Origin: Cyanobium sp. FACHB-13342
GTDB taxonomy: Bacteria > Cyanobacteriota > Cyanobacteriia > PCC-6307 > Cyanobiaceae
Assembly: GCF_014697415.1 (NCBI RefSeq)
Contig: NZ_JACJRT010000012.1
Coordinates: 1 to 62,472 of the forward strand
DNA length: 62,472 nt
Direction: 5' to 3'
The number at the start of each line of letters is the position of its first letter. Positions within the stretch are counted from its first letter, which is position 1. Both the position numbers and the translations under genes were made by a program. Below the pieces are notes generated by a model that ran no database searches, was not told where the DNA came from, and worked only from the letters and a program-made list of their open reading frames with translations. Shown one piece after another: positions 1-62,472 of this stretch.

Positions 1-106
1 GCACACCGAACCAGCCCACGTACAGGCGGTTGTTGGTGGAGGTGACCCACTCGCAGAACTGGTTCCACGCAGAAGCGCCTTGGCGCTGCTGAATAGTGGT
101 TGTCAT
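1..106 (-). CDS. psbA: Photosystem II reaction-centre protein D1, N-terminal fragment
   Basis: The first 35 codons of D1 are read leftward and the gene is cut by the window edge. The translation begins [20 protein letters not shown] and continues [15 protein letters not shown], the conserved D1 N-terminus just before the first transmembrane helix. D1 binds the primary electron-transfer cofactors of PSII in the thylakoid membrane and is rapidly turned over. The ATG is fixed by the conserved MTTT start. Residue 130, which separates low-light (D1:1) from high-light (D1:2) forms, lies outside the window, so the isoform cannot be told. Confidence 0.97.
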
Positions 107-146
107 GAGAACGAGAGAAGGGTGTTCCAGAGGAACGGGTATGGAG

Positions 147-160
147 GGCGGTAAACCGCC
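147..160 (-). promoter_or_regulatory. Small hairpin in the presumed psbA 5' leader
   Basis: GGCGG-TAAA-CCGCC forms a perfect 5-bp stem about 40 bases upstream of the psbA ATG, followed upstream by a second G/C-rich stretch. psbA leaders in cyanobacteria often hold structures affecting stability and translation, so a role is possible but is inference. I could not identify a convincing -35/-10 pair or a Shine-Dalgarno sequence in the remaining leader up to the next gene. Confidence 0.3.
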
Positions 161-362
161 AGGGCGAAAACCGCCGGACGGAATCCCGTCACACGCAACT
201 GTAACGGAAGATTGCGGCACTGGTGAGAAGGCCGCCACCTGGGCGCCCCAGCGCTGCTGATGACTCCAATAAGCCCTGCTGATGTGTGCCGCGGGGGCGG
301 CAATCCGTAGCCAGGGCCTGCTGCCACTGCTAGGAGTTGCCCAGCACAGGCCTCCTCCCGGC

Positions 363-713
363 ATGGCACTGCCTTCCCCGCTTCACGCCCTGCCCGTCCG
401 TGGCGCCCTGGCGGCCTTGGCCGGCACCGCTCTCCTGATCAGCGGCTGCCAACGGCAACCGTCCGCGGAGGTCCAGCGCCTGCAACAGCGCCAGGAGCAG
501 CTGGAGCTGAAGATCCAGCAGCTGGAGCAAAAGCTCAACGCGGTGAGCCCAGGCAATGGGGCTGACCCCGCCGGCAAGCCTCCGGCCGGAGCGATCAAGT
601 CGCTCACCTACCGCAGCGGCACCGAGGACGATCGGCTACGCATCTACTGGGCCGACGGCAGCAAAACCGACCTGCCCTGCACCAAGGAGCAGTCCACCCT
701 GGTGTGTGGTTGA
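363..713 (+). CDS. Small coiled-coil lipoprotein of unknown function
   Basis: A 116-residue protein. Residues 1-28 form a signal peptide with Arg13, a hydrophobic core and the lipobox LISGC (Cys29 would be lipidated), so it is probably anchored in a membrane facing the periplasm. Residues about 38-65 are rich in Gln, Glu and Leu in heptad-like spacing ([20 protein letters not shown]), a short coiled coil. The C-terminal half has two Cys near the end that could form a disulfide. I chose the ATG giving a normal signal peptide; an in-frame upstream start would add 27 unlikely residues. Function unknown. Confidence 0.75.
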
Positions 714-774
714 GGCCCCTTGACAGGGCCATGGGCCAGGGTTGAGCTGGTTGAACGCTTTGCCTTTGCGACCC

Positions 775-1179
775 ATGCCCAGCCGTTTGGCTTCTGCAGC
801 TGCGGCTGCCCTTTGCTCGGGGCTGCTGGCCGGAACGGCGACCGGTGGCATCACCCTGCTGGCGCCCCAGGCAGGCCTGGCCCAGGAGGCTCCGGTGCCC
901 TTCAGCGCCGTTCGGGCCCTCAACCTGGCGCGCAACACCGCCATCCAAACCAACGGCGGCCTGGCGGTCTACCGCCCAGCCCAGTGCATGTACGAAACCG
1001 CCAACGCGGGGAACCAGTGCCTGATCAGTTCCACCAGTGACGGCTATGAGTTCCGCTTCCTCGGTGGGGCACCGGGTTGGCAGCAACTCAACCTGGCCCC
1101 CACGGTGGAGACCGAGATCCGCATTTCCAGCGATGGGCGCACCGTGCTGGGCGTCGACTACAACGGCGCGCCCCGCTGA
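775..1179 (+). CDS. Exported protein of unknown function
   Basis: A 134-residue protein. An N-terminal signal peptide with an Ala/Leu-rich core ends near GLAQEAP, predicting export. The mature part (about 95 residues) has two Cys that may pair (AQCMYE and NQCLIS) and no motif I recognise; it looks like a small beta-rich domain. A TTG 33 bases upstream is also in frame, but the ATG gives a cleaner signal peptide. Its last 22 bases overlap the 3' end of the convergent aspartoacylase gene. Confidence 0.65.
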   Translation: MPSRLASAAAAALCSGLLAGTATGGITLLAPQAGLAQEAPVPFSAVRALNLARNTAIQTNGGLAVYRPAQCMYETANAGNQCLISSTSDGYEFRFLGGAPGWQQLNLAPTVETEIRISSDGRTVLGVDYNGAPR

Positions 1180-2123
1180 GCCAACTGGGAGGCCAGCTCG
1201 GTGAGGGCCTGGAGCCACCCGGGAGACACCGGCCAGCTTTCCCGCCGGGTGAGGCTCAGGGCAATGCCCTTCTCCCCATAGGCGGCTTCGTTGACAAACA
1301 CGGGCCAGACCGGCTGATCCTCCAGCCCCGGCGGTGGAACGAAGCCGATGGGTTCCCCCCCAGGCCCGGTGAACACGGGATCACCGGGCTGCAGCGGCCA
1401 CCAGTCCCGATGCTGCAGCGCCGGGTGCAGACAGGCCGCCGGGGTTCCATCGGGGCGACGGGGCAGGTCGAGGCTGCAGAGATGGCGGTGCACCAGCAGC
1501 TGGGGGGGCAGGCGCAGGTCTCGGGCCTGGGCGGCGGCCAGCACCTCGAGCGCGGCCTCCACCGCCAGCTGGGTCTGGCGGCAGATCTGGGCCGTGATCA
1601 CCCCCTGGGGAACGGGCCCCACCTCAATCACCAGTCCGCAGGGCCAGCGCTCCACCAAAAATCCGGTCTGGGCGGTGTCGGCCTCGTGCAGATAGATGGG
1701 CAGGCCCAGCCGCGCCTGCAGGCCTGCCGCCAGGGCCAGATCGGTCGGCCGCCGGCCGTAGATCACCAGGGAATTGCCCATGGCGCTGGTGGTGCTGTGC
1801 AGATCCAGCGCCACCAGGCACGGGACATCGGCCTCGGGGCCATGGCGGGCCACCAGCTCCCGGGCGCGCTGCAGATCCGGCCCCGCCAAGGAGGGGTCGG
1901 CCAGGAGGGCGGGGTCAAAACAGCGGTTGAGATCCCGCTCGAGGTAACGGCGGTTCTGGGCGTGGGCGGCCGGGTTGCCCACCACCAGCTCCAGATCCAG
2001 GCCGCAGCTGGCCAGGGCCCCTGGATGGCGACACCAGTGGTCCAGCAGCCAGGGGGCATTGCGCTCGTTGCCGTGGGTCCCAGCCACCACGAGCACCCTG
2101 GCTGGCGCAGGATTCGAACGCAT
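1158..2123 (-). CDS. Aspartoacylase / succinylglutamate desuccinylase family deacylase
   Basis: A 321-residue zinc amidohydrolase of the AspA/AstE branch of the M14 family. The zinc motif GTHGNE sits at about residues 15-20; the RNRR-type substrate segment appears as QNRRYLERDLNR; the third zinc ligand region is DLHST; a Glu in VIEVGP is in the catalytic position. Characterised relatives split N-acetylaspartate or related N-acyl amino acids; the true substrate here is not shown. The ATG directly precedes the first beta strand (RVLVVAGTHGNE), as in relatives. It converges on the upstream secreted protein and is divergent from the GST-like gene. Confidence 0.88.
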   Translation of the reverse strand: MRSNPAPARVLVVAGTHGNERNAPWLLDHWCRHPGALASCGLDLELVVGNPAAHAQNRRYLERDLNRCFDPALLADPSLAGPDLQRARELVARHGPEADVPCLVALDLHSTTSAMGNSLVIYGRRPTDLALAAGLQARLGLPIYLHEADTAQTGFLVERWPCGLVIEVGPVPQGVITAQICRQTQLAVEAALEVLAAAQARDLRLPPQLLVHRHLCSLDLPRRPDGTPAACLHPALQHRDWWPLQPGDPVFTGPGGEPIGFVPPPGLEDQPVWPVFVNEAAYGEKGIALSLTRRESWPVSPGWLQALTELASQLAQRGAPL

Positions 2124-2201
2124 CAGCGGGAAGGTCGCCGGCAGGCGCTGGATTTCAAGCCCAGCCTGACGCAGATTCAGACCCTTGCCGCCTCCCCATC
2201 C

Positions 2202-3206
2202 ATGGCCCCACCCGCTCCGCTGGTGCGCACCGCCCGCTCCCTGTGGCACTGGCAATGGCAGCAACTGATGGGGGGTCTGGGGCCGGCCGATGCCGACGGC
2301 AACTACCGCCGGCCCGCGGGGGCCTTCACCGCCCTGCCCCCCCTGCCCAGTGATGCCACCGCAGCCGATGGCCACGTGCTGATCGTGGGGCGCAGCTGCC
2401 CCTGGGCCCATCGGGCCTGGCTGGTGTGGAGCCTGCGGGGCCTGGGGGCCAGCATCACCCTGGTGGTGGTGGACCCGGACCCGGCCGAGGGGCGCTGGCG
2501 CTTTGCCGAGGCCTTCGACGGCTGCCACACCTTGATCGAGCTCTACCGGCGCTCGGGTGCCGATGCGGGGCAGCGGGCCACGGTGCCGGCCCTCTATTCC
2601 CGCCGCGAACGGCGCATCCTGGTAGGCGAGAGCGCCCGCCTGATCGAACTGCTCAACCGCTGGCCCTGCCCCGACGCCCCCAATCTGGAACCGGCCCCCC
2701 AGCAGGCGGCCACCGACCACTGGCGAGACCGGCTGCAGGGCAGCGTCAACGATGGGGTTTACCGCTGCGGCTTTGCCCGCACCCAGGCGGCCTACGACCG
2801 GGCCGAAGCCGCGCTGTTTGCGGCGCTGGGGGACGCCAACCAGGCCCTGGCGGACGCGCCCTGGCTGAGCGGCCCCCGGCTGAGCCTGGCGGACGTGGTG
2901 CTGTTCCCCACCCTGATCCGGCTGGAGCTGGTGTACGCCCCCCTGTTCGGCTGCAGCCGCCTGCCCCTGTGGCAACTGCCGGCCCTGTGGCACTGGCGAC
3001 GCCGCTTCCACGCCCTGCCGGGGGTGGCGGCCACCTGCTGGCCGGAGGCCTGGCGCCGGGACTACTTCGGCGCCCTCTTCCCCCTCCATCCCTCGGGAAT
3101 CGTTCCAGCGGGACCGCCCCTCGCCACACTGGTGGAAGGTCCACCCGCTCTGGGAGGGCCCGGGGAGACCCAACCGATGCGTGATCCGGGAAACGACCAT
3201 GGCTGA
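2202..3206 (+). CDS. Glutathionyl-hydroquinone reductase-like protein (Xi-class GST)
   Basis: A 334-residue cytosolic protein. The catalytic motif CPWAHR at about residues 66-71 is the signature of Xi-class glutathione transferases, which use that Cys to reduce glutathionyl-hydroquinones. The thioredoxin-fold half is followed by an all-alpha GST C-terminal domain with the conserved LSLADVVLFPTLIRLELVY segment. About 35 residues at the C-terminus are Pro/Gly-rich and look unstructured. The gene overlaps the next by 8 bases, suggesting translational coupling. Substrate is inferred from family only. Confidence 0.85.
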   Translation: MAPPAPLVRTARSLWHWQWQQLMGGLGPADADGNYRRPAGAFTALPPLPSDATAADGHVLIVGRSCPWAHRAWLVWSLRGLGASITLVVVDPDPAEGRWRFAEAFDGCHTLIELYRRSGADAGQRATVPALYSRRERRILVGESARLIELLNRWPCPDAPNLEPAPQQAATDHWRDRLQGSVNDGVYRCGFARTQAAYDRAEAALFAALGDANQALADAPWLSGPRLSLADVVLFPTLIRLELVYAPLFGCSRLPLWQLPALWHWRRRFHALPGVAATCWPEAWRRDYFGALFPLHPSGIVPAGPPLATLVEGPPALGGPGETQPMRDPGNDHG

Positions 3207-3840
3207 TCCCGTGTTTGAAGGGGTCTACGGGCCCTTCACGATTGATGCCACCGACCGGCGCGAGGTGCTCGGCTACCGCCTGGCCCTCACCGCCGTGGCC
3301 GCGGGGCAGGCGGGCCTGCTGCTGCAATGGCGCCAGTTCGGCCCAGGCCAGCTCTGGCCCTGGATGGTGGTGATGGCGGTGGGTCTGGGCCTGGCCCTGC
3401 GCTGGATTCACATCTACCTCGTGCCCCTGCACCGGGCCCTGCAGCTCTTCTGGCTGCTGGGCTGCGCCGGCGCCCTGGTGCTGGCGGCCCGCAGCGGCCC
3501 TGGGGGCATGGTGGCGGCCCTCACCAACCAGCCCCTCTGGATCCTGGCCATCGGCCCCTTCTTCGCCGCCCTGGCGGGGGTGGGCTTCAAGGAGTTCTTC
3601 TGCTTTCGCCGTCCCGAAGCGATCGGGGTGACGCTGCTGCTGCCGATCGCCCTGCTCGGCCACCTGGGTGGCCTGCTGGGCGGCTCGGCCACCGCCACCT
3701 TGCTGGCCCTCGAGAGCGCCCTGCTGCTGGTGCTGTGCCTGCGCAAGTTCCCCATGCCCGCCGCCGCCGATGTGGGAGACAAAAGCGTCTTCGCCTACCT
3801 CAAGGCCCAGGCAGCCAGCAGCTCGGGAGCCGCGCCTTGA
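3199..3840 (+). CDS. DUF2301 integral membrane protein
   Basis: A 213-residue protein with about six hydrophobic segments, opening MADPVFEGVYGPFTIDATDR, typical of the cyanobacterial DUF2301 family. The central segment GFKEFFCFRRPE between helices is the family's most conserved part. Function is unknown. The ATG lies inside the end of the GST-like gene (8-base overlap), and the stop overlaps the TTG start of the ABC-F gene (TTGA), so the three are probably one transcript. Confidence 0.85.
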   Translation: MADPVFEGVYGPFTIDATDRREVLGYRLALTAVAAGQAGLLLQWRQFGPGQLWPWMVVMAVGLGLALRWIHIYLVPLHRALQLFWLLGCAGALVLAARSGPGGMVAALTNQPLWILAIGPFFAALAGVGFKEFFCFRRPEAIGVTLLLPIALLGHLGGLLGGSATATLLALESALLLVLCLRKFPMPAAADVGDKSVFAYLKAQAASSSGAAP

Positions 3841-5753
3841 GCCTGATCAGCCTGGTGGAAGGCGGCAAGGACTTCGGCATCCGCACCCTGTTTGAGGGCC
3901 TCACCCTGCACGTGGGCGAGGGGGAGCGGCTGGGGCTGATCGGCCCCAACGGAGCGGGCAAGAGCACCCTGCTGAAGGTGCTGGCCGGGCACGAGCCCCT
4001 GGGCAGCGGCCAGCGGCGCTGCGCCCCCCGCACCCGGGTGGTGCTGGTGGAGCAGGAGCCCGAACTCGACCCCGACCACACGGTACTGGAGCAGGTCTTC
4101 GCCGGCAGCGGGGAAAAGATGGCGCTGCTGCGCCAGCACACGGCCCTGAGCCAGGCGGTGGCGGATGCACCCGACAACGCCACCACCCTGGCCCGGCTCA
4201 GCGACCTGCACGGGCGCATGGACCAGCTCAACGCCTGGGGGCTCGAACAGCAGTGCCGCGAGGTGCTCGAACGGCTCGGCATCGCCGAAACCGACCGCAA
4301 GGTGGGCGACCTCTCGGGCGGATACCGCAAACGGGTGGCCCTTGCCGCAGCGCTGGTGGCCGAGCCGGATGTGCTGTTGCTGGATGAGCCCACCAACCAC
4401 CTCGATGCCAATGGGGTGGAGTGGCTGCAGAGCTATCTCGACCGCTTCCCGGGTGCCCTAGTGCTGGTGACCCACGACCGCTACGTGCTGGATCGGGTGA
4501 CCCGGCGGATTGTGGAGGTGGATCGGGGCCTGGCCCGCAGCTACGCCGGCAACTACGCCACCTACCTCACCCATAAGGCCGAGGAGGAGGCCTCGGAAGC
4601 CGCCTCGGCCGCCAAGTTCAAGGGCACCCTGCGGCGGGAACTGGCCTGGCTGCGGCAGGGCCCCAAGGCGCGCAGCACCAAACAGAAAGCCCGCATCCAG
4701 CGGATCGAGGCGATGCGGGAAGCCCCCCAGCGCCAGAGCCGCGGCCAGGTGAGCCTGGCCACCAGCAGCCGGCGGCTGGGCAAACGGGCCATCACGGCCG
4801 AAGCGCTGGGGGTGAATGCGGGCGAAGGCCCCGAAGCGCGGCCCCTGCTGCGCCAATTCAGCTACGACTTCAGCCCGGAAGACCGGATCGGCATCATCGG
4901 GCCCAACGGTGTGGGCAAGTCGAGCCTGCTGGAGGTGATCGCAGGGCGGCGCCAGCCCAGCAGCGGCAGCCTGGAGTTGGGGGCCACCGTCAAGCTGGCC
5001 TACTTCGACCAGCACAGCGACGTGCTGCTCAAGCCCGACCAGAAGGTGCTGGAGGTGGTGCAGGCCGCCGCCAGTCGGGTGTCGGTGGATGGCGAGGAGC
5101 TGAGCGCTTCCCAGCTGCTGGAGCGCTTCCTCTTCCCCCCCGCCCAACAGCACCAGCCAGTGGCCAAGCTCTCTGGCGGTGAGCGGCGGCGGCTGCACCT
5201 CTGCCGGCTGCTGATCGAGGCGCCGAATGTGCTGCTGCTCGATGAGCCCACCAACGACCTGGACGTCCAGACCCTGAGCGTGCTCGAAGACTTCCTGGAA
5301 GACTTCCGCGGCTGCGTGGTGGTGGTCTCCCACGACCGCTACTTCCTCGACCGCACCGTGGATCGGCTGTTCTGCTTCGAGAACGGCGAGCTGCAGCGCT
5401 TTGAGGGCAACTACAGCGCCTACCTGGAGACCAGCGCCGCCCGCCTGGAGGCCGCCCGGCTGGCCTGCAGTGCGGCCCAACCCGCCCAACCTGCCCAAGC
5501 GGCCCGAGCCCCCAGCCGCGGCGAACGTCCGGCATTGCGGCGACGCAGTTTCAAGGAGAACCGCGAACTGGCCGATCTCGAAACCCAGCTGCCGCTGTGG
5601 GAGGAGCAGCGCCGCCAGCTGGAGCTGGCCCTCGGTGCAGGCGGCAGCGACTACGCCGCTTTAGAAGCCCTCACCCAGCAGCTGGCGGAGTTGAGCGAGC
5701 AGATCCACGCCGGCGAGGAACGGTGGCTGGCCCTGAGCGAACTAGCGGGTTGA
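3837..5753 (+). CDS. ABC-F family ATPase (Uup-like)
   Basis: A 638-residue soluble protein with two ABC domains and no membrane segment. Domain 1 has Walker A GPNGAGKST, signature LSGGYRKR and Walker B LLLDEPTNHLD; domain 2 has GPNGVGKSS, LSGGERRR and LLLDEPTNDLD. A charged linker separates them, and the last about 90 residues are a Glu/Gln/Leu-rich coiled coil, a feature of Uup and some EttA-like proteins. ABC-F proteins act on ribosomes or nucleic acids, not in transport. The start is a TTG overlapping the DUF2301 stop by four bases. The last 12 bases overlap the convergent neighbour. Confidence 0.93.
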   Translation: MSLISLVEGGKDFGIRTLFEGLTLHVGEGERLGLIGPNGAGKSTLLKVLAGHEPLGSGQRRCAPRTRVVLVEQEPELDPDHTVLEQVFAGSGEKMALLRQHTALSQAVADAPDNATTLARLSDLHGRMDQLNAWGLEQQCREVLERLGIAETDRKVGDLSGGYRKRVALAAALVAEPDVLLLDEPTNHLDANGVEWLQSYLDRFPGALVLVTHDRYVLDRVTRRIVEVDRGLARSYAGNYATYLTHKAEEEASEAASAAKFKGTLRRELAWLRQGPKARSTKQKARIQRIEAMREAPQRQSRGQVSLATSSRRLGKRAITAEALGVNAGEGPEARPLLRQFSYDFSPEDRIGIIGPNGVGKSSLLEVIAGRRQPSSGSLELGATVKLAYFDQHSDVLLKPDQKVLEVVQAAASRVSVDGEELSASQLLERFLFPPAQQHQPVAKLSGGERRRLHLCRLLIEAPNVLLLDEPTNDLDVQTLSVLEDFLEDFRGCVVVVSHDRYFLDRTVDRLFCFENGELQRFEGNYSAYLETSAARLEAARLACSAAQPAQPAQAARAPSRGERPALRRRSFKENRELADLETQLPLWEEQRRQLELALGAGGSDYAALEALTQQLAELSEQIHAGEERWLALSELAG

Positions 5754-6242
5754 GGGTGCGGCGATCCCCGCGGCCGAGCGGCGGCGGCGGTGGGGGTGGG
5801 CCATCTCCAGGGGGGCTCCAGCCGTCGCACCCTGCCGGGGCGGCAGTCCACACACCGGACCCGCCGGTTCTGGCAGCAACCAGGGCTGCTGCCGCACCCT
5901 GGCCCCCTGGGCCTCCGCCTCCTTCATCGCGGTGGGCTTGTAGTCATCCGCCGCCCGATGGGCCGCCATCTGGTCGCCCATGCGGCGCAGGTAGAGGTCT
6001 TGGCACCAGGTGATCTGGCAATGCTCATAGGCCTCGCAGGCGGCCTGGAGGGACGGGAACCGCTGGCTGACCAAACCACTGGGCGCGCATTGTTTCCAAT
6101 CCAACACATCGTCGAAGTTCAGATCGCGGCGCCACTGGCGCTGCTCCGACAGATAGCAGTGCTCCTCCGGACCGTTGATCCAGAACAGGCGGCCGTTCTC
6201 GTCCATGAAGTGGCGGCCCCGCCGCTGCTTGATGCGTGCCAT
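5742..6242 (-). CDS. Conserved-looking hypothetical protein
   Basis: A 166-residue, highly charged soluble protein. Residues 1-110 look folded (MARIKQRRGRHFMDENGR, then WINGPEEHCYLSEQ, a W/C-containing helix and LYLRRMGDQMAAH), while the last 50 are Pro/Arg-rich and low complexity. I do not recognise a domain. The ATG chosen gives a basic N-terminus; an ATG 12 codons further in is possible. It is divergent from cp12 with a 141-base spacer that should hold both promoters. Confidence 0.6.
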   Translation of the reverse strand: MARIKQRRGRHFMDENGRLFWINGPEEHCYLSEQRQWRRDLNFDDVLDWKQCAPSGLVSQRFPSLQAACEAYEHCQITWCQDLYLRRMGDQMAAHRAADDYKPTAMKEAEAQGARVRQQPWLLPEPAGPVCGLPPRQGATAGAPLEMAHPHRRRRSAAGIAAPSTR

Positions 6243-6383
6243 GGAGGTGCCCCTGCAATGCGCTTGTCCTGCTGTTAGCCACGGCAGCGCCGATCGGCAG
6301 CAGGCCACAGAAAGGCGAAAGGTCAGCCGGCACCCGTAAGGTGGGGCGCGGTGAACTCCGGCTCTAGCCAGCCGGTATCCGAA

Positions 6384-6602
6384 ATGAAAAGCATCGACGA
6401 GCACATCCAGAAGGACCAGAGCGAGATCGAGGCCGCCCGGGCCGCCGGCGATCTCGCCAAGGTTCGCCACCTGGAAGAGGAGCTGCAGGGGCTCCAGGAG
6501 TTCAAGGAACACCATCCTGAGGACAGCCACGACCCCACCCCCCTCGAGGTGTTCTGCGACCTGAACCCCTCGGCTCCCGAGTGCCGCGTCTACGACGACT
6601 GA
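6384..6602 (+). CDS. cp12: CP12, redox regulator of the Calvin cycle
   Basis: A 72-residue intrinsically disordered protein. CP12 scaffolds GAPDH and phosphoribulokinase into an inactive complex in the dark, controlled by thioredoxin. The C-terminal signature VFCDLNPSAPECRVYDD holds the GAPDH-binding Cys pair and its terminal acidic tail. The N-terminal Cys pair found in plant and many cyanobacterial CP12s is absent; only two Cys exist. The central segment HLEEELQGLQEFKEHHPED replaces the usual AWDxVEEL core form. MKSIDEHIQKD is the normal start; a GTG 33 bases upstream is less likely. Confidence 0.95.
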   Translation: MKSIDEHIQKDQSEIEAARAAGDLAKVRHLEEELQGLQEFKEHHPEDSHDPTPLEVFCDLNPSAPECRVYDD

Positions 6603-6623
6603 AATTCCCGGGGACCTGGGCCT

Positions 6624-7628
6624 TTAGGCAATGCCGAGCTGCTGCCACACCGCGGCCAGCAGCTCCGGCAAATTCTTTGAAGCGGCCGCGGAAATCGCCA
6701 GAACGGGCTGTTCCCCCTGGGACTTCACCTGTTGGCGCACCATCTCCAGCGCGGTCTCCAGGGCTGCGGGGTCGAGCAGTTCGATCTTGTTGAGCACCAC
6801 CAGCCGCGGCCGCTGATCGAGGCCATGACCGTAGGCCGTGAGCTCCCGCTGCACCACCTCAAGATCGGCCAGCACGTCCTCGGCGCTGGCATCAATCAGG
6901 TGGATCAACAGGCGGGTGCGCTCGATGTGGCGCAGGAAATCGTGGCCGAGTCCAGCCCCCTGGGCCGCCCCGGCAATCAAACCGGGAATGTCGGCAAACA
7001 CGGTGCCATCGCCACTGGGCCGGCGCACCACGCCGAGGTTGGGCACCAGGGTGGTGAAGGGGTAATCGGCGATCTTGGGCCGGGCGGCTGAGAGCACCGA
7101 AATCAACGTGCTCTTGCCAGCGTTGGGCAGGCCGATGATGCCCACCTCGGCCAGCAGTTTGAGCTCGAGCTGCAGCAGCCACTCCTCACCCTCCTTGCCC
7201 TCGGTGCACTTCTCCGGCGCCCGGTTGCGGTTGCTGAGGTAGTGGGCGTTGCCGAGGCCGCCGCGGCCACCAAGGGCCACCAGGAGCTCATCCCCAGGGG
7301 CCGTGAGGTCGCCCAGCAGGATCGTGGTGCGGGCGTCCCGGACCTCCGTGCCGCAGGGCACCTTGATCACCAGGTGATCGCCGCTGGCGCCGGTGCAGCG
7401 GTTGGGACCGCCCCGCCGGCCCTCCACCGCCGCAAACAGGCGCTTGTATTTGAAGTCCAGCAGGGTCTGAAGGTTGGCATCCGCCACCAGCAGCACGTCG
7501 CCGCCGCGGCCGCCATCGCCGCCGGAAGGCCCCCCAGCCGGCACATATTTCTCGCGGCGGAAAGCCACGATCCCGTCACCGCCACGGCCGGCCTTGACGG
7601 CGATGCGGGCCTGATCAATGAATTGCAT
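6624..7628 (-). CDS. obg: GTPase Obg/CgtA
   Basis: A 334-residue ribosome-associated GTPase. Residues 1-157 form the glycine-rich Obg fold ([17 protein letters not shown], then repeated GG motifs), and residues about 158-334 form the G domain with G1 [10 protein letters not shown]3 DIPG and G4 NKIE. The C-terminal OCT domain of some Firmicute Obg proteins is missing, normal for cyanobacteria. It acts in late assembly of the 50S subunit and in stress control. The stop lies 22 bases from the convergent cp12 stop. Confidence 0.96.
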
Positions 7629-7666
7629 TGGGACAAACCTAGGATCGCGCCGTCTGAAGGCCCGTC

Positions 7667-8890
7667 TTGGCAGAGGTTCGCTTCCAGCAGGTCAGCAAGA
7701 CCTACCCACCCCGCAGGGGTAGCGATCCGGTGGAGGTGCTGCAGCAGCTGGATCTGCAGATCCAGGACGGAGAATTCCTGGTGCTGGTGGGACCATCGGG
7801 CTGCGGCAAGAGCACCCTGCTGCGGCTGCTGGCGGGCCTGGAACAGCCCAGCGGGGGGGAGATCTACGTCGGCAACCGGCCCGTGAGCCAGCTGCGCCCG
7901 GCCCAGCGGGATGTGGCCATGGTGTTCCAGAGCTACGCGCTCTACCCCCACCTCACGGTGGCGGGCAACATCGGGTTCGGCCTGCGCCGCAGCCGCAACC
8001 GCTCGGCCCTGCAGCAGCTGCAGGACAGCCTCCACCTGGCCAGCCGGCGGCTGCCCAGGCCCCTGCAGGTGCGCTCGCCGCGGGAGGAGCGCATCGCCAC
8101 CCGGATTGCCGAGGTGGCCGAAACCCTGGAACTCGATCACCTGCTGGACCGGCTGCCAAAGGAGCTCTCCGGCGGCCAGAAGCAGCGGGTGGCTCTGGGC
8201 CGGGCCATCGCCCGGGCACCGGCGGTGTTCCTGATGGATGAACCCCTCAGCAACCTCGACGCCAAGCTGCGCACCGGCACCCGCACCCAGATCGTGGAGT
8301 TGCAGCGGCGGTTGGGCACCACCACCCTCTACGTCACCCACGACCAGGTGGAGGCGATGACCATGGGGCACCGCATCGCCGTGCTCAACGCCGGCCGGCT
8401 GCAGCAGCTGGGCACGCCGATGGAGCTCTACCAGTGGCCCGCCAACCTGTTCGTGGCCCAGTTCATCGGCAGCCCGCCCATGAACCTGCTGCCGGTGCAG
8501 GTGCTCGGAGCCGGCCAACTGCAACTGGGCAGCCGCCGGCTCACGGTGGAGGGTGCCCTGGCCGAGGGGCTGGCCGCGCGCACGGGACAGGACCTCACCG
8601 GAGGCCTGCGGGCCGAGCACTTCCGCCTGGCCCCAGCCACCAACCGCAACCTGCAGGCCGAGGTGAGCCACAGCGAGGCCCTGGGCAACGAACAGCTGCT
8701 CACCTGCCGGCTGGAGGAGGGCGGTCACCTGGTGCAGGTGCGCGTCGGCCCGGAAGAGGCCCTGCCGCCCGGATCCACGGTGCACCTGGATGTCGATCCC
8801 CGCGGCTGGCGCCTGTTTGACGGGGCCGGCGAGGCCCTGCCCCTGCCCCCCGCCACCGCTGGCCAGGGCCCCCTGCTGCCTCGGCTCTGA
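7667..8890 (+). CDS. ABC transporter ATPase, MalK/UgpC/GgtA type
   Basis: A 407-residue ATP-binding subunit for carbohydrate importers. It has Walker [11 protein letters not shown]-loop [12 protein letters not shown], signature LSGGQKQR, Walker B FLMDEP and switch His (VTHD). The C-terminal about 150 residues form an OB-fold regulatory domain ([19 protein letters not shown]) as in MalK. A longer-than-usual helical-domain insertion follows the Q-loop (about residues 110-145). Relatives serve glucosylglycerol, sucrose or trehalose uptake in cyanobacteria, but no permease or binding-protein gene lies nearby, so the substrate is open. TTG start, divergent from obg with a 38-base gap. Confidence 0.88.
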
Positions 8891-8920
8891 TGGCGTGGGC
8901 AGGGAGTGGGCTCGGCTGGC

Positions 8921-11380
8921 CTACTTCAGGTAAATCACGCTGCAGCCAGGTCCGCCGTCGCCCTGCTCGGCGTCGCGCACCCGCTCCACGTAGGGAACGG
9001 TGGTGAGCCACTGGCGCAGGCCCCGCTTGAGCTTGCCGGTGCCGATGCCGTGGATCACCCAGACGGGGCCATTGGCGGCGCGCAGCCGCTCCTCCACCGC
9101 CGCCTCAGCCTCATGCACCCGCAGGCCCCGCACATCCACCGTGTTGCGCTCGGTGCGCACATCGGGACCGCGCCCCCCCAGGCCCCGCTGGCCCTTCACC
9201 TGCACCTGCACCTCCGGCGGCGTCGGCTTCTCCCCGTGCAGCCCCTCGATGCCGGCCAACTCCAGGGTGAGCCGCAGGACGCCGCAGCGGACGGTGAGTT
9301 CGCGGCCGTCATCGGCCAGGGCCAGCACCTCCCCGGCCTTGCCCAGGGACAGCACCCGCACCCGATCGCCCACGGCGGGCATCCACCCGCGGTGCTCGCG
9401 CCGCTCCGGGGTGGGGCGATGCTGCTGCTCCAGGCTCTTGAGGCGCTGGCCGGCCTGACGGGCGGTTTCCCCCAGGGCAGAGCTGCTGGCGCGACCCCCA
9501 TCCTGGCCCTGGCGCAGCCGGCGGATGATCCGCTTGACCTCGTTCTGCCCCTGGCGGATCGAGCGCTCCAACTGCTGGCGCCGCTGCTCCTGCAGCTCGG
9601 CGCTCTGCTGGGTCTGCTGCTGCCAGCGCAGCAGCAACTCCTCGTGCAGCAGCTCGGTGCGGGCCAGCAGGGCGGCGGCCTCCTCCGCGGCCTCCTGCTG
9701 GCGCTGGCGCTGGTCTTCCAGGCCGGCAATCACCTGGTTCACCTCCCCTTCGCCCAGGGGCTCCAGCTGGGAGGCGGCGAGCTCCAGCACCGGCTCCCCC
9801 AACCCCAAACGGCGGGCGATGGCGAGGGCATTGCTGCGGCCGGGGATGCCCCACTGGAGGCGATAGGTGGGGGAGAGGGTGTCGACGTCGAAGGCCACCG
9901 AGGCGTTCTCGAAGCGGGGATCGCTGTACTTGAGGGCCTTGAGCTCACCGAAGTGGGTGGTGGCGATGGTGAGGCGGGCCCGATCGGCCAGGTGCTTGAG
10001 CAGGGCCGTGGCCAGGGCTGAACCCTCGAGGGGATCGGTGCCGGCCCCCACCTCATCAAGCAACACCAGCGCGGCGCCAGGCCCTGGGGCCCCATCGGAC
10101 GCGGCCCCCCCGGGATCCGGCAGGGCCTCGAGGATGCGGGCGATGCGGCGGATGTGGCCGCTGAAGGTGGAGAGGTTCTGCTGCAGGGATTGCTCATCGC
10201 CAATGTCGGCGAGCACCTGGGCGCACCAGGGCAGCCGTGGCGTGCCACTGCAGGGCAGGAACAGGCCGGCCCGGGCCATCAGGGCCGCCAGGCCAACACT
10301 TTTGAGGGTGACGGTCTTGCCGCCGGTGTTGGGGCCGGTGATCGCCACCACCCGCAGCTCGGGCGCCACCATCAGGCTCACGGGCACCACCCCATGGCCG
10401 GCCTCCCGCTTGTGCTGCCAAACCAGCAGCGGATGGCGCAGATCGCGCAGCTCGAAGGGAGCCTCGGGCCCCGCCACCAGCTCGGGGCGCACCGCCCCCA
10501 GCCAGGCGCCATAGCGGGCCCGGGCCAGGCCGGCATCGAGACGCCGCAACACCTGTTGGAGCCCCTCGAGGGCTTCCGCCTCCTCCCCCACCTGGCCACT
10601 GAGAGCCGTCAGCACCTCCAGCTCCAGATCCCGCTCCCGCCCCTCCAACTCGCGGATGCGGTTGCCCAGGGCAATCACCGCCTGGGGTTCGATGAACACC
10701 GTTTGCCCGGATGCCGAGCTGTCATGCACCAGCCCGGGCAGCTGGGCGGCGGCGCCGGCCTTCACCGCCAGCACGGGCCGGCCATTGCGCTCGGAAATCA
10801 CCGTGTCCTGCAGCATCGCCCCACAGCGACGCAGCAGCTCCTGCAGCCGCTCGCGCCGATCGGCGCGCACACCGAGCAACTGGCGCCGCAGCCCCTCCAG
10901 GGGCGGGCTGGCCCGATCGGCCACCCGGCCACCCTCCTCGAGGCAGAAGTGCAGACGCTGCTCCAGCTCCGGCAGGGTGCGCAGGTCGGCCACCAGGACC
11001 GAGCACACCGGCCGCAGCTCGGCATCCTCGATCTGGCGCCGCAGCCGGCGGGCCGCTGCCAGGGTGCCGGCCAGGGCCAGCAGGTCTTCACCAGCGGCGG
11101 TACCGCCCTTGGCGCAGTGGCCCACCAAGGCGGCGATGTCGGCCACCCCCTGAAAACTCAGCCCCCCCTCCAGCAGGCCATCGAGGCCCAGCAGCTCGGT
11201 GGTTTCGGCCAACAGGGCCTGGCTGGCCGCGACGGTGTCTGGCAGGGGCAGGGCCTGGCAGGCGCGACGCCCCGCGGCGGTGCTGGCAAAGCTGGCCAGC
11301 TGCTCCGCCAGCCGGGGCCACTCCAGCAGCTCCAGGGCCTCCTGTTGGATCGCGGGCGAGGCGGTGGACGGCGTGGTCAC
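8921..11380 (-). CDS. mutS2: Endonuclease MutS2
   Basis: An 819-residue member of the MutS2 family. The order is core/lever helices, an ABC-type ATPase with Walker A TGPNTGGKT and Walker B VLLDEVGAGTDP, a long Glu/Gln/Arg coiled coil, and a C-terminal Smr nuclease domain (VDVRGLRVHEAE, then VIHGIGTGKLKRGLR). MutS2 limits recombination and, in some bacteria, rescues collided ribosomes; it lacks the mismatch-recognition domain. The GTG start overlaps the stop of the VOC gene by four bases, so it is translated from the dnaJ-hemB-VOC transcript or coupled to it. Confidence 0.95.
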   Translation of the reverse strand: MTTPSTASPAIQQEALELLEWPRLAEQLASFASTAAGRRACQALPLPDTVAASQALLAETTELLGLDGLLEGGLSFQGVADIAALVGHCAKGGTAAGEDLLALAGTLAAARRLRRQIEDAELRPVCSVLVADLRTLPELEQRLHFCLEEGGRVADRASPPLEGLRRQLLGVRADRRERLQELLRRCGAMLQDTVISERNGRPVLAVKAGAAAQLPGLVHDSSASGQTVFIEPQAVIALGNRIRELEGRERDLELEVLTALSGQVGEEAEALEGLQQVLRRLDAGLARARYGAWLGAVRPELVAGPEAPFELRDLRHPLLVWQHKREAGHGVVPVSLMVAPELRVVAITGPNTGGKTVTLKSVGLAALMARAGLFLPCSGTPRLPWCAQVLADIGDEQSLQQNLSTFSGHIRRIARILEALPDPGGAASDGAPGPGAALVLLDEVGAGTDPLEGSALATALLKHLADRARLTIATTHFGELKALKYSDPRFENASVAFDVDTLSPTYRLQWGIPGRSNALAIARRLGLGEPVLELAASQLEPLGEGEVNQVIAGLEDQRQRQQEAAEEAAALLARTELLHEELLLRWQQQTQQSAELQEQRRQQLERSIRQGQNEVKRIIRRLRQGQDGGRASSSALGETARQAGQRLKSLEQQHRPTPERREHRGWMPAVGDRVRVLSLGKAGEVLALADDGRELTVRCGVLRLTLELAGIEGLHGEKPTPPEVQVQVKGQRGLGGRGPDVRTERNTVDVRGLRVHEAEAAVEERLRAANGPVWVIHGIGTGKLKRGLRQWLTTVPYVERVRDAEQGDGGPGCSVIYLK

Positions 11381-11796
11381 CCGGTCACGTTGGTCGGGAT
11401 GCCTTCGGCGGGCTCGTAGAGCATCTCCAGCCAGTTGCCTTCCGGATCCTGCAGGTAAAAGCTGGCGGTGCCATCGCGGTGGTCGTGCACCGGACCACAG
11501 GCATGGCCCGCCTCCACCAGGTTGGTGCGCAGGGTCTCCACCTCAGCCCGGCTCTGAAAATGCAGGGCAAAGTGGGGGCCAGCAGCCTTGTAATCAGGGC
11601 TGAGCAGGGCAATACCGGCGCCCGTATGGGGCCACTGCACATAGGCCCAGTCGGGGGCATCCCACGTGAGCCGCAGGCCCAGGCCCAGGTAAAAGGCCTT
11701 GGCCCGCTCCATGTCCTGCACCCGCACGGCCACATGCCCCAGGGTGTGGCTTGGGCCTTCAGAAGGGGACATGGGCGGCGGCGGGGGGATGGCCAT
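11377..11796 (-). CDS. VOC (glyoxalase-fold) family protein
   Basis: A protein of about 139 residues with two beta-alpha-beta-beta-beta modules typical of the vicinal oxygen chelate fold: HVAVRVQDMERAKAFYLGLG at the start, FALHFQS in the middle and FYLQDPEGNWLEMLYEP at the end. His and Glu residues in these places can ligate a metal. Members include glyoxalase I, dioxygenases and resistance proteins; the reaction here cannot be told. A second ATG eight codons later (MSPSEGP) may be the real start. It lies between hemB and mutS2. Confidence 0.8.
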   Translation of the reverse strand: MAIPPPPPMSPSEGPSHTLGHVAVRVQDMERAKAFYLGLGLRLTWDAPDWAYVQWPHTGAGIALLSPDYKAAGPHFALHFQSRAEVETLRTNLVEAGHACGPVHDHRDGTASFYLQDPEGNWLEMLYEPAEGIPTNVTG

Positions 11797-11815
11797 TCTC
11801 AGCCCTGTCAACCGA

Positions 11816-12817
11816 TCAAGCCTGGCGCAGCCAGGCGGCCGCATCACAGGCGTGGTAAGTGAGGATCAGATCGGCCCCCGCTCGCTTGAAGCAGAGCAGG
11901 GTTTCCAGCACCACGGCCCGCTCGTCGATCCAGCCCTTTTCAGCGGCGGCCTTCACCATGGCGTATTCGCCGCTGACGTTGTAGGCCGCAATCGGCAACT
12001 CGGTTTCACCGCGCAGACGATGAATGATGTCGAGGTAGGCCAGACCGGGCTTCACCATCAGGATGTCGGCCCCCTCCTGCTCATCGAGCAGGGCTTCGGT
12101 GAGGGCTTCGCGGCCGTTGGCCGGATCCATCTGGTAGGTGCTCTTGTCGCCGGGGATCGGCTTGCCGGCGGCCGCGCGGGGGGCTGAATCGAGGGCTTCG
12201 CGGAAGGGGCCGTAATAGGCAGAGGCGTACTTGGCGGTGTAGCTGATGATCCCCACATGCTCGAACCCCTCCTCGTCGAGGGCTTCGCGGATGGCGCCGA
12301 CGCGGCCGTCCATCATGTCGCTGGGCCCAATCAGATCGGCGCCAGCGCGGGCCTGGGCCACGGCCTGGCGGCAGAGGATCGCCACGGTTTCGTCATTGAG
12401 CACCACCCCCTCGCTGCTGACGATGCCGTCGTGGCCGTCGCAGGAGTAGGGATCGAGGGCCACATCGGTCATGATCGCCATGCCCGGGTGCACCTCCTTG
12501 AGCCGGCGGATCGCCCGGGGGATCAGGCCGCCCTCGTTGAAGCACTCGGCGCCATCTTCGGTTTTGAGGCCATCGGCCACCTTGGGGAACAGCACCACAC
12601 AGCGGATGCCCAGATCCCAGGCCCGTCCCACCTCCTGCACGAGTCCTTCCAGGCTCCAGCGAATGGCTCCGGGCATCGCCCCGATCGGCTCATTGGTGGC
12701 CCCCTCATGCACAAAGAGGGGGTAGATGAAGTCGGCCGCGCTGAGGTGATGCTCCCGCACCATCGCCCGCAGGGCCGGGGTGCGGCGCAGACGACGGGGA
12801 CGGTAGGTGAGCTCCAT
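11816..12817 (-). CDS. hemB: Delta-aminolevulinic acid dehydratase (porphobilinogen synthase)
   Basis: A 333-residue cytosolic enzyme that condenses two 5-aminolevulinates to porphobilinogen, the common step to heme, chlorophyll and phycobilins. Active-site lysines lie in MVKPGLAYLD and in YTAKYASAYYGPFR. The metal segment reads DPYSCDGHDG: Asp residues replace most of the Cys ligands of zinc enzymes, so this is the Mg-type found in plants and cyanobacteria. The start MELTYRPRRLRRTP matches relatives; upstream in-frame codons are discounted. It follows dnaJ by 25 bases on the same strand. Confidence 0.96.
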   Translation of the reverse strand: MELTYRPRRLRRTPALRAMVREHHLSAADFIYPLFVHEGATNEPIGAMPGAIRWSLEGLVQEVGRAWDLGIRCVVLFPKVADGLKTEDGAECFNEGGLIPRAIRRLKEVHPGMAIMTDVALDPYSCDGHDGIVSSEGVVLNDETVAILCRQAVAQARAGADLIGPSDMMDGRVGAIREALDEEGFEHVGIISYTAKYASAYYGPFREALDSAPRAAAGKPIPGDKSTYQMDPANGREALTEALLDEQEGADILMVKPGLAYLDIIHRLRGETELPIAAYNVSGEYAMVKAAAEKGWIDERAVVLETLLCFKRAGADLILTYHACDAAAWLRQA

Positions 12818-12842
12818 GGCGGCGATCTGGCTGGGGCGGATC

Positions 12843-13826
12843 CTAGAGACGGGCCGCCTGGATCCAGCCCGAACGGGGATCGGCACTGCGGGCCGCCCGC
12901 AGTTGCTCCAGCAGCCGCCGCTCCTCGGCACTGAGGGGCTCGGGCAGTTTGAGCACGGGCGTGAGCAGCAGATCGCCACGGCCCTCCTTGAGGGGCCAGC
13001 CCTTGCCCTTGAGCCGCAGACTGCGGCCCAGGGTCATGCCCGGCGGCACCTGCACGGAGGCCTCGCCATCGGGGGTGGCCACCCGCACCTCGCCGCCGAG
13101 GGCCAGCTCATCGAGGCTGAGGGGCAGCTCGGCCCGCAGCTGGTCGCCGTCCAGCTTCCACACCGGATGGTCCTGCATCTGGAGGTTGAGGTATAGATCG
13201 CCGCGGCGTCCCGTGCCGGGCTGCAGGTTGCCCTTGCCCTTGAGGCGCAGGCGGCTGCCGTGCTTGACGCCGGGGGGGATCCGCACCTGCACCCGCTCCT
13301 CATTGACGGCCAGGGTGCGCTCCGCACCGCGGAAGGCATCGGCAAAGGACAGGCTGATGCTCACCTCGGCATCGAGATTGACCGGGCTGCTCCGGGCCCC
13401 ACCCGGTACGCCACCGCCAAAGCCGGGGCCGCCAAAGCCCCCGGGGAAGCCGGCGCCAAACCCAAAGCCTCCCGGTGCCCCCCCGCTCGTCGGCCCGCCA
13501 AAACGGCCGAGCAGGTCATTGATGAAGTCGTCGAAGTTGCCGTAGCGACCGAAGTCGACATCGACGCCTGACGCCCCGGGGGCGCCCCCCGCCTGACTCC
13601 AGTACTGGCCGAATTGCTCGTAGCGCCGGCGCTTTTCGGGATCGGACAGCACCTCATAGGCCTCACTGACCTCCTTGAACTTGGCCTCAGCCCCCGCATC
13701 CCCGGGATTCACATCGGGGTGGTACTGGCGCGCCAACTTCCGGAACGCCCGCTTGATCGTGTCGGCGTCGGCGCCCCGCTCCACGCCCAGCACATTGAAG
13801 TAGTCGCGGTAGCCATTCGCGCCCAT
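12843..13826 (-). CDS. DnaJ-class co-chaperone without zinc finger (CbpA/DnaJ2 type)
   Basis: A 327-residue protein. The J domain occupies residues about 5-70 with the HPD motif (YHPDVNPGD) that stimulates DnaK. A Gly/Phe/Pro-rich linker with FGG and PGGFG runs follows. Two C-terminal substrate-binding subdomains ([45 protein letters not shown]) come next, with no CxxCxGxG zinc repeats between them. A GTG five codons upstream is a possible alternative start. It is first in the leftward dnaJ-hemB-VOC-mutS2 block. Confidence 0.93.
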
Positions 13827-13989
13827 CGACTTCGTGTCCACCGCCGGCCTCCCAGTGTCTCAGCCTCTGGCGCCCTCTGCCGACGCCCGAAAGGGCGGAA
13901 GGCCGAACGCCGCCGCCTCAGGATTTGCCCACAGACCAGGGTCCCCACCACTCGGCAGACCTAGCCTCAGGATCCCCCTGCATCTCCGG

Positions 13990-14454
13990 ATGGCCGCCCT
14001 CGGTTCCCTGCGTTCCAGCCTGCTGATCGGCCTGAGCACGGTGCTGCTGGGCTTCACGGCCACCGCCAGCGCGGGGAGCGGCGTCCAGGGCCTGGGCAGC
14101 TCCACCACCCCCAGCCTGGGCGAAGCCATGCAGGCCTCCACCCCCGAGCAGAAGGCCCTCAGTGCCCACCTACGCGCGAAGGGCGCCATTTTTTATGGGG
14201 CCTGGTGGTGCCCGGCCTGCTTCCAACAGAAAAACCTGTTCGGCAAGGAGGGGGGCAACACCCTGCCCTATGTGGAGTGCGACAAGTCCGAGGATGGCCG
14301 GGCCCGCTGCATCGCGGCCAACATCCGGGCTTTTCCCACCTGGGACCTGGCGGGCAAGGAACGCCGCGAAGGCGTGCAGACCATCGAAGAGCTCAAAATC
14401 TGGAGTGGCTTCCCGTCCGCGCCCCCAGGCAACCCTGACCGCAAGCAACCCTGA
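13990..14454 (+). CDS. Exported thioredoxin-fold protein with CPAC active site
   Basis: A 154-residue protein. Residues 1-30 are a signal peptide (SSLLIGLSTVLLGFTATASA), so it works in the periplasm or thylakoid lumen. The domain holds YGAWWCPACFQQK, a CxxC redox motif in the thioredoxin position, and a second Cys pair (VECDKSED, ARCIAA). The segment IRAFPTWDL has the cis-Pro before Thr-Trp. It resembles the thioredoxin domain that is fused to VKOR in cyanobacteria and may assist disulfide formation; that role is inference. The stop codon lies inside a tandem 16-base repeat, so the C-terminal residues (GNPDRKQP) are repeat-encoded. Confidence 0.85.
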   Translation: MAALGSLRSSLLIGLSTVLLGFTATASAGSGVQGLGSSTTPSLGEAMQASTPEQKALSAHLRAKGAIFYGAWWCPACFQQKNLFGKEGGNTLPYVECDKSEDGRARCIAANIRAFPTWDLAGKERREGVQTIEELKIWSGFPSAPPGNPDRKQP

Positions 14455-14486
14455 CCGCAAGCAACCCTGACCGCAAGCAACCCTGA
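14430..14486. repeat. Tandem 16-bp repeat spanning a stop codon
   Basis: Three full identical copies and one 9-base partial copy of CAACCCTGACCGCAAG stand head to tail. The unit is not a multiple of three, and each copy carries TGA in one frame. The thioredoxin-like gene ends in the TGA of the second copy; the third and fourth copies lie in the 3' untranslated part. Copy-number change would therefore alter the spacing after the gene, and the reading frame only if the first copies changed. Confidence 0.9.
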
Positions 14487-14532
14487 TCTGGGCTGACCCG
14501 AGCCGCCCCTCTTACCCCATCGCCCCTGTCCC

Positions 14533-14958
14533 ATGGCCCGCTCCCACGCGATCACGACGCCCCTGCGGCCGGCACGCCTCAGTACAGGCCTGGCCCCGTC
14601 ACTCCTGGTGGCCGCCCTGGCGCTCCTGAGCCATGGGGCCCAGGCCCAGGGACTGGCCCCCATGGTGGGGGCCAACGCCATCCAGGGCACCCTCCAGGGC
14701 GCGTCGACCCCGACGTACACGGGCGTGCTCGACAAGGCGCGCACCACGGTGGGCACGGCCACCGCTGCCCAGGCCGGAGGCGGTGCGGCCGCAGCCGCCG
14801 GGGCGTCCACGGGTGGGGCTGGCCCTGCACGCACGGGGCCCAACCTGGCCAGCGGCGCCCCGAGCGGCGCCTCCGTGAACGGTCAGCGGATCCCCCTCTG
14901 CTCCCACGGCGGTCCCTGCCAGGGGGCAATGTTGCGGGCTATGGGCCAACAGCCTTGA
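14533..14958 (+). CDS. Small exported Ala/Gly-rich protein of unknown function
   Basis: A 141-residue protein with an N-terminal signal peptide (core SLLVAALALLSHGAQA, likely cut after AQA). The middle is Ala/Gly/Thr-rich and low complexity (AAQAGGGAAAAAGASTGG), and the end holds RIPLCSHGGPCQGAML with two Cys that could form a disulfide. The terminal segment looks more conserved than the rest, but I do not recognise a family. Same strand as the thioredoxin-like gene, 78 bases downstream. Confidence 0.6.
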   Translation: MARSHAITTPLRPARLSTGLAPSLLVAALALLSHGAQAQGLAPMVGANAIQGTLQGASTPTYTGVLDKARTTVGTATAAQAGGGAAAAAGASTGGAGPARTGPNLASGAPSGASVNGQRIPLCSHGGPCQGAMLRAMGQQP

Positions 14959-15023
14959 TGCGAGGGCTTGCGGCTCCCGCCAGGTGGCCTTAAGAGGGGT
15001 CTGGACCCCTGCCCTGTTGATCG

Positions 15024-15185
15024 GTGCTCGACATCACCACCCTGCGCAACGAGTGCATCCAGGTCTGTCTGGAGGCTGACGGCATCCGTTGCTGCTGCCT
15101 GGTGTCCTCGTACCACCTGGTGGAGTCGAAGCTGCCCCAACTGAGGGCCGCCATCCAGCGCCAGGCCACCACCAGCCCGGCCTGA
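15024..15185 (+). CDS. Candidate small Cys-rich protein (53 aa)
   Basis: A short frame opening with GTG six bases after an in-frame stop, so the start is the only one possible. The product begins MLDITTLRNECIQVCLEADG and contains IRCCCLVSSYHL, then a short helix ending LRAAIQRQATTSPA. Five Cys in 53 residues, in CxxxC and CCC groups, suggest metal binding or redox use. Codon use is like the neighbours. No Shine-Dalgarno is obvious. I do not recognise it; the call rests on composition and a protein-like sequence. Confidence 0.42.
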   Translation: MLDITTLRNECIQVCLEADGIRCCCLVSSYHLVESKLPQLRAAIQRQATTSPA

Positions 15186-15452
15186 GCCCACCGATTCAAG
15201 AAGCCGATCTACAGCCGCCGCCGCCGTTAAGGCCACAGCAGCTGAAGGCGTGCGCGGCAGCCCCGTTTGGGCAGACGTTTGACGGGGTGAAGCCGATGCC
15301 GAGCCTGGTCGCCCCCATCCACAAGGAGGGGCACACCAGATCCGCTGACATTGGACGAGATCAAGTGCTCACGACATATCCACGCAAGGCCTCTGAGGGA
15401 TTATCAACTGCAAGCTCAGCTTCAACGCCAAGATCGCCCACCACAACCTGCC

Positions 15453-15797
15453 ATGAGCCAGCCAACATCAGCCATTGACATCCTGGGCTACGTGGCCGCT
15501 TCCCTCACCACCTCAAGCTTTATTCCCCAAGCGATGAGAACGCTCAGCAGCAGCGATACCCGAGGGATTTCGCTCAGCATGTACACCTTATTTACCAGTG
15601 GGATTGCCCTGTGGCTGATCTATGGAGCCCTCACAGGCAATGGCCCTCTCATCATTGCCAATGCCATTACCGTTGTGCTCTCCGGGCTAATCCTGCAACG
15701 CAAGCTTGAGAATCACCAGCTGGACAATCCCCGCAGCTCCAAGATCAGCGCACCCAGGACTGGCCACAAACGGAAAAGAATCAAGCTAAGAACCTAG
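15453..15797 (+). CDS. SemiSWEET / PQ-loop family membrane protein
   Basis: A 114-residue protein with three predicted membrane helices. Helix 1 carries the PQ motif (TTSSFIPQAMRTL), helix 2 follows (SLSMYTLFTSGIALWLIYGAL), and helix 3 ends the bundle (PLIIANAITVVLSGLI); this is the half-transporter fold that dimerises to move sugars. The last 30 residues are basic and probably cytosolic. The gene is noticeably lower in G+C than its surroundings and uses more ATT, TTA and TCA codons, a hint of later acquisition. The upstream 267 bases after the small Cys-rich frame show no further gene. Confidence 0.85.
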   Translation: MSQPTSAIDILGYVAASLTTSSFIPQAMRTLSSSDTRGISLSMYTLFTSGIALWLIYGALTGNGPLIIANAITVVLSGLILQRKLENHQLDNPRSSKISAPRTGHKRKRIKLRT

Positions 15798-15843
15798 GCA
15801 AGCCTCTTTAGCAGAGGCCCCAGCCCCTATCGGAACCCGGCAA

Positions 15844-16206
15844 CTAAGCGGCGATGTAGGCAGGAATGATACTGAAAAGAATGGCAAGGGCCAGGGCCGC
15901 TAGGCAGTTTTCCAGACTGCGCAACCCGGAAAACAAATGGTGAATGTCCTGGCCACTCGTTTGCGTGATCTTATACAGCCTTGAGCTGCTCAGATAGAGG
16001 GCATAGCAGGAATAGCCAGCGGCGATGAAGGAGGCCACTCCAAACATAACCTCCTGCCAATTCAGCGATGCCAGAGCCGGAAGGCTAGATACCCCCTTAA
16101 AAACAACGAGCGCGGCAATGGCCATGGCAGCGATTCTCTGCTTGGCCACAAACTGCCGGAACTCAACATCTTGCTTAGGCGTGAATTCCAGCTGAGATTT
16201 TGACAT
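15844..16206 (-). CDS. Small membrane protein of unknown function
   Basis: A 120-residue protein with three hydrophobic segments: AAMAIAALVVFKGVSSLP, VMFGVASFIAAGYSCYALYL and LAALALAILFSIIPAYI. The N-terminus is polar and charged (SKSQLEFTPKQDVEFRQF). No recognised family. Its base composition is lower in G+C than the core genes, like the convergent SemiSWEET gene, from which it is separated by 46 bases. Confidence 0.6.
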   Translation of the reverse strand: MSKSQLEFTPKQDVEFRQFVAKQRIAAMAIAALVVFKGVSSLPALASLNWQEVMFGVASFIAAGYSCYALYLSSSRLYKITQTSGQDIHHLFSGLRSLENCLAALALAILFSIIPAYIAA

Positions 16207-16322
16207 CGAGCTTGCCTTGCTTTTGGGGTTCAGCGTAGGCCGCGCCAGACGGGGGGTCTAGCCCTGGCCAGCCCTTGCGCCACCACGAACAAAGCCCCCT
16301 GCCGGGCCCCACCGCTTCCAGA

Positions 16323-16985
16323 ATGGATGGATCCTTGCCAGGGCAGACGGTGCTGCACTCCCCCGCCTGCGAACGCAACAAGGGACCGATCCTGGCGATG
16401 CTGCAGGACTGGCTCCCTGAGGGCGCCCAGGTGCTGGAGATCGGCTCAGGCAGTGGCCAGCATGCCGCGTTCTTCTGCGGGCAGGTGCCGGGGTTGGTCT
16501 GGCAGCCCAGCGAACGGGAGGGCGTCCTGGCGATGCTCCAGGCCCAGCTGGCGAACCTCCACCCAATCCCCCTGGCATCCGGTGCCCGGCTGCTCCGACC
16601 GATCCCGTTGGATGTCACCGAGGCTGGGCAGTGGCCCCACCAGCGCTTCGACGCCGTGTTCACGGCCAACACCTGCCACATCATGCCGGCCCTGGCCCTG
16701 CCCCACCTGCTGGCCGGTGCCGCCCGGGTGCTGCGGCCCGGTGGGCTGTTGCTGCTCTACGGCCCCTTTCACGATCGGGGCGTCCACACCGCCGCCAGCA
16801 ACGTCGCCTTCGACGGGCACCTCCGCAGCCTCGATCCGGCCATGGGGGTGCGGGATGCGCTGGAACTCCAGGAACAGGCTGCCGCCCTGGGCCTCCAGCC
16901 GCTGGCCGATGTGGCGATGCCCGCCAACAACCGCACCCTGATCTTCCAGCAGGCGGCACTGAAAGCCAGCCAACTCCAGCCATGA
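16323..16985 (+). CDS. DUF938 class I methyltransferase
   Basis: A 220-residue SAM-dependent methyltransferase of the DUF938 family. SAM-binding motif I is VLEIGSGSGQH, followed by the acidic motif II region (QPSEREG) and the family motif TANTCHIMP. The segment SPACERNKGPIL near the N-terminus is characteristic. The substrate is unknown. The ATG fits the family start; an in-frame upstream start would add 16 poorly conserved residues. The stop overlaps the pirin ATG (ATGA), implying co-translation. Confidence 0.87.
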   Translation: MDGSLPGQTVLHSPACERNKGPILAMLQDWLPEGAQVLEIGSGSGQHAAFFCGQVPGLVWQPSEREGVLAMLQAQLANLHPIPLASGARLLRPIPLDVTEAGQWPHQRFDAVFTANTCHIMPALALPHLLAGAARVLRPGGLLLLYGPFHDRGVHTAASNVAFDGHLRSLDPAMGVRDALELQEQAAALGLQPLADVAMPANNRTLIFQQAALKASQLQP

Positions 16986-17695
16986 CGGCCCCAACCACCG
17001 GCGCTGCTCCCGTGTTCCGCCCTGCCGCCGAGCGCTTCCACAGCCAGCTCGACTGGCTGGACAGCTGGCATTCCTTTTCCTTTGCCGGCCATCACGATCC
17101 CGCCTGGATGGGATTCGGGCCGCTGCGGGTGATCAACGACGACACGATCGCCCCCGGCCGGGGCTTCGGCATGCATCCCCACCGGGACATGGAGATCATC
17201 ACGGTGATGGTGGACGGCCAGCTCGAGCACCGCGATTCCATGGGCCACACCGAGCTGCTGCGGGCCGGTGAGGTGCAGCGCATGAGCGCCGGCACCGGGG
17301 TGGTGCACAGCGAGGTGAATGGGGGCGCGCAGGCCTGCCGGCTGCTGCAGATCTGGATTGAACCCAGCCAGGCCGGCCTGGCCCCTGCCTACGACCAGAA
17401 ACCCTTCTGCATCGGGACTAACTGGACGTCGATCCTGGATCCCGAGCAGCGCGGGGGCGCCCTGGCAATCCAGCGCCCCGTGCGGCTGTGGCGGGCCCAA
17501 CCGGAGGCTGGCCAGAGCCTGCCCCTGGCAATCACGGCTCGGAGTCAGGGCTGGATCCAGCTGATCAGCGGTGGCGGCCAGGTGGCGGGCCGCACCCTGC
17601 AACAGGGCGATGGGCTCGGGTTCGAAGCTGGTGCCCTGGACCACTTCACAGCCAGCTCCGGCGGCGCCGACCTGCTGCTGTTCGAACTGGGCTGA
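16982..17695 (+). CDS. Pirin family bicupin
   Basis: A 237-residue protein. The N-terminal cupin holds the metal-ligand set HPHRDMEI, with a Glu and a second His in the strand that follows (QLEHRDSMGH, TGVVHSEVN). A second cupin domain follows with GQSLPLAITARSQGW and a weaker GALDHFTA. Bacterial pirins are reported as quercetinases or redox-linked regulators; neither is shown here. It overlaps the methyltransferase by four bases. Confidence 0.9.
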   Translation: MTAPTTGAAPVFRPAAERFHSQLDWLDSWHSFSFAGHHDPAWMGFGPLRVINDDTIAPGRGFGMHPHRDMEIITVMVDGQLEHRDSMGHTELLRAGEVQRMSAGTGVVHSEVNGGAQACRLLQIWIEPSQAGLAPAYDQKPFCIGTNWTSILDPEQRGGALAIQRPVRLWRAQPEAGQSLPLAITARSQGWIQLISGGGQVAGRTLQQGDGLGFEAGALDHFTASSGGADLLLFELG

Positions 17696-17754
17696 ACGCC
17701 GGAGGGGGATCCCAGTGGTTCCGCAGGGGCAAACCCGGCTGAACGGCACCTACT

Positions 17755-17775
17755 AAAAAGGCCCCTTCCAGGGCC
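17755..17775 (-). terminator. Intrinsic terminator of the tmRNA gene
   Basis: On the minus strand GGCCC-TGGAAG-GGGCC forms a stem-loop followed by TTTTT. It lies at the 3' end of the tmRNA coding piece and also 60 bases after the convergent pirin stop. The T-run is only on the minus-strand side. Confidence 0.75.
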
Positions 17776-17779
17776 CATG

Positions 17780-18036
17780 GGTCATTTGGGTGATAAGGCT
17801 GACCTCACCCCATCTCCCTTACAGGGTCAGGCAGCCACAGGGGCGGTCTGACGGGAGAAACGAACGATGTTGTTCGCTGTTACGGGTTCGCTCTTACCGA
17901 GCAGGCTTCAGTCACCCTCCTCATACCCCGTCGAAACCATTGCAGCCCCGGGATGGGGGAATGGAGCTGAGCGGAATCGAACCGCTGTCCGAAGCACCGG
18001 TGTGAGCCACCTAGTCCGGCCGAAACCGGACTGGTT
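17780..18036 (-). ncRNA. ssrA: Transfer-messenger RNA, circularly permuted two-piece form
   Basis: tmRNA rescues stalled ribosomes and tags their products for proteolysis. In transcript order the 3' (acceptor) half comes first: it ends AGCGGTTCGATTCCGCT (T arm), CAGCTCC and discriminator A. A 12-base spacer (TTCCCCCATCCC) follows, then the 5' (coding) half beginning GGGGCTGCAATGGTTTCGAC. GGGGCTG pairs with CAGCTCC to make the acceptor stem with one G-U pair. The tag frame is 17 codons at 17827-17877: ANNIVRFSRQTAPVAA then TGA. CCA is not encoded. The outer ends are approximate. Such permuted genes, processed into two RNAs, are known from alpha-cyanobacteria. Confidence 0.95.
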
Positions 18037-18068
18037 CATTGTGGCAGCAGGCACGGGCTGACGCAGGG

Positions 18069-19244
18069 GTGGGCATCACCGAACCAGACGCCAAGGCAAT
18101 CAACGGAGTGGCGGTGGTGCCACCGGGCCTCGAGGACGCCGCGGCGGCCGAGCTCACGGCCCTGGGCTGCCGGGCCGTCGCACCCCTGCGCCGGGCCGTG
18201 CGCTTCCAGAGCGACCTGGCTGGCTACTACCGCCTGCACCTGCAGGCCCGGTTGCCCTTCCGGCTGCTGCGGGAGCTGGCCCAGTTTCCCTGCCGGGGCC
18301 GCGACGACCTCTACGACGGCGTGCAGCGCGCCGCCGACTGGGCCCGCTGGCTGCCCCCCGGCACCACCTTCCGGGTGGACGCCACCGGCACGGCACCCGG
18401 ACTGAACCACAGCCACTACAGCGCCCTCCAAGTCAAAAACGCCCTGGTGGATCTGCAGCGCCAGCAGTGGGGCGCCCGTTCCTCGGTCGACCTCGACGAT
18501 CCCGACCTGGCCCTCCACCTCCACCTGGGCGGCGCCGGCAGCCGGGACGGCAGCACGGCCACCCTCAGCCTCGATGGCAGCGGCGGCAGCCTGCACCGCC
18601 GCGGCTACCGGGCCGCCATGGGTCTGGCGCCGCTCAAGGAAAACCTCGCCGCCGGCCTGATCGCCCTCACCGGCTGGGATGGCTCGGTGCCCCTGGCCGA
18701 TCCCCTCTGCGGCTCCGGCACCCTGTTGATCGAGGCGGCCTGCCTGGCCCTGGGCAAGGCGCCGGGCCTCGGGCGCCCCTTCGCCCTGGAGCGCTGGCCC
18801 GACTTCAACCCCCAGCTCTGGCAGCAGGAGCGGGAGGCCGCCGCCGCCCTCGCCCTCCCGCCTGAAGCCCCCCTGGCCCCGATCGTGGGGATGGAGCAGG
18901 ACAGGGGGGTGCTGGAGCAGGCCCGCCACAACGCCAAGGCCGCCGGCGTGACCGCGGCCCTCGATCTGCGCCAGGGCGACTGCCGCGACTTTGAGCCGCC
19001 GCCCGACCCCGGGATCCTGGTGTGCAATCCGCCCTACGGCGAGCGCCTCGGCGAAACGGATGCCCTCGAGCCCCTCTACGCCGACCTGGGGCGGATGGTG
19101 AAGGAGCGCTGCAGCGGCTGGAGCCTGTGGCTGCTCAGCGGCAACCCCGAGCTCACCGGGGCCCTGAAGATGAAGGCCAGCCGCCGCATCCCGATCAGCA
19201 ACGGCGGCATCGACTGCCGCTGGCTGCACTACGAAATCCGCTGA
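18069..19244 (+). CDS. THUMP-domain 23S rRNA guanine-N2 methyltransferase, RlmL N-terminal type
   Basis: A protein of about 391 residues. A ferredoxin-like plus THUMP RNA-binding region (residues about 10-160) is followed by a Rossmann methyltransferase with DPLCGSGTLLIEAA and the catalytic motif CNPPYGERLG, typical of N2-guanine RNA methylases. It matches the first half of E. coli RlmL, which makes m2G2445; the second RlmL domain is absent. The GTG chosen avoids overlap with ssrA; an earlier in-frame ATG (18039) would run into the presumed tmRNA promoter region. Confidence 0.87.
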   Translation: MGITEPDAKAINGVAVVPPGLEDAAAAELTALGCRAVAPLRRAVRFQSDLAGYYRLHLQARLPFRLLRELAQFPCRGRDDLYDGVQRAADWARWLPPGTTFRVDATGTAPGLNHSHYSALQVKNALVDLQRQQWGARSSVDLDDPDLALHLHLGGAGSRDGSTATLSLDGSGGSLHRRGYRAAMGLAPLKENLAAGLIALTGWDGSVPLADPLCGSGTLLIEAACLALGKAPGLGRPFALERWPDFNPQLWQQEREAAAALALPPEAPLAPIVGMEQDRGVLEQARHNAKAAGVTAALDLRQGDCRDFEPPPDPGILVCNPPYGERLGETDALEPLYADLGRMVKERCSGWSLWLLSGNPELTGALKMKASRRIPISNGGIDCRWLHYEIR

Positions 19245-19251
19245 CCGCCCC

Positions 19252-19995
19252 ATGCTGATTCCCCTGCTGCTAGCTGGAATCCTGATGGGCCTGCCCGCGC
19301 AGGCCAACCCCAGCCAGCCGATGGCCCGCTACTTCGGCATGCGCCATGGCGAGAGCGTGCCCTCCTCCCAGCAACGGATCTGCAGCGCCATGGCCGCAGG
19401 GATCGATCCCCGCAACGGGCTCACGGAGCGGGGGCGGCACGAGGCCCAGGAGTCCAGCGATGCCTGGATTGCCGCCCATGGCGACACCATCCGCAGGGCC
19501 TGGCAGCAGGGAGAACTGTGGATTGTCAGCTCGCCGTTCAGCCGCAGCCGCGAAACGGCAGAAATCCTGGTGGCGCGGCTGCAGCACTGGCAACGCCAGC
19601 AGGCCCCGACCCTGGAGATTCGCCTCGAAGCCGACCTGCGGGAGCGGGATTTCGGCCGCCTGGAAGGCCAGAGTCCGAGCGGGCCCCTCTACCGCCGCGT
19701 CTGGGACCAGGACGCCATCGACCCCGAAGGAACCCCCTGGGGCGTGGAGAGCGCCGCCGCGGTGCAGCGGCGCAGTGCTGCCCTGATCGCCCGGCTGGAA
19801 CGGGAGGCCGCGGCCAATCCAGACCGGGTCACGGTGCTGGTGTCCCACGGCGACACCCTGAAAATCCTGCAGACCAGCGCCCAGGGCCAGAGCGCCGCCG
19901 CCCATCAGGACGCCAGCCAGGTGAAGCCCTTCCACACCGGAGAGATCCGGGCCCTGATCTGGGCCCGGCCACCGGCAGCGACTACCGGGCCCTAG
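19252..19995 (+). CDS. Exported histidine phosphatase family protein
   Basis: A 247-residue protein of the phosphoglycerate-mutase-like superfamily. Residues 1-18 look like a signal peptide (LLLAGILMGLPAQA). The catalytic motif appears as MRHGES rather than the usual LxRHGE, the second Arg lies in SSPFSRSRET, and the second His in VLVSHGDTL. An acid residue sits in ERDFGRLEG. Substrate unknown. Its start is seven bases after the RlmL-like stop, and its stop overlaps the convergent neighbour by four bases. Confidence 0.84.
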   Translation: MLIPLLLAGILMGLPAQANPSQPMARYFGMRHGESVPSSQQRICSAMAAGIDPRNGLTERGRHEAQESSDAWIAAHGDTIRRAWQQGELWIVSSPFSRSRETAEILVARLQHWQRQQAPTLEIRLEADLRERDFGRLEGQSPSGPLYRRVWDQDAIDPEGTPWGVESAAAVQRRSAALIARLEREAAANPDRVTVLVSHGDTLKILQTSAQGQSAAAHQDASQVKPFHTGEIRALIWARPPAATTGP

Positions 19996-20405
19996 CGACC
20001 CAGCACCGCCTTGGTGGTCTTGCTCAGGCCGGCGATGGTCTGGGGCAGGTAGGGCCCCTTGAGCAGCTGGCCGCCCACCCGCACGAACACCCCGGCCAGC
20101 ACCAGATCCAGGGCGGCCACGGCCAGGGCGGCATGGATCCAGCTCAGTCCCTGGGCCCCGTGCAGCCACAGCAGCAGGGCCAGCTCGGCGCCGATGAGGG
20201 CCAGGAGCAGCAGTGCCAGTCCGCCACTGATCAGCAGGGCCCCGCTGATCAGGCGCCGCTTCTCCCGATCCACCTCCTGCAGGGCAATGCGCACGTGCAG
20301 GTCCATCACCGAGGTCATCAGGGCGCCAACCCGGCCCGCCGCCACCCGGGCCACACCGCTGCGCCGCTCTTCCGGGGGCTGGCCCGACCCGTTCGACTCC
20401 GTCAT
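19992..20405 (-). CDS. Phage-holin-superfamily-like small membrane protein
   Basis: A 137-residue protein with an amphipathic N-terminus and two strong hydrophobic segments (LISGALLISGGLALLLLALIGAE region and HAALAVAALDLVLAGVFV). The layout, with a helix GALMTSVMDLHVRIALQEVDREKRR before the first segment, matches the putative Holin-X (PF07332) family found widely in bacterial chromosomes. Function unknown; not evidence of prophage. It overlaps the upstream DUF883-like gene by four bases. Confidence 0.72.
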   Translation of the reverse strand: MTESNGSGQPPEERRSGVARVAAGRVGALMTSVMDLHVRIALQEVDREKRRLISGALLISGGLALLLLALIGAELALLLWLHGAQGLSWIHAALAVAALDLVLAGVFVRVGGQLLKGPYLPQTIAGLSKTTKAVLGR

Positions 20406-20824
20406 GCCGAGCGCCGCCCCGAGGCCAGCAGCAGACCCAGCACCACCCCCACGCCCGCAGCGATGCCGATCGCCATCAAGGGGCGCTCCCGCACCGGCTT
20501 CTCAATCCGCGGCCGCAGGCTGGCATTGAGCTCATCCAACAGGCTCTCCAACTGGGCCTCGATCGGCGCCAAGTTGTCCGCCAGGCGACTGGTCTGGCCG
20601 CTGGCCACCTCCAGCAGCTCCCACAACTGGTCTTTCACCACAGCGGCGGTGCGGCCGGTCTGGCTGGCGATCACCTCCGCCACCTCGTCGAAGCTGCCCC
20701 GGGTGGCCTCCAGGGTCTGGCGGGCCACGGCGGGCCACTCCCGCTGAATGGTGGGGATCAGCGTCTCAAAGCGTTCACGAAAGCCCTCGGGGCTCGGCGC
20801 ACGGGGAGGCGTTTCGGCGGTCAT
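20402..20824 (-). CDS. DUF883 / ElaB-YqjD-like membrane-anchored protein
   Basis: A 140-residue protein, mostly charged alpha-helix, ending with RPLMAIGIAAGVGVVLGLLL and a basic tail. This tail-anchored layout is that of ElaB/YqjD proteins, some of which bind ribosomes at the inner membrane. Identity is by layout plus the RERPLMAIGIAAGVGVVLG motif. The start MTAETPPRAP is the first ATG with a sensible N-terminus. It is coupled to the next gene (ATGA overlap) and divergent from smc. Confidence 0.75.
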   Translation of the reverse strand: MTAETPPRAPSPEGFRERFETLIPTIQREWPAVARQTLEATRGSFDEVAEVIASQTGRTAAVVKDQLWELLEVASGQTSRLADNLAPIEAQLESLLDELNASLRPRIEKPVRERPLMAIGIAAGVGVVLGLLLASGRRSA

Positions 20825-20922
20825 GGGAGAGGGGCGACAACGCAGCTCAGCCTTCAAGGTAAGGAGGGGGTTGAGCTTTCGAAACCCTCCGCTACATTTC
20901 TGCTGCTCGGCGCACGGGCCTG

Positions 20923-23900
20923 TTGGTTCACATCAATCAGGTCGAGCTCACCCACTTCAAGTCCTTCGGCGGCTCGATCTCGATCCCGCTGGACGAAGGC
21001 TTCACCGTGGTCACCGGCCCGAACGGCTCCGGCAAGAGCAACATCCTCGATGCCGTGTTGTTCTGCCTTGGGCTGGCCAGCAGCCGGGGCATGCGGGCCG
21101 ACCGCCTCCCAGATCTGATCAACAGCGCCATGCTGCGCGAGGGCAAGGCCGCCGAAACCTCGGTGAGCGTGCGCTTCGACCTGAGCGACTGGCAACCCGA
21201 CGAGGCGGAGGCCGGCCTGGAGCCCCCCGAGGAGGGTCCCTGGATCCGCCCAGGCCAGAAGGACTGGACCGTGAGCCGGCGCCTGCGGGTGGCACCGGGC
21301 GGTACCTACGCCAGCAGCTTCAGTGCCGACGGCGTGCCCTGCAACCTGCAGCAGCTGCAGGGCCAGCTGCGGCGCCTGCGGGTGGATCCGGAGGGCAGCA
21401 ACGTGGTGATGCAGGGCGACGTGACCCGCATCGTCTCGATGAGCGCCCGGGACCGCCGCGGCATCATCGATGAGCTGGCCGGCGTGGCCCTGTTCGACAG
21501 CCGCATCGAGCAGACCCGCGGCAAACTCGACGAGGTGCAGGAGCGCCAGGAGCGCTGCAGCATCGTGCAGCAGGAGCTGCTGAGCTCCCGCCAGAAACTG
21601 GAGCGCGACTGTGCCAAAGCCCGCACCTACCAGGACCTGCGCCAGCGCCACCAGACCGGCCGGCTGCAGGAACAGGTGCTGGCCTTCGAGGCAGCCCAGG
21701 CGGGCCTGGCGACGCTGCAGCGCCGCCGCGAGGCCCTCACGGCCCAGCAACAGGCTGAGCGCGACGCGATCGCCGCCGGTGAAGAGGCCCTGACTGCCGC
21801 CGCCGCAGCCCTGGAACAGCTCCAAGCCGAGGTGAAGGCCCTCGGCGAAGACCAGCTGATCGCCGTGCAGGCGGAGCTGGCGGGGTTGGAGGCCAGTGGC
21901 CGCGAACTGGCGCGTCAGGCGGAAAAACACCAGCTCGATGCCGAAGCCCTGCAGCGGCAGCGCCAGGAACTGGCCCACAACCAGGGCGAACTGCGGCGGC
22001 AGCAGGGAAGCCTGGAGAGCAGCTCCGACCAAGCGGCCCTGGAGGCCGCCGAGGAGGCCTGCCGCAACGGCGAAGCCGCCGTGGAGCTCTCCCGCCGTCG
22101 CCTCGGCGAGGTGGCTGGCCGCTCCGGCAGCTGGCTCGAGGAGCAACAGCAGCGCAGCCTTGCCCGCCAGCAACTCGCCGAGCAATTGGGGCCCCTGGAG
22201 GCGGAACGCCAGCAGCTGCAGGAACGGCTGCGGCAGCACCAGGAGCGGCTGGCGGAACTGCAGCAGGAGGAGCAGCAGGAGGGCCTCAGCCAGCGCAGCG
22301 GCCAGCAGCAGCTGGAGGCCACCGAGAGCGCCTGGCAGCAGGTGCTGGAAGCCACCCGCCTGGAGCAACAGCAGGTGCAGGAGCTGGCCGAAGCCCTGGC
22401 CCTGCAGCAGCGCACCCGCAGCCGGCTGGAGCAGGAGCAAACCCAGCTGGAGCGGGAGATCGCCCGGCTCGACAGCCGCCGCGAGACCCTGCAGGAAAGC
22501 CGCGGCACCGGCGCCCTGCGGGTGTTGCTCGAAGCCGGCCTCGACGGCATCCACGGCCCGGTGGCCCAGCTGGGCGAAGTGGAAGAGCGGGTGCGCCTGG
22601 CGCTGGAAGTGGCCGCCGGCGGTCGCCTGGGCCAGGTGGTGGTCGACGACGACCGCATCGCCGCCCGGGCCATTGAGCTGCTCAAAACCCGCCGGGCCGG
22701 GCGGCTCACCTTCCTGCCGCTCAACAAGATCCGGGGGGGAGCCGGGGGCGGCAGCGCCAGTGCGGGAGCGGCCCTGCAGCGGGGCGACAGCGGGGCCGGC
22801 GGGGCCGGTCGCCTTGGCAAGGCGGTGGATCTGGTGCGCCACGAGCCCGTCTATGCCGAGGTGTTCCGCTACGTGTTCGGCGACACCCTGGTGTTCGACA
22901 CCCTGGCCAATGCCCGGCGGGAGCTCGGGCGCTGCCGGGCGGTGACCCTCGAGGGAGACCTGCTGGAAAAGAGTGGCGCCATGACCGGTGGCAGCCTGCA
23001 GCAACGCGGCAGCCAGCTCAGCTTCGGCCGCGCCCAGGAGGGGGATGAGGCCGCGCCCCTGCGGCAGCGGCTGCTGGAGCTGGGCGAGAGCCTGCTGGCC
23101 TGCCGCCGCAAGGAGGCCGAACTGGGCCAGCAACTCGAGGCCCTGCGCCCCCAGCTGCTGGAGCACCAGCAACGGCAGGCTGCCCTGGAGGCCGAACGCA
23201 GCGCCGCCCAGCGGGCCCTGGCCCCCCAGCTGCAGCGCCAGCAGCAACTGGGGGACCGCCTGAGCCAGCTGCAGGAGGCGCTGGGGACCGATCTGCGGCG
23301 CCAGCAGGAGCTGGAGGCGCTGCTGGCGCCCCTTCAACAGCAGCGGACCGCCCTGGAGCAGGCCGAGGCCGCCGTCCAGGCCTCGGGCGATTCCGCCCGC
23401 TGGCAAGGGCTGCAAAGTGAACTGGAAGCGGCCGATACGGCCCTGGCCACCGCCCGCCACCAGCGGGATGGGCTGCTGGCCGCCCGACGGGAGCGGGCCC
23501 TGGCCGCCGAGCGGCTGCGCAACCAACTCGATGCCCTCGGCGCCGATGAGCAGCGCCTGGTGGCCGCCGTCCAGGCCCTGGTGGCGGAGCGGGCCCGCTG
23601 GAAGGAGCAGCAGCAGGCCGACCAGGAACGCCGCACCGCCCTGGAAACCCAGCAGCAGGACCTGCAGACCCGCTTCGGCGAGCGGCGGCGGGCCCGCGAT
23701 GGCGCCGAAGCCCAGCTGGCCGCCCAGCGCCAGGCCCTGCAGCAGAAGCAGTGGGAGGTGCAGCGGCTGGGCGAGGAGCTGGAGTCGCTGGCCGAACAGC
23801 AGCGCGGCGACCAGCTGCGCCTGGCCCAACTCGAGCGGGAGCTGCCCGATCCCCTGCCGGAGATCCCCGAGGAAGTGCGGGAGGCGGGTCTGGAGGCCCT

Positions 23901-24534
23901 GCAGGCCGAGCTGCGCAGCCTGCAGGCGCGGATGGAGGCCCTCGAACCGGTGAACATGCTGGCCCTCGAGGAGCTCGAGCAGCTGGAAACCCGGCTGGCG
24001 GAACTGGCGGAGCGGCTGGAGGTGCTCAGCAAGGAGCGCGAAGAGCTGCTGCTGCGCATCGAAACCGTGGCCACCCTGCGCCAGGAGGCCTTCCTGGAAG
24101 CCTTCACGGCGGTGGACGGCCACTTCCGCACGATTTTCGAAGGCCTCTCCGATGGCGAAGGCCACCTGCAGCTGGAAAACCCCGAAGCCCCCCTGGAGGG
24201 GGGGCTCACCCTGGTGGCCCATCCGAAGGGCAAGGCGGTGCGCCGGCTCAATGCCATGAGCGGCGGCGAGAAATCGCTCACGGCCCTCAGCTTCCTGTTT
24301 GCCCTGCAGCGGTTCCGGCCGTCGCCCTTCTATGCCCTCGACGAGGTGGACAGCTTCCTCGATGGGGTCAACGTGGAGCGCCTGGCCGCCCTGATCGCCA
24401 GCCAGGCCGACCAGGCCCAGTTCATGGTGGTGAGTCACCGGCGCCCGATGATCGCTGCCGCCACCCGCACCATCGGCGTCACCCAGGCCCGGGGGGCCCA
24501 CACCCAGGTGGTCGGTTTACCGCCCGCCGCCTGA
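20923..24534 (+). CDS. smc: Chromosome segregation ATPase SMC
   Basis: A 1203-residue condensin subunit. The N-terminal head has Walker A GPNGSGKSN; two long Gln/Glu/Arg-rich coiled coils flank the hinge (about residues 530-690, with GPVAQLGEVEERVRLALE and a conserved GALMTGG-type stretch DLLEKSGAMTGG); the C-terminal head has the signature MSGGEKSLTAL and Walker B ALDEVDSFLD. A Gly/Ala/Ser-rich insertion of about 25 residues lies in the hinge after LTFLPLNKIRGG. The start is TTG in front of the conserved VHINQVELTHFKSF. Confidence 0.97.
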   Translation: MVHINQVELTHFKSFGGSISIPLDEGFTVVTGPNGSGKSNILDAVLFCLGLASSRGMRADRLPDLINSAMLREGKAAETSVSVRFDLSDWQPDEAEAGLEPPEEGPWIRPGQKDWTVSRRLRVAPGGTYASSFSADGVPCNLQQLQGQLRRLRVDPEGSNVVMQGDVTRIVSMSARDRRGIIDELAGVALFDSRIEQTRGKLDEVQERQERCSIVQQELLSSRQKLERDCAKARTYQDLRQRHQTGRLQEQVLAFEAAQAGLATLQRRREALTAQQQAERDAIAAGEEALTAAAAALEQLQAEVKALGEDQLIAVQAELAGLEASGRELARQAEKHQLDAEALQRQRQELAHNQGELRRQQGSLESSSDQAALEAAEEACRNGEAAVELSRRRLGEVAGRSGSWLEEQQQRSLARQQLAEQLGPLEAERQQLQERLRQHQERLAELQQEEQQEGLSQRSGQQQLEATESAWQQVLEATRLEQQQVQELAEALALQQRTRSRLEQEQTQLEREIARLDSRRETLQESRGTGALRVLLEAGLDGIHGPVAQLGEVEERVRLALEVAAGGRLGQVVVDDDRIAARAIELLKTRRAGRLTFLPLNKIRGGAGGGSASAGAALQRGDSGAGGAGRLGKAVDLVRHEPVYAEVFRYVFGDTLVFDTLANARRELGRCRAVTLEGDLLEKSGAMTGGSLQQRGSQLSFGRAQEGDEAAPLRQRLLELGESLLACRRKEAELGQQLEALRPQLLEHQQRQAALEAERSAAQRALAPQLQRQQQLGDRLSQLQEALGTDLRRQQELEALLAPLQQQRTALEQAEAAVQASGDSARWQGLQSELEAADTALATARHQRDGLLAARRERALAAERLRNQLDALGADEQRLVAAVQALVAERARWKEQQQADQERRTALETQQQDLQTRFGERRRARDGAEAQLAAQRQALQQKQWEVQRLGEELESLAEQQRGDQLRLAQLERELPDPLPEIPEEVREAGLEALQAELRSLQARMEALEPVNMLALEELEQLETRLAELAERLEVLSKEREELLLRIETVATLRQEAFLEAFTAVDGHFRTIFEGLSDGEGHLQLENPEAPLEGGLTLVAHPKGKAVRRLNAMSGGEKSLTALSFLFALQRFRPSPFYALDEVDSFLDGVNVERLAALIASQADQAQFMVVSHRRPMIAAATRTIGVTQARGAHTQVVGLPPAA

Positions 24535-24602
24535 GACACCCCTTCCCCGGCGGGCCAGGTGGGTCACAATGGGCCGACTGGGCCACGGACACGACCCGTT
24601 CT

Positions 24603-25706
24603 TTGACCTCCTCCATTCCCCCCTCTGCTGATCTCGGATCAGCCGCTGCCCCCAGTGATCGCCTCTGGTTGCGCTCCGAGCTGATGGGCACCCAGGTGAT
24701 CACCCGTGACACCGGCCGGCGGCTGGGCGTCGTGGGCGAGGTGGTGGTGGACATCGACCGGCGCGAGGTGGTGGCCTTGGGGCTGCGCGACAACCCCCTG
24801 ACCCGTTTTCTGCCCGGTCTGCCCCGCTGGATGCCCCTGGATCGGATCCGCCAAGTGGGCGACGTGATCCTGGTGGATTCGGTCGATTCCCTCGCCGAGG
24901 CCTTTAATCCCGACCGCTACAGCAAGGTGATCAACTGCCAGGTGATCACCGAAGCGGGCGATCAGCTGGGGCGGGTGCTGGGGTTCAGCTTCGACATCGA
25001 AACCGGCGAACTGGCCACCCTGGTGATCGGGGCCCTGGGGGTGCCGCTGCTGGGCGAGGGCGTGCTGAGCACCTGGGAGCTCACGGTCGAGGAGATCGTC
25101 AGCAGCGGTCCCGACCGGATCATCGTGTACGAAGGGGCCGAAGAGAAACTCAAGCAACTGGGCTCGGGCCTGCTGGAAAAACTGGGGATCGGCGGGCCCA
25201 GCTGGGAGCAGGAGGAACGGGAACGGTTCCGCAGTGGCATGGTGCCGGTGGAGAACCAATTGGCCGCTGGCCAGCCGGCGGTGCAGGAGCAGCGCCGCAT
25301 CCAACCGGCCACCAGCCGGGCCTTTGAGCCCGAGGACGAGCTCGATTACGTGGAGCTGGACGCCCAGCGCCAACGGGAACCGCTGCGCCAGCGCCGCTAT
25401 CTCGATGAGGAGGAGTCCCGCTACGAGCGCACCCGGTACGAACCATCCCGGTACCAGGAATCCGACGACCTGGACAGCCGGGACGACGACAGCCGCTTCA
25501 GCAGCCCCAGGCGCCCCCTGGAGCCCGAACCCCTCGCCCCCGAATCCCGCTTCTCCGAGCCCCGCCCGCTTGAGCCCAGGCCAGTGGAGCGCCGGCCGTT
25601 GGAGGCCCGGCAACCGGAGCGACGCCCCGCCCCCAGCCCCTACCGCGAGCCGCTGGATGTGGACGCCGAAGACCTGCCCAGCAACGACCTCGACGACCCC
25701 TGGTGA
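24603..25706 (+). CDS. PRC-barrel domain protein with disordered tail
   Basis: A protein of about 367 residues. Two PRC-barrel modules follow each other: residues about 18-90 (GTQVITRDTGRRLGVVGEV) and about 98-190 (KVINCQVITEAGDQLGRVLG). The remaining half is low complexity, rich in Arg, Glu and Pro (RYERTRYEPSRYQESDD and repeated RPLEPEP-like blocks), clearly disordered. PRC-barrels serve in RNA processing (RimM) and photosynthetic reaction centres; the role of this cyanobacterial type is unknown. The TTG start is chosen because no ATG lies before the first barrel. It is 68 bases after smc. Confidence 0.82.
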   Translation: MTSSIPPSADLGSAAAPSDRLWLRSELMGTQVITRDTGRRLGVVGEVVVDIDRREVVALGLRDNPLTRFLPGLPRWMPLDRIRQVGDVILVDSVDSLAEAFNPDRYSKVINCQVITEAGDQLGRVLGFSFDIETGELATLVIGALGVPLLGEGVLSTWELTVEEIVSSGPDRIIVYEGAEEKLKQLGSGLLEKLGIGGPSWEQEERERFRSGMVPVENQLAAGQPAVQEQRRIQPATSRAFEPEDELDYVELDAQRQREPLRQRRYLDEEESRYERTRYEPSRYQESDDLDSRDDDSRFSSPRRPLEPEPLAPESRFSEPRPLEPRPVERRPLEARQPERRPAPSPYREPLDVDAEDLPSNDLDDPW

Positions 25707-25716
25707 TTCCGGGCGC

Positions 25717-26160
25717 TCAGCGCGCCTTGAAGGCCAGGGACGCCGAGTTGACGCAATGGCGCTGCCCGGTGGGGGCCGGACCGTCGTTGAACACATGCCC
25801 GAGGTGGGCATCGCAGTTGGCACAGCGGATCTCGGTGCGAACCATGCCGTGGGAACTGTCGGTGTGGGTGCTGATGGCCCCTGAACTCACCCCATCCCAG
25901 AAGCTGGGCCAGCCGGTGCCGGAGTCAAATTTGGTGGCACTGCTGTACAGCTCGGCGTCACAGCAGATGCAGTGGTACATCCCCGTGCCCTTGTGGTTCC
26001 AGTAGGCACCGGTAAAGGCTCGCTCGGTGCCGCCCTGCCGGGCGATCCGGAACTGCTCAGGGGTGAGCTTTTGGCGCCACTGCTCCTCAGAGGCACCCCG
26101 AGCCAGGCCGCTGTCGAGCCCACAGGCCGAGGGGTCGGGGGCGCTGGCGGCGTCAGCCAT
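25717..26160 (-). CDS. msrB: Peptide-methionine (R)-S-oxide reductase MsrB
   Basis: A 147-residue enzyme that reduces methionine-R-sulfoxide in proteins. The zinc site is two CxxC pairs (CICC and CANC), the family motif GTGWPSFW is present, and the catalytic Cys is in RHCVNSASL. No secretion signal is seen, so it is cytosolic. An in-frame TTG eight codons upstream is possible, but the ATG is preferred. The stop is 11 bases from the convergent PRC-barrel gene. Confidence 0.95.
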   Translation of the reverse strand: MADAASAPDPSACGLDSGLARGASEEQWRQKLTPEQFRIARQGGTERAFTGAYWNHKGTGMYHCICCDAELYSSATKFDSGTGWPSFWDGVSSGAISTHTDSSHGMVRTEIRCANCDAHLGHVFNDGPAPTGQRHCVNSASLAFKAR

Positions 26161-26186
26161 CGGACCATCAAAAAACTGAGCCAACC

Positions 26187-27491
26187 CTAGGCACTCCGCC
26201 CAGGCGGCATCTGATCGGGAGGCATCTGATTGGGAGGCATCGGATCGGGGGGCAGCAGCTCCTGCACCAGGGAGGCCAGGCTGGCCACGGCCCCCGGCTG
26301 GCCCCTCAGGCTGCGCAGATCGGCCCGCATTCCCTCCAGGCGTTCGGGTGCGGCGAGCCAGTCGGCGGCCTCAGCGGCAATGCCCTCGGGCGTGATCGGG
26401 CCCACCCGCTCCGGCACCAGCAGGCGACCGGCGGCAATGTTGGGGGAGGCCAGGAAGCCGCGATGGCGCAGCCGCCAGAGGGTCAGCAGCACCCCAAAGA
26501 ACCAGCGCAGTAGGGGCAGGCGCCCCACCAACCCGGCCAGGCCATCCCAGGCCTGCATCACATGCAGGTGCTGGGTGGGCACGAGCACGAGCATGGGCAC
26601 CCCCAGGGCCGCCAACTCCGCCGTGTTGGCCCCCACCGTGGTGAGGGCCAGGGCGCACTGGCTGAGGGCGCTGTGCACCGGGTTCTCGCGGGCCAGCTGG
26701 ATGCGGGTGCCGGCCTGGGTCTCGAGCAGATCGCCGGCGAGCATCCTGGGCACACCGGCGCGATAGGCACGGGCGATCGGATTGGCGGCACCGGCCTGGG
26801 CCAGCAACTCCTCCAGGCTGGTGGTGGGGGCCAGGGGCAGCAGGAAGCGGCAGCCGGGCCGCAAGGCCGCCAGGCGATCGGCCGTTTCCAGCAGAAAGGG
26901 CATGCCGACCCGCAGCTTCGCCCGCTTGGAACCGGGCAGCAGGGCCACCCATTCACCCTCGGGCAGCGGTGCATCGGTGCGGGCCATCTCCGAGAGATCG
27001 GCCATCAGGTCACCCACCACCGTGCAGCGTCCCGCCCAGCGCGGCGGCAGGCGCCCGGCCGCCAGGGGACCCATCGCGGCGATCCGGTCATTCCAGCGGG
27101 GCCAGCGGGCCACCCATTCGGCGTAGGTGAGGTGCCGGTAGCCCAGGCGTGCCGACAGGAGCACCGTCCAGAACTGATCACCGCCCAGAAACACCACCAC
27201 CCCCTGCCGGCCCCAGGGGCCGAACCGCTGGGGCCGCAGCAGCAGCGACCAGAAACTCCGGGCCGGCACGATGCGCTCAAACAATCCCCAGGCCGCCGCG
27301 GCGCGGTGTTCCTGCCCCGTGCCGTTCGGGCAGGGCACCAGCACCAACTGCAAGCTGCAAGTGGCATCGGGCACGGCCGGCCGCAGCGGCATCAAGCGCT
27401 GCAGGCGCAGGGCCAGGGGGCGCACCCAGGTGGAGAGCTCTCCCGGGCCATTGCTCACCAGCACGATCGAGACCGGTGGCGGGGGGGTCAC
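26187..27491 (-). CDS. LpxB-like glycosyltransferase-fold protein
   Basis: A 434-residue protein resembling lipid-A-disaccharide synthase in layout: N-terminal VSIVLVSNGPGELSTWV (nucleotide-sugar fold start), a centre with VALLPGSKRAKLR and C-terminal CALALTTVGANTAELAALGVP, the usual donor-binding Glu region. Cyanobacteria of this group generally keep such a protein; whether it makes lipid A here is not shown. The GTG chosen precedes the first strand. The last 20 residues are PPDPMPPNQMPPDQMPPGRS, from a 15-base tandem repeat. tRNA-Leu lies just upstream. Confidence 0.75.
   Translation of the reverse strand: MTPPPPVSIVLVSNGPGELSTWVRPLALRLQRLMPLRPAVPDATCSLQLVLVPCPNGTGQEHRAAAAWGLFERIVPARSFWSLLLRPQRFGPWGRQGVVVFLGGDQFWTVLLSARLGYRHLTYAEWVARWPRWNDRIAAMGPLAAGRLPPRWAGRCTVVGDLMADLSEMARTDAPLPEGEWVALLPGSKRAKLRVGMPFLLETADRLAALRPGCRFLLPLAPTTSLEELLAQAGAANPIARAYRAGVPRMLAGDLLETQAGTRIQLARENPVHSALSQCALALTTVGANTAELAALGVPMLVLVPTQHLHVMQAWDGLAGLVGRLPLLRWFFGVLLTLWRLRHRGFLASPNIAAGRLLVPERVGPITPEGIAAEAADWLAAPERLEGMRADLRSLRGQPGAVASLASLVQELLPPDPMPPNQMPPDQMPPGRSA
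26206..26250. repeat. 15-bp tandem repeat inside the LpxB-like gene
   Basis: Three near-identical copies of GGCATCTGATCGGGA (the second and third differ by one to three bases) encode the PPxxM tail near the C-terminus. A 15-base unit keeps the frame, so copy number can vary without harm. Confidence 0.85.
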
Positions 27492-27543
27492 CCTGGGAAC
27501 CCGCTTCGGTTCAGGCAACGGCTGGCTGAAAGGAAAAAAGAAA

Positions 27544-27625
27544 TGCGGATGACGAGACTTGAACTCGTAAGGCCGAAGCCACACGCCCCTCAAACGTGCG
27601 TGTCTACCAATTCCACCACATCCGC
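27544..27625 (-). tRNA. trnL-GAG: tRNA-Leu (anticodon GAG)
   Basis: An 82-base class II tRNA. Acceptor stem GCGGATG pairs with CATCCGC, discriminator A. The D arm is GTGG-AATTGGTAGA-CAC. The anticodon stem CACGT/GCGTG encloses TTGAGGG, giving anticodon GAG. The long variable arm is TGGCTTCGGCCTT, and the T arm is ACGAG-TTCAAGT-CTCGT. CCA is not encoded (AAA-rich sequence follows in the plus strand). It reads leucine CUC and CUU codons. The LpxB-like gene lies 52 bases downstream on the same strand. Confidence 0.97.
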
Positions 27626-27761
27626 ATGGGGGGACGGTCCGCCGCAAGGGCGTTCCGGCGTGCAATATACCCATCGCCCTTCCCTCTCGCCCCGTGATGC
27701 CGGCGGGCCTGGGAAGCACTGATACAGTCCGTTTTGGCCCGTATCAGCTGAGTCGCCGCGG

Positions 27762-29120
27762 ATGCCCATCGGCAAGTTGCTGATCGCCAACCGTGGCGAG
27801 ATCGCCCTGCGAATCCTGCGCACCTGCCGGGAGCTCGGGATCCCCACCGTGGCCGTCTACAGCACGGTGGACAAGAACGCCCTCCACGTGCAGCTGGCCG
27901 ATGAAGCCGTGTGCGTGGGCGAGGCGCCGAGCAGCAAGAGCTACCTCAACATTCCCAACATCCTGGCGGCGGCCACCTCCCGCGGTGCCGACGCCATCCA
28001 TCCCGGCTACGGCTTTCTGGCGGAAAACGACCGCTTCGCCGAGATCTGCGCCGACCACGGCATCACCTTCGTGGGCCCCTCCCCGGAAGCCATCCGCTCG
28101 ATGGGGGACAAGTCGACGGCCAAGGCCACCATGCAGACGGTGGGCGTGCCCACCATTCCCGGCAGTGAAGGTCTCCTGGACACACCAGCCGATGCCGCCC
28201 GTCTGGCCGAGTCCATGGGCTATCCGGTGATGATCAAGGCCACCGCCGGCGGTGGCGGCCGCGGCATGCGCCTGGTGCCGGGTCCCGACCAGCTCGAAAG
28301 CCTGTTCAAGGCGGCCCAGGGGGAAGCGGAAGCGGCCTTCGGCAACCCCGGCCTGTACATGGAGAAATTCATTGACCGGCCCCGGCACGTGGAGGTGCAG
28401 GTGCTGGCCGATCGCCACGGCAACGTGGTGCACCTCGGTGAGCGCGACTGCTCGATCCAACGCCGCCACCAGAAGCTGCTGGAGGAGGCGCCCAGCGTGG
28501 CCATCAATGCCGACCTGCGCCGCCAGATGGGCGAAGCCGCCGTGGCCGCCGCCCGCACCATTGGCTACGAGGGCGCCGGCACCGTTGAGTTTCTGGTGGA
28601 TCGCAGCGGCAAGTTCTATTTCATGGAAATGAACACCCGCATCCAGGTGGAACACCCGGTCACCGAAATGGTCACCGGTGTCGACCTGATCGCCGAGCAG
28701 TTGCGGATTGCCGGAGGGGAACCGATCTCGGTCACCCAGGACCAGATCAAGCTCTGCGGCCACGCCATCGAGGTGCGCATCAACGCCGAAGACCCGCGCC
28801 AGAATTTTCGTCCCGCCCCCGGCAAGATCACCGGCTGGTTGCCCCCCGGAGGCCCCGGCGTGCGGGTCGACAGCCACGTGTACACGGGCTACGAAATTCC
28901 ACCCTTCTACGACTCCCTGATCGGCAAGGTGATCGTGTGGGGCACCGACCGGCCCCATGCCCTGCGGCGTCTGCGCCGGGCCCTGTCGGAATGTGCCGTC
29001 ACCGGCATCCCCACCACCATCGAGTTCCACCTGCAGCTGCTCGATCGGCCCGAATTCCAGGCCGGCGATGTGCACACCAAGTTTGTCGAGCAGGACATGC
29101 TGCCCCAGACCAACCCCTGA
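27762..29120 (+). CDS. accC: Acetyl-CoA carboxylase, biotin carboxylase subunit
   Basis: A 452-residue ATP-grasp enzyme that carboxylates biotin on AccB in the first step of fatty acid synthesis. It has the N-terminal domain ([16 protein letters not shown]), the glycine-rich ATP loop [11 protein letters not shown], the biotin/bicarbonate site [14 protein letters not shown] and the expected C-terminal domain. Full length for the family. The ATG has conserved [11 protein letters not shown] downstream. accB is not adjacent, as is usual in cyanobacteria. Confidence 0.97.
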
Positions 29121-29139
29121 GCCCCGCTCAGCGTGCCGA

Positions 29140-29484
29140 CTAGCCCACCACCAGCCCCTGGGCCCGCAGCAACACCAGCGTCACCAGTCCCTGTTGGCCC
29201 ACGAGGAGTTCGCGCACCAGGCTCAGCAGGCCCACCCACACCACCGGCGTCACATCCACCCCACCGATGGGCTGGATCAGCCGCCGGGTGGCCACCAGCA
29301 GGGGCTCGGTGGGGGCCCCGATCCAGCGCATCGCGCCCCGGCTCAGATCCACCTGGGGGTACCAGGTGAGCACGATGCGGAACAGAAACAGCAGGGTCCA
29401 CAGCGCCAGGCCCAGCCCCAGCGCGAGGTTCAACCCGGACAACAACGGCAGCCAGGACAGGGATTCGGAGGGCAGGGCCGTCAC
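29140..29484 (-). CDS. YggT family membrane protein
   Basis: A 114-residue protein with two or three membrane segments: LNLALGLGLALWTLLFLFRI, a conserved loop SWYP-like (LTWYPQVDLSRG), the motif PTEPLLVATRRLIQP-GGVD and a final helix VWVGLLSLVRELLV. This is the YggT/Ycf19 family, linked in plastids and cyanobacteria to membrane protein and cytochrome assembly. The start is GTG. It converges on accC with a 19-base gap and is divergent from psbX. Confidence 0.87.
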   Translation of the reverse strand: MTALPSESLSWLPLLSGLNLALGLGLALWTLLFLFRIVLTWYPQVDLSRGAMRWIGAPTEPLLVATRRLIQPIGGVDVTPVVWVGLLSLVRELLVGQQGLVTLVLLRAQGLVVG

Positions 29485-29574
29485 AAAGCTCTAAGCAGCT
29501 GGGAGTCCAGCGTAGGAAGCGGCCGCCACTGCCTAGGATTCCGCGACGCTTGACGCCTGAAAGCGGGCCCCGCC

Positions 29575-29697
29575 ATGACGCCTTCCCTCGCCAATTTCCT
29601 CAACAGCCTGGTGGCTGGTGCCGTGATCGTGGTGGTGCCCATCACCATCGCCCTGGTGCTGATCAGCCAGAACGATCGCCTCGATCGCCGCCTCTGA
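29575..29697 (+). CDS. psbX: Photosystem II protein PsbX
   Basis: A 40-residue single-helix subunit of PSII. The sequence starts [20 protein letters not shown] and continues [19 protein letters not shown], matching the family's [19 protein letters not shown] signature. PsbX sits near cytochrome b559 and affects Q_B turnover. The single membrane helix has the expected length and a short polar C-terminus facing the stroma. It is followed 56 bases later by ycf66 on the same strand. Confidence 0.95.
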
Positions 29698-29753
29698 GCC
29701 CGGCTCTAGACCAACTGCCTACACTGGCGAAACGGTCCGACGGGTGAGTTTCC

Positions 29754-30656
29754 GTGGTTAACGCCAGCCTGAATTGGGCCAGCATCGTGGGCATCGTGCT
29801 GGCGGTGGGCGGTGCGCTGCTCTATTTCATGCGCAGCTTCAAGCCCGCCCTGGCCCGCGACTACGACGTGTTCTTTGCCGCCGTGGGTCTGCTCTGCGGC
29901 GGCATTCTGTTTTTCCAGGGTTGGCGCCTCGACCCGATTCTCCAGTTCGGCCAGTTCCTGCTGGCCGGCACCACGGTGTTTTTCGCCTACGAGAGCGTGC
30001 GGCTGCGGGGCGTGACCACCGAACAGGCCCGGCGCTCGTCCTATTTCGACGACGACGAACCCATGCCCGCCCCGGGCCCCTACAGGCCTCGCATGGGTGG
30101 ACGGGCCTGGGGAGAGAGCGACGTGGATCGCTTCGATGAACCCCAAGCCCTGCGTCGCCGCATCCCCTCCCGTGACGAGGACGGCGACGACGACTTTTAC
30201 CGGGCCCGCCGGCCGAGCAGTCGGGCAGCCATTCCGGAACGGGCCGCGAGCCGGCGCCCGGCCGAGGATGACTGGGCTCCCCAATCGCCCGCCACCACCC
30301 CCGATCGGGGCCGCTACACCCCCTCGGGCAGCAGCCCCGCCAGCCGCCCCGCCCCTGATTTCGGCGCCCGCCGGCGGGACCGGGACAGCGGCAACGAACC
30401 CCGCCGCGGCAGCCGTCCGGTGGCCTCCAACGAGGGGATGCCCCGCTCCAGCCGCCGCCCCGCTGAACCCGAAGGTGCTCCGGCGTCGACAACTCCTCCC
30501 CGGGGGCCAGCCGGGATTCCCCAGGGAAGCCCCCTCAGCGGTAGGGCCAACCGGCCCGCCGCCGGCGACATCAGCGATGCCGACTTCACCCCGATCCAGC
30601 CCCCCTCCAGCCCCGGCCCCCGTCCACGGGACAACAGCTCGCGCTTCGACGACTGA
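29754..30656 (+). CDS. ycf66: Ycf66 family protein
   Basis: A 300-residue protein. The conserved part is the first about 95 residues: three helices (SIVGIVLAVGGALLYFMRSF, DYDVFFAAVGLLCGGILFF, FGQFLLAGTTVFFAYESVRLRG), the Ycf66 module of plastids and cyanobacteria. The remaining 200 residues are Arg/Pro/Asp/Ser-rich, clearly disordered. Function unknown. The GTG start gives the conserved VNASLNWASI. The 3' end probably overlaps the beginning of the next gene. Confidence 0.92.
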   Translation: MVNASLNWASIVGIVLAVGGALLYFMRSFKPALARDYDVFFAAVGLLCGGILFFQGWRLDPILQFGQFLLAGTTVFFAYESVRLRGVTTEQARRSSYFDDDEPMPAPGPYRPRMGGRAWGESDVDRFDEPQALRRRIPSRDEDGDDDFYRARRPSSRAAIPERAASRRPAEDDWAPQSPATTPDRGRYTPSGSSPASRPAPDFGARRRDRDSGNEPRRGSRPVASNEGMPRSSRRPAEPEGAPASTTPPRGPAGIPQGSPLSGRANRPAAGDISDADFTPIQPPSSPGPRPRDNSSRFDD

Positions 30657-31227
30657 ATCCCCCCTGCCCAGGGCCTCCCGGCTACCGATACTGCTGCTGC
30701 CGGCTCTGGCGCTCCTGCTGGCCGGCTGCGGAGAAGGGGCCTGGCTCGCCCGGCGCAGCGCCGGGCCGACCGGCGGATTTCTGGAGGCCAACCGCCAGGA
30801 TCCGGCCCTGAGCGGCCAAGGACGTTTCCTGGCCTCGGTGGTGGAACGGAGCGGCCGCGCCACGCTGCTGCTGCAGGAGCAACCCAGCGGCACGGTGATT
30901 CGCCTGCGTCACTTCCAGGGCCACCAGCCCCACAGCTCTCCCTCCCTGAGCTGGACCGGCCGCTACGTGGCGGCCCTGGTGCAGCAAGGGGCCCAGAGGG
31001 TGCCCCTGATTGAAGACCGGGCCACGGGAGCCCTGCATCGCCTGCCCCTGCCCGCGGATCGCACCGCCGTGCGCCTCAGCCTGGCGCCTGATGCCCGCCG
31101 GCTGGCCGTGCAGGTGGCGCAGGCAGGCCAGTGGCGCGTCCAGGCCTTTGACCTGGCCGGCCTGCTGGAACCCGACCTCCCCGGCGGCGTGGCCATCCAG
31201 GGCGGCGGTCCGGGAGCCCCACCGTGA
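30577..31227 (+). CDS. Lipoprotein with TolB-like repeats (first of a pair)
   Basis: A lipoprotein with hydrophobic stretch RLPILLLPALALLLAGC and lipobox LAGC. The mature part has short repeated beta units (GRFLASVVERSGRATLLLQE; GRYVAALVQQG; ARRLAVQVAQAGQWRV) like the WD40/TolB beta-propeller blades of secreted proteins. The start is uncertain: the ATG given overlaps ycf66 by 80 bases and makes an unusually long 35-residue N-region, while a CTG at 30664 would give a normal signal peptide. It overlaps the next gene by four bases. Confidence 0.68.
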   Translation: MPTSPRSSPPPAPAPVHGTTARASTTESPLPRASRLPILLLPALALLLAGCGEGAWLARRSAGPTGGFLEANRQDPALSGQGRFLASVVERSGRATLLLQEQPSGTVIRLRHFQGHQPHSSPSLSWTGRYVAALVQQGAQRVPLIEDRATGALHRLPLPADRTAVRLSLAPDARRLAVQVAQAGQWRVQAFDLAGLLEPDLPGGVAIQGGGPGAPP

Positions 31228-31700
31228 AGAGGCTGGTGTGCGCCACCCTTCTGGGGGGTCTGCTGAGCGGCTGCATGGGGTCCATGCCGTTGCCGATCGG
31301 CCCGCTCAATCGCCAGCTGGAGAGCCTGGGAGCCAACCGCGACCCCTCCCTGAGCGGCCGCTGGCTGGCCCTGATCAGCGGCAAGGGCGGACGGGAACAG
31401 GTGATGCTGGTGGATCTGGAGCTTCAGCAGCCCCTGCCCCTTCCGGGCCTCAACCGGGCCGATGCCCAGCCGCTGAGCGTCAGCGTGGATGGCGCCGGCG
31501 ACCGAATCGCCCTGGTGCGGCAACTGGAGGGGCGCACGGAGCTGGTGCTCTACCGCCGATCCCTCCAGAGCTTGCAGCCAATCGCCATGGTGCCGAGTGG
31601 CGTGCCCAGACAGGTGCAGCTGCAGGCCGATGGCCGCCAGATGGCGGTGCAGGTCAGTCGGGGCGGGCTCTGGCAGGTGGATCTGGTGCAGATCCCCTAG
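31224..31700 (+). CDS. Lipoprotein with TolB-like repeats (second of a pair)
   Basis: A 158-residue lipoprotein with a short signal peptide and lipobox LLSGC (Cys17). It shares its plan with the upstream gene: ANRDPSLSGRWLALISGKGGREQVMLVD, then RIALVRQLEGRTELVLY and MAVQVSRGGLWQVDL. The phrase NRxDPxLSGxxRxLA appears in both, so the two arose by duplication. Its GTG start overlaps the upstream stop by four bases. A partial propeller may be completed by pairing of the two proteins; that is inference. Confidence 0.75.
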   Translation: MKRLVCATLLGGLLSGCMGSMPLPIGPLNRQLESLGANRDPSLSGRWLALISGKGGREQVMLVDLELQQPLPLPGLNRADAQPLSVSVDGAGDRIALVRQLEGRTELVLYRRSLQSLQPIAMVPSGVPRQVQLQADGRQMAVQVSRGGLWQVDLVQIP

Positions 31701-31873
31701 GGCACCAGGCCAGCCCAGTGCAGGAAGGTGTCCCCGCTGAGGGCCTCGATCAGCAGCACGGCCACAAAGCCCACCATGGCGAAACGGCCATTCACCCGCT
31801 CGGCATAACCGCTCCAGCCGAAGGACGGCACATCACGGGTGGTGGCACTGGTGGCGGGAGTCTCGTCAGGCAT
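31697..31873 (-). CDS. hli: High-light-inducible protein (one-helix chlorophyll-binding)
   Basis: A 58-residue protein with the chlorophyll-binding motif AERVNGRFAMVGFVAVLLIE, in which Glu, Asn and Arg match the ExxNGRxAM consensus, in a single thylakoid helix. Hli proteins bind chlorophyll and carotenoid and protect PSII assembly. The chosen ATG (MPDETPATSATT) gives the usual short N-terminus; an in-frame ATG at 31900 would overlap the upstream ABC gene by 23 bases. It lies just downstream of the ABC transporter on the same strand. Confidence 0.93.
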   Translation of the reverse strand: MPDETPATSATTRDVPSFGWSGYAERVNGRFAMVGFVAVLLIEALSGDTFLHWAGLVP

Positions 31874-31877
31874 CAGA

Positions 31878-33869
31878 TCAAGCGTGGCGGCCAACGTCAT
31901 AGCCGGCCGCGGGCAACAGGCGCCAGTTCCCCGTGCCATCGAGCTCCAGCACCGTGTCGTGGAAGGCGGTGAGGGTGGGCCTGTGGCCCACGCTCACGAA
32001 GGCCATCTCCCGCTCCGCCAGAAGCCCGTAAAGGTGGCGCTCGGTGGCCACATCGAGGGCGCTGGTGGCCTCATCGAGAACGACAAACAGGGGCGAATTG
32101 AGCAGCAACCGGGCAAAGGCCAACCGCTGTTGCTCCCCCAGGGAGAGCAGCCGGGGCCAGTCCTGGATGATGTCGAGATCGGGATAGCGCTGCACCAGCT
32201 CGGGCAGGCGCACCTGCTCGAGCACATGCCGCAGCTGCTCATCGCTGAAGCGATCGGGCTGCAGGGGATAACAGAGCTGCTCCCGCAAGCTGCCGAGCAG
32301 CATGTAGGGCTTTTGGGGAATGAACAGCAACTCCCCCTCGCTGGGACGCTCGACCCGACCGGCCGCCGGGGGCCACAGACCACTCACCATGCGCAGGAAG
32401 GAGGTTTTGCCGCAACCGGAGGGACCCACCACCAGGAGCCGCTGGTGGCGGTCCACTTCCAGGCTGAGATCACGGATCAGGGTGCGCTGGGTGCGGGGCG
32501 GCACCAGGTCGACATGGCTCACCAGGATGGAGCCGTCGGGACGGCCCCCAGTGGTGGCGGCGAGCTTGGCCTCCAGGGCCACGGCCTCGAGACCGATCGA
32601 ATCCACCTTGCCCTGGAATCCTTCCAGGCGGCTGATGGAGGCGGAGAAGGCGGCCAGCCGGTCGATGTTGTTGACGATGTAACTGACCGAAAACAGCACC
32701 TGGCTGAAGGCAATGCTGGCCTGGCCAAACACCCCAAAATCCACCTCCTTGGAGAAGTAGATCGGCGCAATCACCAGCCAGGGAAGGAAGCGGGAGAAAT
32801 AATCGTAGGAGCGCTGAATCACGCTGATCAGGGCCTCCCAGATGATTAGCCGGTCGTAGTTGCGAATGGCACCCCCCAGCCTCCGCTCGGCCTCCTTGGC
32901 CTCCTGCTGCTCGCCGCGATAAAAGGCGATCGACTCGGCATTGTCACGGATGTGCACCAAGCCATAGCGAAAGTCAGCTTCCAGCTTGAGCTGTTGATAG
33001 TTCAGATTCACCAGCTTGCGGCTGGCAAACACGATAAGAGCGGTTCCACCTACCGAATAGGCCAACAAGACCAGGGCGAGCTGGTCACTGATGGACCACA
33101 GCACAATGATGAAACTGACAAAGGTCAGCAGGGCCGAGATGATCTCAACGGTGACGCTCAGACTCGTACCCGTGAAACTGGCCGCATCCTGGGAGATCCG
33201 CTGATCCGGGTTGTCAATTTCTTCGATCGATTCATCATTAGGGTTGAGAATGTAGTACGCCCGATTCGAGAGATAGCGGGTGAGTAGGCGGCCACTCAAC
33301 CATTCACGCCACAACAGCCCAAGCTTGGGGATCAAGTAACTCTGAACAGCCCGGATCGGCAGGGCCAGCACCAGGCAAAAAGCGTAGATCGCAACAATCT
33401 TCCAAAAATCCTCAACCTTGTACGCAACCAAGGCATTTTCAATGTTGCGGGCGATATAGCTGATTCCCACATTGATGCCGTTAATCACCAGGATTAACAG
33501 GGTGATCACCCCCATCAACAACCAGGGCAACCAGCGCCCCTGGCGCAACTTGGCTCGGAAGGCCACAAAACAGCCCAGGCCCGCAGCCAGCAACACCATC
33601 ACCAGCGGGCCAATCGGGCTGCGCCAGATCGCCGCCACCTGTTCGGGCACCCCGGGCAGAAAACGGCTGCGCAATTCGGGAATCAGGGCGCCGCTCAGGG
33701 CCAGCACCCCGGTGAGCAGCAGCAGCGTGCTGCCCACTACCACCGCCAGCAACGCGGCCACCAGCACCAGGAACTGCCAGCCCCGGGTGTCATCCACCGG
33801 CAGAAAGTAGGGCTGGGCCAGGCGCTGCAGCTTGGCCAGCTGGTCGCGGAGGGCCTTGAGGGGGTTCAT
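31878..33869 (-). CDS. ABC transporter, fused permease-ATPase (SbmA/ABCD-like)
   Basis: A 663-residue half-transporter. The N-terminal membrane domain has about six helices and the SbmA/BacA-like signature WREWLSGRLLTRYLSNRAYY. The C-terminal ATPase has Walker A GPSGCGKTS, signature LSLGEQQRLAFAR (LSLGE replaces LSGGQ, as in this family) and Walker B FVVLDEATSALD. Relatives carry peptides, vitamin B12 or fatty acyl-CoA; cargo here is unknown. The N-terminal half has lower G+C and more A/T-ending codons than the ATPase half. It is directly followed by hli. Confidence 0.88.
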   Translation of the reverse strand: MNPLKALRDQLAKLQRLAQPYFLPVDDTRGWQFLVLVAALLAVVVGSTLLLLTGVLALSGALIPELRSRFLPGVPEQVAAIWRSPIGPLVMVLLAAGLGCFVAFRAKLRQGRWLPWLLMGVITLLILVINGINVGISYIARNIENALVAYKVEDFWKIVAIYAFCLVLALPIRAVQSYLIPKLGLLWREWLSGRLLTRYLSNRAYYILNPNDESIEEIDNPDQRISQDAASFTGTSLSVTVEIISALLTFVSFIIVLWSISDQLALVLLAYSVGGTALIVFASRKLVNLNYQQLKLEADFRYGLVHIRDNAESIAFYRGEQQEAKEAERRLGGAIRNYDRLIIWEALISVIQRSYDYFSRFLPWLVIAPIYFSKEVDFGVFGQASIAFSQVLFSVSYIVNNIDRLAAFSASISRLEGFQGKVDSIGLEAVALEAKLAATTGGRPDGSILVSHVDLVPPRTQRTLIRDLSLEVDRHQRLLVVGPSGCGKTSFLRMVSGLWPPAAGRVERPSEGELLFIPQKPYMLLGSLREQLCYPLQPDRFSDEQLRHVLEQVRLPELVQRYPDLDIIQDWPRLLSLGEQQRLAFARLLLNSPLFVVLDEATSALDVATERHLYGLLAEREMAFVSVGHRPTLTAFHDTVLELDGTGNWRLLPAAGYDVGRHA

Positions 33870-33908
33870 GGGGCGGATCGGATCAGGCCATTCTCGCTGG
33901 GTCGTTCC

Positions 33909-35913
<2,005 letters not shown>

Positions 35914-36096
35914 TCAGCGACGGCGAGGATCATCGCGGAAGGGCTGAACGCCCACGTTGGGGGGCAAGTTGGCCTGCTCCTCGCGGGGATTGCCAAAGGC
36001 ATGGCCGACGCTGTCGCCGATCCAGCCGGCAAAGGCGCGAAGGGCAGGCAGGGGGGCCTGCATCGGCATGACGAGGGATTTGACCTGTGCAGCCAT
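35914..36096 (-). CDS. Conserved-looking small hypothetical protein (60 aa)
   Basis: A 60-residue protein opening MAAQVKSLVMPMQAPLPALR and ending in a charged tail PNVGVQPFRDDPRRR. A helical centre (AGWIGDSVGHAFGNPREEQANL) suggests a folded amphipathic unit with a disordered end. The ordered composition and the closing motif look protein-like, but I recognise no family. It reads toward the yifB-like stop, with the stop codons adjacent. Confidence 0.55.
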   Translation of the reverse strand: MAAQVKSLVMPMQAPLPALRAFAGWIGDSVGHAFGNPREEQANLPPNVGVQPFRDDPRRR

Positions 36097-36137
36097 GGCG
36101 GCGACCTCAGGGAGGACCCTTCCAGCATGAAGACATC

Positions 36138-36179
36138 AAAAGCCAATGGGAACAGGTAAAAGCACCTGTTCCCATTGGC
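36138..36179 (-). terminator. Strong hairpin terminator after rpsU
   Basis: A perfect 16-bp inverted repeat, GCCAATGGGAACAGGT with loop of six bases and its exact complement, is followed on the minus strand by TTTT. It lies 22 bases past the rpsU stop, so it fits an rpsU terminator. The stem has no mismatch, which is unusual here. Confidence 0.8.
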
Positions 36180-36200
36180 CTTGAGGGGAAACCGCAGGAA

Positions 36201-36371
36201 TCAGCGGCGGCGGCGGCGCTGCTGGGCCTTGCGCTTGTACTTCTCGACGGGGGTCTCGTGATGGCGCAGGCGCTTCAGGTCGGCAAAGATGCCCGCCTTG
36301 GACACCTGGCGCTTGAAGCGGCGCAGGGCCGATTCAATGCCTTCGTTTTCGCCGACGGTGACCTGGGTCAT
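36201..36371 (-). CDS. rpsU: 30S ribosomal protein S21
   Basis: A 56-residue basic protein of the small ribosomal subunit: [20 protein letters not shown] then a basic helix with [20 protein letters not shown] and a run of five Arg at the C-terminus. The family motif RRFKRxVxKAGI is present. It acts at the 3' end of 16S rRNA. It stands alone between a 16-bp hairpin terminator and the DUF3747 gene. Confidence 0.97.
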
Positions 36372-36457
36372 GAAGCGCTGGGCAGCTCTCAGAGTTGCTC
36401 AATGTAGCAACTGCCTCAACGCCCCATCCCGGCGCATCGCTGAACCTGACCCTGGTG

Positions 36458-37102
36458 CTAGCGACGGGAGGTTGGGCTGGGCTGGACCGGGACGGCGGCG
36501 GGGACGGCAGACACCCCCTGCTGGCCGCCAGCCCCAGCATCGGGCCAGCTATCCCGGTAGAGATAGACATGGCCTAAAGAGCGGCCGCCGTAGGCCCGGC
36601 GCTTGAGCTGCCAGCCCGGCTCAAACACCAGCTGCAGGAAGTTGGTGCCCGGTCCCTGGGTGCGGGCCACGACCATTTCCGGCCCTGCTCCAGCCTTGGT
36701 GGGCACGGCCAGCAGCACGTTGTCGCCGCTTTGACGGAGCACGGTGAGGCGATAGCTGGTGGCCAGATCGGCACCACCCACCCGCACCGAATAGCCGTTG
36801 GCATCGATGAACCGGCTGCAGATCCCGGTGAAATCAAAGCTGGCCAACAGGGGCTCCACCGGCGCGGGGGCCCCGGGAGCCACGGCAAAGCAAGGCCGGG
36901 TGGGTTTCACCTGCTCGTAGATGTTGAGCTGGGCGCGGGTGCCATCCCCGATCGGGGCCGCCACCAACACAAAGCGCTCCTGGCTGAGGTCTACGGCCTG
37001 GAACAGGGCACTGGCGCGGGCGGGCATGCCAGCTCCGGCCCCAAGCACCACTGCCGCGGCGGCCGAGGACAGGCAACGGAGGGTCAGATCTGGCACTCGC
37101 AT
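36458..37102 (-). CDS. DUF3747 exported protein
   Basis: A 214-residue protein with an N-terminal signal peptide (SSAAAAVVLGAGAGMPARA). The domain starts ALFQAVDLSQERFVLVAAPI and has the family hallmarks SRFIDANGYSVRVGG and YRLTVLR. DUF3747 is found in cyanobacterial exported and S-layer-like proteins; function unknown. The C-terminal about 30 residues are Ala/Pro-rich. Two Cys (RPCFAV and GICSRF) could form a disulfide. Confidence 0.88.
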   Translation of the reverse strand: MRVPDLTLRCLSSAAAAVVLGAGAGMPARASALFQAVDLSQERFVLVAAPIGDGTRAQLNIYEQVKPTRPCFAVAPGAPAPVEPLLASFDFTGICSRFIDANGYSVRVGGADLATSYRLTVLRQSGDNVLLAVPTKAGAGPEMVVARTQGPGTNFLQLVFEPGWQLKRRAYGGRSLGHVYLYRDSWPDAGAGGQQGVSAVPAAVPVQPSPTSRR

Positions 37103-37156
37103 CGCAGCTTCCGGGAGATCGGTGAACGCAATCGTATGCAGGTCAGCCCACCAGGG

Positions 37157-37348
37157 CTAGGCCGGCTTGTTGATCCGAATGGCGAGCACCAGCGCCACCA
37201 CCGTGCCCGGCAGGCTCAGCCCCAGGATCCAACGGGTGGCCTGCACCCCCAGGTCGGGCTCGCCGTAGGACAGCTCAAACACCGAGCCAGTGGCAGCGAT
37301 GCCCAGCAGACAGGCCAGGGCCAGGAAGACACCAGCCAGCGGTTTCAT
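37157..37348 (-). CDS. Small membrane protein of unknown function
   Basis: A 63-residue protein with two hydrophobic segments (AGVFLALACLLGIAATGSVF and WILGLSLPGTVVALVLAI) and a short polar loop containing ELSYGEPDLG. An alternative ATG lies two codons upstream. It lies 16 bases downstream of def on the same strand and may be co-transcribed. I do not recognise a family. Confidence 0.6.
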   Translation of the reverse strand: MKPLAGVFLALACLLGIAATGSVFELSYGEPDLGVQATRWILGLSLPGTVVALVLAIRINKPA

Positions 37349-37364
37349 GGGCATCGAACGGTTC

Positions 37365-37982
37365 TCAGCGAATGGATTGGACGTCGGCGCGGTTGAACCC
37401 CTTCTCCTGCAGCCCCTCGTTGAGGCTCAGCTCATCGGTGACCCGATCGACGAACAACACGCCGTTGAGATGGTCCATCTCGTGCTGGATGCAGCGGGCC
37501 AGCAGACCATCGGCCTTGACCCGTTGGGGGCGCCCCATCTCGTCGCGGTAGGTGACTTCGACCGCAGCTGGTCGGACCACATTGAGGTAAACCCCGGGGA
37601 TGCTCAGACAACCCTCCTCGTAGGTCTCGATGGCGGCCCCGAAGGAGCCGATCTCAGGGTTGATCAGCACCATCGGGGGTGTGGCGGCATTCTCCGGATC
37701 GAGATCGATCACGAGCAATTGCTTGTGCACCCCCACTTGGGGGGCCGCCAGGCCGATACCCCGGGCGGTGTACATGCTGCGCAGCATGTCGCGGGCCAGG
37801 TCCCGCACGCTCTCATCCACCTTGCTGATGCGGCGGGCCGGGGTGCGCAGCACCGCATCGCCCAGGGTGTGGATGGTGAGGGGAGGCTCGTCGAGCACCT
37901 CCTTCGGCACCTGCACACCGCGGGTGGCCTGCACCGCAGAGCGAGCCATCTGGGCGAAGCTGCCGGCGGAACTGCGGGCCAA
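37365..37982 (-). CDS. def: Peptide deformylase
   Basis: A 205-residue metalloenzyme that removes the formyl group from nascent proteins. All three motifs are present: GIGLAAPQVG, EGCLSIPG and QHEMDHLNG (HExxH). The start given is a TTG yielding MARSSAGSFAQMARSAVQ, which aligns with the family N-terminus; an ATG 11 codons further in is the conservative alternative. It is followed by a small membrane-protein gene and preceded by the S9 peptidase gene on the opposite strand. Confidence 0.95.
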   Translation of the reverse strand: MARSSAGSFAQMARSAVQATRGVQVPKEVLDEPPLTIHTLGDAVLRTPARRISKVDESVRDLARDMLRSMYTARGIGLAAPQVGVHKQLLVIDLDPENAATPPMVLINPEIGSFGAAIETYEEGCLSIPGVYLNVVRPAAVEVTYRDEMGRPQRVKADGLLARCIQHEMDHLNGVLFVDRVTDELSLNEGLQEKGFNRADVQSIR

Positions 37983-38138
37983 CGGGATACTTAAAACGTT
38001 GCACACCATTCTAAGGCGGTGGGCTGAAGCCCCAGGCAGGCTGCGCCCCCTAGCCAGCAAGCCCTGGGCAACGCCTTGGGCAACTCCCCGTGAAACGCTC
38101 TGTCAGACGCCCTTGAAACGCTCCGCCGCTCCGCTCCG

Positions 38139-40073
38139 TTGAACCCAACCTCGAGCACCCCGTTGAGCACTGCCTCCACCAGCGCGCGGCCAGCTGAGCC
38201 CCTATCCGCGGCCCTGGTGGAGGGACGCACCCCCAGCCTCAAGGAACCGCTGCTGCGGGATGGGCGACTGCTGTGGCTGGAACAGCGCCCCCAGGAGCAG
38301 GGCCGCACCACCTTGATGTTGCGACCGGCAGGGAGCGCCGAGGCCATGGAGCTCACCCCAAGCCCCAGCAACCTGCGCAGTCGGGTGCACGAGTACGGCG
38401 GCGGGGTCTACGCCATCGAGGGCAACGATCTGGTGTTCATCGACGACGGCGATCGCTGCCTCTGGCATCTGCATCTGCCCAGCGACCCCGCCGGCTCAGA
38501 CCGCACCCCACGGCGGCTCACCACCCCTGGGCCCCGGGCCTTCGCCGATGGACTGATTGATCTGCCCCGTCGACGCTGGCTCGGCGTGATGGAAGCCGAA
38601 GGCCGCGACCAGCTAGTGGCCGTGCCCCTGGCCGGTGGCGAACCGCAGCGGTTGCATCAGCCGGCCGACTTCTGCGGCTATGCCGCCCTGAGCCCCGATG
38701 GCCGCCAGCTGGCCTGGGTGGAGTGGCAGCAACCGGCCATGCCCTGGCAGCGCAGCCAACTGTGGCTCGCGGCCGTGACCGCAGACGGCAACCTGACGGA
38801 AGCGCGGCCCGTGATGGGGCTGGGCCGGGATGGCGGCGACACCGGGGCGATCTCGGTGTTTCAGCCCCTGTGGATCGGTCCCACCGAACTGGTGGTGGCC
38901 AGCGACGCCTCGGGCTGGTGGAATCTGCAGCGCCTCGACACCAGCAGCGGCACCTGGCAGCCCCTGTTGCCCCTGGAGGCCGAATTCGGCATGCCCCAGT
39001 GGGTGTATGGCATGCGCACCACCGCCTGGGACGGCCAGCAGTTGATCGCTGCGGCCTGTCGGGAGGGGGCCTGGCAGCTGGGCCGGGTGCATCTGACACC
39101 GGAACGGGTGGGCACTCCGGCCGCCTGGCAGCCCCTGGCGCAACCCTTCGACGATCTGGCCTGCCTGAGTGCGGAAGCGGGGCGGCTGGTGGCGATCGCC
39201 AGCAATCCCACCAGCCCGGAGGGGCTGCTGGAGTTGGAGCTCAACAGCGGCAGGTGGCTGCACACGCCACTGGCCTCCTGCCCGCTTCCACGGGAGGCGA
39301 TCAGTCCATCCGAACCCCTGTGGTTTGCGGGCCACGGCGGCGCCCCCACCCACGCCTGGTTCTATCCGCCGTGGGGCGGCGCCCATCCCGAGGCCCCCCT
39401 ACTGGTGAAGGGCCACGGCGGGCCCACTGCCATGGCACAACGGGGCCTAAACCTGGCCATCCAGTTCTGGACCTCGCGGGGCTGGGGGGTGGTGGATGTG
39501 AATTACGGCGGCTCCACCGGCTTCGGGCGCAACTACCGCGAGCGGCTCGATGGCCAGTGGGGCGTGGTGGATGTGGAGGACTGCGCCGCAGCTGCCCGGG
39601 CCCTGGTGGCGGCGGGGAAAGCCAGCCCTGCGCGCATCGCCATCGAAGGGGGCAGTGCCGGCGGCTTCACCGTCCTCGCCGCCCTCTGCTTCACCGATGT
39701 CTTTCGCGCCGGCGCGAGTCGGTACGGCGTCACCGACCCCAGCGCGTTGGCGCGGGAGACCCATCGCTTTGAAGCCCGCTATCTCGATGACCTGATCGGG
39801 CCCTGGCCGGACGCACAAGCCACCTACGAAGCCCGCTCTCCGCTGGCCCATGCCGACCGCATCCGCTGCCCGGTGATTTTTTTCCAGGGCCTCGACGACC
39901 TGGTGGTGCCGCCAGCCCAGACCGATCGGATGGCGGCAGCGCTGCAAGCCAACGGCGTCCCGGTGGAGGTGCACCGCTTTGCCGGTGAGGGCCACGGCTT
40001 CCGCAGCGGCAGGGTGCGAATCCAGGTGCTCGAAGCCACGGAAGCGTTCTTCAGGCGCCACTTCGAGCTGTGA
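38139..40073 (+). CDS. S9 family (prolyl oligopeptidase-like) peptidase
   Basis: A 644-residue protein. The first about 390 residues form a WD/TolB-like beta-propeller (EYGGGVYAIEGNDLVFIDDG; AALSPDGRQLAWVEW), and the C-terminal about 250 form the alpha/beta-hydrolase with nucleophile Ser in GGSAGGFT, Asp in QGLDDLVVPP and His in GEGHGF. No signal peptide. It resembles the acylaminoacyl/dipeptidyl peptidase type of S9. The TTG start is the first in-frame start before the conserved VEGRTPSLKEP. Its stop overlaps the gltS start by four bases. Confidence 0.88.
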   Translation: MNPTSSTPLSTASTSARPAEPLSAALVEGRTPSLKEPLLRDGRLLWLEQRPQEQGRTTLMLRPAGSAEAMELTPSPSNLRSRVHEYGGGVYAIEGNDLVFIDDGDRCLWHLHLPSDPAGSDRTPRRLTTPGPRAFADGLIDLPRRRWLGVMEAEGRDQLVAVPLAGGEPQRLHQPADFCGYAALSPDGRQLAWVEWQQPAMPWQRSQLWLAAVTADGNLTEARPVMGLGRDGGDTGAISVFQPLWIGPTELVVASDASGWWNLQRLDTSSGTWQPLLPLEAEFGMPQWVYGMRTTAWDGQQLIAAACREGAWQLGRVHLTPERVGTPAAWQPLAQPFDDLACLSAEAGRLVAIASNPTSPEGLLELELNSGRWLHTPLASCPLPREAISPSEPLWFAGHGGAPTHAWFYPPWGGAHPEAPLLVKGHGGPTAMAQRGLNLAIQFWTSRGWGVVDVNYGGSTGFGRNYRERLDGQWGVVDVEDCAAAARALVAAGKASPARIAIEGGSAGGFTVLAALCFTDVFRAGASRYGVTDPSALARETHRFEARYLDDLIGPWPDAQATYEARSPLAHADRIRCPVIFFQGLDDLVVPPAQTDRMAAALQANGVPVEVHRFAGEGHGFRSGRVRIQVLEATEAFFRRHFEL

Positions 40074-41434
40074 GCCCCATCAGCGCCCTGCTGCCCGATC
40101 TGGAACTGCTGGCCTTCGCCATGGCCTGCCTCAGCCTGATCCTGGCGGTGGGACGGGGGATCGGCACCCGCCTGCAGCTGCGGCTGTGGGGCGTCCCCGA
40201 AGCGTTGGTGGCTGGCTTGCTGGGCCTGCTGCTGGCCCCGGGCGGCCCCCTGCCGCTGCTGCCGCCCCAGGTGCTCCAGCTCTGGGCCGATCTGCCCCTG
40301 GTGCTGCTCACCCTGGTGTTCGGCTCGCTGTTGCTGGGCAAACCGCTGCCCAAGCTGAAGGGTCTCTGGCGACCGGTGTCCGGCCAGGTGTCCCTGGCCC
40401 TGGTGCTGGCCTTTGGCCAGTACGTGGTGGCCGGCCTGGCGGTGCTGCTGGTGCTGCAGCCCTGGCTGGGGGTGAGCCCGATCATGGCCTGCCTGATTGA
40501 GGTGGCCTACGAGGGGGGCCACGGCTCCGCCGCTGCCATGGGTCCGAGCTATGCGGCCCTGGGCTTCCCCGGCGGCCAGGCCCTCGGCCTGGCCATGGCC
40601 ACCGTGGGACTGCTCTCCTCCACCCTGGTGGGCGGGTTGGTGGTGGTGCTGGCCCGCAAGCGTGGCTGGTTGCTGGCCGATCGACCTGCCCCAGCCCGCA
40701 CCCCTGCCGATGCCGAAGCCACTCCCCCCCCAGGGCCTGCCCCCGGCGCCGCAACCTGGGCGGTGAATCTGGCCCTGGCGGGCGTGGCCGTGCTGGTGGG
40801 CGTGGGCCTGCTGGCCGCCCTGCGCTGGCTCACGGCGGGGCTGGGTGACGGCGTCGCCCTGGTGGTCGACTCCCTGCCGGTGTTTCCCCTGGCGATCGTG
40901 GGTTCGCTGTTGATGCGCCTGGTTCTGGAGCGCAGCGGCCAGGCCCACTGGGCCTCCGCACCGGTGCAGAGCCAGATCGGCACCCTCTCGGCGGATCTGC
41001 TGATCACCGCCGCCACCGCCGGGCTGGATCTGGGCCTGCTGCGGGCCGACTGGCTGCCGCTCACGGTGCTGGCGGTGAGCGGCCTGGCCTGGAACCTGGG
41101 GGTCACCCTGCTGCTGGCGCCACGGGTTCTGCCGGCGGACTGGTTTGAGCGGGCGGTGATTGAGTTCGGTCAGGCCACCGGTGTGGCGGCCAGCGGCCTG
41201 CTGCTGCTGCTGCGCATGGCCGACCCGGACGACCGCAGCGATGCGCTGCCGGCCTTCTCCATCAAACAACTGCTGCTGCAACCCTTTCTGGCCGGTGGGG
41301 TGATCACCGTGGTGGCACCCCTGGCGGTGGCGAGCTGGGGCTTACCCCTCTGGACAGGCGCCTGCCTGGCAGTGGTGGTACTCGCAGGGGGCACCGGCCT
41401 GCTGCTCGCCCGGATTCAGGCCCCCGCCCCATAG
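40070..41434 (+). CDS. gltS: Sodium/glutamate symporter family protein
   Basis: A 454-residue transporter with about eleven membrane segments in two halves separated by a polar loop (residues about 210-235). The GltS hallmark MACLIEVAYEGGHGSAAAMG follows the fifth helix. Characterised members import glutamate with Na+. The GTG start overlaps the peptidase stop (GTGA), so the two are probably co-transcribed; a link between peptide hydrolysis and amino acid uptake is plausible but inferred. The 3' end overlaps the convergent aldolase gene by 19 bases. Confidence 0.83.
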   Translation: MSPISALLPDLELLAFAMACLSLILAVGRGIGTRLQLRLWGVPEALVAGLLGLLLAPGGPLPLLPPQVLQLWADLPLVLLTLVFGSLLLGKPLPKLKGLWRPVSGQVSLALVLAFGQYVVAGLAVLLVLQPWLGVSPIMACLIEVAYEGGHGSAAAMGPSYAALGFPGGQALGLAMATVGLLSSTLVGGLVVVLARKRGWLLADRPAPARTPADAEATPPPGPAPGAATWAVNLALAGVAVLVGVGLLAALRWLTAGLGDGVALVVDSLPVFPLAIVGSLLMRLVLERSGQAHWASAPVQSQIGTLSADLLITAATAGLDLGLLRADWLPLTVLAVSGLAWNLGVTLLLAPRVLPADWFERAVIEFGQATGVAASGLLLLLRMADPDDRSDALPAFSIKQLLLQPFLAGGVITVVAPLAVASWGLPLWTGACLAVVVLAGGTGLLLARIQAPAP

Positions 41435-42096
41435 AGCAGGGTGCGGAACTGGTGGTGCACGGCCGCCATCTGCTCAGGGCTGAGCAACGGCGGCTCGCCC
41501 AGTTGCAGGGCCTGGAGATACATCTGGGCCAGGGTTTCCACCTCAATGGCAATCCGCAGGGCCTGGTCGAGGCTGGCTCCCAGGGCCACCTGGCCGTGCT
41601 GGGCCAGCAGGCAGGCCCGCCGGTCCACCAGGGCCGCCACCGCCAAATCAGACAGCTCAGCGGTGCCGAAGGTGGCGTAGGGGGCGCAGCGGATGTCATC
41701 GCCGCCGGCCACCGCGGTCATGTAGTGAAAGGGGGGGATGGCGCGGCCATGGCAGGCCAGGGCCGTGGCGTGGATGGAATGGCAGTGGAGCACCGCCGCA
41801 ATTTCCGGCCGGCCCGCCAGGATGTCCGCATGGAGGCGCCACTCCGAGGAGGGACGCCTGGAGCCCCCATCCCGGCAGCCCCCAGCCAGATCCAAGGCCA
41901 CCAGATCCTGCGGCTGCATCAGCTCGTAGGGCAGGGAACTGGGGGTGATCAGCAGCCCACCAGGAATCCGCACCGACAGATTGCCCGAGGTGCCCTGGTT
42001 GAGGCCCGAGGCATTCAGGCGCCGGGCCACCGTCACCAGCTGTTGACGCAGCTCGGCCTCGGAGCCGGGGGCCAGGACAGGGGGGACGGCGGGCAA
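41416..42096 (-). CDS. Class II aldolase (FucA/Ald2-like)
   Basis: A 226-residue zinc aldolase. It opens with a helix GLNQGTSGNLSVR (phosphate site), a Glu in SSEWRLHADI, a His pair VLHCHSIHATA and a third His in LLAQHGQVALG. This pattern matches L-fuculose-phosphate aldolases and Ald2-type enzymes rather than a dedicated MtnB dehydratase. In the mtnA operon it would split the 1-phosphoketose from methylthioadenosine or deoxyadenosine into dihydroxyacetone phosphate and an aldehyde; that is inferred from context. TTG start, five bases after the kinase stop. Confidence 0.82.
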   Translation of the reverse strand: MPAVPPVLAPGSEAELRQQLVTVARRLNASGLNQGTSGNLSVRIPGGLLITPSSLPYELMQPQDLVALDLAGGCRDGGSRRPSSEWRLHADILAGRPEIAAVLHCHSIHATALACHGRAIPPFHYMTAVAGGDDIRCAPYATFGTAELSDLAVAALVDRRACLLAQHGQVALGASLDQALRIAIEVETLAQMYLQALQLGEPPLLSPEQMAAVHHQFRTLLYGAGA

Positions 42097-42101
42097 GGGG
42101 T

Positions 42102-43253
42102 TCAGCGGCGCAGGGGGAAACCGGAGGGATCCGGCAAGGCGGCCCAGGCGTCGATTTCCAGGGCGTAGGCGGCATGGCGCTGGATCGCATCATCCATGAA
42201 CAGGGCGGCCCGAATCGGCGTATCCGGCCCCCGCGAGAAGCCGTGCATCGCCACACCAGCGGTGATGCAGCGCAGGGCCGACAGCTGCATGTCGTAGCGC
42301 GCCTCGCTGAGCGGGTAATCGCGCACGCCGCGGTTCACCAGCTCCTGGTGCCAGGCCAGCAGCAGGTCGTCATGGCGCCCCAAACGCTGCGCCTGGGGCG
42401 TACTGCCGCCCACCAGAAACGCGACGTCGATCGCGGCCACACTGCGGCTCGCCCAGGACCAATCGATGATCACCGATTCGGGATCCTCCACCGTGTGAGC
42501 GAACAGCAGATTGTCGGCGCGGAGGTCGCCATGCACGAGGGTCCAGGGCCGGTTCTCCAGGGCTGCATCCACCGCGCTGGTCTGTTCGAGAACAGCGCGA
42601 TACAGCTGGCACACATCCGACCCAAAACGCACGCCGTAGGTGGCAAAAAAATCCTCAACGATCTCGGCGTTGGGATTGGAGAACCAGAAGCCATGGTTTG
42701 GTAGCCAGTCATGCTGGTGCAACGCCGGATCCATCCAGAATTCAGCGTGGATGGCGGCCATGCGCTGGATCGAAGCCAACGTTTCCTGGTAGGTGAGGCC
42801 GATCACCTGGTCGCCGGAACGCAGGTGGGTGAGATCTTCCATCAGCAACCAGGACGGCGCACCGGCATGGGTGGCAAACACCGCCGGCTGGTGATTGCTG
42901 AGCCTGGGGGTGCAATGGGTGTACACCCCCACCTCCCGCCCGAAGGCATTGTTCAGGCGGCTGAACGCATTGAAATCCTGATCGGAGGTTTCGCTTTTGA
43001 GGATCACGCTGGCGGGGCCCGCACCAGGGGGATCACAGCTCAATTCCAGTCGCCAGGTGGTGGATTGAAATCCCCTGGCTTCGCCCAGCAGCTTGGCCTC
43101 CAAGCTCTTCACCGTGGTTCCGAGAACCTCGCCAATCCAGTCGGGTTCGGGCTGCTGGACCACAGGGTCAGTCATGGGGTCAAGCATCGGGTCAGGCATG
43201 GGGTGATCAAGCGCCTCATTCGATGAGGCATCGCGGTGGAACGTCCAATCCAT
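42102..43253 (-). CDS. APH-fold phosphotransferase in the mtnA operon
   Basis: A 383-residue kinase of the aminoglycoside/choline kinase fold. The Brenner motif is LVHGDLRADNLLF (catalytic Asp) and the metal motif is IIDWSWA; a Lys in VILKSET anchors ATP. Its substrate is not known. Because it lies between mtnA and an aldolase, a methylthioribose or 5-deoxyribose kinase is the leading idea; MtnK is also an APH-fold protein. Residues 18-30 are a short repeat (MPDPMLDPMTDP) that may be mistaken N-terminal extension; a later start is possible. Confidence 0.75.
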   Translation of the reverse strand: MDWTFHRDASSNEALDHPMPDPMLDPMTDPVVQQPEPDWIGEVLGTTVKSLEAKLLGEARGFQSTTWRLELSCDPPGAGPASVILKSETSDQDFNAFSRLNNAFGREVGVYTHCTPRLSNHQPAVFATHAGAPSWLLMEDLTHLRSGDQVIGLTYQETLASIQRMAAIHAEFWMDPALHQHDWLPNHGFWFSNPNAEIVEDFFATYGVRFGSDVCQLYRAVLEQTSAVDAALENRPWTLVHGDLRADNLLFAHTVEDPESVIIDWSWASRSVAAIDVAFLVGGSTPQAQRLGRHDDLLLAWHQELVNRGVRDYPLSEARYDMQLSALRCITAGVAMHGFSRGPDTPIRAALFMDDAIQRHAAYALEIDAWAALPDPSGFPLRR

Positions 43254-43279
43254 GGACGTCAGCGAACGTCACGGCCGCC

Positions 43280-44407
43280 TCACGCATCATGGTCGTAGAG
43301 CTGCCGCAAGCCTGGCTCCGAAGCCTGGGCCACCCCCCGCTCGGTGATCAGGGCCGTCACCAGCCGGGCCGGGGTGACATCGAACGCGGGGTTGAAGCCG
43401 GGGCTGCCGTTGGGGGTGAGCTGCACCGTGGCGAGCTGCCCCTCAACGGAGCTGCCGCCCCCGCCGCCCAGCAGCCGCCCTTGGATGGCCGTCACCTCCT
43501 CGGCACTGCGCGCTTCGATCGGGATCTCGGCCACGCCGTCATCGATCGTCCAGTCGATCGTGGAGGCCGGCAGGGCCACATAGAAGGGCACGCCGTTGTC
43601 GTGGGCCGCCAGGGCCTTGAGGTAGGTGCCGATCTTGTTGCAGACATCGCCGCGGCGGGTGGTGCGGTCGGTGCCCACGATCACCGCATCCACCTGGCCG
43701 TGCTGCATCAAGTGGCCGCCGGCGTTGTCCACGATCACGGTGTGGGGCACCCCCTCCTGACCCAGCTCAAAGGCCGTCAGGGAGGCGCCCTGGTTGCGGG
43801 GGCGGGTCTCATCCACCCACACATGGATGGGAAGGCCGGCGCGGTGGGCCTTGTAGATGGGGGCGAGGGCCGTGCCCCAATCCACCGTGGCCAGCCAGCC
43901 GGCATTGCAGTGGGTGAGCACGTTGAAGGGTTGGCCCTGGCGTTCGGCCGGCCGCGCCGCCGCCAGCTCCTGGAAGATGCGCAGCCCGTGGTCGCCGATC
44001 GCCTCGCACATGGCGACGTCCTCATCGGCGATCGCCGCGGCCTCCGCCTGGGCCGCCTCGGCCCGCTCGGCCGGCGGCAGCGGCTGCACCTTGGACCGCA
44101 CCCGCTCCAGGGCCCAGCGCAGGTTGATCGCCGTGGGGCGGGTGGCATTGAGCGCCTCAAAGGCAGCAGCCAAGGAGGCGTCACCCGGATCGGCCTGCAG
44201 GGCCAGCATCAGCCCGTAGGCCCCGGTCACGCCGATCAGCGGGGCGCCGCGCACCACCATCGTGCGGATGGCTTCGGCAGCTTCCGCGCAACTGCTCAAG
44301 CTGCGCGTTGTGAACCGATGGGGCAACTGGGTCTGGTCGATCACCCCCACTGCGCGGCCATCCGGCTCCAGCCAGATCGTGCGCCAGGCCTTGCCATCGA
44401 TGTTCAT
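43280..44407 (-). CDS. mtnA: S-methyl-5-thioribose-1-phosphate isomerase
   Basis: A 375-residue isomerase that turns methylthioribose-1-phosphate (or deoxyribose-1-phosphate) into the ribulose form. It has the family marks [12 protein letters not shown], the catalytic Cys in [10 protein letters not shown] and the catalytic Asp in [13 protein letters not shown]. Full length for the family. Start ATG gives [12 protein letters not shown]. It is the first gene of the leftward mtnA-kinase-aldolase operon (gaps 26 and 5 bases). Confidence 0.96.
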
Positions 44408-44489
44408 GAAGGATCCGACCCAGCGGTGGTCCAGTGATCATCCCCGCGGAAGGGTCACCCCTCGGGGAGAGCAACAGATCCCCTCAAAA

Positions 44490-44503
44490 GTGTGATCCGA
44501 TAC
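44490..44503 (+). promoter_or_regulatory. Candidate NtcA box upstream of amt
   Basis: GTG-TGATCCGA-TAC matches the NtcA consensus GTA-N8-TAC with one mismatch. It lies 62 bases before the amt start, the usual distance for an activated nitrogen-regulated promoter, and a weak -10-like TTCATGTT lies about 28 bases downstream. Expected under nitrogen limitation. The box is in the spacer between divergent mtnA and amt. Confidence 0.55.
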
Positions 44504-44564
44504 AAAACAGCACCCCGGGCGGCAGGAAGGTTCATGTTGAACATTGGAGAGGCCCGACCCCTTC

Positions 44565-46016
44565 ATGGCCCACATCCCCCTCGCTGGCAGCGGTCCCACC
44601 CCGCTGGCTGTCTTTGATCGATTCCGCACCCAGGTGCTCGCCAAGGTTCAGGAGCCTGAACTGAGGCGCTACGCCGTGATGCTGCTCGCCTTCGGTGCGG
44701 GCCTGCTGCCGCTGATGGCCGGGTCTGCCAAGGCTGCCTTGGCCAAGGTGCCCACCGACGGCGCCGACACCCTGCTGATGCTGATGGGTTCGGCCCTGGT
44801 GCTGCTGATGACCCCAGGCCTGGCGTTCTTCTACGGCGGCTTCACCCGCGCCAAGAACGTGCTCAACACGATGATGATGAGCTTCTTCCTGATGGGGCTG
44901 ATCGGGGTGGTGTGGGTGGTGCTGGGCTACTCCCTCTCCTTCGACACCGGCTTCGGCAGCCCCTTCATCGGTGGCCTCGGCCAGATGTGGCTCAACGGCG
45001 TGGGTGGTGAGCTGGGAGATGCACCGCTGGCGGATGGGTTCGCCATCTCCGCCTCCTCCTTCGCCCTCTTCCAGGGCATGTTCGCGATCATCACCCCGGC
45101 CCTGATTTCCGGCGCCCTGGTGGAGCGCATCAACTTCAAGGCCTGGTTCTGGTTCGCCCTGCTCTGGAGCCTGTTCATCTACTGCCCCATGTGCAAGATG
45201 GTGTGGGGTGGGGGGTACATCGGTCCCTTCGGTGAAATCGGCGCCATCGACTTCGCCGGCGGCACCGTGGTGCACATCGCCGCTGGCGTGGCCGCCCTGG
45301 TGGCCACCGCCATCGTTGGCCCCCGCACCAACTGGTCCGAGAACAAGCGTCCTCCCCACAACGTGCCCTTCATCCTGTTGGGCGCTGGGCTGCTGTGGTT
45401 CGGCTGGTTCGGCTTCAACGGCGCCAGCTACTTCGCCGCCAAGGGAGCGGGCCTCTCCTTCCTCACCACCACCCTCTCCGCTTCAACGGCCCTACTCACC
45501 TGGTGCCTGATTGATTGGTTCCGCGATGGCAAACCCACCGCCGTGGGCGCTGCCACCGGTGCGGTGGCCGGCCTGGTGGGCATCACCCCGGCCGCCGGCT
45601 TTGTCTACATGCCCCAGGCCCTGATCATCGGCGCCGCCACCTCGATCTGCTGCTACATCGCCATTCAGGTGAAGGCGGCCATCAACTTTGATGACTCCCT
45701 CGATGCCTACGCCGTCCACGGGGTGGGGGGCACGGTGGGAGCCCTGCTCACCGGCGCCCTGGCCATCCCGGCCCTGGTGCCGGCCGACTACTTCCCCAAG
45801 TCGGCGGAGATCCTGGCCAGCGGCGGCAACACCGCCCTGTTCATCGCCCACGTCAAGGCCGTGCTGATCAGCTACGGCTTTGTGGGCATTGGCACCGCGA
45901 TCATCCTCTGGATCGTCGGCGCCGTGGTGGGCCTGCGGGTCACCCCCGACCAGGAAGAACGCGGCCTCGACTTCGTCGCCCATGGCGAAGAGGCCTACGA
46001 CCCCATGACCTACTGA
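44565..46016 (+). CDS. amt: Ammonium transporter Amt
   Basis: A 483-residue channel protein with a signal-like first segment and eleven membrane helices. It has the Phe gate and twin-His-type segments typical of Amt (ALFQGMFAIITPALISGAL; GGTVVHIAAGVAAL; GVGGTVGALLTG). The C-terminal tail (GLRVTPDQEERGLD) is where PII proteins dock. A TTG seven codons upstream is possible; the ATG chosen gives a plausible N-terminus. The PII-type gene follows 10 bases later, so both belong to one transcript. Confidence 0.95.
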   Translation: MAHIPLAGSGPTPLAVFDRFRTQVLAKVQEPELRRYAVMLLAFGAGLLPLMAGSAKAALAKVPTDGADTLLMLMGSALVLLMTPGLAFFYGGFTRAKNVLNTMMMSFFLMGLIGVVWVVLGYSLSFDTGFGSPFIGGLGQMWLNGVGGELGDAPLADGFAISASSFALFQGMFAIITPALISGALVERINFKAWFWFALLWSLFIYCPMCKMVWGGGYIGPFGEIGAIDFAGGTVVHIAAGVAALVATAIVGPRTNWSENKRPPHNVPFILLGAGLLWFGWFGFNGASYFAAKGAGLSFLTTTLSASTALLTWCLIDWFRDGKPTAVGAATGAVAGLVGITPAAGFVYMPQALIIGAATSICCYIAIQVKAAINFDDSLDAYAVHGVGGTVGALLTGALAIPALVPADYFPKSAEILASGGNTALFIAHVKAVLISYGFVGIGTAIILWIVGAVVGLRVTPDQEERGLDFVAHGEEAYDPMTY

Positions 46017-46026
46017 GCCCCCAGCC

Positions 46027-46365
46027 ATGAAACAGATCACTGCTGTCATCCGCCCCGCCAAGGTGGATGCGGTCAAAACCGCCCTCGTGGCCATCGACGT
46101 GGTGGGCATGACCATCAACGATGTGCGCGGCTTCGGCCGCCAGAAAGGCCAGGTGGAGCGCTACCGCGGCAACGCCTTCACCGTGGACTTCCTGCCGAAG
46201 GTGCACATCACCGCCGTCGTGGCGGACGACAAGGTGGAAGCGGCCATCACCGCCATCTCCGAGGCGGCCCGAACCGGTGAGATCGGCGACGGCAAGATCT
46301 TCGTGAGTGCCATCGAAACCGCCATTCGCATCCGCACCGGCGAACGCGGCGACGTCGCCCTCTGA
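46027..46365 (+). CDS. PII signal protein, Amt-linked variant lacking Ser49 and Tyr51
   Basis: A 112-residue PII trimer protein. It has the conserved GFGRQKGQVERYRG T-loop base, the nucleotide loop TGEIGDGKIF and C-terminal RIRTGERG. In the T loop, positions 49-51 are Asn-Ala-Phe (RGNAFTVDF), whereas canonical cyanobacterial GlnB has Ser49 (phosphorylated) and Tyr51 (uridylylated in other bacteria). So neither known modification can happen. Linkage to amt implies a GlnK-like role in gating ammonium transport. A classical glnB would be expected elsewhere in the genome. Confident on the family; role inferred. Confidence 0.93.
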   Translation: MKQITAVIRPAKVDAVKTALVAIDVVGMTINDVRGFGRQKGQVERYRGNAFTVDFLPKVHITAVVADDKVEAAITAISEAARTGEIGDGKIFVSAIETAIRIRTGERGDVAL

Positions 46366-46373
46366 AGGCCGCG

Positions 46374-46397
46374 AGCCCCCCATCCGGGGGGCTTTTT
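46374..46397 (+). terminator. Intrinsic terminator of amt-PII
   Basis: A perfect 8-bp stem, AGCCCCCC-ATCC-GGGGGGCT, is followed by a TTTT run. It lies nine bases past the PII stop and ends the amt-PII transcript; the DUF1543 gene converges from the other side. Confidence 0.88.
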
Positions 46398-46433
46398 CTT
46401 GGCGGGGCCCGAGCTGGACGCAGCGGGGCGGGC

Positions 46434-46985
46434 TCAAATTGGCCGATAGCCAAACCAATCCGGCACCTGGTTCGGGCTGAGGCCCTCGGGGTGGGGCTCC
46501 AGCTGCACGTGCCAGCGCCCACCGCCAAGCAGTTCCAACTGCTCGATCGCCAGGCAGTCGTCCACCGCACAGAGGTCGTCCTTGTGCTGCTGCAAGGCGC
46601 CCCGCAGCCACTGGCGCTTGGCCGCCGCCTTGGCCGCCTGGGGCGAGCGGGCCACCACCAGGCCGAAGTGGTGCAGCTCGGCGAGGGAGTCGGGGCGATA
46701 GGCGCCCAGGTTCACGAACCAGAGCCGCTCGGGCCGGGGCGCGGACGGCTCACGCCCGAGGCACACCGCCCAACCATCCACCGCCCGCACCGCCAGGTAG
46801 GCATCCAGGTGCAGGCCCTCACGCCTCCCGAACCACTGCCGCCGCAGCTCGGGCAGGGTGGCCTCGATGCTGGGGCCGGCCACGAAGCGCACGTCATGGA
46901 GTTCGACGTGGCAGCCCGGCGCACGGCCCCCCAGCACCACCAGCCAGAGCAGCGGGGCTGCTTCAGAGTGCGCGTCAGAGTGCAT
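46434..46985 (-). CDS. DUF1543 domain protein
   Basis: A 183-residue protein with two copies of a short alpha-beta module: LVVLGGRAPGCHVELHDVRF followed by a GRREGLHLDAYLAVRAVDG strand, then a second VVARSPQAAKAAAKRQWL unit. The LVVxLGGxxxxxxIExHDV motif marks DUF1543, whose function is unknown. The start MHSDAHSEAAPLLW is the nearest ATG. Converges on the amt-PII unit; its start is 18 bases from that of the divergent methyltransferase. Confidence 0.8.
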   Translation of the reverse strand: MHSDAHSEAAPLLWLVVLGGRAPGCHVELHDVRFVAGPSIEATLPELRRQWFGRREGLHLDAYLAVRAVDGWAVCLGREPSAPRPERLWFVNLGAYRPDSLAELHHFGLVVARSPQAAKAAAKRQWLRGALQQHKDDLCAVDDCLAIEQLELLGGGRWHVQLEPHPEGLSPNQVPDWFGYRPI

Positions 46986-47003
46986 GGGGAGATCCTCAGA
47001 CCA

Positions 47004-47711
47004 ATGGCGAGCTTCGCGCTGTTCGAACGGCAATGGACCACCTACCGCACGGTGGTGAGCCATGACCTGATGGAGCACCGCGCCCTGGCTGGGGCGACGG
47101 CCGCCGCCCTCGACCGCTGGCTGGCTGCGCGGCCCGCCCCGGCTCCCTCCCCCGCCCTGGTGGATCTGGGCTGCGGCGATCTGGCCCAGCTGGCGCCCCT
47201 GCTCCGGCGCCTGCCGCTGGCCTCCTACACGGGGGTCGATCTGGCGGCCGCGGTGTTGCCCCTGGCGGAGAAGGCCCTCGGGTCCGTGGCCTATCCCTGC
47301 CGCTGGCAGGAAGGCGATCTGCTCAGCTGGATCCAGGAGCAGGGCCCACCGATCGACATCCTCCACTCGGCCTTCGCCGTTCACCACCTCAACGACGACG
47401 CCAAGGCGACGTTTCTGCAGGCCGCCCGCCGCCGTATCGCTGGCGATGGCCTATTGCTCCTCGCCGACGTCTTCCGCGAACCGGGAGAAGCCCTGGCGGC
47501 GTACCTGGAGCGGTACTGCCAACGGATGCGCGGCTGGCAGGTCCTGAACCCCGAGCAGCAGGTTCAGGTGATCGAGCACGTGAGCCAGTACGACCAACCC
47601 GCCGATCGGGAGGCCATCGCCGCGGCCGCCCGGGCCGCGGGCTGGCACTGGCAGTGGGTCTGGCAGGGCTCCCACAGCGCCGAAGCGCTGGCGGTGCTGA
47701 CGCCGGCCTAA
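47004..47711 (+). CDS. Class I SAM-dependent methyltransferase
   Basis: A 235-residue protein with SAM motif I VDLGCGDLAQLAPLL, motif II acidic Asp in YTGVDLA, and a post-motif DILHSAFAVHHLNDD with the usual aromatic surroundings. An alpha-helical N-terminal cap (YRTVVSHDLMEHRALAG) may bind the substrate. Substrate unknown. Its start is divergent from the DUF1543 gene and its end meets the sufS stop (47712) with no spacer. Confidence 0.85.
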   Translation: MASFALFERQWTTYRTVVSHDLMEHRALAGATAAALDRWLAARPAPAPSPALVDLGCGDLAQLAPLLRRLPLASYTGVDLAAAVLPLAEKALGSVAYPCRWQEGDLLSWIQEQGPPIDILHSAFAVHHLNDDAKATFLQAARRRIAGDGLLLLADVFREPGEALAAYLERYCQRMRGWQVLNPEQQVQVIEHVSQYDQPADREAIAAAARAAGWHWQWVWQGSHSAEALAVLTPA

Positions 47712-49016
47712 CTAGCTGTGCTCGCGCAGGAAGGTGATCGTGCCCTCCAGCTCCTCGGCGAAGCGGTCGATCTCGGCGGGGCTAGTGGTGAAACTGAGGC
47801 TGGCGCGGGCTGAGCCGGGGATGCCGTAGAGGCGATGCAGGGGCTGGGTGCAGTGGTGGCCACTGCGGATGCAGATGCCGGCCGAATCGAGCAGCGCCGC
47901 AATGTCGTTGGCATGCAGACCATCCACCGTGAAGGCGGCCAGGGCGCCCCGATCGGGCTGCTGCTCGGGGGTGGGGCCGAGGATCCGCACGCCCTCGATC
48001 GCCCGCAGGCGATCAAACAGCTGGCGGGTGAGCACCTGCTCCCAGGCATGGATGCGCTCGAGGCCCAGGGCGTTGAGGTAGTCGAGGGCGGCACCCATGC
48101 CGATCGCCTCGCCGATGGCGGGGGTGCCCGCCTCGAATTTGTGGGGCAGCTCGGCCCAGCTGCTGTGATCCAGGTAGACGTCCTGAATCATTTCGCCACC
48201 GCCCAGGAAGGGGGGCATGGCCTCGAGCAGGGCCTCCCGGGCCCAGAGGAAGCCCATGCCGGTGGGACCGCAGAGCTTGTGGGAACTGCCCACGAGGAAG
48301 TCGGCGCCGAGGGACGCCACATCCACCGGCAGGTGGGCCAGGCTCTGGCAGGCATCCACCAGCAGCAGCGCACCGGCGGCATGGGCTAGGGGAGCGATCT
48401 GGGCAATCGGGTTGAGACAGCCGAGGGTGTTGCTCACCTGCACCAGGCTCACCAATTTGGTGCGCTCCGTGATCTGGCTGCGCAAATCGACGAGATCGAG
48501 CTCTCCGGTTTCGGTGAGGCCCACATGGCGCAACACACAACCGGTGCGGGCCGCCAGCAGCTGCCAGGGCACCAGGTTGGAGTGGTGCTCCATCACCGTG
48601 AGCAGCACCTCGTCGCCGGGGCGCAGGTTGGCCTCCCCCCAGCTGCGGGCCACCAGATTGATCGCCTCGCTGGCATTGCGGGTGAACACGATCTCCCGCG
48701 GACTGGCCGCCCCCACGAAGGCGGCGGTCTTGGCCCGGGCCCCTTCAAACCCCTCGGTGGCGCGGGCGCTGAGCTGGTGGGCGCCGCGGTGCACGTTGGC
48801 GTTGTCGTGGTCGTAGTAGTGCTGCAGGGCCGCCAGCACCTGGCGGGGCTTCTGGCTGGTGGCGGCGTGATCCAGGTAGATCAGGGGCTGGCCCAGGCAG
48901 GCCGTCTGGGCCAGCAGGGGGAAATCGGCCCGGGTGAGGGCGGCGAGATCGAGATCGGGCGCCGCGGCCACGGCATCGGCTCCGGGGGTGGGCGGGGAGG
49001 CGGCGGTCATGGTCAT
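47712..49016 (-). CDS. sufS: Cysteine desulfurase SufS
   Basis: A 434-residue PLP enzyme that takes sulfur from cysteine for Fe-S cluster assembly. The PLP Lys is in VGSSHKLCGPTG, and the persulfide Cys is in IRSGHHCTQPLH. The N-terminal 20 residues before YLDHAATS are poorly conserved. It is the last gene of the leftward ftrC-sufB-sufC-sufD-sufS operon; its ATG overlaps the sufD stop by four bases. Confidence 0.95.
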   Translation of the reverse strand: MTMTAASPPTPGADAVAAAPDLDLAALTRADFPLLAQTACLGQPLIYLDHAATSQKPRQVLAALQHYYDHDNANVHRGAHQLSARATEGFEGARAKTAAFVGAASPREIVFTRNASEAINLVARSWGEANLRPGDEVLLTVMEHHSNLVPWQLLAARTGCVLRHVGLTETGELDLVDLRSQITERTKLVSLVQVSNTLGCLNPIAQIAPLAHAAGALLLVDACQSLAHLPVDVASLGADFLVGSSHKLCGPTGMGFLWAREALLEAMPPFLGGGEMIQDVYLDHSSWAELPHKFEAGTPAIGEAIGMGAALDYLNALGLERIHAWEQVLTRQLFDRLRAIEGVRILGPTPEQQPDRGALAAFTVDGLHANDIAALLDSAGICIRSGHHCTQPLHRLYGIPGSARASLSFTTSPAEIDRFAEELEGTITFLREHS

Positions 49017-50125
49017 GGGCGCTCCGGCAGCAGCAGCTGCAGGGGATGGCAGGCGGCGGCGGCGGCCGGCAATTCCCGCAGCACCTCCTCGCAGTAGCCG
49101 CGCAGCAGCAACTTGGAGGCCTGGTCAGCGGCAATGCCGCGACTCTGCAAATAGAAGAGTTCGTTCTGCTGCAGACGGCTCACGGTGGCCCCGTGGGCGC
49201 ACTTCACATCGTCCGCCACGATTTCCAGCTCGGGCTTGGTGTCCACCCGGGCCCGCTCCGAGAGCAGCAAGCTGCGGCTGAGCTGGGCGGCGTTGGTCTG
49301 CTGGGCCTGGCGGGGCACCCGCACGGCCCCGTTGAACACACTGCGGCCGGCGCCATCGGCCACCACCTTGTGGAGCTGGTCGAGCTCGCCCTCGGGCCCC
49401 CCGAAGCTCACCTGGCTGTGGGTATCCGCCAGTTCCTGGCCATCCACCAGCTGCAGGGCCCGCAGACGGGTTTGGGCCGCCCCCTCGAGCTGACACACCC
49501 GGGGTTCCAGCCGGCTCAAACCCCAGCCCCCCACGGCCGTGGTGAGCTGGAGCTCACTGGCGGGGGCCTGGCTGATCGCCAGGTGGCTGAGCAAGCTGGC
49601 GCGGGCGTCACCGGCCGCCAGCACGCCGAGGTTGAGGCGGGCGCCGCGGCCCAGCTGGACCAGGGTCACCAGGCTGGTGGCATTGGCTCCCCGGGAAGCG
49701 TGCCGCACCAGCAGTTCGAAGCTGGCCCCCTCCTCGAGCACCAACAGCAGCTGCAGGGCCAGCAACCCGGGGCCGTCGCCGGCATCGAGCTGGAGTTGCA
49801 GGGGACCGGCGGCTCCGCTCACCCGCAGGGCCAGGCCATGGGGCGAAGCACCCTGGTTGAGCCGCACCGGCCAGGCGGTGGCGCTGCCGGTGGCGTGCAG
49901 GATCGGATCAGCCAGGGCTTGGATCTCGGCCCCATCCAGACGGGTCACGCCGGCAGGAAGGACCACGTGGGCGAAGGGGTCGGGGCCAGCCCAGAGCTGG
50001 GGGGCGACGGCCTGCAGCGGGGCCAGGTCGGTGAAGCGCCAATCCTCCTGCCGGCGTCCCGGCAGGGGCTCCCCCGCCAGCGCGGCCAACCAGTCAGCGG
50101 TTGCCGGCAACGCAACAGCGGGCAT
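49013..50125 (-). CDS. sufD: Fe-S cluster assembly protein SufD
   Basis: A 370-residue scaffold partner of SufB and SufC. It has the family core LIVxQGxxA-like beta-helix and the conserved tail [29 protein letters not shown], shared with SufB. His and Cys residues in the tail (KCAHGATVSRLQ) contribute to iron binding. It shares one base with the sufC stop and four with the sufS start, so it is translationally coupled. Confidence 0.95.
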   Translation of the reverse strand: MPAVALPATADWLAALAGEPLPGRRQEDWRFTDLAPLQAVAPQLWAGPDPFAHVVLPAGVTRLDGAEIQALADPILHATGSATAWPVRLNQGASPHGLALRVSGAAGPLQLQLDAGDGPGLLALQLLLVLEEGASFELLVRHASRGANATSLVTLVQLGRGARLNLGVLAAGDARASLLSHLAISQAPASELQLTTAVGGWGLSRLEPRVCQLEGAAQTRLRALQLVDGQELADTHSQVSFGGPEGELDQLHKVVADGAGRSVFNGAVRVPRQAQQTNAAQLSRSLLLSERARVDTKPELEIVADDVKCAHGATVSRLQQNELFYLQSRGIAADQASKLLLRGYCEEVLRELPAAAAACHPLQLLLPERP

Positions 50126-50940
50126 CAGGCCACCTCCACCGGCTCGCGCTCACTGGTGGCCTCGAGGTTGGCCAACTCCTGATCAACCCAGTCGTAGCCG
50201 GTGCGCTCCAGCTCCAGGGCCAGCTCCTTGCCCCCGGTGCGCAGGATCCGGCCAGCGGCCATCACGTGCACGTAGTCGGGGGTAATCAGATCCAGCAGGC
50301 GCTGGTAATGGGTGATCAACAGGGTGGCGTTGTCAGGCCCCGCCAGCTGGCTCACCCCCTCGGCCACAATCCGCAGCGCATCGATGTCGAGGCCGGAATC
50401 GGTCTCATCGAGGATGGCCACCAGGGGCTCAAGCAGCGCCATCTGCAGAATCTCGTTGCGCTTCTTCTCGCCGCCGGAGAAGCCTTCATTGACGCTCCGC
50501 TCCAGAAAGGCGGGATCCATCTGCACCACCTTGAGGCGCTCCCGCACCAGATCTTCAAAGGCAAAGGTGTCGAGCTCCTCCTCCCCCCGCTCCGCCCGGC
50601 GGGCATTGGTGGCCACCCGCAGAAACTCCAGGTTGCTCACCCCGGGAATCTCCACCGGGTACTGAAACCCCAGGAACAGGCCAATGCGGGCCCGTTGCTC
50701 CGGGTCGAGCTCCAGCAGGTCAGCCCCCCGGTAGGTCACCGATCCGGCGGTGACCGTATAAGCCGGATGGCCAGCCAGCACCTTGGAGAGGGTGCTCTTG
50801 CCGCTGCCGTTGCGGCCCATCACCGCATGGATTTCGCCGGCACGCAGGGTCAGGTTGACGCCTTTGAGAATCGGCTGATCCTCCACACGGGCGTGGAGAT
50901 CCCGGATCTCAAGCAACAGGGGGGCGTCGGGACGGATCAC
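50125..50940 (-). CDS. sufC: Fe-S cluster assembly ATPase SufC
   Basis: A 271-residue ABC-type ATPase working in the soluble SufBCD complex. Walker A is GRNGSGKST, the signature [10 protein letters not shown], Walker [13 protein letters not shown]-type ([16 protein letters not shown]), and the switch His in THYQRLL. GTG start. It lies 47 bases after the sufB stop and just before sufD (one-base overlap). The sequence is full length with the family's KK(R)NE motif. Confidence 0.97.
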
Positions 50941-50987
50941 GGAAGGCAGTCAGGGAAAACAACAGAACACAGATGGGAACCGGGGCG

Positions 50988-52427
<1,440 letters not shown>

Positions 52428-52441
52428 CGCGGTCAGCCGAC

Positions 52442-52795
52442 TCAGCCGGCAGTAAGGGCTTTCACGTCGTCCAGGGAAATCGTCTGCGCATCCCCACGGA
52501 AAGGGTTGTCTTCCGTGAGGAAGAGCATGCAGTGGCACTCCTTGCGCTCCCGCATCGGCACACAGGGGCAATTCCAGAAGGCCTGCGTGACCTCAGCCTC
52601 CTTGTCTTCGTAGTGACGGCAGGGGCAGAGGGCGCCACCGAGCTCATCCTTGTGCTTGGCCAGGCCGGCCAGCACCACGGCCGTGACCCCAGGATCACTG
52701 CAGAAATAGGTGCCGGTGCGCTGGGCGTAGGTCTCGGCGAACTTACGGATCACCTCCAGGCTGTCGGAGGTCGGGCTGGCCGCGGCGTCGGACAT
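52442..52795 (-). CDS. ftrC: Ferredoxin-thioredoxin reductase catalytic subunit
   Basis: A 117-residue protein that passes electrons from ferredoxin to thioredoxin through a [4Fe-4S] cluster and an active-site disulfide. The Cys pattern is complete: YFCSDP, then CPCRHY, CPCVPM and CHCMLF. It controls light activation of the Calvin cycle. Here it is the first gene of the suf operon, 14 bases before sufB, and divergent from sufR. The ATG gives [18 protein letters not shown], as in relatives. Confidence 0.96.
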
Positions 52796-52853
52796 GGCTC
52801 GAAGGGGGTGGTGATCGGAACGCGAGGGAGCCCCAGCTAGGGAGGGCCCAGTT

Positions 52854-52873
52854 ACGAAACACAGGCGTTTCGT
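52854..52873. promoter_or_regulatory. Putative SufR operator
   Basis: A perfect inverted repeat, ACGAAAC-ACAGGC-GTTTCGT, lies in the 175-base spacer between divergent ftrC and sufR. It has the AAC-N6-GTT core of the SufR box known from Synechocystis (CAAC-N6-GTTG). SufR with its Fe-S cluster would bind here to repress both directions. The spacing and place suit that well; promoters were not resolved. Confidence 0.75.
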
Positions 52874-52970
52874 TACCGTAATGAGCCTAGGGCACCGGCC
52901 CGGACACTGGCGTCCGCCCATCCCCAACCACCCGGGGGACGTGGCATCGTGTGGATGTTCGGCGTCTGCC

Positions 52971-53642
52971 ATGAGCGCCACCCCCCAGATGCCCCGTCCG
53001 CCCGCCGATCCGGCGCCCACCAGGGAGGCAGCCCTTACCCTGCTGCTGCGCCAGGGCGAAGCCACCGCGGGCGAGCTGGCCGACCACCTCACGGTGTCGG
53101 TGCAGGTGATGCGCCGCCATCTGCGCAGCCTGGAGGACGACGGCCTGGTGGAAGCCAGCCCCACCCAGGAGGGTCCCGGGCGCCCCAGCAACCGCTGGCG
53201 CCTCACCATCAAGGGGCAAGGTCACTTTCCCGATGGCAGCGACCACTTCGCCCTCGGGCTGCTGCAGTCGATGGCCGGCAACTTGCCGGCGGACACCCTG
53301 CAGAAGCTGCTGGAGCAACAGGCCCTGCAACAGGCCACCGTCTACCGCGGGCGCATCGGCGATGGGCCGCTCGCCCAACGGCTGGATCGGCTCGTGGAGC
53401 TGCGCCGTCAGGAGGGCTACGTGGCGGAGTGCAGCCGGGATCCCGACCACGACCAGGCCTGGGTGATCAGTGAATTTCACTGCTCCGTGATGCGCATCGC
53501 CGAGCAGTTTCCCTGCGTCTGCGACCAGGAGTTGCAACTGATCCGCCACACCTTTCCAGACTGCCAGGTGGATCGGGTGCATTGGCGGCTGGAGAAGGGC
53601 CATTCCTGCGGTTTCCGCCTGATCCCCAGCCGTGTCGGCTGA
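52971..53642 (+). CDS. sufR: Fe-S responsive transcriptional repressor SufR
   Basis: A 223-residue DeoR-type repressor. The winged helix (residues about 20-80) reads ATAGELADHLTVSVQVMRRHL. The C-terminal part holds the cluster Cys set: ECSRDP, EFHCSVM, PCVCD and a last FPDCQVD, the known C-x(12)-C-x(n)-C pattern. It represses the suf operon when Fe-S clusters are abundant. An ATG in the signature start is chosen over a longer upstream frame. It is divergent from ftrC and co-directional with the next small gene. Confidence 0.95.
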   Translation: MSATPQMPRPPADPAPTREAALTLLLRQGEATAGELADHLTVSVQVMRRHLRSLEDDGLVEASPTQEGPGRPSNRWRLTIKGQGHFPDGSDHFALGLLQSMAGNLPADTLQKLLEQQALQQATVYRGRIGDGPLAQRLDRLVELRRQEGYVAECSRDPDHDQAWVISEFHCSVMRIAEQFPCVCDQELQLIRHTFPDCQVDRVHWRLEKGHSCGFRLIPSRVG

Positions 53643-53655
53643 GCGTCCAGCCGGC

Positions 53656-54048
53656 ATGGATGGGGGGCCGCTGAGCCCGGCCGAGCTGGCCGAACTGGAA
53701 TCGACCCTGCTGCCGGCCCTCGAGCGCCACCATCTGCGGCTGCTGGCCCACGGCTTGCGCACCCTGCAGGCCATCGCCTGCGCTGGCGACCCACGACCCC
53801 AGAGCGGGGCCCTGCCGGACCTCGACGCCATCCGCGCCTGGGCGGCACGTCAGCCCCCGATCGCCGCCGACCCGGCCTTCATCGAGGCCCTCAGCGGCCA
53901 ACTGCAGGCCACCGGCCGGCAATTGGCCCAGCTGGCCGCAGACCTGGATCGCCCTCCCCTCAGCCTGGAGTTAGGCGACCTCATCGCCTGGGCCACCCGT
54001 GCGGCGGACCAACGCCTGCGCCAGCCCCCACCTGGGGCCAGCCCCTAG
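53656..54048 (+). CDS. Small protein downstream of sufR, function unknown
   Basis: A 130-residue, mostly helical protein: LAELESTLLPALERHHLRLLAHGLRTLQAI, followed by a Pro-containing region and LQATGRQLAQLAADLD. I do not recognise a family. An in-frame GTG at 53632, which overlaps sufR by 11 bases, is a possible start. It lies just after sufR and may be co-transcribed. The 3' end overlaps the convergent transporter by four bases. Confidence 0.6.
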   Translation: MDGGPLSPAELAELESTLLPALERHHLRLLAHGLRTLQAIACAGDPRPQSGALPDLDAIRAWAARQPPIAADPAFIEALSGQLQATGRQLAQLAADLDRPPLSLELGDLIAWATRAADQRLRQPPPGASP

Positions 54049-54926
54049 GACAGCGCCAGGAGCAGCACGCCCACCAGGGCCAGCAGGGCCGCCCCAACGC
54101 CCAGCGCTCCGGGGCGGTCCCCCTCCAGGGGCGCCAGCGGCACCGCCATCACGGGCGCAGTGGCCAGCAAAGCCACCGCCAGCCCGCCAGGCAACGTGGC
54201 CAGGGCGAGCTGCTGCAGGCCGATGCCCGCCGTGGTGCCCAGCAGGGTGGCCACCAGCACCAAAGGCCAACGTCTGGTCTTCGGCCGGGGCCGCGGCCGG
54301 CGCAGGTGCCTCCCCAGGCGCCCCATCAGGGGCAGCAACACCAGGGTGGCCGCGGCCAGCCGCAGGCTGGAGGCCAGCCACGGATCCAGGGCGGAAGCCC
54401 GCAGGGCGGCGCGGGCCAGGAGCGCCCCGGCACCCCCACAGCCCAGGGCCGCCAGGGCCAGCACCACGCCCAGCCCCATCTCGTTCACCGCCCCTGCCGA
54501 AGGATCGGGACGCTGCAGGGCCACCAGCAGCACCGCCAGGCTGATCAGGCCGATCCCCAGCCACTGCTGCGGCCCCGGCACCTCCGCCAGCAGCAGACTG
54601 CCCGCCGCCGCCGTCACGGCCGGTCCACCGGCGTCAAAGGTGAGGGTGCGGCGGGTGCCCAGCCGGCGCAGGGCGGCGAAATAGAAGCTATCGCCCAGGG
54701 CGATGCCCAGCACCCCACTGAGCAGCAACAGCAGGGTGGGCCCCGCGGGCAGGGAGACGGCTGCCCCCACCAGCAGGGGCAGCTGCAGGGTGAGGGCAAT
54801 CAGGTTCTTGAGCAGGTTGAGCTCCGCCGGCCCCAGCGAGGTCGGCAGGCGGCGCCAGAGGCTGCTGCTCAGCGTCCAGCAGAGGGCAGCCAGCAGGGCA
54901 GCAGCCACACCGATCGCCACCACCAC
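54045..54926 (-). CDS. EamA/DMT superfamily transporter
   Basis: A 293-residue membrane protein with ten helices in two EamA repeats: the first starts MVVAIGVAAALLAALCWTLS and includes SLGPAELNLLKNLI, the second follows a polar loop (RPRPRPKTRRW). The family moves metabolites or small amines; the cargo here cannot be told. GTG start. It is co-directional with nothing and converges on the sufR-linked small gene. Confidence 0.8.
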   Translation of the reverse strand: MVVAIGVAAALLAALCWTLSSSLWRRLPTSLGPAELNLLKNLIALTLQLPLLVGAAVSLPAGPTLLLLLSGVLGIALGDSFYFAALRRLGTRRTLTFDAGGPAVTAAAGSLLLAEVPGPQQWLGIGLISLAVLLVALQRPDPSAGAVNEMGLGVVLALAALGCGGAGALLARAALRASALDPWLASSLRLAAATLVLLPLMGRLGRHLRRPRPRPKTRRWPLVLVATLLGTTAGIGLQQLALATLPGGLAVALLATAPVMAVPLAPLEGDRPGALGVGAALLALVGVLLLALS

Positions 54927-54970
54927 TCCGCACCACGCCTTGCGATCATCACGGCAACAACCGCGCCCCC

Positions 54971-55588
54971 GTGAGCGACACCCATTCCGCGTCGATCCCC
55001 GATGCCCTCAGCTTCTTCCAGTTGAGCTGCGGCCGCTGGCGCTCCCAGCGCAGCAGCCACCACCTGCTGCACCGGCGCGCCGAAGCGGGGGGCTCCTTCA
55101 TCGAGGTGGTGGAACTGGAGGCCCGCGACCCCCGGCTGATCGCCATCGCCGAACTGCACGGCGAAGACCCGGCCGGCCTGGTGGGTGGCTGCCGGGTCAC
55201 CTGGAACGCCTCGATGGCCTGGGACAAGGCGGGGGAGGCCCACGAGGGGGAGAGTGTGTTCGGCCTGATCCCCACCGATGAACGGGGCCGGGCAGGGCTG
55301 TTGCTGCGCGATCGGGGCTACGCCGAAACGGCTCCCGTGGCCGGGCACTTCGCCATGGACGGGCGCGATGGCCTGCTGCTCACGACCAGCTACGAAACGA
55401 TGAACAGCCTGGAGCGCTTCAGCTTCGCCGGGCCGGATGTGCGCCTGCGCACCAGCACCGTGGAAGGCCTCTCCAACACGGCCTCGTTCTGCGTGGAAAC
55501 CCGGGTGCTGGACCTGCCGGAAGCGGCCGTGACCAGGGCAGCCGCAGAGCCCGCCCAGGGGGGCACGCTGTCACCGCTGGGTTGGTGA
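54971..55588 (+). CDS. cpcS: CpcS/CpeS family phycobilin lyase
   Basis: A 205-residue lipocalin-like lyase that attaches phycobilins to Cys of phycobiliproteins. The family start is DALSFFQLSCGRWRSQRSSH, with the conserved FxxxGxWxSxRxxH motif; later blocks are SFIEVVELEARD and RLRTSTVEGLSNTASF. The start is GTG. Its gene lies 91 bases before cpcG and on the same strand, linking pigment attachment to rod-core assembly. Which phycobiliprotein site it serves is not known. Confidence 0.85.
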   Translation: MSDTHSASIPDALSFFQLSCGRWRSQRSSHHLLHRRAEAGGSFIEVVELEARDPRLIAIAELHGEDPAGLVGGCRVTWNASMAWDKAGEAHEGESVFGLIPTDERGRAGLLLRDRGYAETAPVAGHFAMDGRDGLLLTTSYETMNSLERFSFAGPDVRLRTSTVEGLSNTASFCVETRVLDLPEAAVTRAAAEPAQGGTLSPLGW

Positions 55589-55679
55589 CGAACGTTACGG
55601 ACTGTGAGCCCTGCCTGAGGCAGCCGAACCCAGGCCCAGCCGCACTTCTACGATCCGCAGCGACGGATGCTGATGTCGT

Positions 55680-56444
55680 GTGGCCCTGCCCCTCCTGAAG
55701 TACGCGCCCACCACCCAGAACTCGCGGGTCAACCCGCTGCGGGTGGGCTCGGATGAGGACCCGAAAGCCGTGTCCATGGACAAGGCCATGGACCGCGAAG
55801 ACCAGAACTTCGTGATCGAAGCGGCCTACCGCCAGATCTTCTTCCACGCCTTCAAGGTCGACCGCGACCGCACCCTGGAGTCCCAGGTGCGCAACGGGCA
55901 GATCACGGTGCGTGATTTCATCCGCTCGCTGTGCCTGTCGGACACCTTCAACCGCAGCTTCTACACGCTCAACAGCAACTACCGGGTCGCCCGTCACCTG
56001 GTGGAGAAGCTGCTGGGCCGCCCCACCCACGGCAAGTCCGAAGAGATCGCCTGGTCGGCGGTGCTGATGACCCGCGGCGTCCGCGGCATGGTGGACGACA
56101 TCCTCGATAGCCAGGAATACCTCGAAGCCTTCGGCTACGACACCGTGCCCTACCACCGCAACCGGGTGGTCGGCTCCCGGGACCTGGGCGAGACCCCCTT
56201 CAACATCACCAGCCCCCGCTACGACGCCTACTACCGCGGCATCCTGGGCTTCCCCCAGGTGGTGTACACCGGCGGCCCTGCCAAGAGCATTCCGGCCCGC
56301 TCCCGCCAGCGCCGCGGTGGCTTCCCCGAGGACTATCTGCCCTGGGTGCGCAACCTGCCGGCCATGCGCAGCCAAGGTGGTGCGTCTGGCAACACCAGCA
56401 TGGATTACCTGTCCAAGGTGCCCTACCGCAGCATCGGCCGCTGA
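55680..56444 (+). CDS. cpcG: Phycobilisome rod-core linker CpcG
   Basis: A 254-residue linker that attaches phycocyanin rods to the allophycocyanin core. The Pfam phycobilisome linker domain occupies residues about 20-195 (DREDQNFVIEAAYRQIFFHAF; RSLCLSDTFNRSFYTLNSNY; LDSQEYLEAFGYDTVPYHRN). The C-terminal segment (residues about 200-254) is basic and binds the core. GTG start, VALPLLKYAPTTQNSRV, typical of CpcG. A terminator follows. No other PBS gene is nearby. Confidence 0.95.
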   Translation: MALPLLKYAPTTQNSRVNPLRVGSDEDPKAVSMDKAMDREDQNFVIEAAYRQIFFHAFKVDRDRTLESQVRNGQITVRDFIRSLCLSDTFNRSFYTLNSNYRVARHLVEKLLGRPTHGKSEEIAWSAVLMTRGVRGMVDDILDSQEYLEAFGYDTVPYHRNRVVGSRDLGETPFNITSPRYDAYYRGILGFPQVVYTGGPAKSIPARSRQRRGGFPEDYLPWVRNLPAMRSQGGASGNTSMDYLSKVPYRSIGR

Positions 56445-56466
56445 GCCCTTGCGGCAGCAGCAGTTC

Positions 56467-56492
56467 AGGCGGCCTCAAGGCCGCCTTTTTAA
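56467..56492 (+). terminator. Intrinsic terminator of cpcG
   Basis: AGGCGGCC-TCAA-GGCCGCCT is a perfect 8-bp stem with a stable tetraloop, followed by TTTT. It stands 22 bases after the cpcG stop. Confidence 0.88.
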
Positions 56493-56597
56493 TGGCCGGC
56501 AGGACGCCCCAGCGGTCAGTGGATGCTGACGGCTGGCGGCAAAGCCGACCGGGGATGGGAAAGTCGTTCACACTGATCCCAAAAGAAATCTGTCGCT

Positions 56598-57668
56598 GTG
56601 ACCCAGGCCCTCACCTCCTTGGCCCGCATGACCCTGCGGCAGCTCCGCCAGGTCGCCAGCGATCTGGGGGTGAGCCTGTACAGCCGCAAATCCAAGGACG
56701 AACTGCTGGAGGCCATCAACCAGCGCCAGGACGACACACCCCGCAGCCTCAAGGCGATCGAGGCTGAGCTCCCACCCGCGCCCCGCCCCAGTTCGGCCCA
56801 CACCAATGTGGTGTTCCTGCCGCGCGACCCGCAGTGGGCCTATGTGTTCTGGGAGATCTCCGAAGCCGATCGGGCCCAGGCCCTCGCCTCCGGGGCCACC
56901 CAGTTGTGCCTGCGGGTGGCCGATGTGACCGGCCTGGCCGGAGGGTCGGCCCACCCCCACACCCTGCAGGAGGTGGTGGTGGATAGCTATGCCACCGAGT
57001 GGTATCTGCCGGTTCCCCTGAGCGACCGCGACTACCGGGTGGAGCTGGGCTATCGCAAGGGATCCGGCGGTGGCTGGATTTCCCTGGCCTTCTCGTCGGT
57101 GGCCCGGGTGCCAGCCCTGCACCCCAGCGAACAGATCCTCGATCAGTTCGTGCCCTTCTCGCTGGACACCGCCCCCGCCACCCTGCCCACGCCGATGGAG
57201 CCGGCCGATTCCGGCTTGCACGAGCGCCTCTACCAAACCGCCACCGCCCGCTGGCGCCGTTTGGGCCGGGGTTCCGAGGCCTTCCACGAGTTGGAGGAAT
57301 CCGGGATCGACACCAGCGAGCTCAATGCCTCAGGGGCCGGCCTCTGGGCCAGTGGCCGCAATGAATCGGGCCGGGGTGGCGTGGCGGCCCGGCAGCGCTC
57401 CTTCTGGCTGGTGGCCGACGCCGAGTTGATCGTTTACGGCGCCACCGATCCGGCAGCGCGCCTCACCATCGGCGGCGAAGAGGTGCCCCTTTCCGCCGAC
57501 GGCACCTTCCGCGTCCAGGTGCCCTTCCGTGATGGGCAGCAGCTCTACCCGATTGAAGCCGTCGCGGCCGATGGGGAGCAGAAGCGCAACATCACCCTGG
57601 AGTTCAGCCGCTCCACGCCGGAAGACAACAGCAATCCCGCCGATAAGGCGGTGAGCGAGTGGTTCTGA
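56598..57668 (+). CDS. DUF4912 protein with Rho N-terminal-like domain
   Basis: A 356-residue protein. Residues about 1-45 resemble the SAP/Rho N-terminal RNA-binding helix pair (LRQLRQVASDLGVSLYSRKSKDELLEAI), and residues about 70-190 form DUF4912 (DPQWAYVFWEIS; ATEWYLPVPLSDRDYRVELG). A second beta domain lies near the C-terminus (FWLVADAELIVYGATDP, RLTIGGEEVPLSADGTF). Function unknown; RNA binding is only inferred from the N-terminus. GTG start. The next small membrane-protein gene begins 8 bases after its stop. Confidence 0.82.
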   Translation: MTQALTSLARMTLRQLRQVASDLGVSLYSRKSKDELLEAINQRQDDTPRSLKAIEAELPPAPRPSSAHTNVVFLPRDPQWAYVFWEISEADRAQALASGATQLCLRVADVTGLAGGSAHPHTLQEVVVDSYATEWYLPVPLSDRDYRVELGYRKGSGGGWISLAFSSVARVPALHPSEQILDQFVPFSLDTAPATLPTPMEPADSGLHERLYQTATARWRRLGRGSEAFHELEESGIDTSELNASGAGLWASGRNESGRGGVAARQRSFWLVADAELIVYGATDPAARLTIGGEEVPLSADGTFRVQVPFRDGQQLYPIEAVAADGEQKRNITLEFSRSTPEDNSNPADKAVSEWF

Positions 57669-57676
57669 GCCGCACC

Positions 57677-57859
57677 ATGGATCTGAAACGCGCCGCCGTG
57701 GCCCTCACCCCCATGGCTGGGGCCCTGGCCTTTCCCCTGATCGTGCCGGTGGTGCTGATGCGCCTGGGTCTGCCGGCAGCCATGCTCAGCGCCGTGCTGA
57801 TCGGCACGGCCTGGTTTGTGGTGATGTTGCGTAGCGCCGAGATGCCCGGCCACCACTGA
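57677..57859 (+). CDS. Small two-helix membrane protein
   Basis: A 60-residue protein with two hydrophobic segments (AGALAFPLIVPVVLMRLG and AMLSAVLIGTAWFVVML) and charged ends. No recognised family. The ATG is eight bases after the DUF4912 stop, so it is probably translated from the same mRNA. Confidence 0.6.
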   Translation: MDLKRAAVALTPMAGALAFPLIVPVVLMRLGLPAAMLSAVLIGTAWFVVMLRSAEMPGHH

Positions 57860-57985
57860 GCCACCCAGGCCCCGGGCGAGCACCGGTGGGAACCCTGAAG
57901 GGCGCCGCATCGGTTTCCCATCGCCAACCTCCATCCCCGCCGGGCCGCCCCTGGGCCGTTTGGCTGGTGCGCCCTGCTCGCTGCG

Positions 57986-59305
57986 GTGATCAGCGGCTGC
58001 AGCGCTGAGGCCCAGCTGCTGGGCCAGCCCGCCCGGCCCAGGCCCCTGCCCGAAGGCATCGAGCTGGCCTTCAATCACCGCGAAACCAGCCGTTACCGCA
58101 GCCCGATCACCGGCCAGTGGCGCCAGGGCGATGACCTGGAGGCCTTCGTGCTGGCGAGCATCCGCGCGGCCCGGCGGGAAATCCTGGTGGCGGTGCAGGA
58201 GCTGTCGCTGCCGCAGGTGGCCGAAGCCCTGGAGGCGCGGCACCGGGAGGGACTCACGGTGAAGGTGGTGCTGGAGAACACCTACAGCACCACCTGGAGC
58301 CAGGAGCACCCGGCCGATCTGGCACCCAACCAACGCACCCGACACGAACAGCTCAAGGCCCTGGGCTGGGGCGATGCGGTGGCGATCCTGCAACGGGCCG
58401 GCGTGCCCCTGATCGACGACACCGCCGACGGCAGTGCGGGCAGCGGCCTGATGCACCACAAATTCATGGTGGTGGATCGGGCCGTGGTGGTGACCGGCTC
58501 TGCCAATTTCACGCCGTCCTGCATCCATGGCGATCCCGGCGCCCCGCGCAGCCGCGGCAACGTGAACCACCTGCTGCGGCTGCATAGCCGCGAGCTGGCC
58601 GGCGCCTTTGCCGCCGAATTCGAGCGGATGTGGGGCGATGGGCCGGGAGGCCAGGCCGACAGCCGCTTCGGCCTGGGCAAGGGCGGCGGCGCTGCCCAGC
58701 AGCTGATGGTGGGGGCGACACCGGTGACGGTGCTGTTCGCGCCCCACCGCCGCAGCGATCCCCACCAGGGGCTGGGGCTGCTGAAGGAGCTGCTCTCGGG
58801 CAGTCGCAAACACCTGGACATGGCTCTGTTCGTGCTGTCGGAGCAGCGGTTGGCCGATGCCATGGCCCAGCTGCAAGAGCAGGGGGTGACCATCCGGCTA
58901 CTGGCCGATCCCGGCTTCGCCAACCGAGCCTTCAGCGAGGTGCTCGACCTGCTCGGCACCCAGCTGCCCGATCACCGCTGCGGCCTAGAGGCGGCGAACC
59001 GCCCCTGGCAGCGGCCCCTCGACGGGGTGGGCACGCCGCGGCTGGCCAGCGGCGACAAGCTCCACCACAAAGTGGCTGTGATCGACCACCGCACCGTGAT
59101 CACCGGCTCCTTCAACTGGAGCCCCTCAGCCGCCCATCAAAACGACGAAACCCTGCTGGTGTTCGACTCCCCTCTGCTCGCCGCCCACTTCACCACCGAG
59201 ATCGACCGGCTCTGGAAAGGAGCGGAGCTGGGCATCACCGAGCGGCTGGCCCGCAAGCAGGAGCGGCAGCGGAACCGCTGTGGCAGTGGGGTGCAGAGGG
59301 GGTGA
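57986..59305 (+). CDS. Phospholipase D-like lipoprotein
   Basis: A protein of 439 residues or more, with two HKD motifs: HHKFMVVD and HHKVAVIDH, each followed by a GS(A/F)NF-type Ser. This is the PLD superfamily, which includes phospholipases, synthases and nucleases; the reaction is not known. Residues before ISGCSAEAQ form a clear lipobox (VISGC), but the annotated GTG leaves no signal helix. The open frame continues upstream to 57899 with a good signal peptide but no ATG/GTG/TTG; ATC at 57920 would give a complete one. So the start is uncertain. Confidence 0.8.
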   Translation: MISGCSAEAQLLGQPARPRPLPEGIELAFNHRETSRYRSPITGQWRQGDDLEAFVLASIRAARREILVAVQELSLPQVAEALEARHREGLTVKVVLENTYSTTWSQEHPADLAPNQRTRHEQLKALGWGDAVAILQRAGVPLIDDTADGSAGSGLMHHKFMVVDRAVVVTGSANFTPSCIHGDPGAPRSRGNVNHLLRLHSRELAGAFAAEFERMWGDGPGGQADSRFGLGKGGGAAQQLMVGATPVTVLFAPHRRSDPHQGLGLLKELLSGSRKHLDMALFVLSEQRLADAMAQLQEQGVTIRLLADPGFANRAFSEVLDLLGTQLPDHRCGLEAANRPWQRPLDGVGTPRLASGDKLHHKVAVIDHRTVITGSFNWSPSAAHQNDETLLVFDSPLLAAHFTTEIDRLWKGAELGITERLARKQERQRNRCGSGVQRG

Positions 59306-59654
59306 GTGGGGTACGGGGAGAGGAGTGGAGGGACTTCTGAGCCTTGGCTCCGTTGGCTACTGGGGAGGCTTGATGGGTCTGGAGGGGGGCCAGGAAGCAA
59401 ACAGGGGCGCAGGGGAGGGCTCAGATCCGTTGGGAAGGCCGGGGTTCCGGGTTCTTATGCAGAAACTGCATGAATGAACCGGACAAGTCTTTGCTGTGGC
59501 AGATCAGCTCTGCTCATGCAAAAAGAGGCGGAAGCTTAGCCATCAAACACGAAAAGGGCTGAAGAAAAAGTAAAGTCTTTCAACCTTCTCTTAGTGGTGG
59601 AGCCTCCCTGTCCCTTGTGGGCATGGGGGTTCCAGGCACCACACCCCTGTCTCC
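59306..59654 (+). other. Intergenic spacer before the repeat-protein gene
   Basis: No gene or RNA is evident in these 349 bases. The first part is G-rich, and a small inverted repeat ATGCAG-AAA-CTGCAT lies at 59457-59471. The base composition falls from about 70% to about 50% G+C around here, which marks the left edge of the differing tail. Promoter elements for the next gene are expected here but none is clear. Confidence 0.5.
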
Positions 59655-62472
59655 ATGGCCGCTTCTGCCAACGCCAAGTCCAAGGGCTCTGCCTGGTTAT
59701 GGCAGAACCTGGATGCCACCTCTGAGCAAGCAGGTGATCGGGTTCCCTACGAGGTGCTGCAGCGAACCACATCGCCAGAGGCACCCCCAAACCCCACAGT
59801 ACCCAGGGTGGATGCCCTCACGGGTCTCGCTCTCGCCCAAACCAAAGCGAACAGCGATCTCAGCACTGCTTTTGAGGCAACCAGCAAGACCACTCCCGTG
59901 ATCCCATCGCGTCCGGAGAAGGGGTCTGGGAACGAAGGCAAAGGGGCAGCCGCTACGCCAGAAGCGCCTGTCCTTGCAGCCGTGGCAGCGGAACAGGCAA
60001 GACAAGCGATCGCCAAGGAAACCGCACCAGACGAACTCATCGGGGAAGACACCCCGTCGGTCGTCCTGCTCAACGAACCCAGTGCTCCTGAGAACTGGGC
60101 ATCCACGCTGGAGTCGTGGCACATACTGCTGCAGAAGTGGTCACAGGATGGATCGCTAGAGGCGGCGGCACGGGAAGCCCTCATGCTCGATGGCCCCAAT
60201 GCGAAACCCCAAAGCGAGGAAATACTTCAGAGCTTCATCTCAAATTGGTCAGTTGGGAGATTCGAGAACCTACCCGAAATTGTCTTCCTGTCCAAGGAGG
60301 CCATGCATGGCGCGATGGGTGCTTATGCCATCAGCACTGGGAAGATGTATATCAATACTGATTGGGCAAATCAGGCATCGCCAGAGCAAATCCATGCCGT
60401 TCTGACCGAAGAGCAGGGGCATCATCTGGATGCCCAGCTTAATTTTGTGGACATGACTGGGGATGAGGGTGACTATTTCTATCGTGTCCTGATAGACCAG
60501 ATTCCTACTGATGCACAGAAGCAAGCTTTACGCAATGGAAATGACTCGGGCTTCGCAATAATGGGTGGCACTCTGATTGCTGTTGAACAAGCAAGTGCCA
60601 ACTCAAGCATTCCTGGAGCACTGTCAGCAGGAGGCACAAGTACAGATCAGTCTTGTAGCATAACGGCCCTGAGTGATGGCTCCTCGCTAATTACAGGAAC
60701 CTTCTATGGAGCAATAACGTTTGGGAGCACGACACTCACCGCACCTTCCGAGAATAGCAGCGCCTTCGTAGCCAAGCTGAATGCTGATGGCTCCTTCGCT
60801 TGGGCCACTCAAGCGACAGGCGGATACGTAGCTTCTAATAATTGTGCAACTGCACTCAGCGATGGTTCTTCTCTGATTACAGGAAACTTCTGGGGCGCCG
60901 CAACAACGTTCGGGGGAACTACCCTCACAGCGGCATTGAATTCAGACATCTTTGTAGCCAAGCTGAATGCCGATGGTTCCTTCGCATGGGCTACTCAAAC
61001 GACAGGCGGATTCTTGCCTGAGTCGGGAGGTGTAACCGCACTCAGCGATGGCTCCTCTCTAATTGTAGGCAATATACAAGGTGATACAACCTTCGGCGAC
61101 ACCACACTAACAGCACCACGGGACTGGAGCGCATCCGGCTACATGGCCAAACTAAACCCAGATGGTTCATTTGCCTGGGCCTCTAAAAACGACGGCAATA
61201 CAGTTCTTGGCAGGATCACGGCATTAAACGATGGCTCTTCGCTGATTACAGGATCCTTCACTGGCACCGCAACGTTTGGGGGAATCACCCTCACATCGAC
61301 AAACGCTTTTCCATTATTCGTAGCAAAGGTTAATGCCGATGGCTCCTACGCATGGGCTACACAAGCAGAAGGCATTTATGGGGGCGGGATTAGCAGCATC
61401 ACGGCACTCAGCGATGGCTCTTCTCTGATTACAGGATCCTTCACTGGCACCGCAACGTTTGGGGGAATCACCCTCATCACAACGGATTACTACCAGCCAT
61501 ATGCCAATAGTGATATGTACGCAGCAAAGCTGAATCCCGATGGCTCCTTCGCCTGGGCCATCAGAGTCGGAGGGTTTTACAATGAAAATGGAAAGAGCAT
61601 CACCGCATTCAGCGATGGCTCCTCACTGATTACAGGATCCTTCAGAGGCACAGTAACGTTCGGGAGCACGACCCTAACCTCGGCTTCAAATACCTATGAT
61701 GATGTCTTCGTGGCCAAGCTCAATCCCGATGGCTCCTTCGCTTGGGCCAACCGGGGCGGGGGCACAAACTATGAGAAAGTAAACAGTATCACGTCGTTCA
61801 GCGATGGTTCCTCGCTGATATCAGGATTCTTCTATAACTCCACAAACTTCGGGAGCACTACACTCACATCTACTGGAGGGGCTGACATTTTCGTAGCCAA
61901 GCTCAATGCTGGGGGAGCGTGGGCTTCGTCATGGAATACAACTCAAGCCGTCAATAGCGGGCAAGCAGTCTTTTCGATACCTGGCACGCCGGCTGCTGTT
62001 GGCAATCTCCTGACTGCTTCCAACACCACTGCTGATCCAGATGGTAACGGCCCCTTCTCCTACTCCTGGCAAACCTCCTCCAACGGCACCACCTGGTCTC
62101 CTGTTGGCACCAACAGTTCCTCCTACACCATTCTGGCCGCCGATGAAGGCAAGCAGCTTCAGCTAGTCGTCTCCTACACAGACGGCCTAAGTTTCAACGA
62201 ATTGGTCACCTCCTCGGGGGGAACCATTCCATTCTTCAACAACGGGCAAGCAGTCTTTTCGATATCCGGCACGCCGGCTGTTGGCAATCTCCTGACCGCT
62301 TCCAACACCACTGCTGATCCAGATAATAACGGCACCTTCACCTACTCCTGGCAAACCTCCTCCAACGGCACCACCTGGTCTCCTGTTGGCACCAACAGCT
62401 CCTCCTACACCATTCTGGCCGCCGACGAAGGCAAGCAGCTTCAGCTCGTCGTCTCCTACACCGACGCCCAAG
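59655..62472 (+). CDS. Large repetitive exported or surface protein, 5' part
   Basis: An open frame of at least 939 codons with no stop, running off the right edge. The ATG is the only possible start, since an in-frame TAG lies 61 bases upstream. Residues about 1-200 are Ala/Thr/Pro-rich and largely disordered. Residues about 215-330 form a folded module with TEEQGHHLDAQLNF and SPEQIHAVL; similar modules with E-E-x-G-H-x-x-D stand at the N-terminus of large cyanobacterial repeat proteins. Then come seven SBBP/propeller-like repeats and two Ig-like repeats. G+C and codon use differ from the rest of the window. No signal peptide is seen; type I secretion through the missing C-terminus is plausible. 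Confidence 0.88.
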   Translation, partial: MAASANAKSKGSAWLWQNLDATSEQAGDRVPYEVLQRTTSPEAPPNPTVPRVDALTGLALAQTKANSDLSTAFEATSKTTPVIPSRPEKGSGNEGKGAAATPEAPVLAAVAAEQARQAIAKETAPDELIGEDTPSVVLLNEPSAPENWASTLESWHILLQKWSQDGSLEAAAREALMLDGPNAKPQSEEILQSFISNWSVGRFENLPEIVFLSKEAMHGAMGAYAISTGKMYINTDWANQASPEQIHAVLTEEQGHHLDAQLNFVDMTGDEGDYFYRVLIDQIPTDAQKQALRNGNDSGFAIMGGTLIAVEQASANSSIPGALSAGGTSTDQSCSITALSDGSSLITGTFYGAITFGSTTLTAPSENSSAFVAKLNADGSFAWATQATGGYVASNNCATALSDGSSLITGNFWGAATTFGGTTLTAALNSDIFVAKLNADGSFAWATQTTGGFLPESGGVTALSDGSSLIVGNIQGDTTFGDTTLTAPRDWSASGYMAKLNPDGSFAWASKNDGNTVLGRITALNDGSSLITGSFTGTATFGGITLTSTNAFPLFVAKVNADGSYAWATQAEGIYGGGISSITALSDGSSLITGSFTGTATFGGITLITTDYYQPYANSDMYAAKLNPDGSFAWAIRVGGFYNENGKSITAFSDGSSLITGSFRGTVTFGSTTLTSASNTYDDVFVAKLNPDGSFAWANRGGGTNYEKVNSITSFSDGSSLISGFFYNSTNFGSTTLTSTGGADIFVAKLNAGGAWASSWNTTQAVNSGQAVFSIPGTPAAVGNLLTASNTTADPDGNGPFSYSWQTSSNGTTWSPVGTNSSSYTILAADEGKQLQLVVSYTDGLSFNELVTSSGGTIPFFNNGQAVFSISGTPAVGNLLTASNTTADPDNNGTFTYSWQTSSNGTTWSPVGTNSSSYTILAADEGKQLQLVVSYTDAQ
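60658..61920 (+). repeat. Seven propeller-like protein repeats of about 61-67 residues
   Basis: Repeat units align on the motif ALSDGSSLITGSFTGTATFG followed by TTLTS, then VFVAKLNADGSFAWA. Motif starts are at 60675, 60861, 61047, 61230, 61413, 61614 and 61803, so spacings are 186, 186, 183, 183, 201 and 189 bases, all multiples of three. Copies four and five are almost identical in DNA over about 60 bases. The pattern resembles SBBP beta-propeller units; seven copies could close one propeller. Confidence 0.88.
61951..62472 (+). repeat. Two Ig-like protein repeats of 95 residues, second one cut
   Basis: Two units begin GQAVFSIPGTPAAVGNLL and GQAVFSISGTPAVGNLL, 285 bases apart. They share TASNTTADPD, then YSWQTSSNGTTWSPVGTNSS and EGKQLQLVVSYTD. 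The DNA is nearly identical over most of the unit. This Ig-like module is common in large adhesin-like cyanobacterial proteins. The array continues beyond the window. Confidence 0.88.

Follow-up and report, generated by a model that had tools for sequence, protein, structure and literature searches.

An mtnA-aldolase pair as a probable DHAP shunt beside complete methionine salvage in Cyanobium, and the kinase gene that most likely came between the two

We propose, with a probability of roughly 0.68, that the mtnA and class II aldolase genes of Cyanobium sp. FACHB-13342 are a two-gene part of a phosphorylase-type DHAP shunt that coexists with complete methionine salvage, and that the kinase gene now lying between them arrived later. 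The gene content, gene order, conservation and insertion on which this reading draws were observed directly in the genomes. The mtnA-aldolase pair is already of a known type; the inserted kinase is new as an observation only.

The three-gene row and its gene models

The window, that is, the whole stretch of 62,472 nucleotides that we analyzed, makes up contig 4 of a genome of 2,365,942 bases in 18 contigs with a completeness of 99.39%. Its list of open reading frames held three leftward ORFs of 375, 383 and 226 amino acids, in agreement with an earlier sequence-only reading of this DNA that had described three leftward genes:

43280..44407, minus strand: mtnA, S-methyl-5-thioribose-1-phosphate isomerase (TIGR00512, 1t9k, sole PF01008 match in the genome)
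42102..43253, minus strand: ORF of an APH-fold, EcKL-type kinase between mtnA and the aldolase gene (PF02958, PF01636; start probably M27 at 43175)
41416..42096, minus strand: class II (FucA-like) aldolase with a TTG start (PF00596, FucA structures, place behind mtnA)

The families assigned by that reading (MtnA, APH-fold kinase and FucA-like aldolase) were confirmed by the profiles and, for the aldolase, the FucA structures given above. The aldolase gene and a Glt_symporter-like gene (40070-41434, plus strand) run toward each other and share 19 bases at 41416-41434.

The gaps of 26 and 5 bases reported for this row were upheld in part. The 5 bases between the kinase and aldolase genes stand, but the 26 bases between mtnA and the kinase gene were based on the first possible ATG. 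When the kinase was compared with that of a sister species (genome G296), codons 1-26 had a dN of 0.15 and a dS of 0.10, versus 0.011 and 0.18 (dN/dS about 0.06) for the codons after 26. In a structure model, residues 1-30 had a pLDDT below 50 (83.5 for the whole model), and most of 14 aligned relatives start later than this first ATG. Because the first 26 codons are unconstrained, their residues are poorly modeled and most relatives begin downstream, the start is probably M27 (43175), and the gap behind mtnA would therefore be about 104 bases, up from 26.

Methionine salvage genes and the shared isomerase

MtnA scored 417.3 bits against TIGR00512 (cut-off 279), and its closest solved structure was 1t9k (E 6.3e-68). 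The window's mtnA is the only gene of the IF-2B family (PF01008) in the genome; judging from its family, the enzyme would isomerise 5-deoxyribose 1-phosphate besides its methylthio substrate. MtnP is encoded elsewhere in the genome, outside the cluster (TIGR01694, 318.7 bits, cut-off 274.9). Because MtnP was the sole PNP_UDP_1 match in the genome, this search found no second, separate nucleosidase for MTA. The second class II aldolase-domain gene of the genome proved to be an MtnB-MtnC fusion, with 197.2 bits over a cut-off of 137.1 for TIGR03328 and 227.2 over 128.1 for TIGR01691:

8143-10074 of contig 16 in the window's genome (G000; locus L004): MtnB-MtnC fusion ORF

MtnB and MtnC are also fused in several genomes of the same genus, and separate matches occur in many other members of the family. 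One ARD-family dioxygenase gene was present (PF03079, 105.9 bits over 27). The long ORF that holds the ARD domain had no NCBIfam match, and its assignment as MtnD is made on the Pfam ARD domain together with matches in all 29 genomes that carry a relative of the kinase. Profile searches thus placed the full set of MtnP, MtnA, MtnB, MtnC and MtnD in this genome.

The sequence-only reading had taken the cluster to work instead of the methionine salvage route, a claim contradicted by MtnP, the MtnB-MtnC fusion, the ARD gene and the single MtnA; as a stand-in for methionine salvage the cluster was ruled out. Its remark that no mtnB, mtnC or mtnD genes are visible holds within the window but not for the genome, which carries the fusion and the ARD gene. 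The search for mtnP, mtnB, mtnC and mtnD that it had suggested found all four, which argues against a replacement of salvage. Since the window's mtnA is the sole IF-2B gene, methionine salvage must share it. That is, the 5-deoxyribose pathway and methionine salvage share one isomerase here: compared with known methionine salvage, the whole set is present and needs the window's mtnA, and the aldolase would be an extra branch after MtnA.

The same arrangement recurred in other genomes. Among the 29 kinase-bearing genomes, mtnD was found in every one and a strong mtnBC match in 27; the exceptions were G012, which had none, and G279, where a match of 25.8 bits was not counted as MtnBC. The mtnBC match in G032 contains stops. 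Genomes with both a kinase relative and the aldolase had mtnD in 21 of 21 cases and a strong mtnBC match in 20 of 21. These counts across the kinase-bearing genomes indicate that the aldolase and methionine salvage normally coexist.

The aldolase, its pairing with mtnA and the proposed shunt

The aldolase matched PF00596 with 182 bits. Its best solved relatives were FucA structures, with 189 bits for 7x78, an E. coli-type FucA, and 146 bits for 6btd, a DrdA. The best NCBIfam matches were likewise FucA models, at 219.9 and 199.7 bits, both under their cut-offs of 264 and 400. In an alignment to FucA, residues E85, H104, H106 and H167 fell on the catalytic Glu and the three metal-binding His, bearing out the Fuc-aldolase-like metal ligands noted earlier from the letters. 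Also kept were PSSEW, HxH and, further downstream, QHG, the stretches that in FucA presumably bear the catalytic glutamate and the metal histidines. Because the score lies nearer to FucA (7x78) than to 6btd, we inferred the substrate from gene order, and we propose that the enzyme is a 5-deoxyribulose-1-phosphate / methylthioribulose-1-phosphate aldolase.

We examined this gene order in a sample of 299 genomes from the order. Aldolase matches at E 0.001 were found in 114 genomes, 72 of which had a strong aldolase (242 bits or more); the other 42, with best matches of 52 bits or fewer, were dropped, and many of them look like MtnB. mtnA was present in 141 of the 299, and the pairing count drew on the 72 strong aldolase matches together with 80 mtnA rows, the latter from genomes with an aldolase or a kinase relative. 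In 49 of these 72 genomes the aldolase gene follows mtnA on the same strand at a distance of no more than 100 bases. The kinase separates the two genes in 2 of the 72. In another 13 the aldolase is on the same strand at 230 to 11,634 bases from mtnA, and in 8 it is far off, on another contig or without an mtnA that was found. Against our main explanation, then, 21 of the 72 genomes have mtnA and the aldolase gene separated or with something in between, the two split by the kinase excluded. In three genomes (G022, G052, G216) a candidate ATG of the aldolase shares bases with the stop of mtnA.

A wider sample of the phylum (n = 386) held an aldolase of at least 50% identity in 20 genomes, 19 of them in this family; at the next loci in that sample (L177-L187), none of 11 had mtnA within 1.5 kb of the aldolase. 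In this family of cyanobacteria mtnA and the aldolase gene have long been paired. One genus group, g10, has members (G013, G014, G021, G029, G041, G048, G058, and also G062, G071, G078, G093, G101 and G280) with a different mtnA, about 50% identical, which lies close to a weak aldolase-domain match resembling mtnB; in the order sample these members lack a strong aldolase.

The pairing bears on two other readings of the aldolase. It could simply be an L-fuculose-1-phosphate aldolase, with no metabolic significance to its location behind mtnA, and FucA does supply both its best NCBIfam models, albeit below their cut-offs, and its best solved relatives. That 49 of 72 genomes in one family have it immediately after mtnA is, however, far above chance, and we consider this reading very improbable. 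Alternatively, the enzyme might cleave methylthioribulose 1-phosphate to DHAP and methylthioacetaldehyde, competing with MtnB, with the loss of sulfur from methionine. It adjoins the only MtnA of the genome, and Ald2 enzymes accept both deoxy and methylthio substrates according to a study of the shunt (PMC10986504). Yet with MtnB-MtnC and ARD all encoded in the genome, such cleavage would waste a methionine precursor, and this second reading is also improbable, if less so than the first.

In the preferred reading, a DHAP shunt over complete salvage, the enzyme activities and the split of substrates would follow from what is known of the families. MtnP would split 5'-deoxyadenosine, which comes from radical SAM enzymes, to adenine and 5-deoxyribose 1-phosphate, and would split methylthioadenosine to adenine and methylthioribose 1-phosphate. 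The single MtnA would isomerise both sugar 1-phosphates to the ribulose 1-phosphates. The methylthio sugar would then pass to the MtnB-MtnC fusion, then to acireductone dioxygenase and on to methionine, and the deoxy sugar would go to the aldolase, yielding DHAP and acetaldehyde. The kinase gene, as a later arrival, would give a working protein, to judge from purifying selection, and would be dispensable for the shunt steps. The layout of a DHAP shunt had been claimed for all three genes; MtnA and the FucA-like aldolase fit its last two steps, but the kinase step was not supported.

DHAP shunts occur as drdK-drdI-drdA in Bacillus thuringiensis, as mtnK-mtnA-ald2 in E. coli and as an MtnP type in Rhodospirillum. 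As in these, an MtnA-family isomerase is found here beside a FucA-like class II aldolase, although interrupted by the kinase, and the source of sugar 1-phosphate that is present is MtnP, MtnK being absent from the genome in a TIGR01767 search. Unlike those clusters, MtnP lies outside the row, the clustered kinase is not of the MtnK family, the isomerase is common to full methionine salvage, and the aldolase has its better score with an E. coli-type FucA. The MtnP-type shunt is a known variant (PMC10986504). According to the same study the E. coli shunt did not serve detoxification, a point against our reading. Gene clusters for a three-enzyme 5-deoxyribose pathway have been described in six phyla, in a paper that mentions in passing that the isomerase of Synechococcus sp. 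WH7805 clusters with drdA and not with salvage genes (PMC6079011, main text). WH7805 belongs to the same cyanobacterial family and resembles our case; unlike here, no kinase is named in its isomerase-drdA cluster in that main text. The cyanobacteria covered in another report had MtnP and lacked an Ald2 homologue, those named lying outside this family, and Synechococcus elongatus, one without the homologue, excretes 5-deoxyribose and 7-deoxysedoheptulose (PMC8102628). The present pair suggests that, in contrast to the excreting S. elongatus, this family's picocyanobacteria use a dedicated aldolase to get rid of 5'-deoxyadenosine. A literature search, with most subscription journals outside its reach, found no paper in which Cyanobium is linked to either MtnA or the DHAP shunt.

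The kinase between mtnA and the aldolase gene

The kinase scored 58.7 bits over a cut-off of 22 against PF02958 (EcKL) and 32 over 23.2 against PF01636 (APH). In the alignment with 14 relatives it keeps HGDLRADN and IDW, which we take to be its catalytic motifs, and H241, G242, D243, N248 and D264 are invariant. Fold comparison with VIA-align gave tied Z scores for choline kinase (19.9), the MTR kinase 2pul (19.3) and homoserine kinase (19.2). Profiles, fold and catalytic residues agree that the kinase belongs to the EcKL/APH superfamily: it has the fold and catalytic motifs of the choline, MTR, homoserine and 25-hydroxy steroid kinases, at about 9-17% identity to solved members. A phmmer search against solved structures returned weak, unrelated-looking matches, the best being fimbrial subunits with an E-value inflated by repeats. 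The MTR kinase model TIGR01767 matched the E. coli and B. subtilis controls but nothing in this genome, and it was absent among the hits of the kinase up to E 10. The kinase was thereby ruled out as an orthologue of MtnK or DrdK.

Kinase relatives were found in 29 of the 299 order genomes, the nearest in the sister species (G296). mtnA and the aldolase gene flank the kinase (within 1.5 kb, or less at contig ends) in only two of the 29, the window's genome and G296, and neither gene was beside the kinase relative in two further members of the genus that carry one. Four genomes of the same genus (G022, G043, G052, G159) have a kinase about 81% identical that is sited elsewhere, and in them mtnA and the aldolase gene abut. 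The GC content of the kinase gene is 63.4%, versus 70.6% for mtnA and 70.2% for the aldolase gene; at third positions the values are 78.1%, 89.6% and 85.5%, respectively. The overall dN/dS of the kinase between the window's genome and G296 was 0.115, indicating that the gene is maintained by purifying selection. We concluded that the kinase is most likely a recent insertion between mtnA and the aldolase gene in one Cyanobium lineage.

The proposal that the kinase is a pathway member was thus not sustained: it lies between the two genes in 2 of 29 genomes, has no TIGR01767 match and is dispensable given MtnP. That is, because MtnP makes the sugar 1-phosphate directly, MTA and 5'-deoxyadenosine formed inside the cell need no kinase. 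A search for the three-gene neighborhood in other genomes, which the sequence-only reading had recommended, recovered it in those two kinase-bearing genomes only. More generally, three genes in a close row do not all have to serve one pathway.

Unrelated DNA has entered the gap between mtnA and the aldolase gene in 13 of the 72 genomes, as at an insertion-tolerant site. The intervening stretch holds an opposite-strand ORF in G046, presumably alcohol-dehydrogenase-like by its sequence; in G086 and G241 it holds a short ORF on the same strand. This inspection covered part of the stretch in G032 and none of that in G152. Because other stretches also interrupt the pair, gene position is weak evidence of a shared pathway.

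These observations bear on a rival reading, in which a novel kind of 5-deoxyribose/methylthioribose kinase has been recruited here so that free sugar, taken up or dephosphorylated, enters the shunt. Its gene is on the same strand and 5 bases before the aldolase gene, it is under purifying selection, its fold resembles that of the MTR kinase (though choline and homoserine kinases tie with it), relatives lie near mtnD in two other genomes, and the genome has no other MTR kinase by TIGR01767. Against this stand the missing TIGR01767 match of the kinase itself, linkage to mtnA and the aldolase gene in just 2 of 29 genomes, the 8 of 29 kinase-bearing genomes without a strong aldolase match, the presence of MtnP and the unrelated stretches that interrupt the pair elsewhere. 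We regard recruitment as unlikely. Slightly less likely again is the more specific idea that a kinase outside the MtnK family could provide a second entry to the shunt, beside MtnP, for free deoxysugar, for example sugar that other cyanobacteria excrete.

Two findings hint that the later-arrived kinase may be more than a chance neighbor. One relative is about 2 kb from mtnD in G030 (L079, 5042-8755) and another about 4 kb from it in a Lake Pavin MAG (L129, 1395-7086); the two insertions are separate, one on each side of the mtnD-cobI region. By a hand count of about 30 distinct cyanobacterial kinase places, some with flanks that end at contig ends, 2 are near mtnD, or 3 when the window locus is included. 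The aldolase is also commoner among kinase-bearing genomes, 21 of which have a strong match, although the rough Fisher test (p = 0.012) ignores kinship and deserves little weight. No common partner was found among the neighbors of the kinase relatives; four loci share one neighborhood. Kinase relatives are broken by stops or split in several genomes (G012, G065, G066, G165), which suggests repeated gain and loss.
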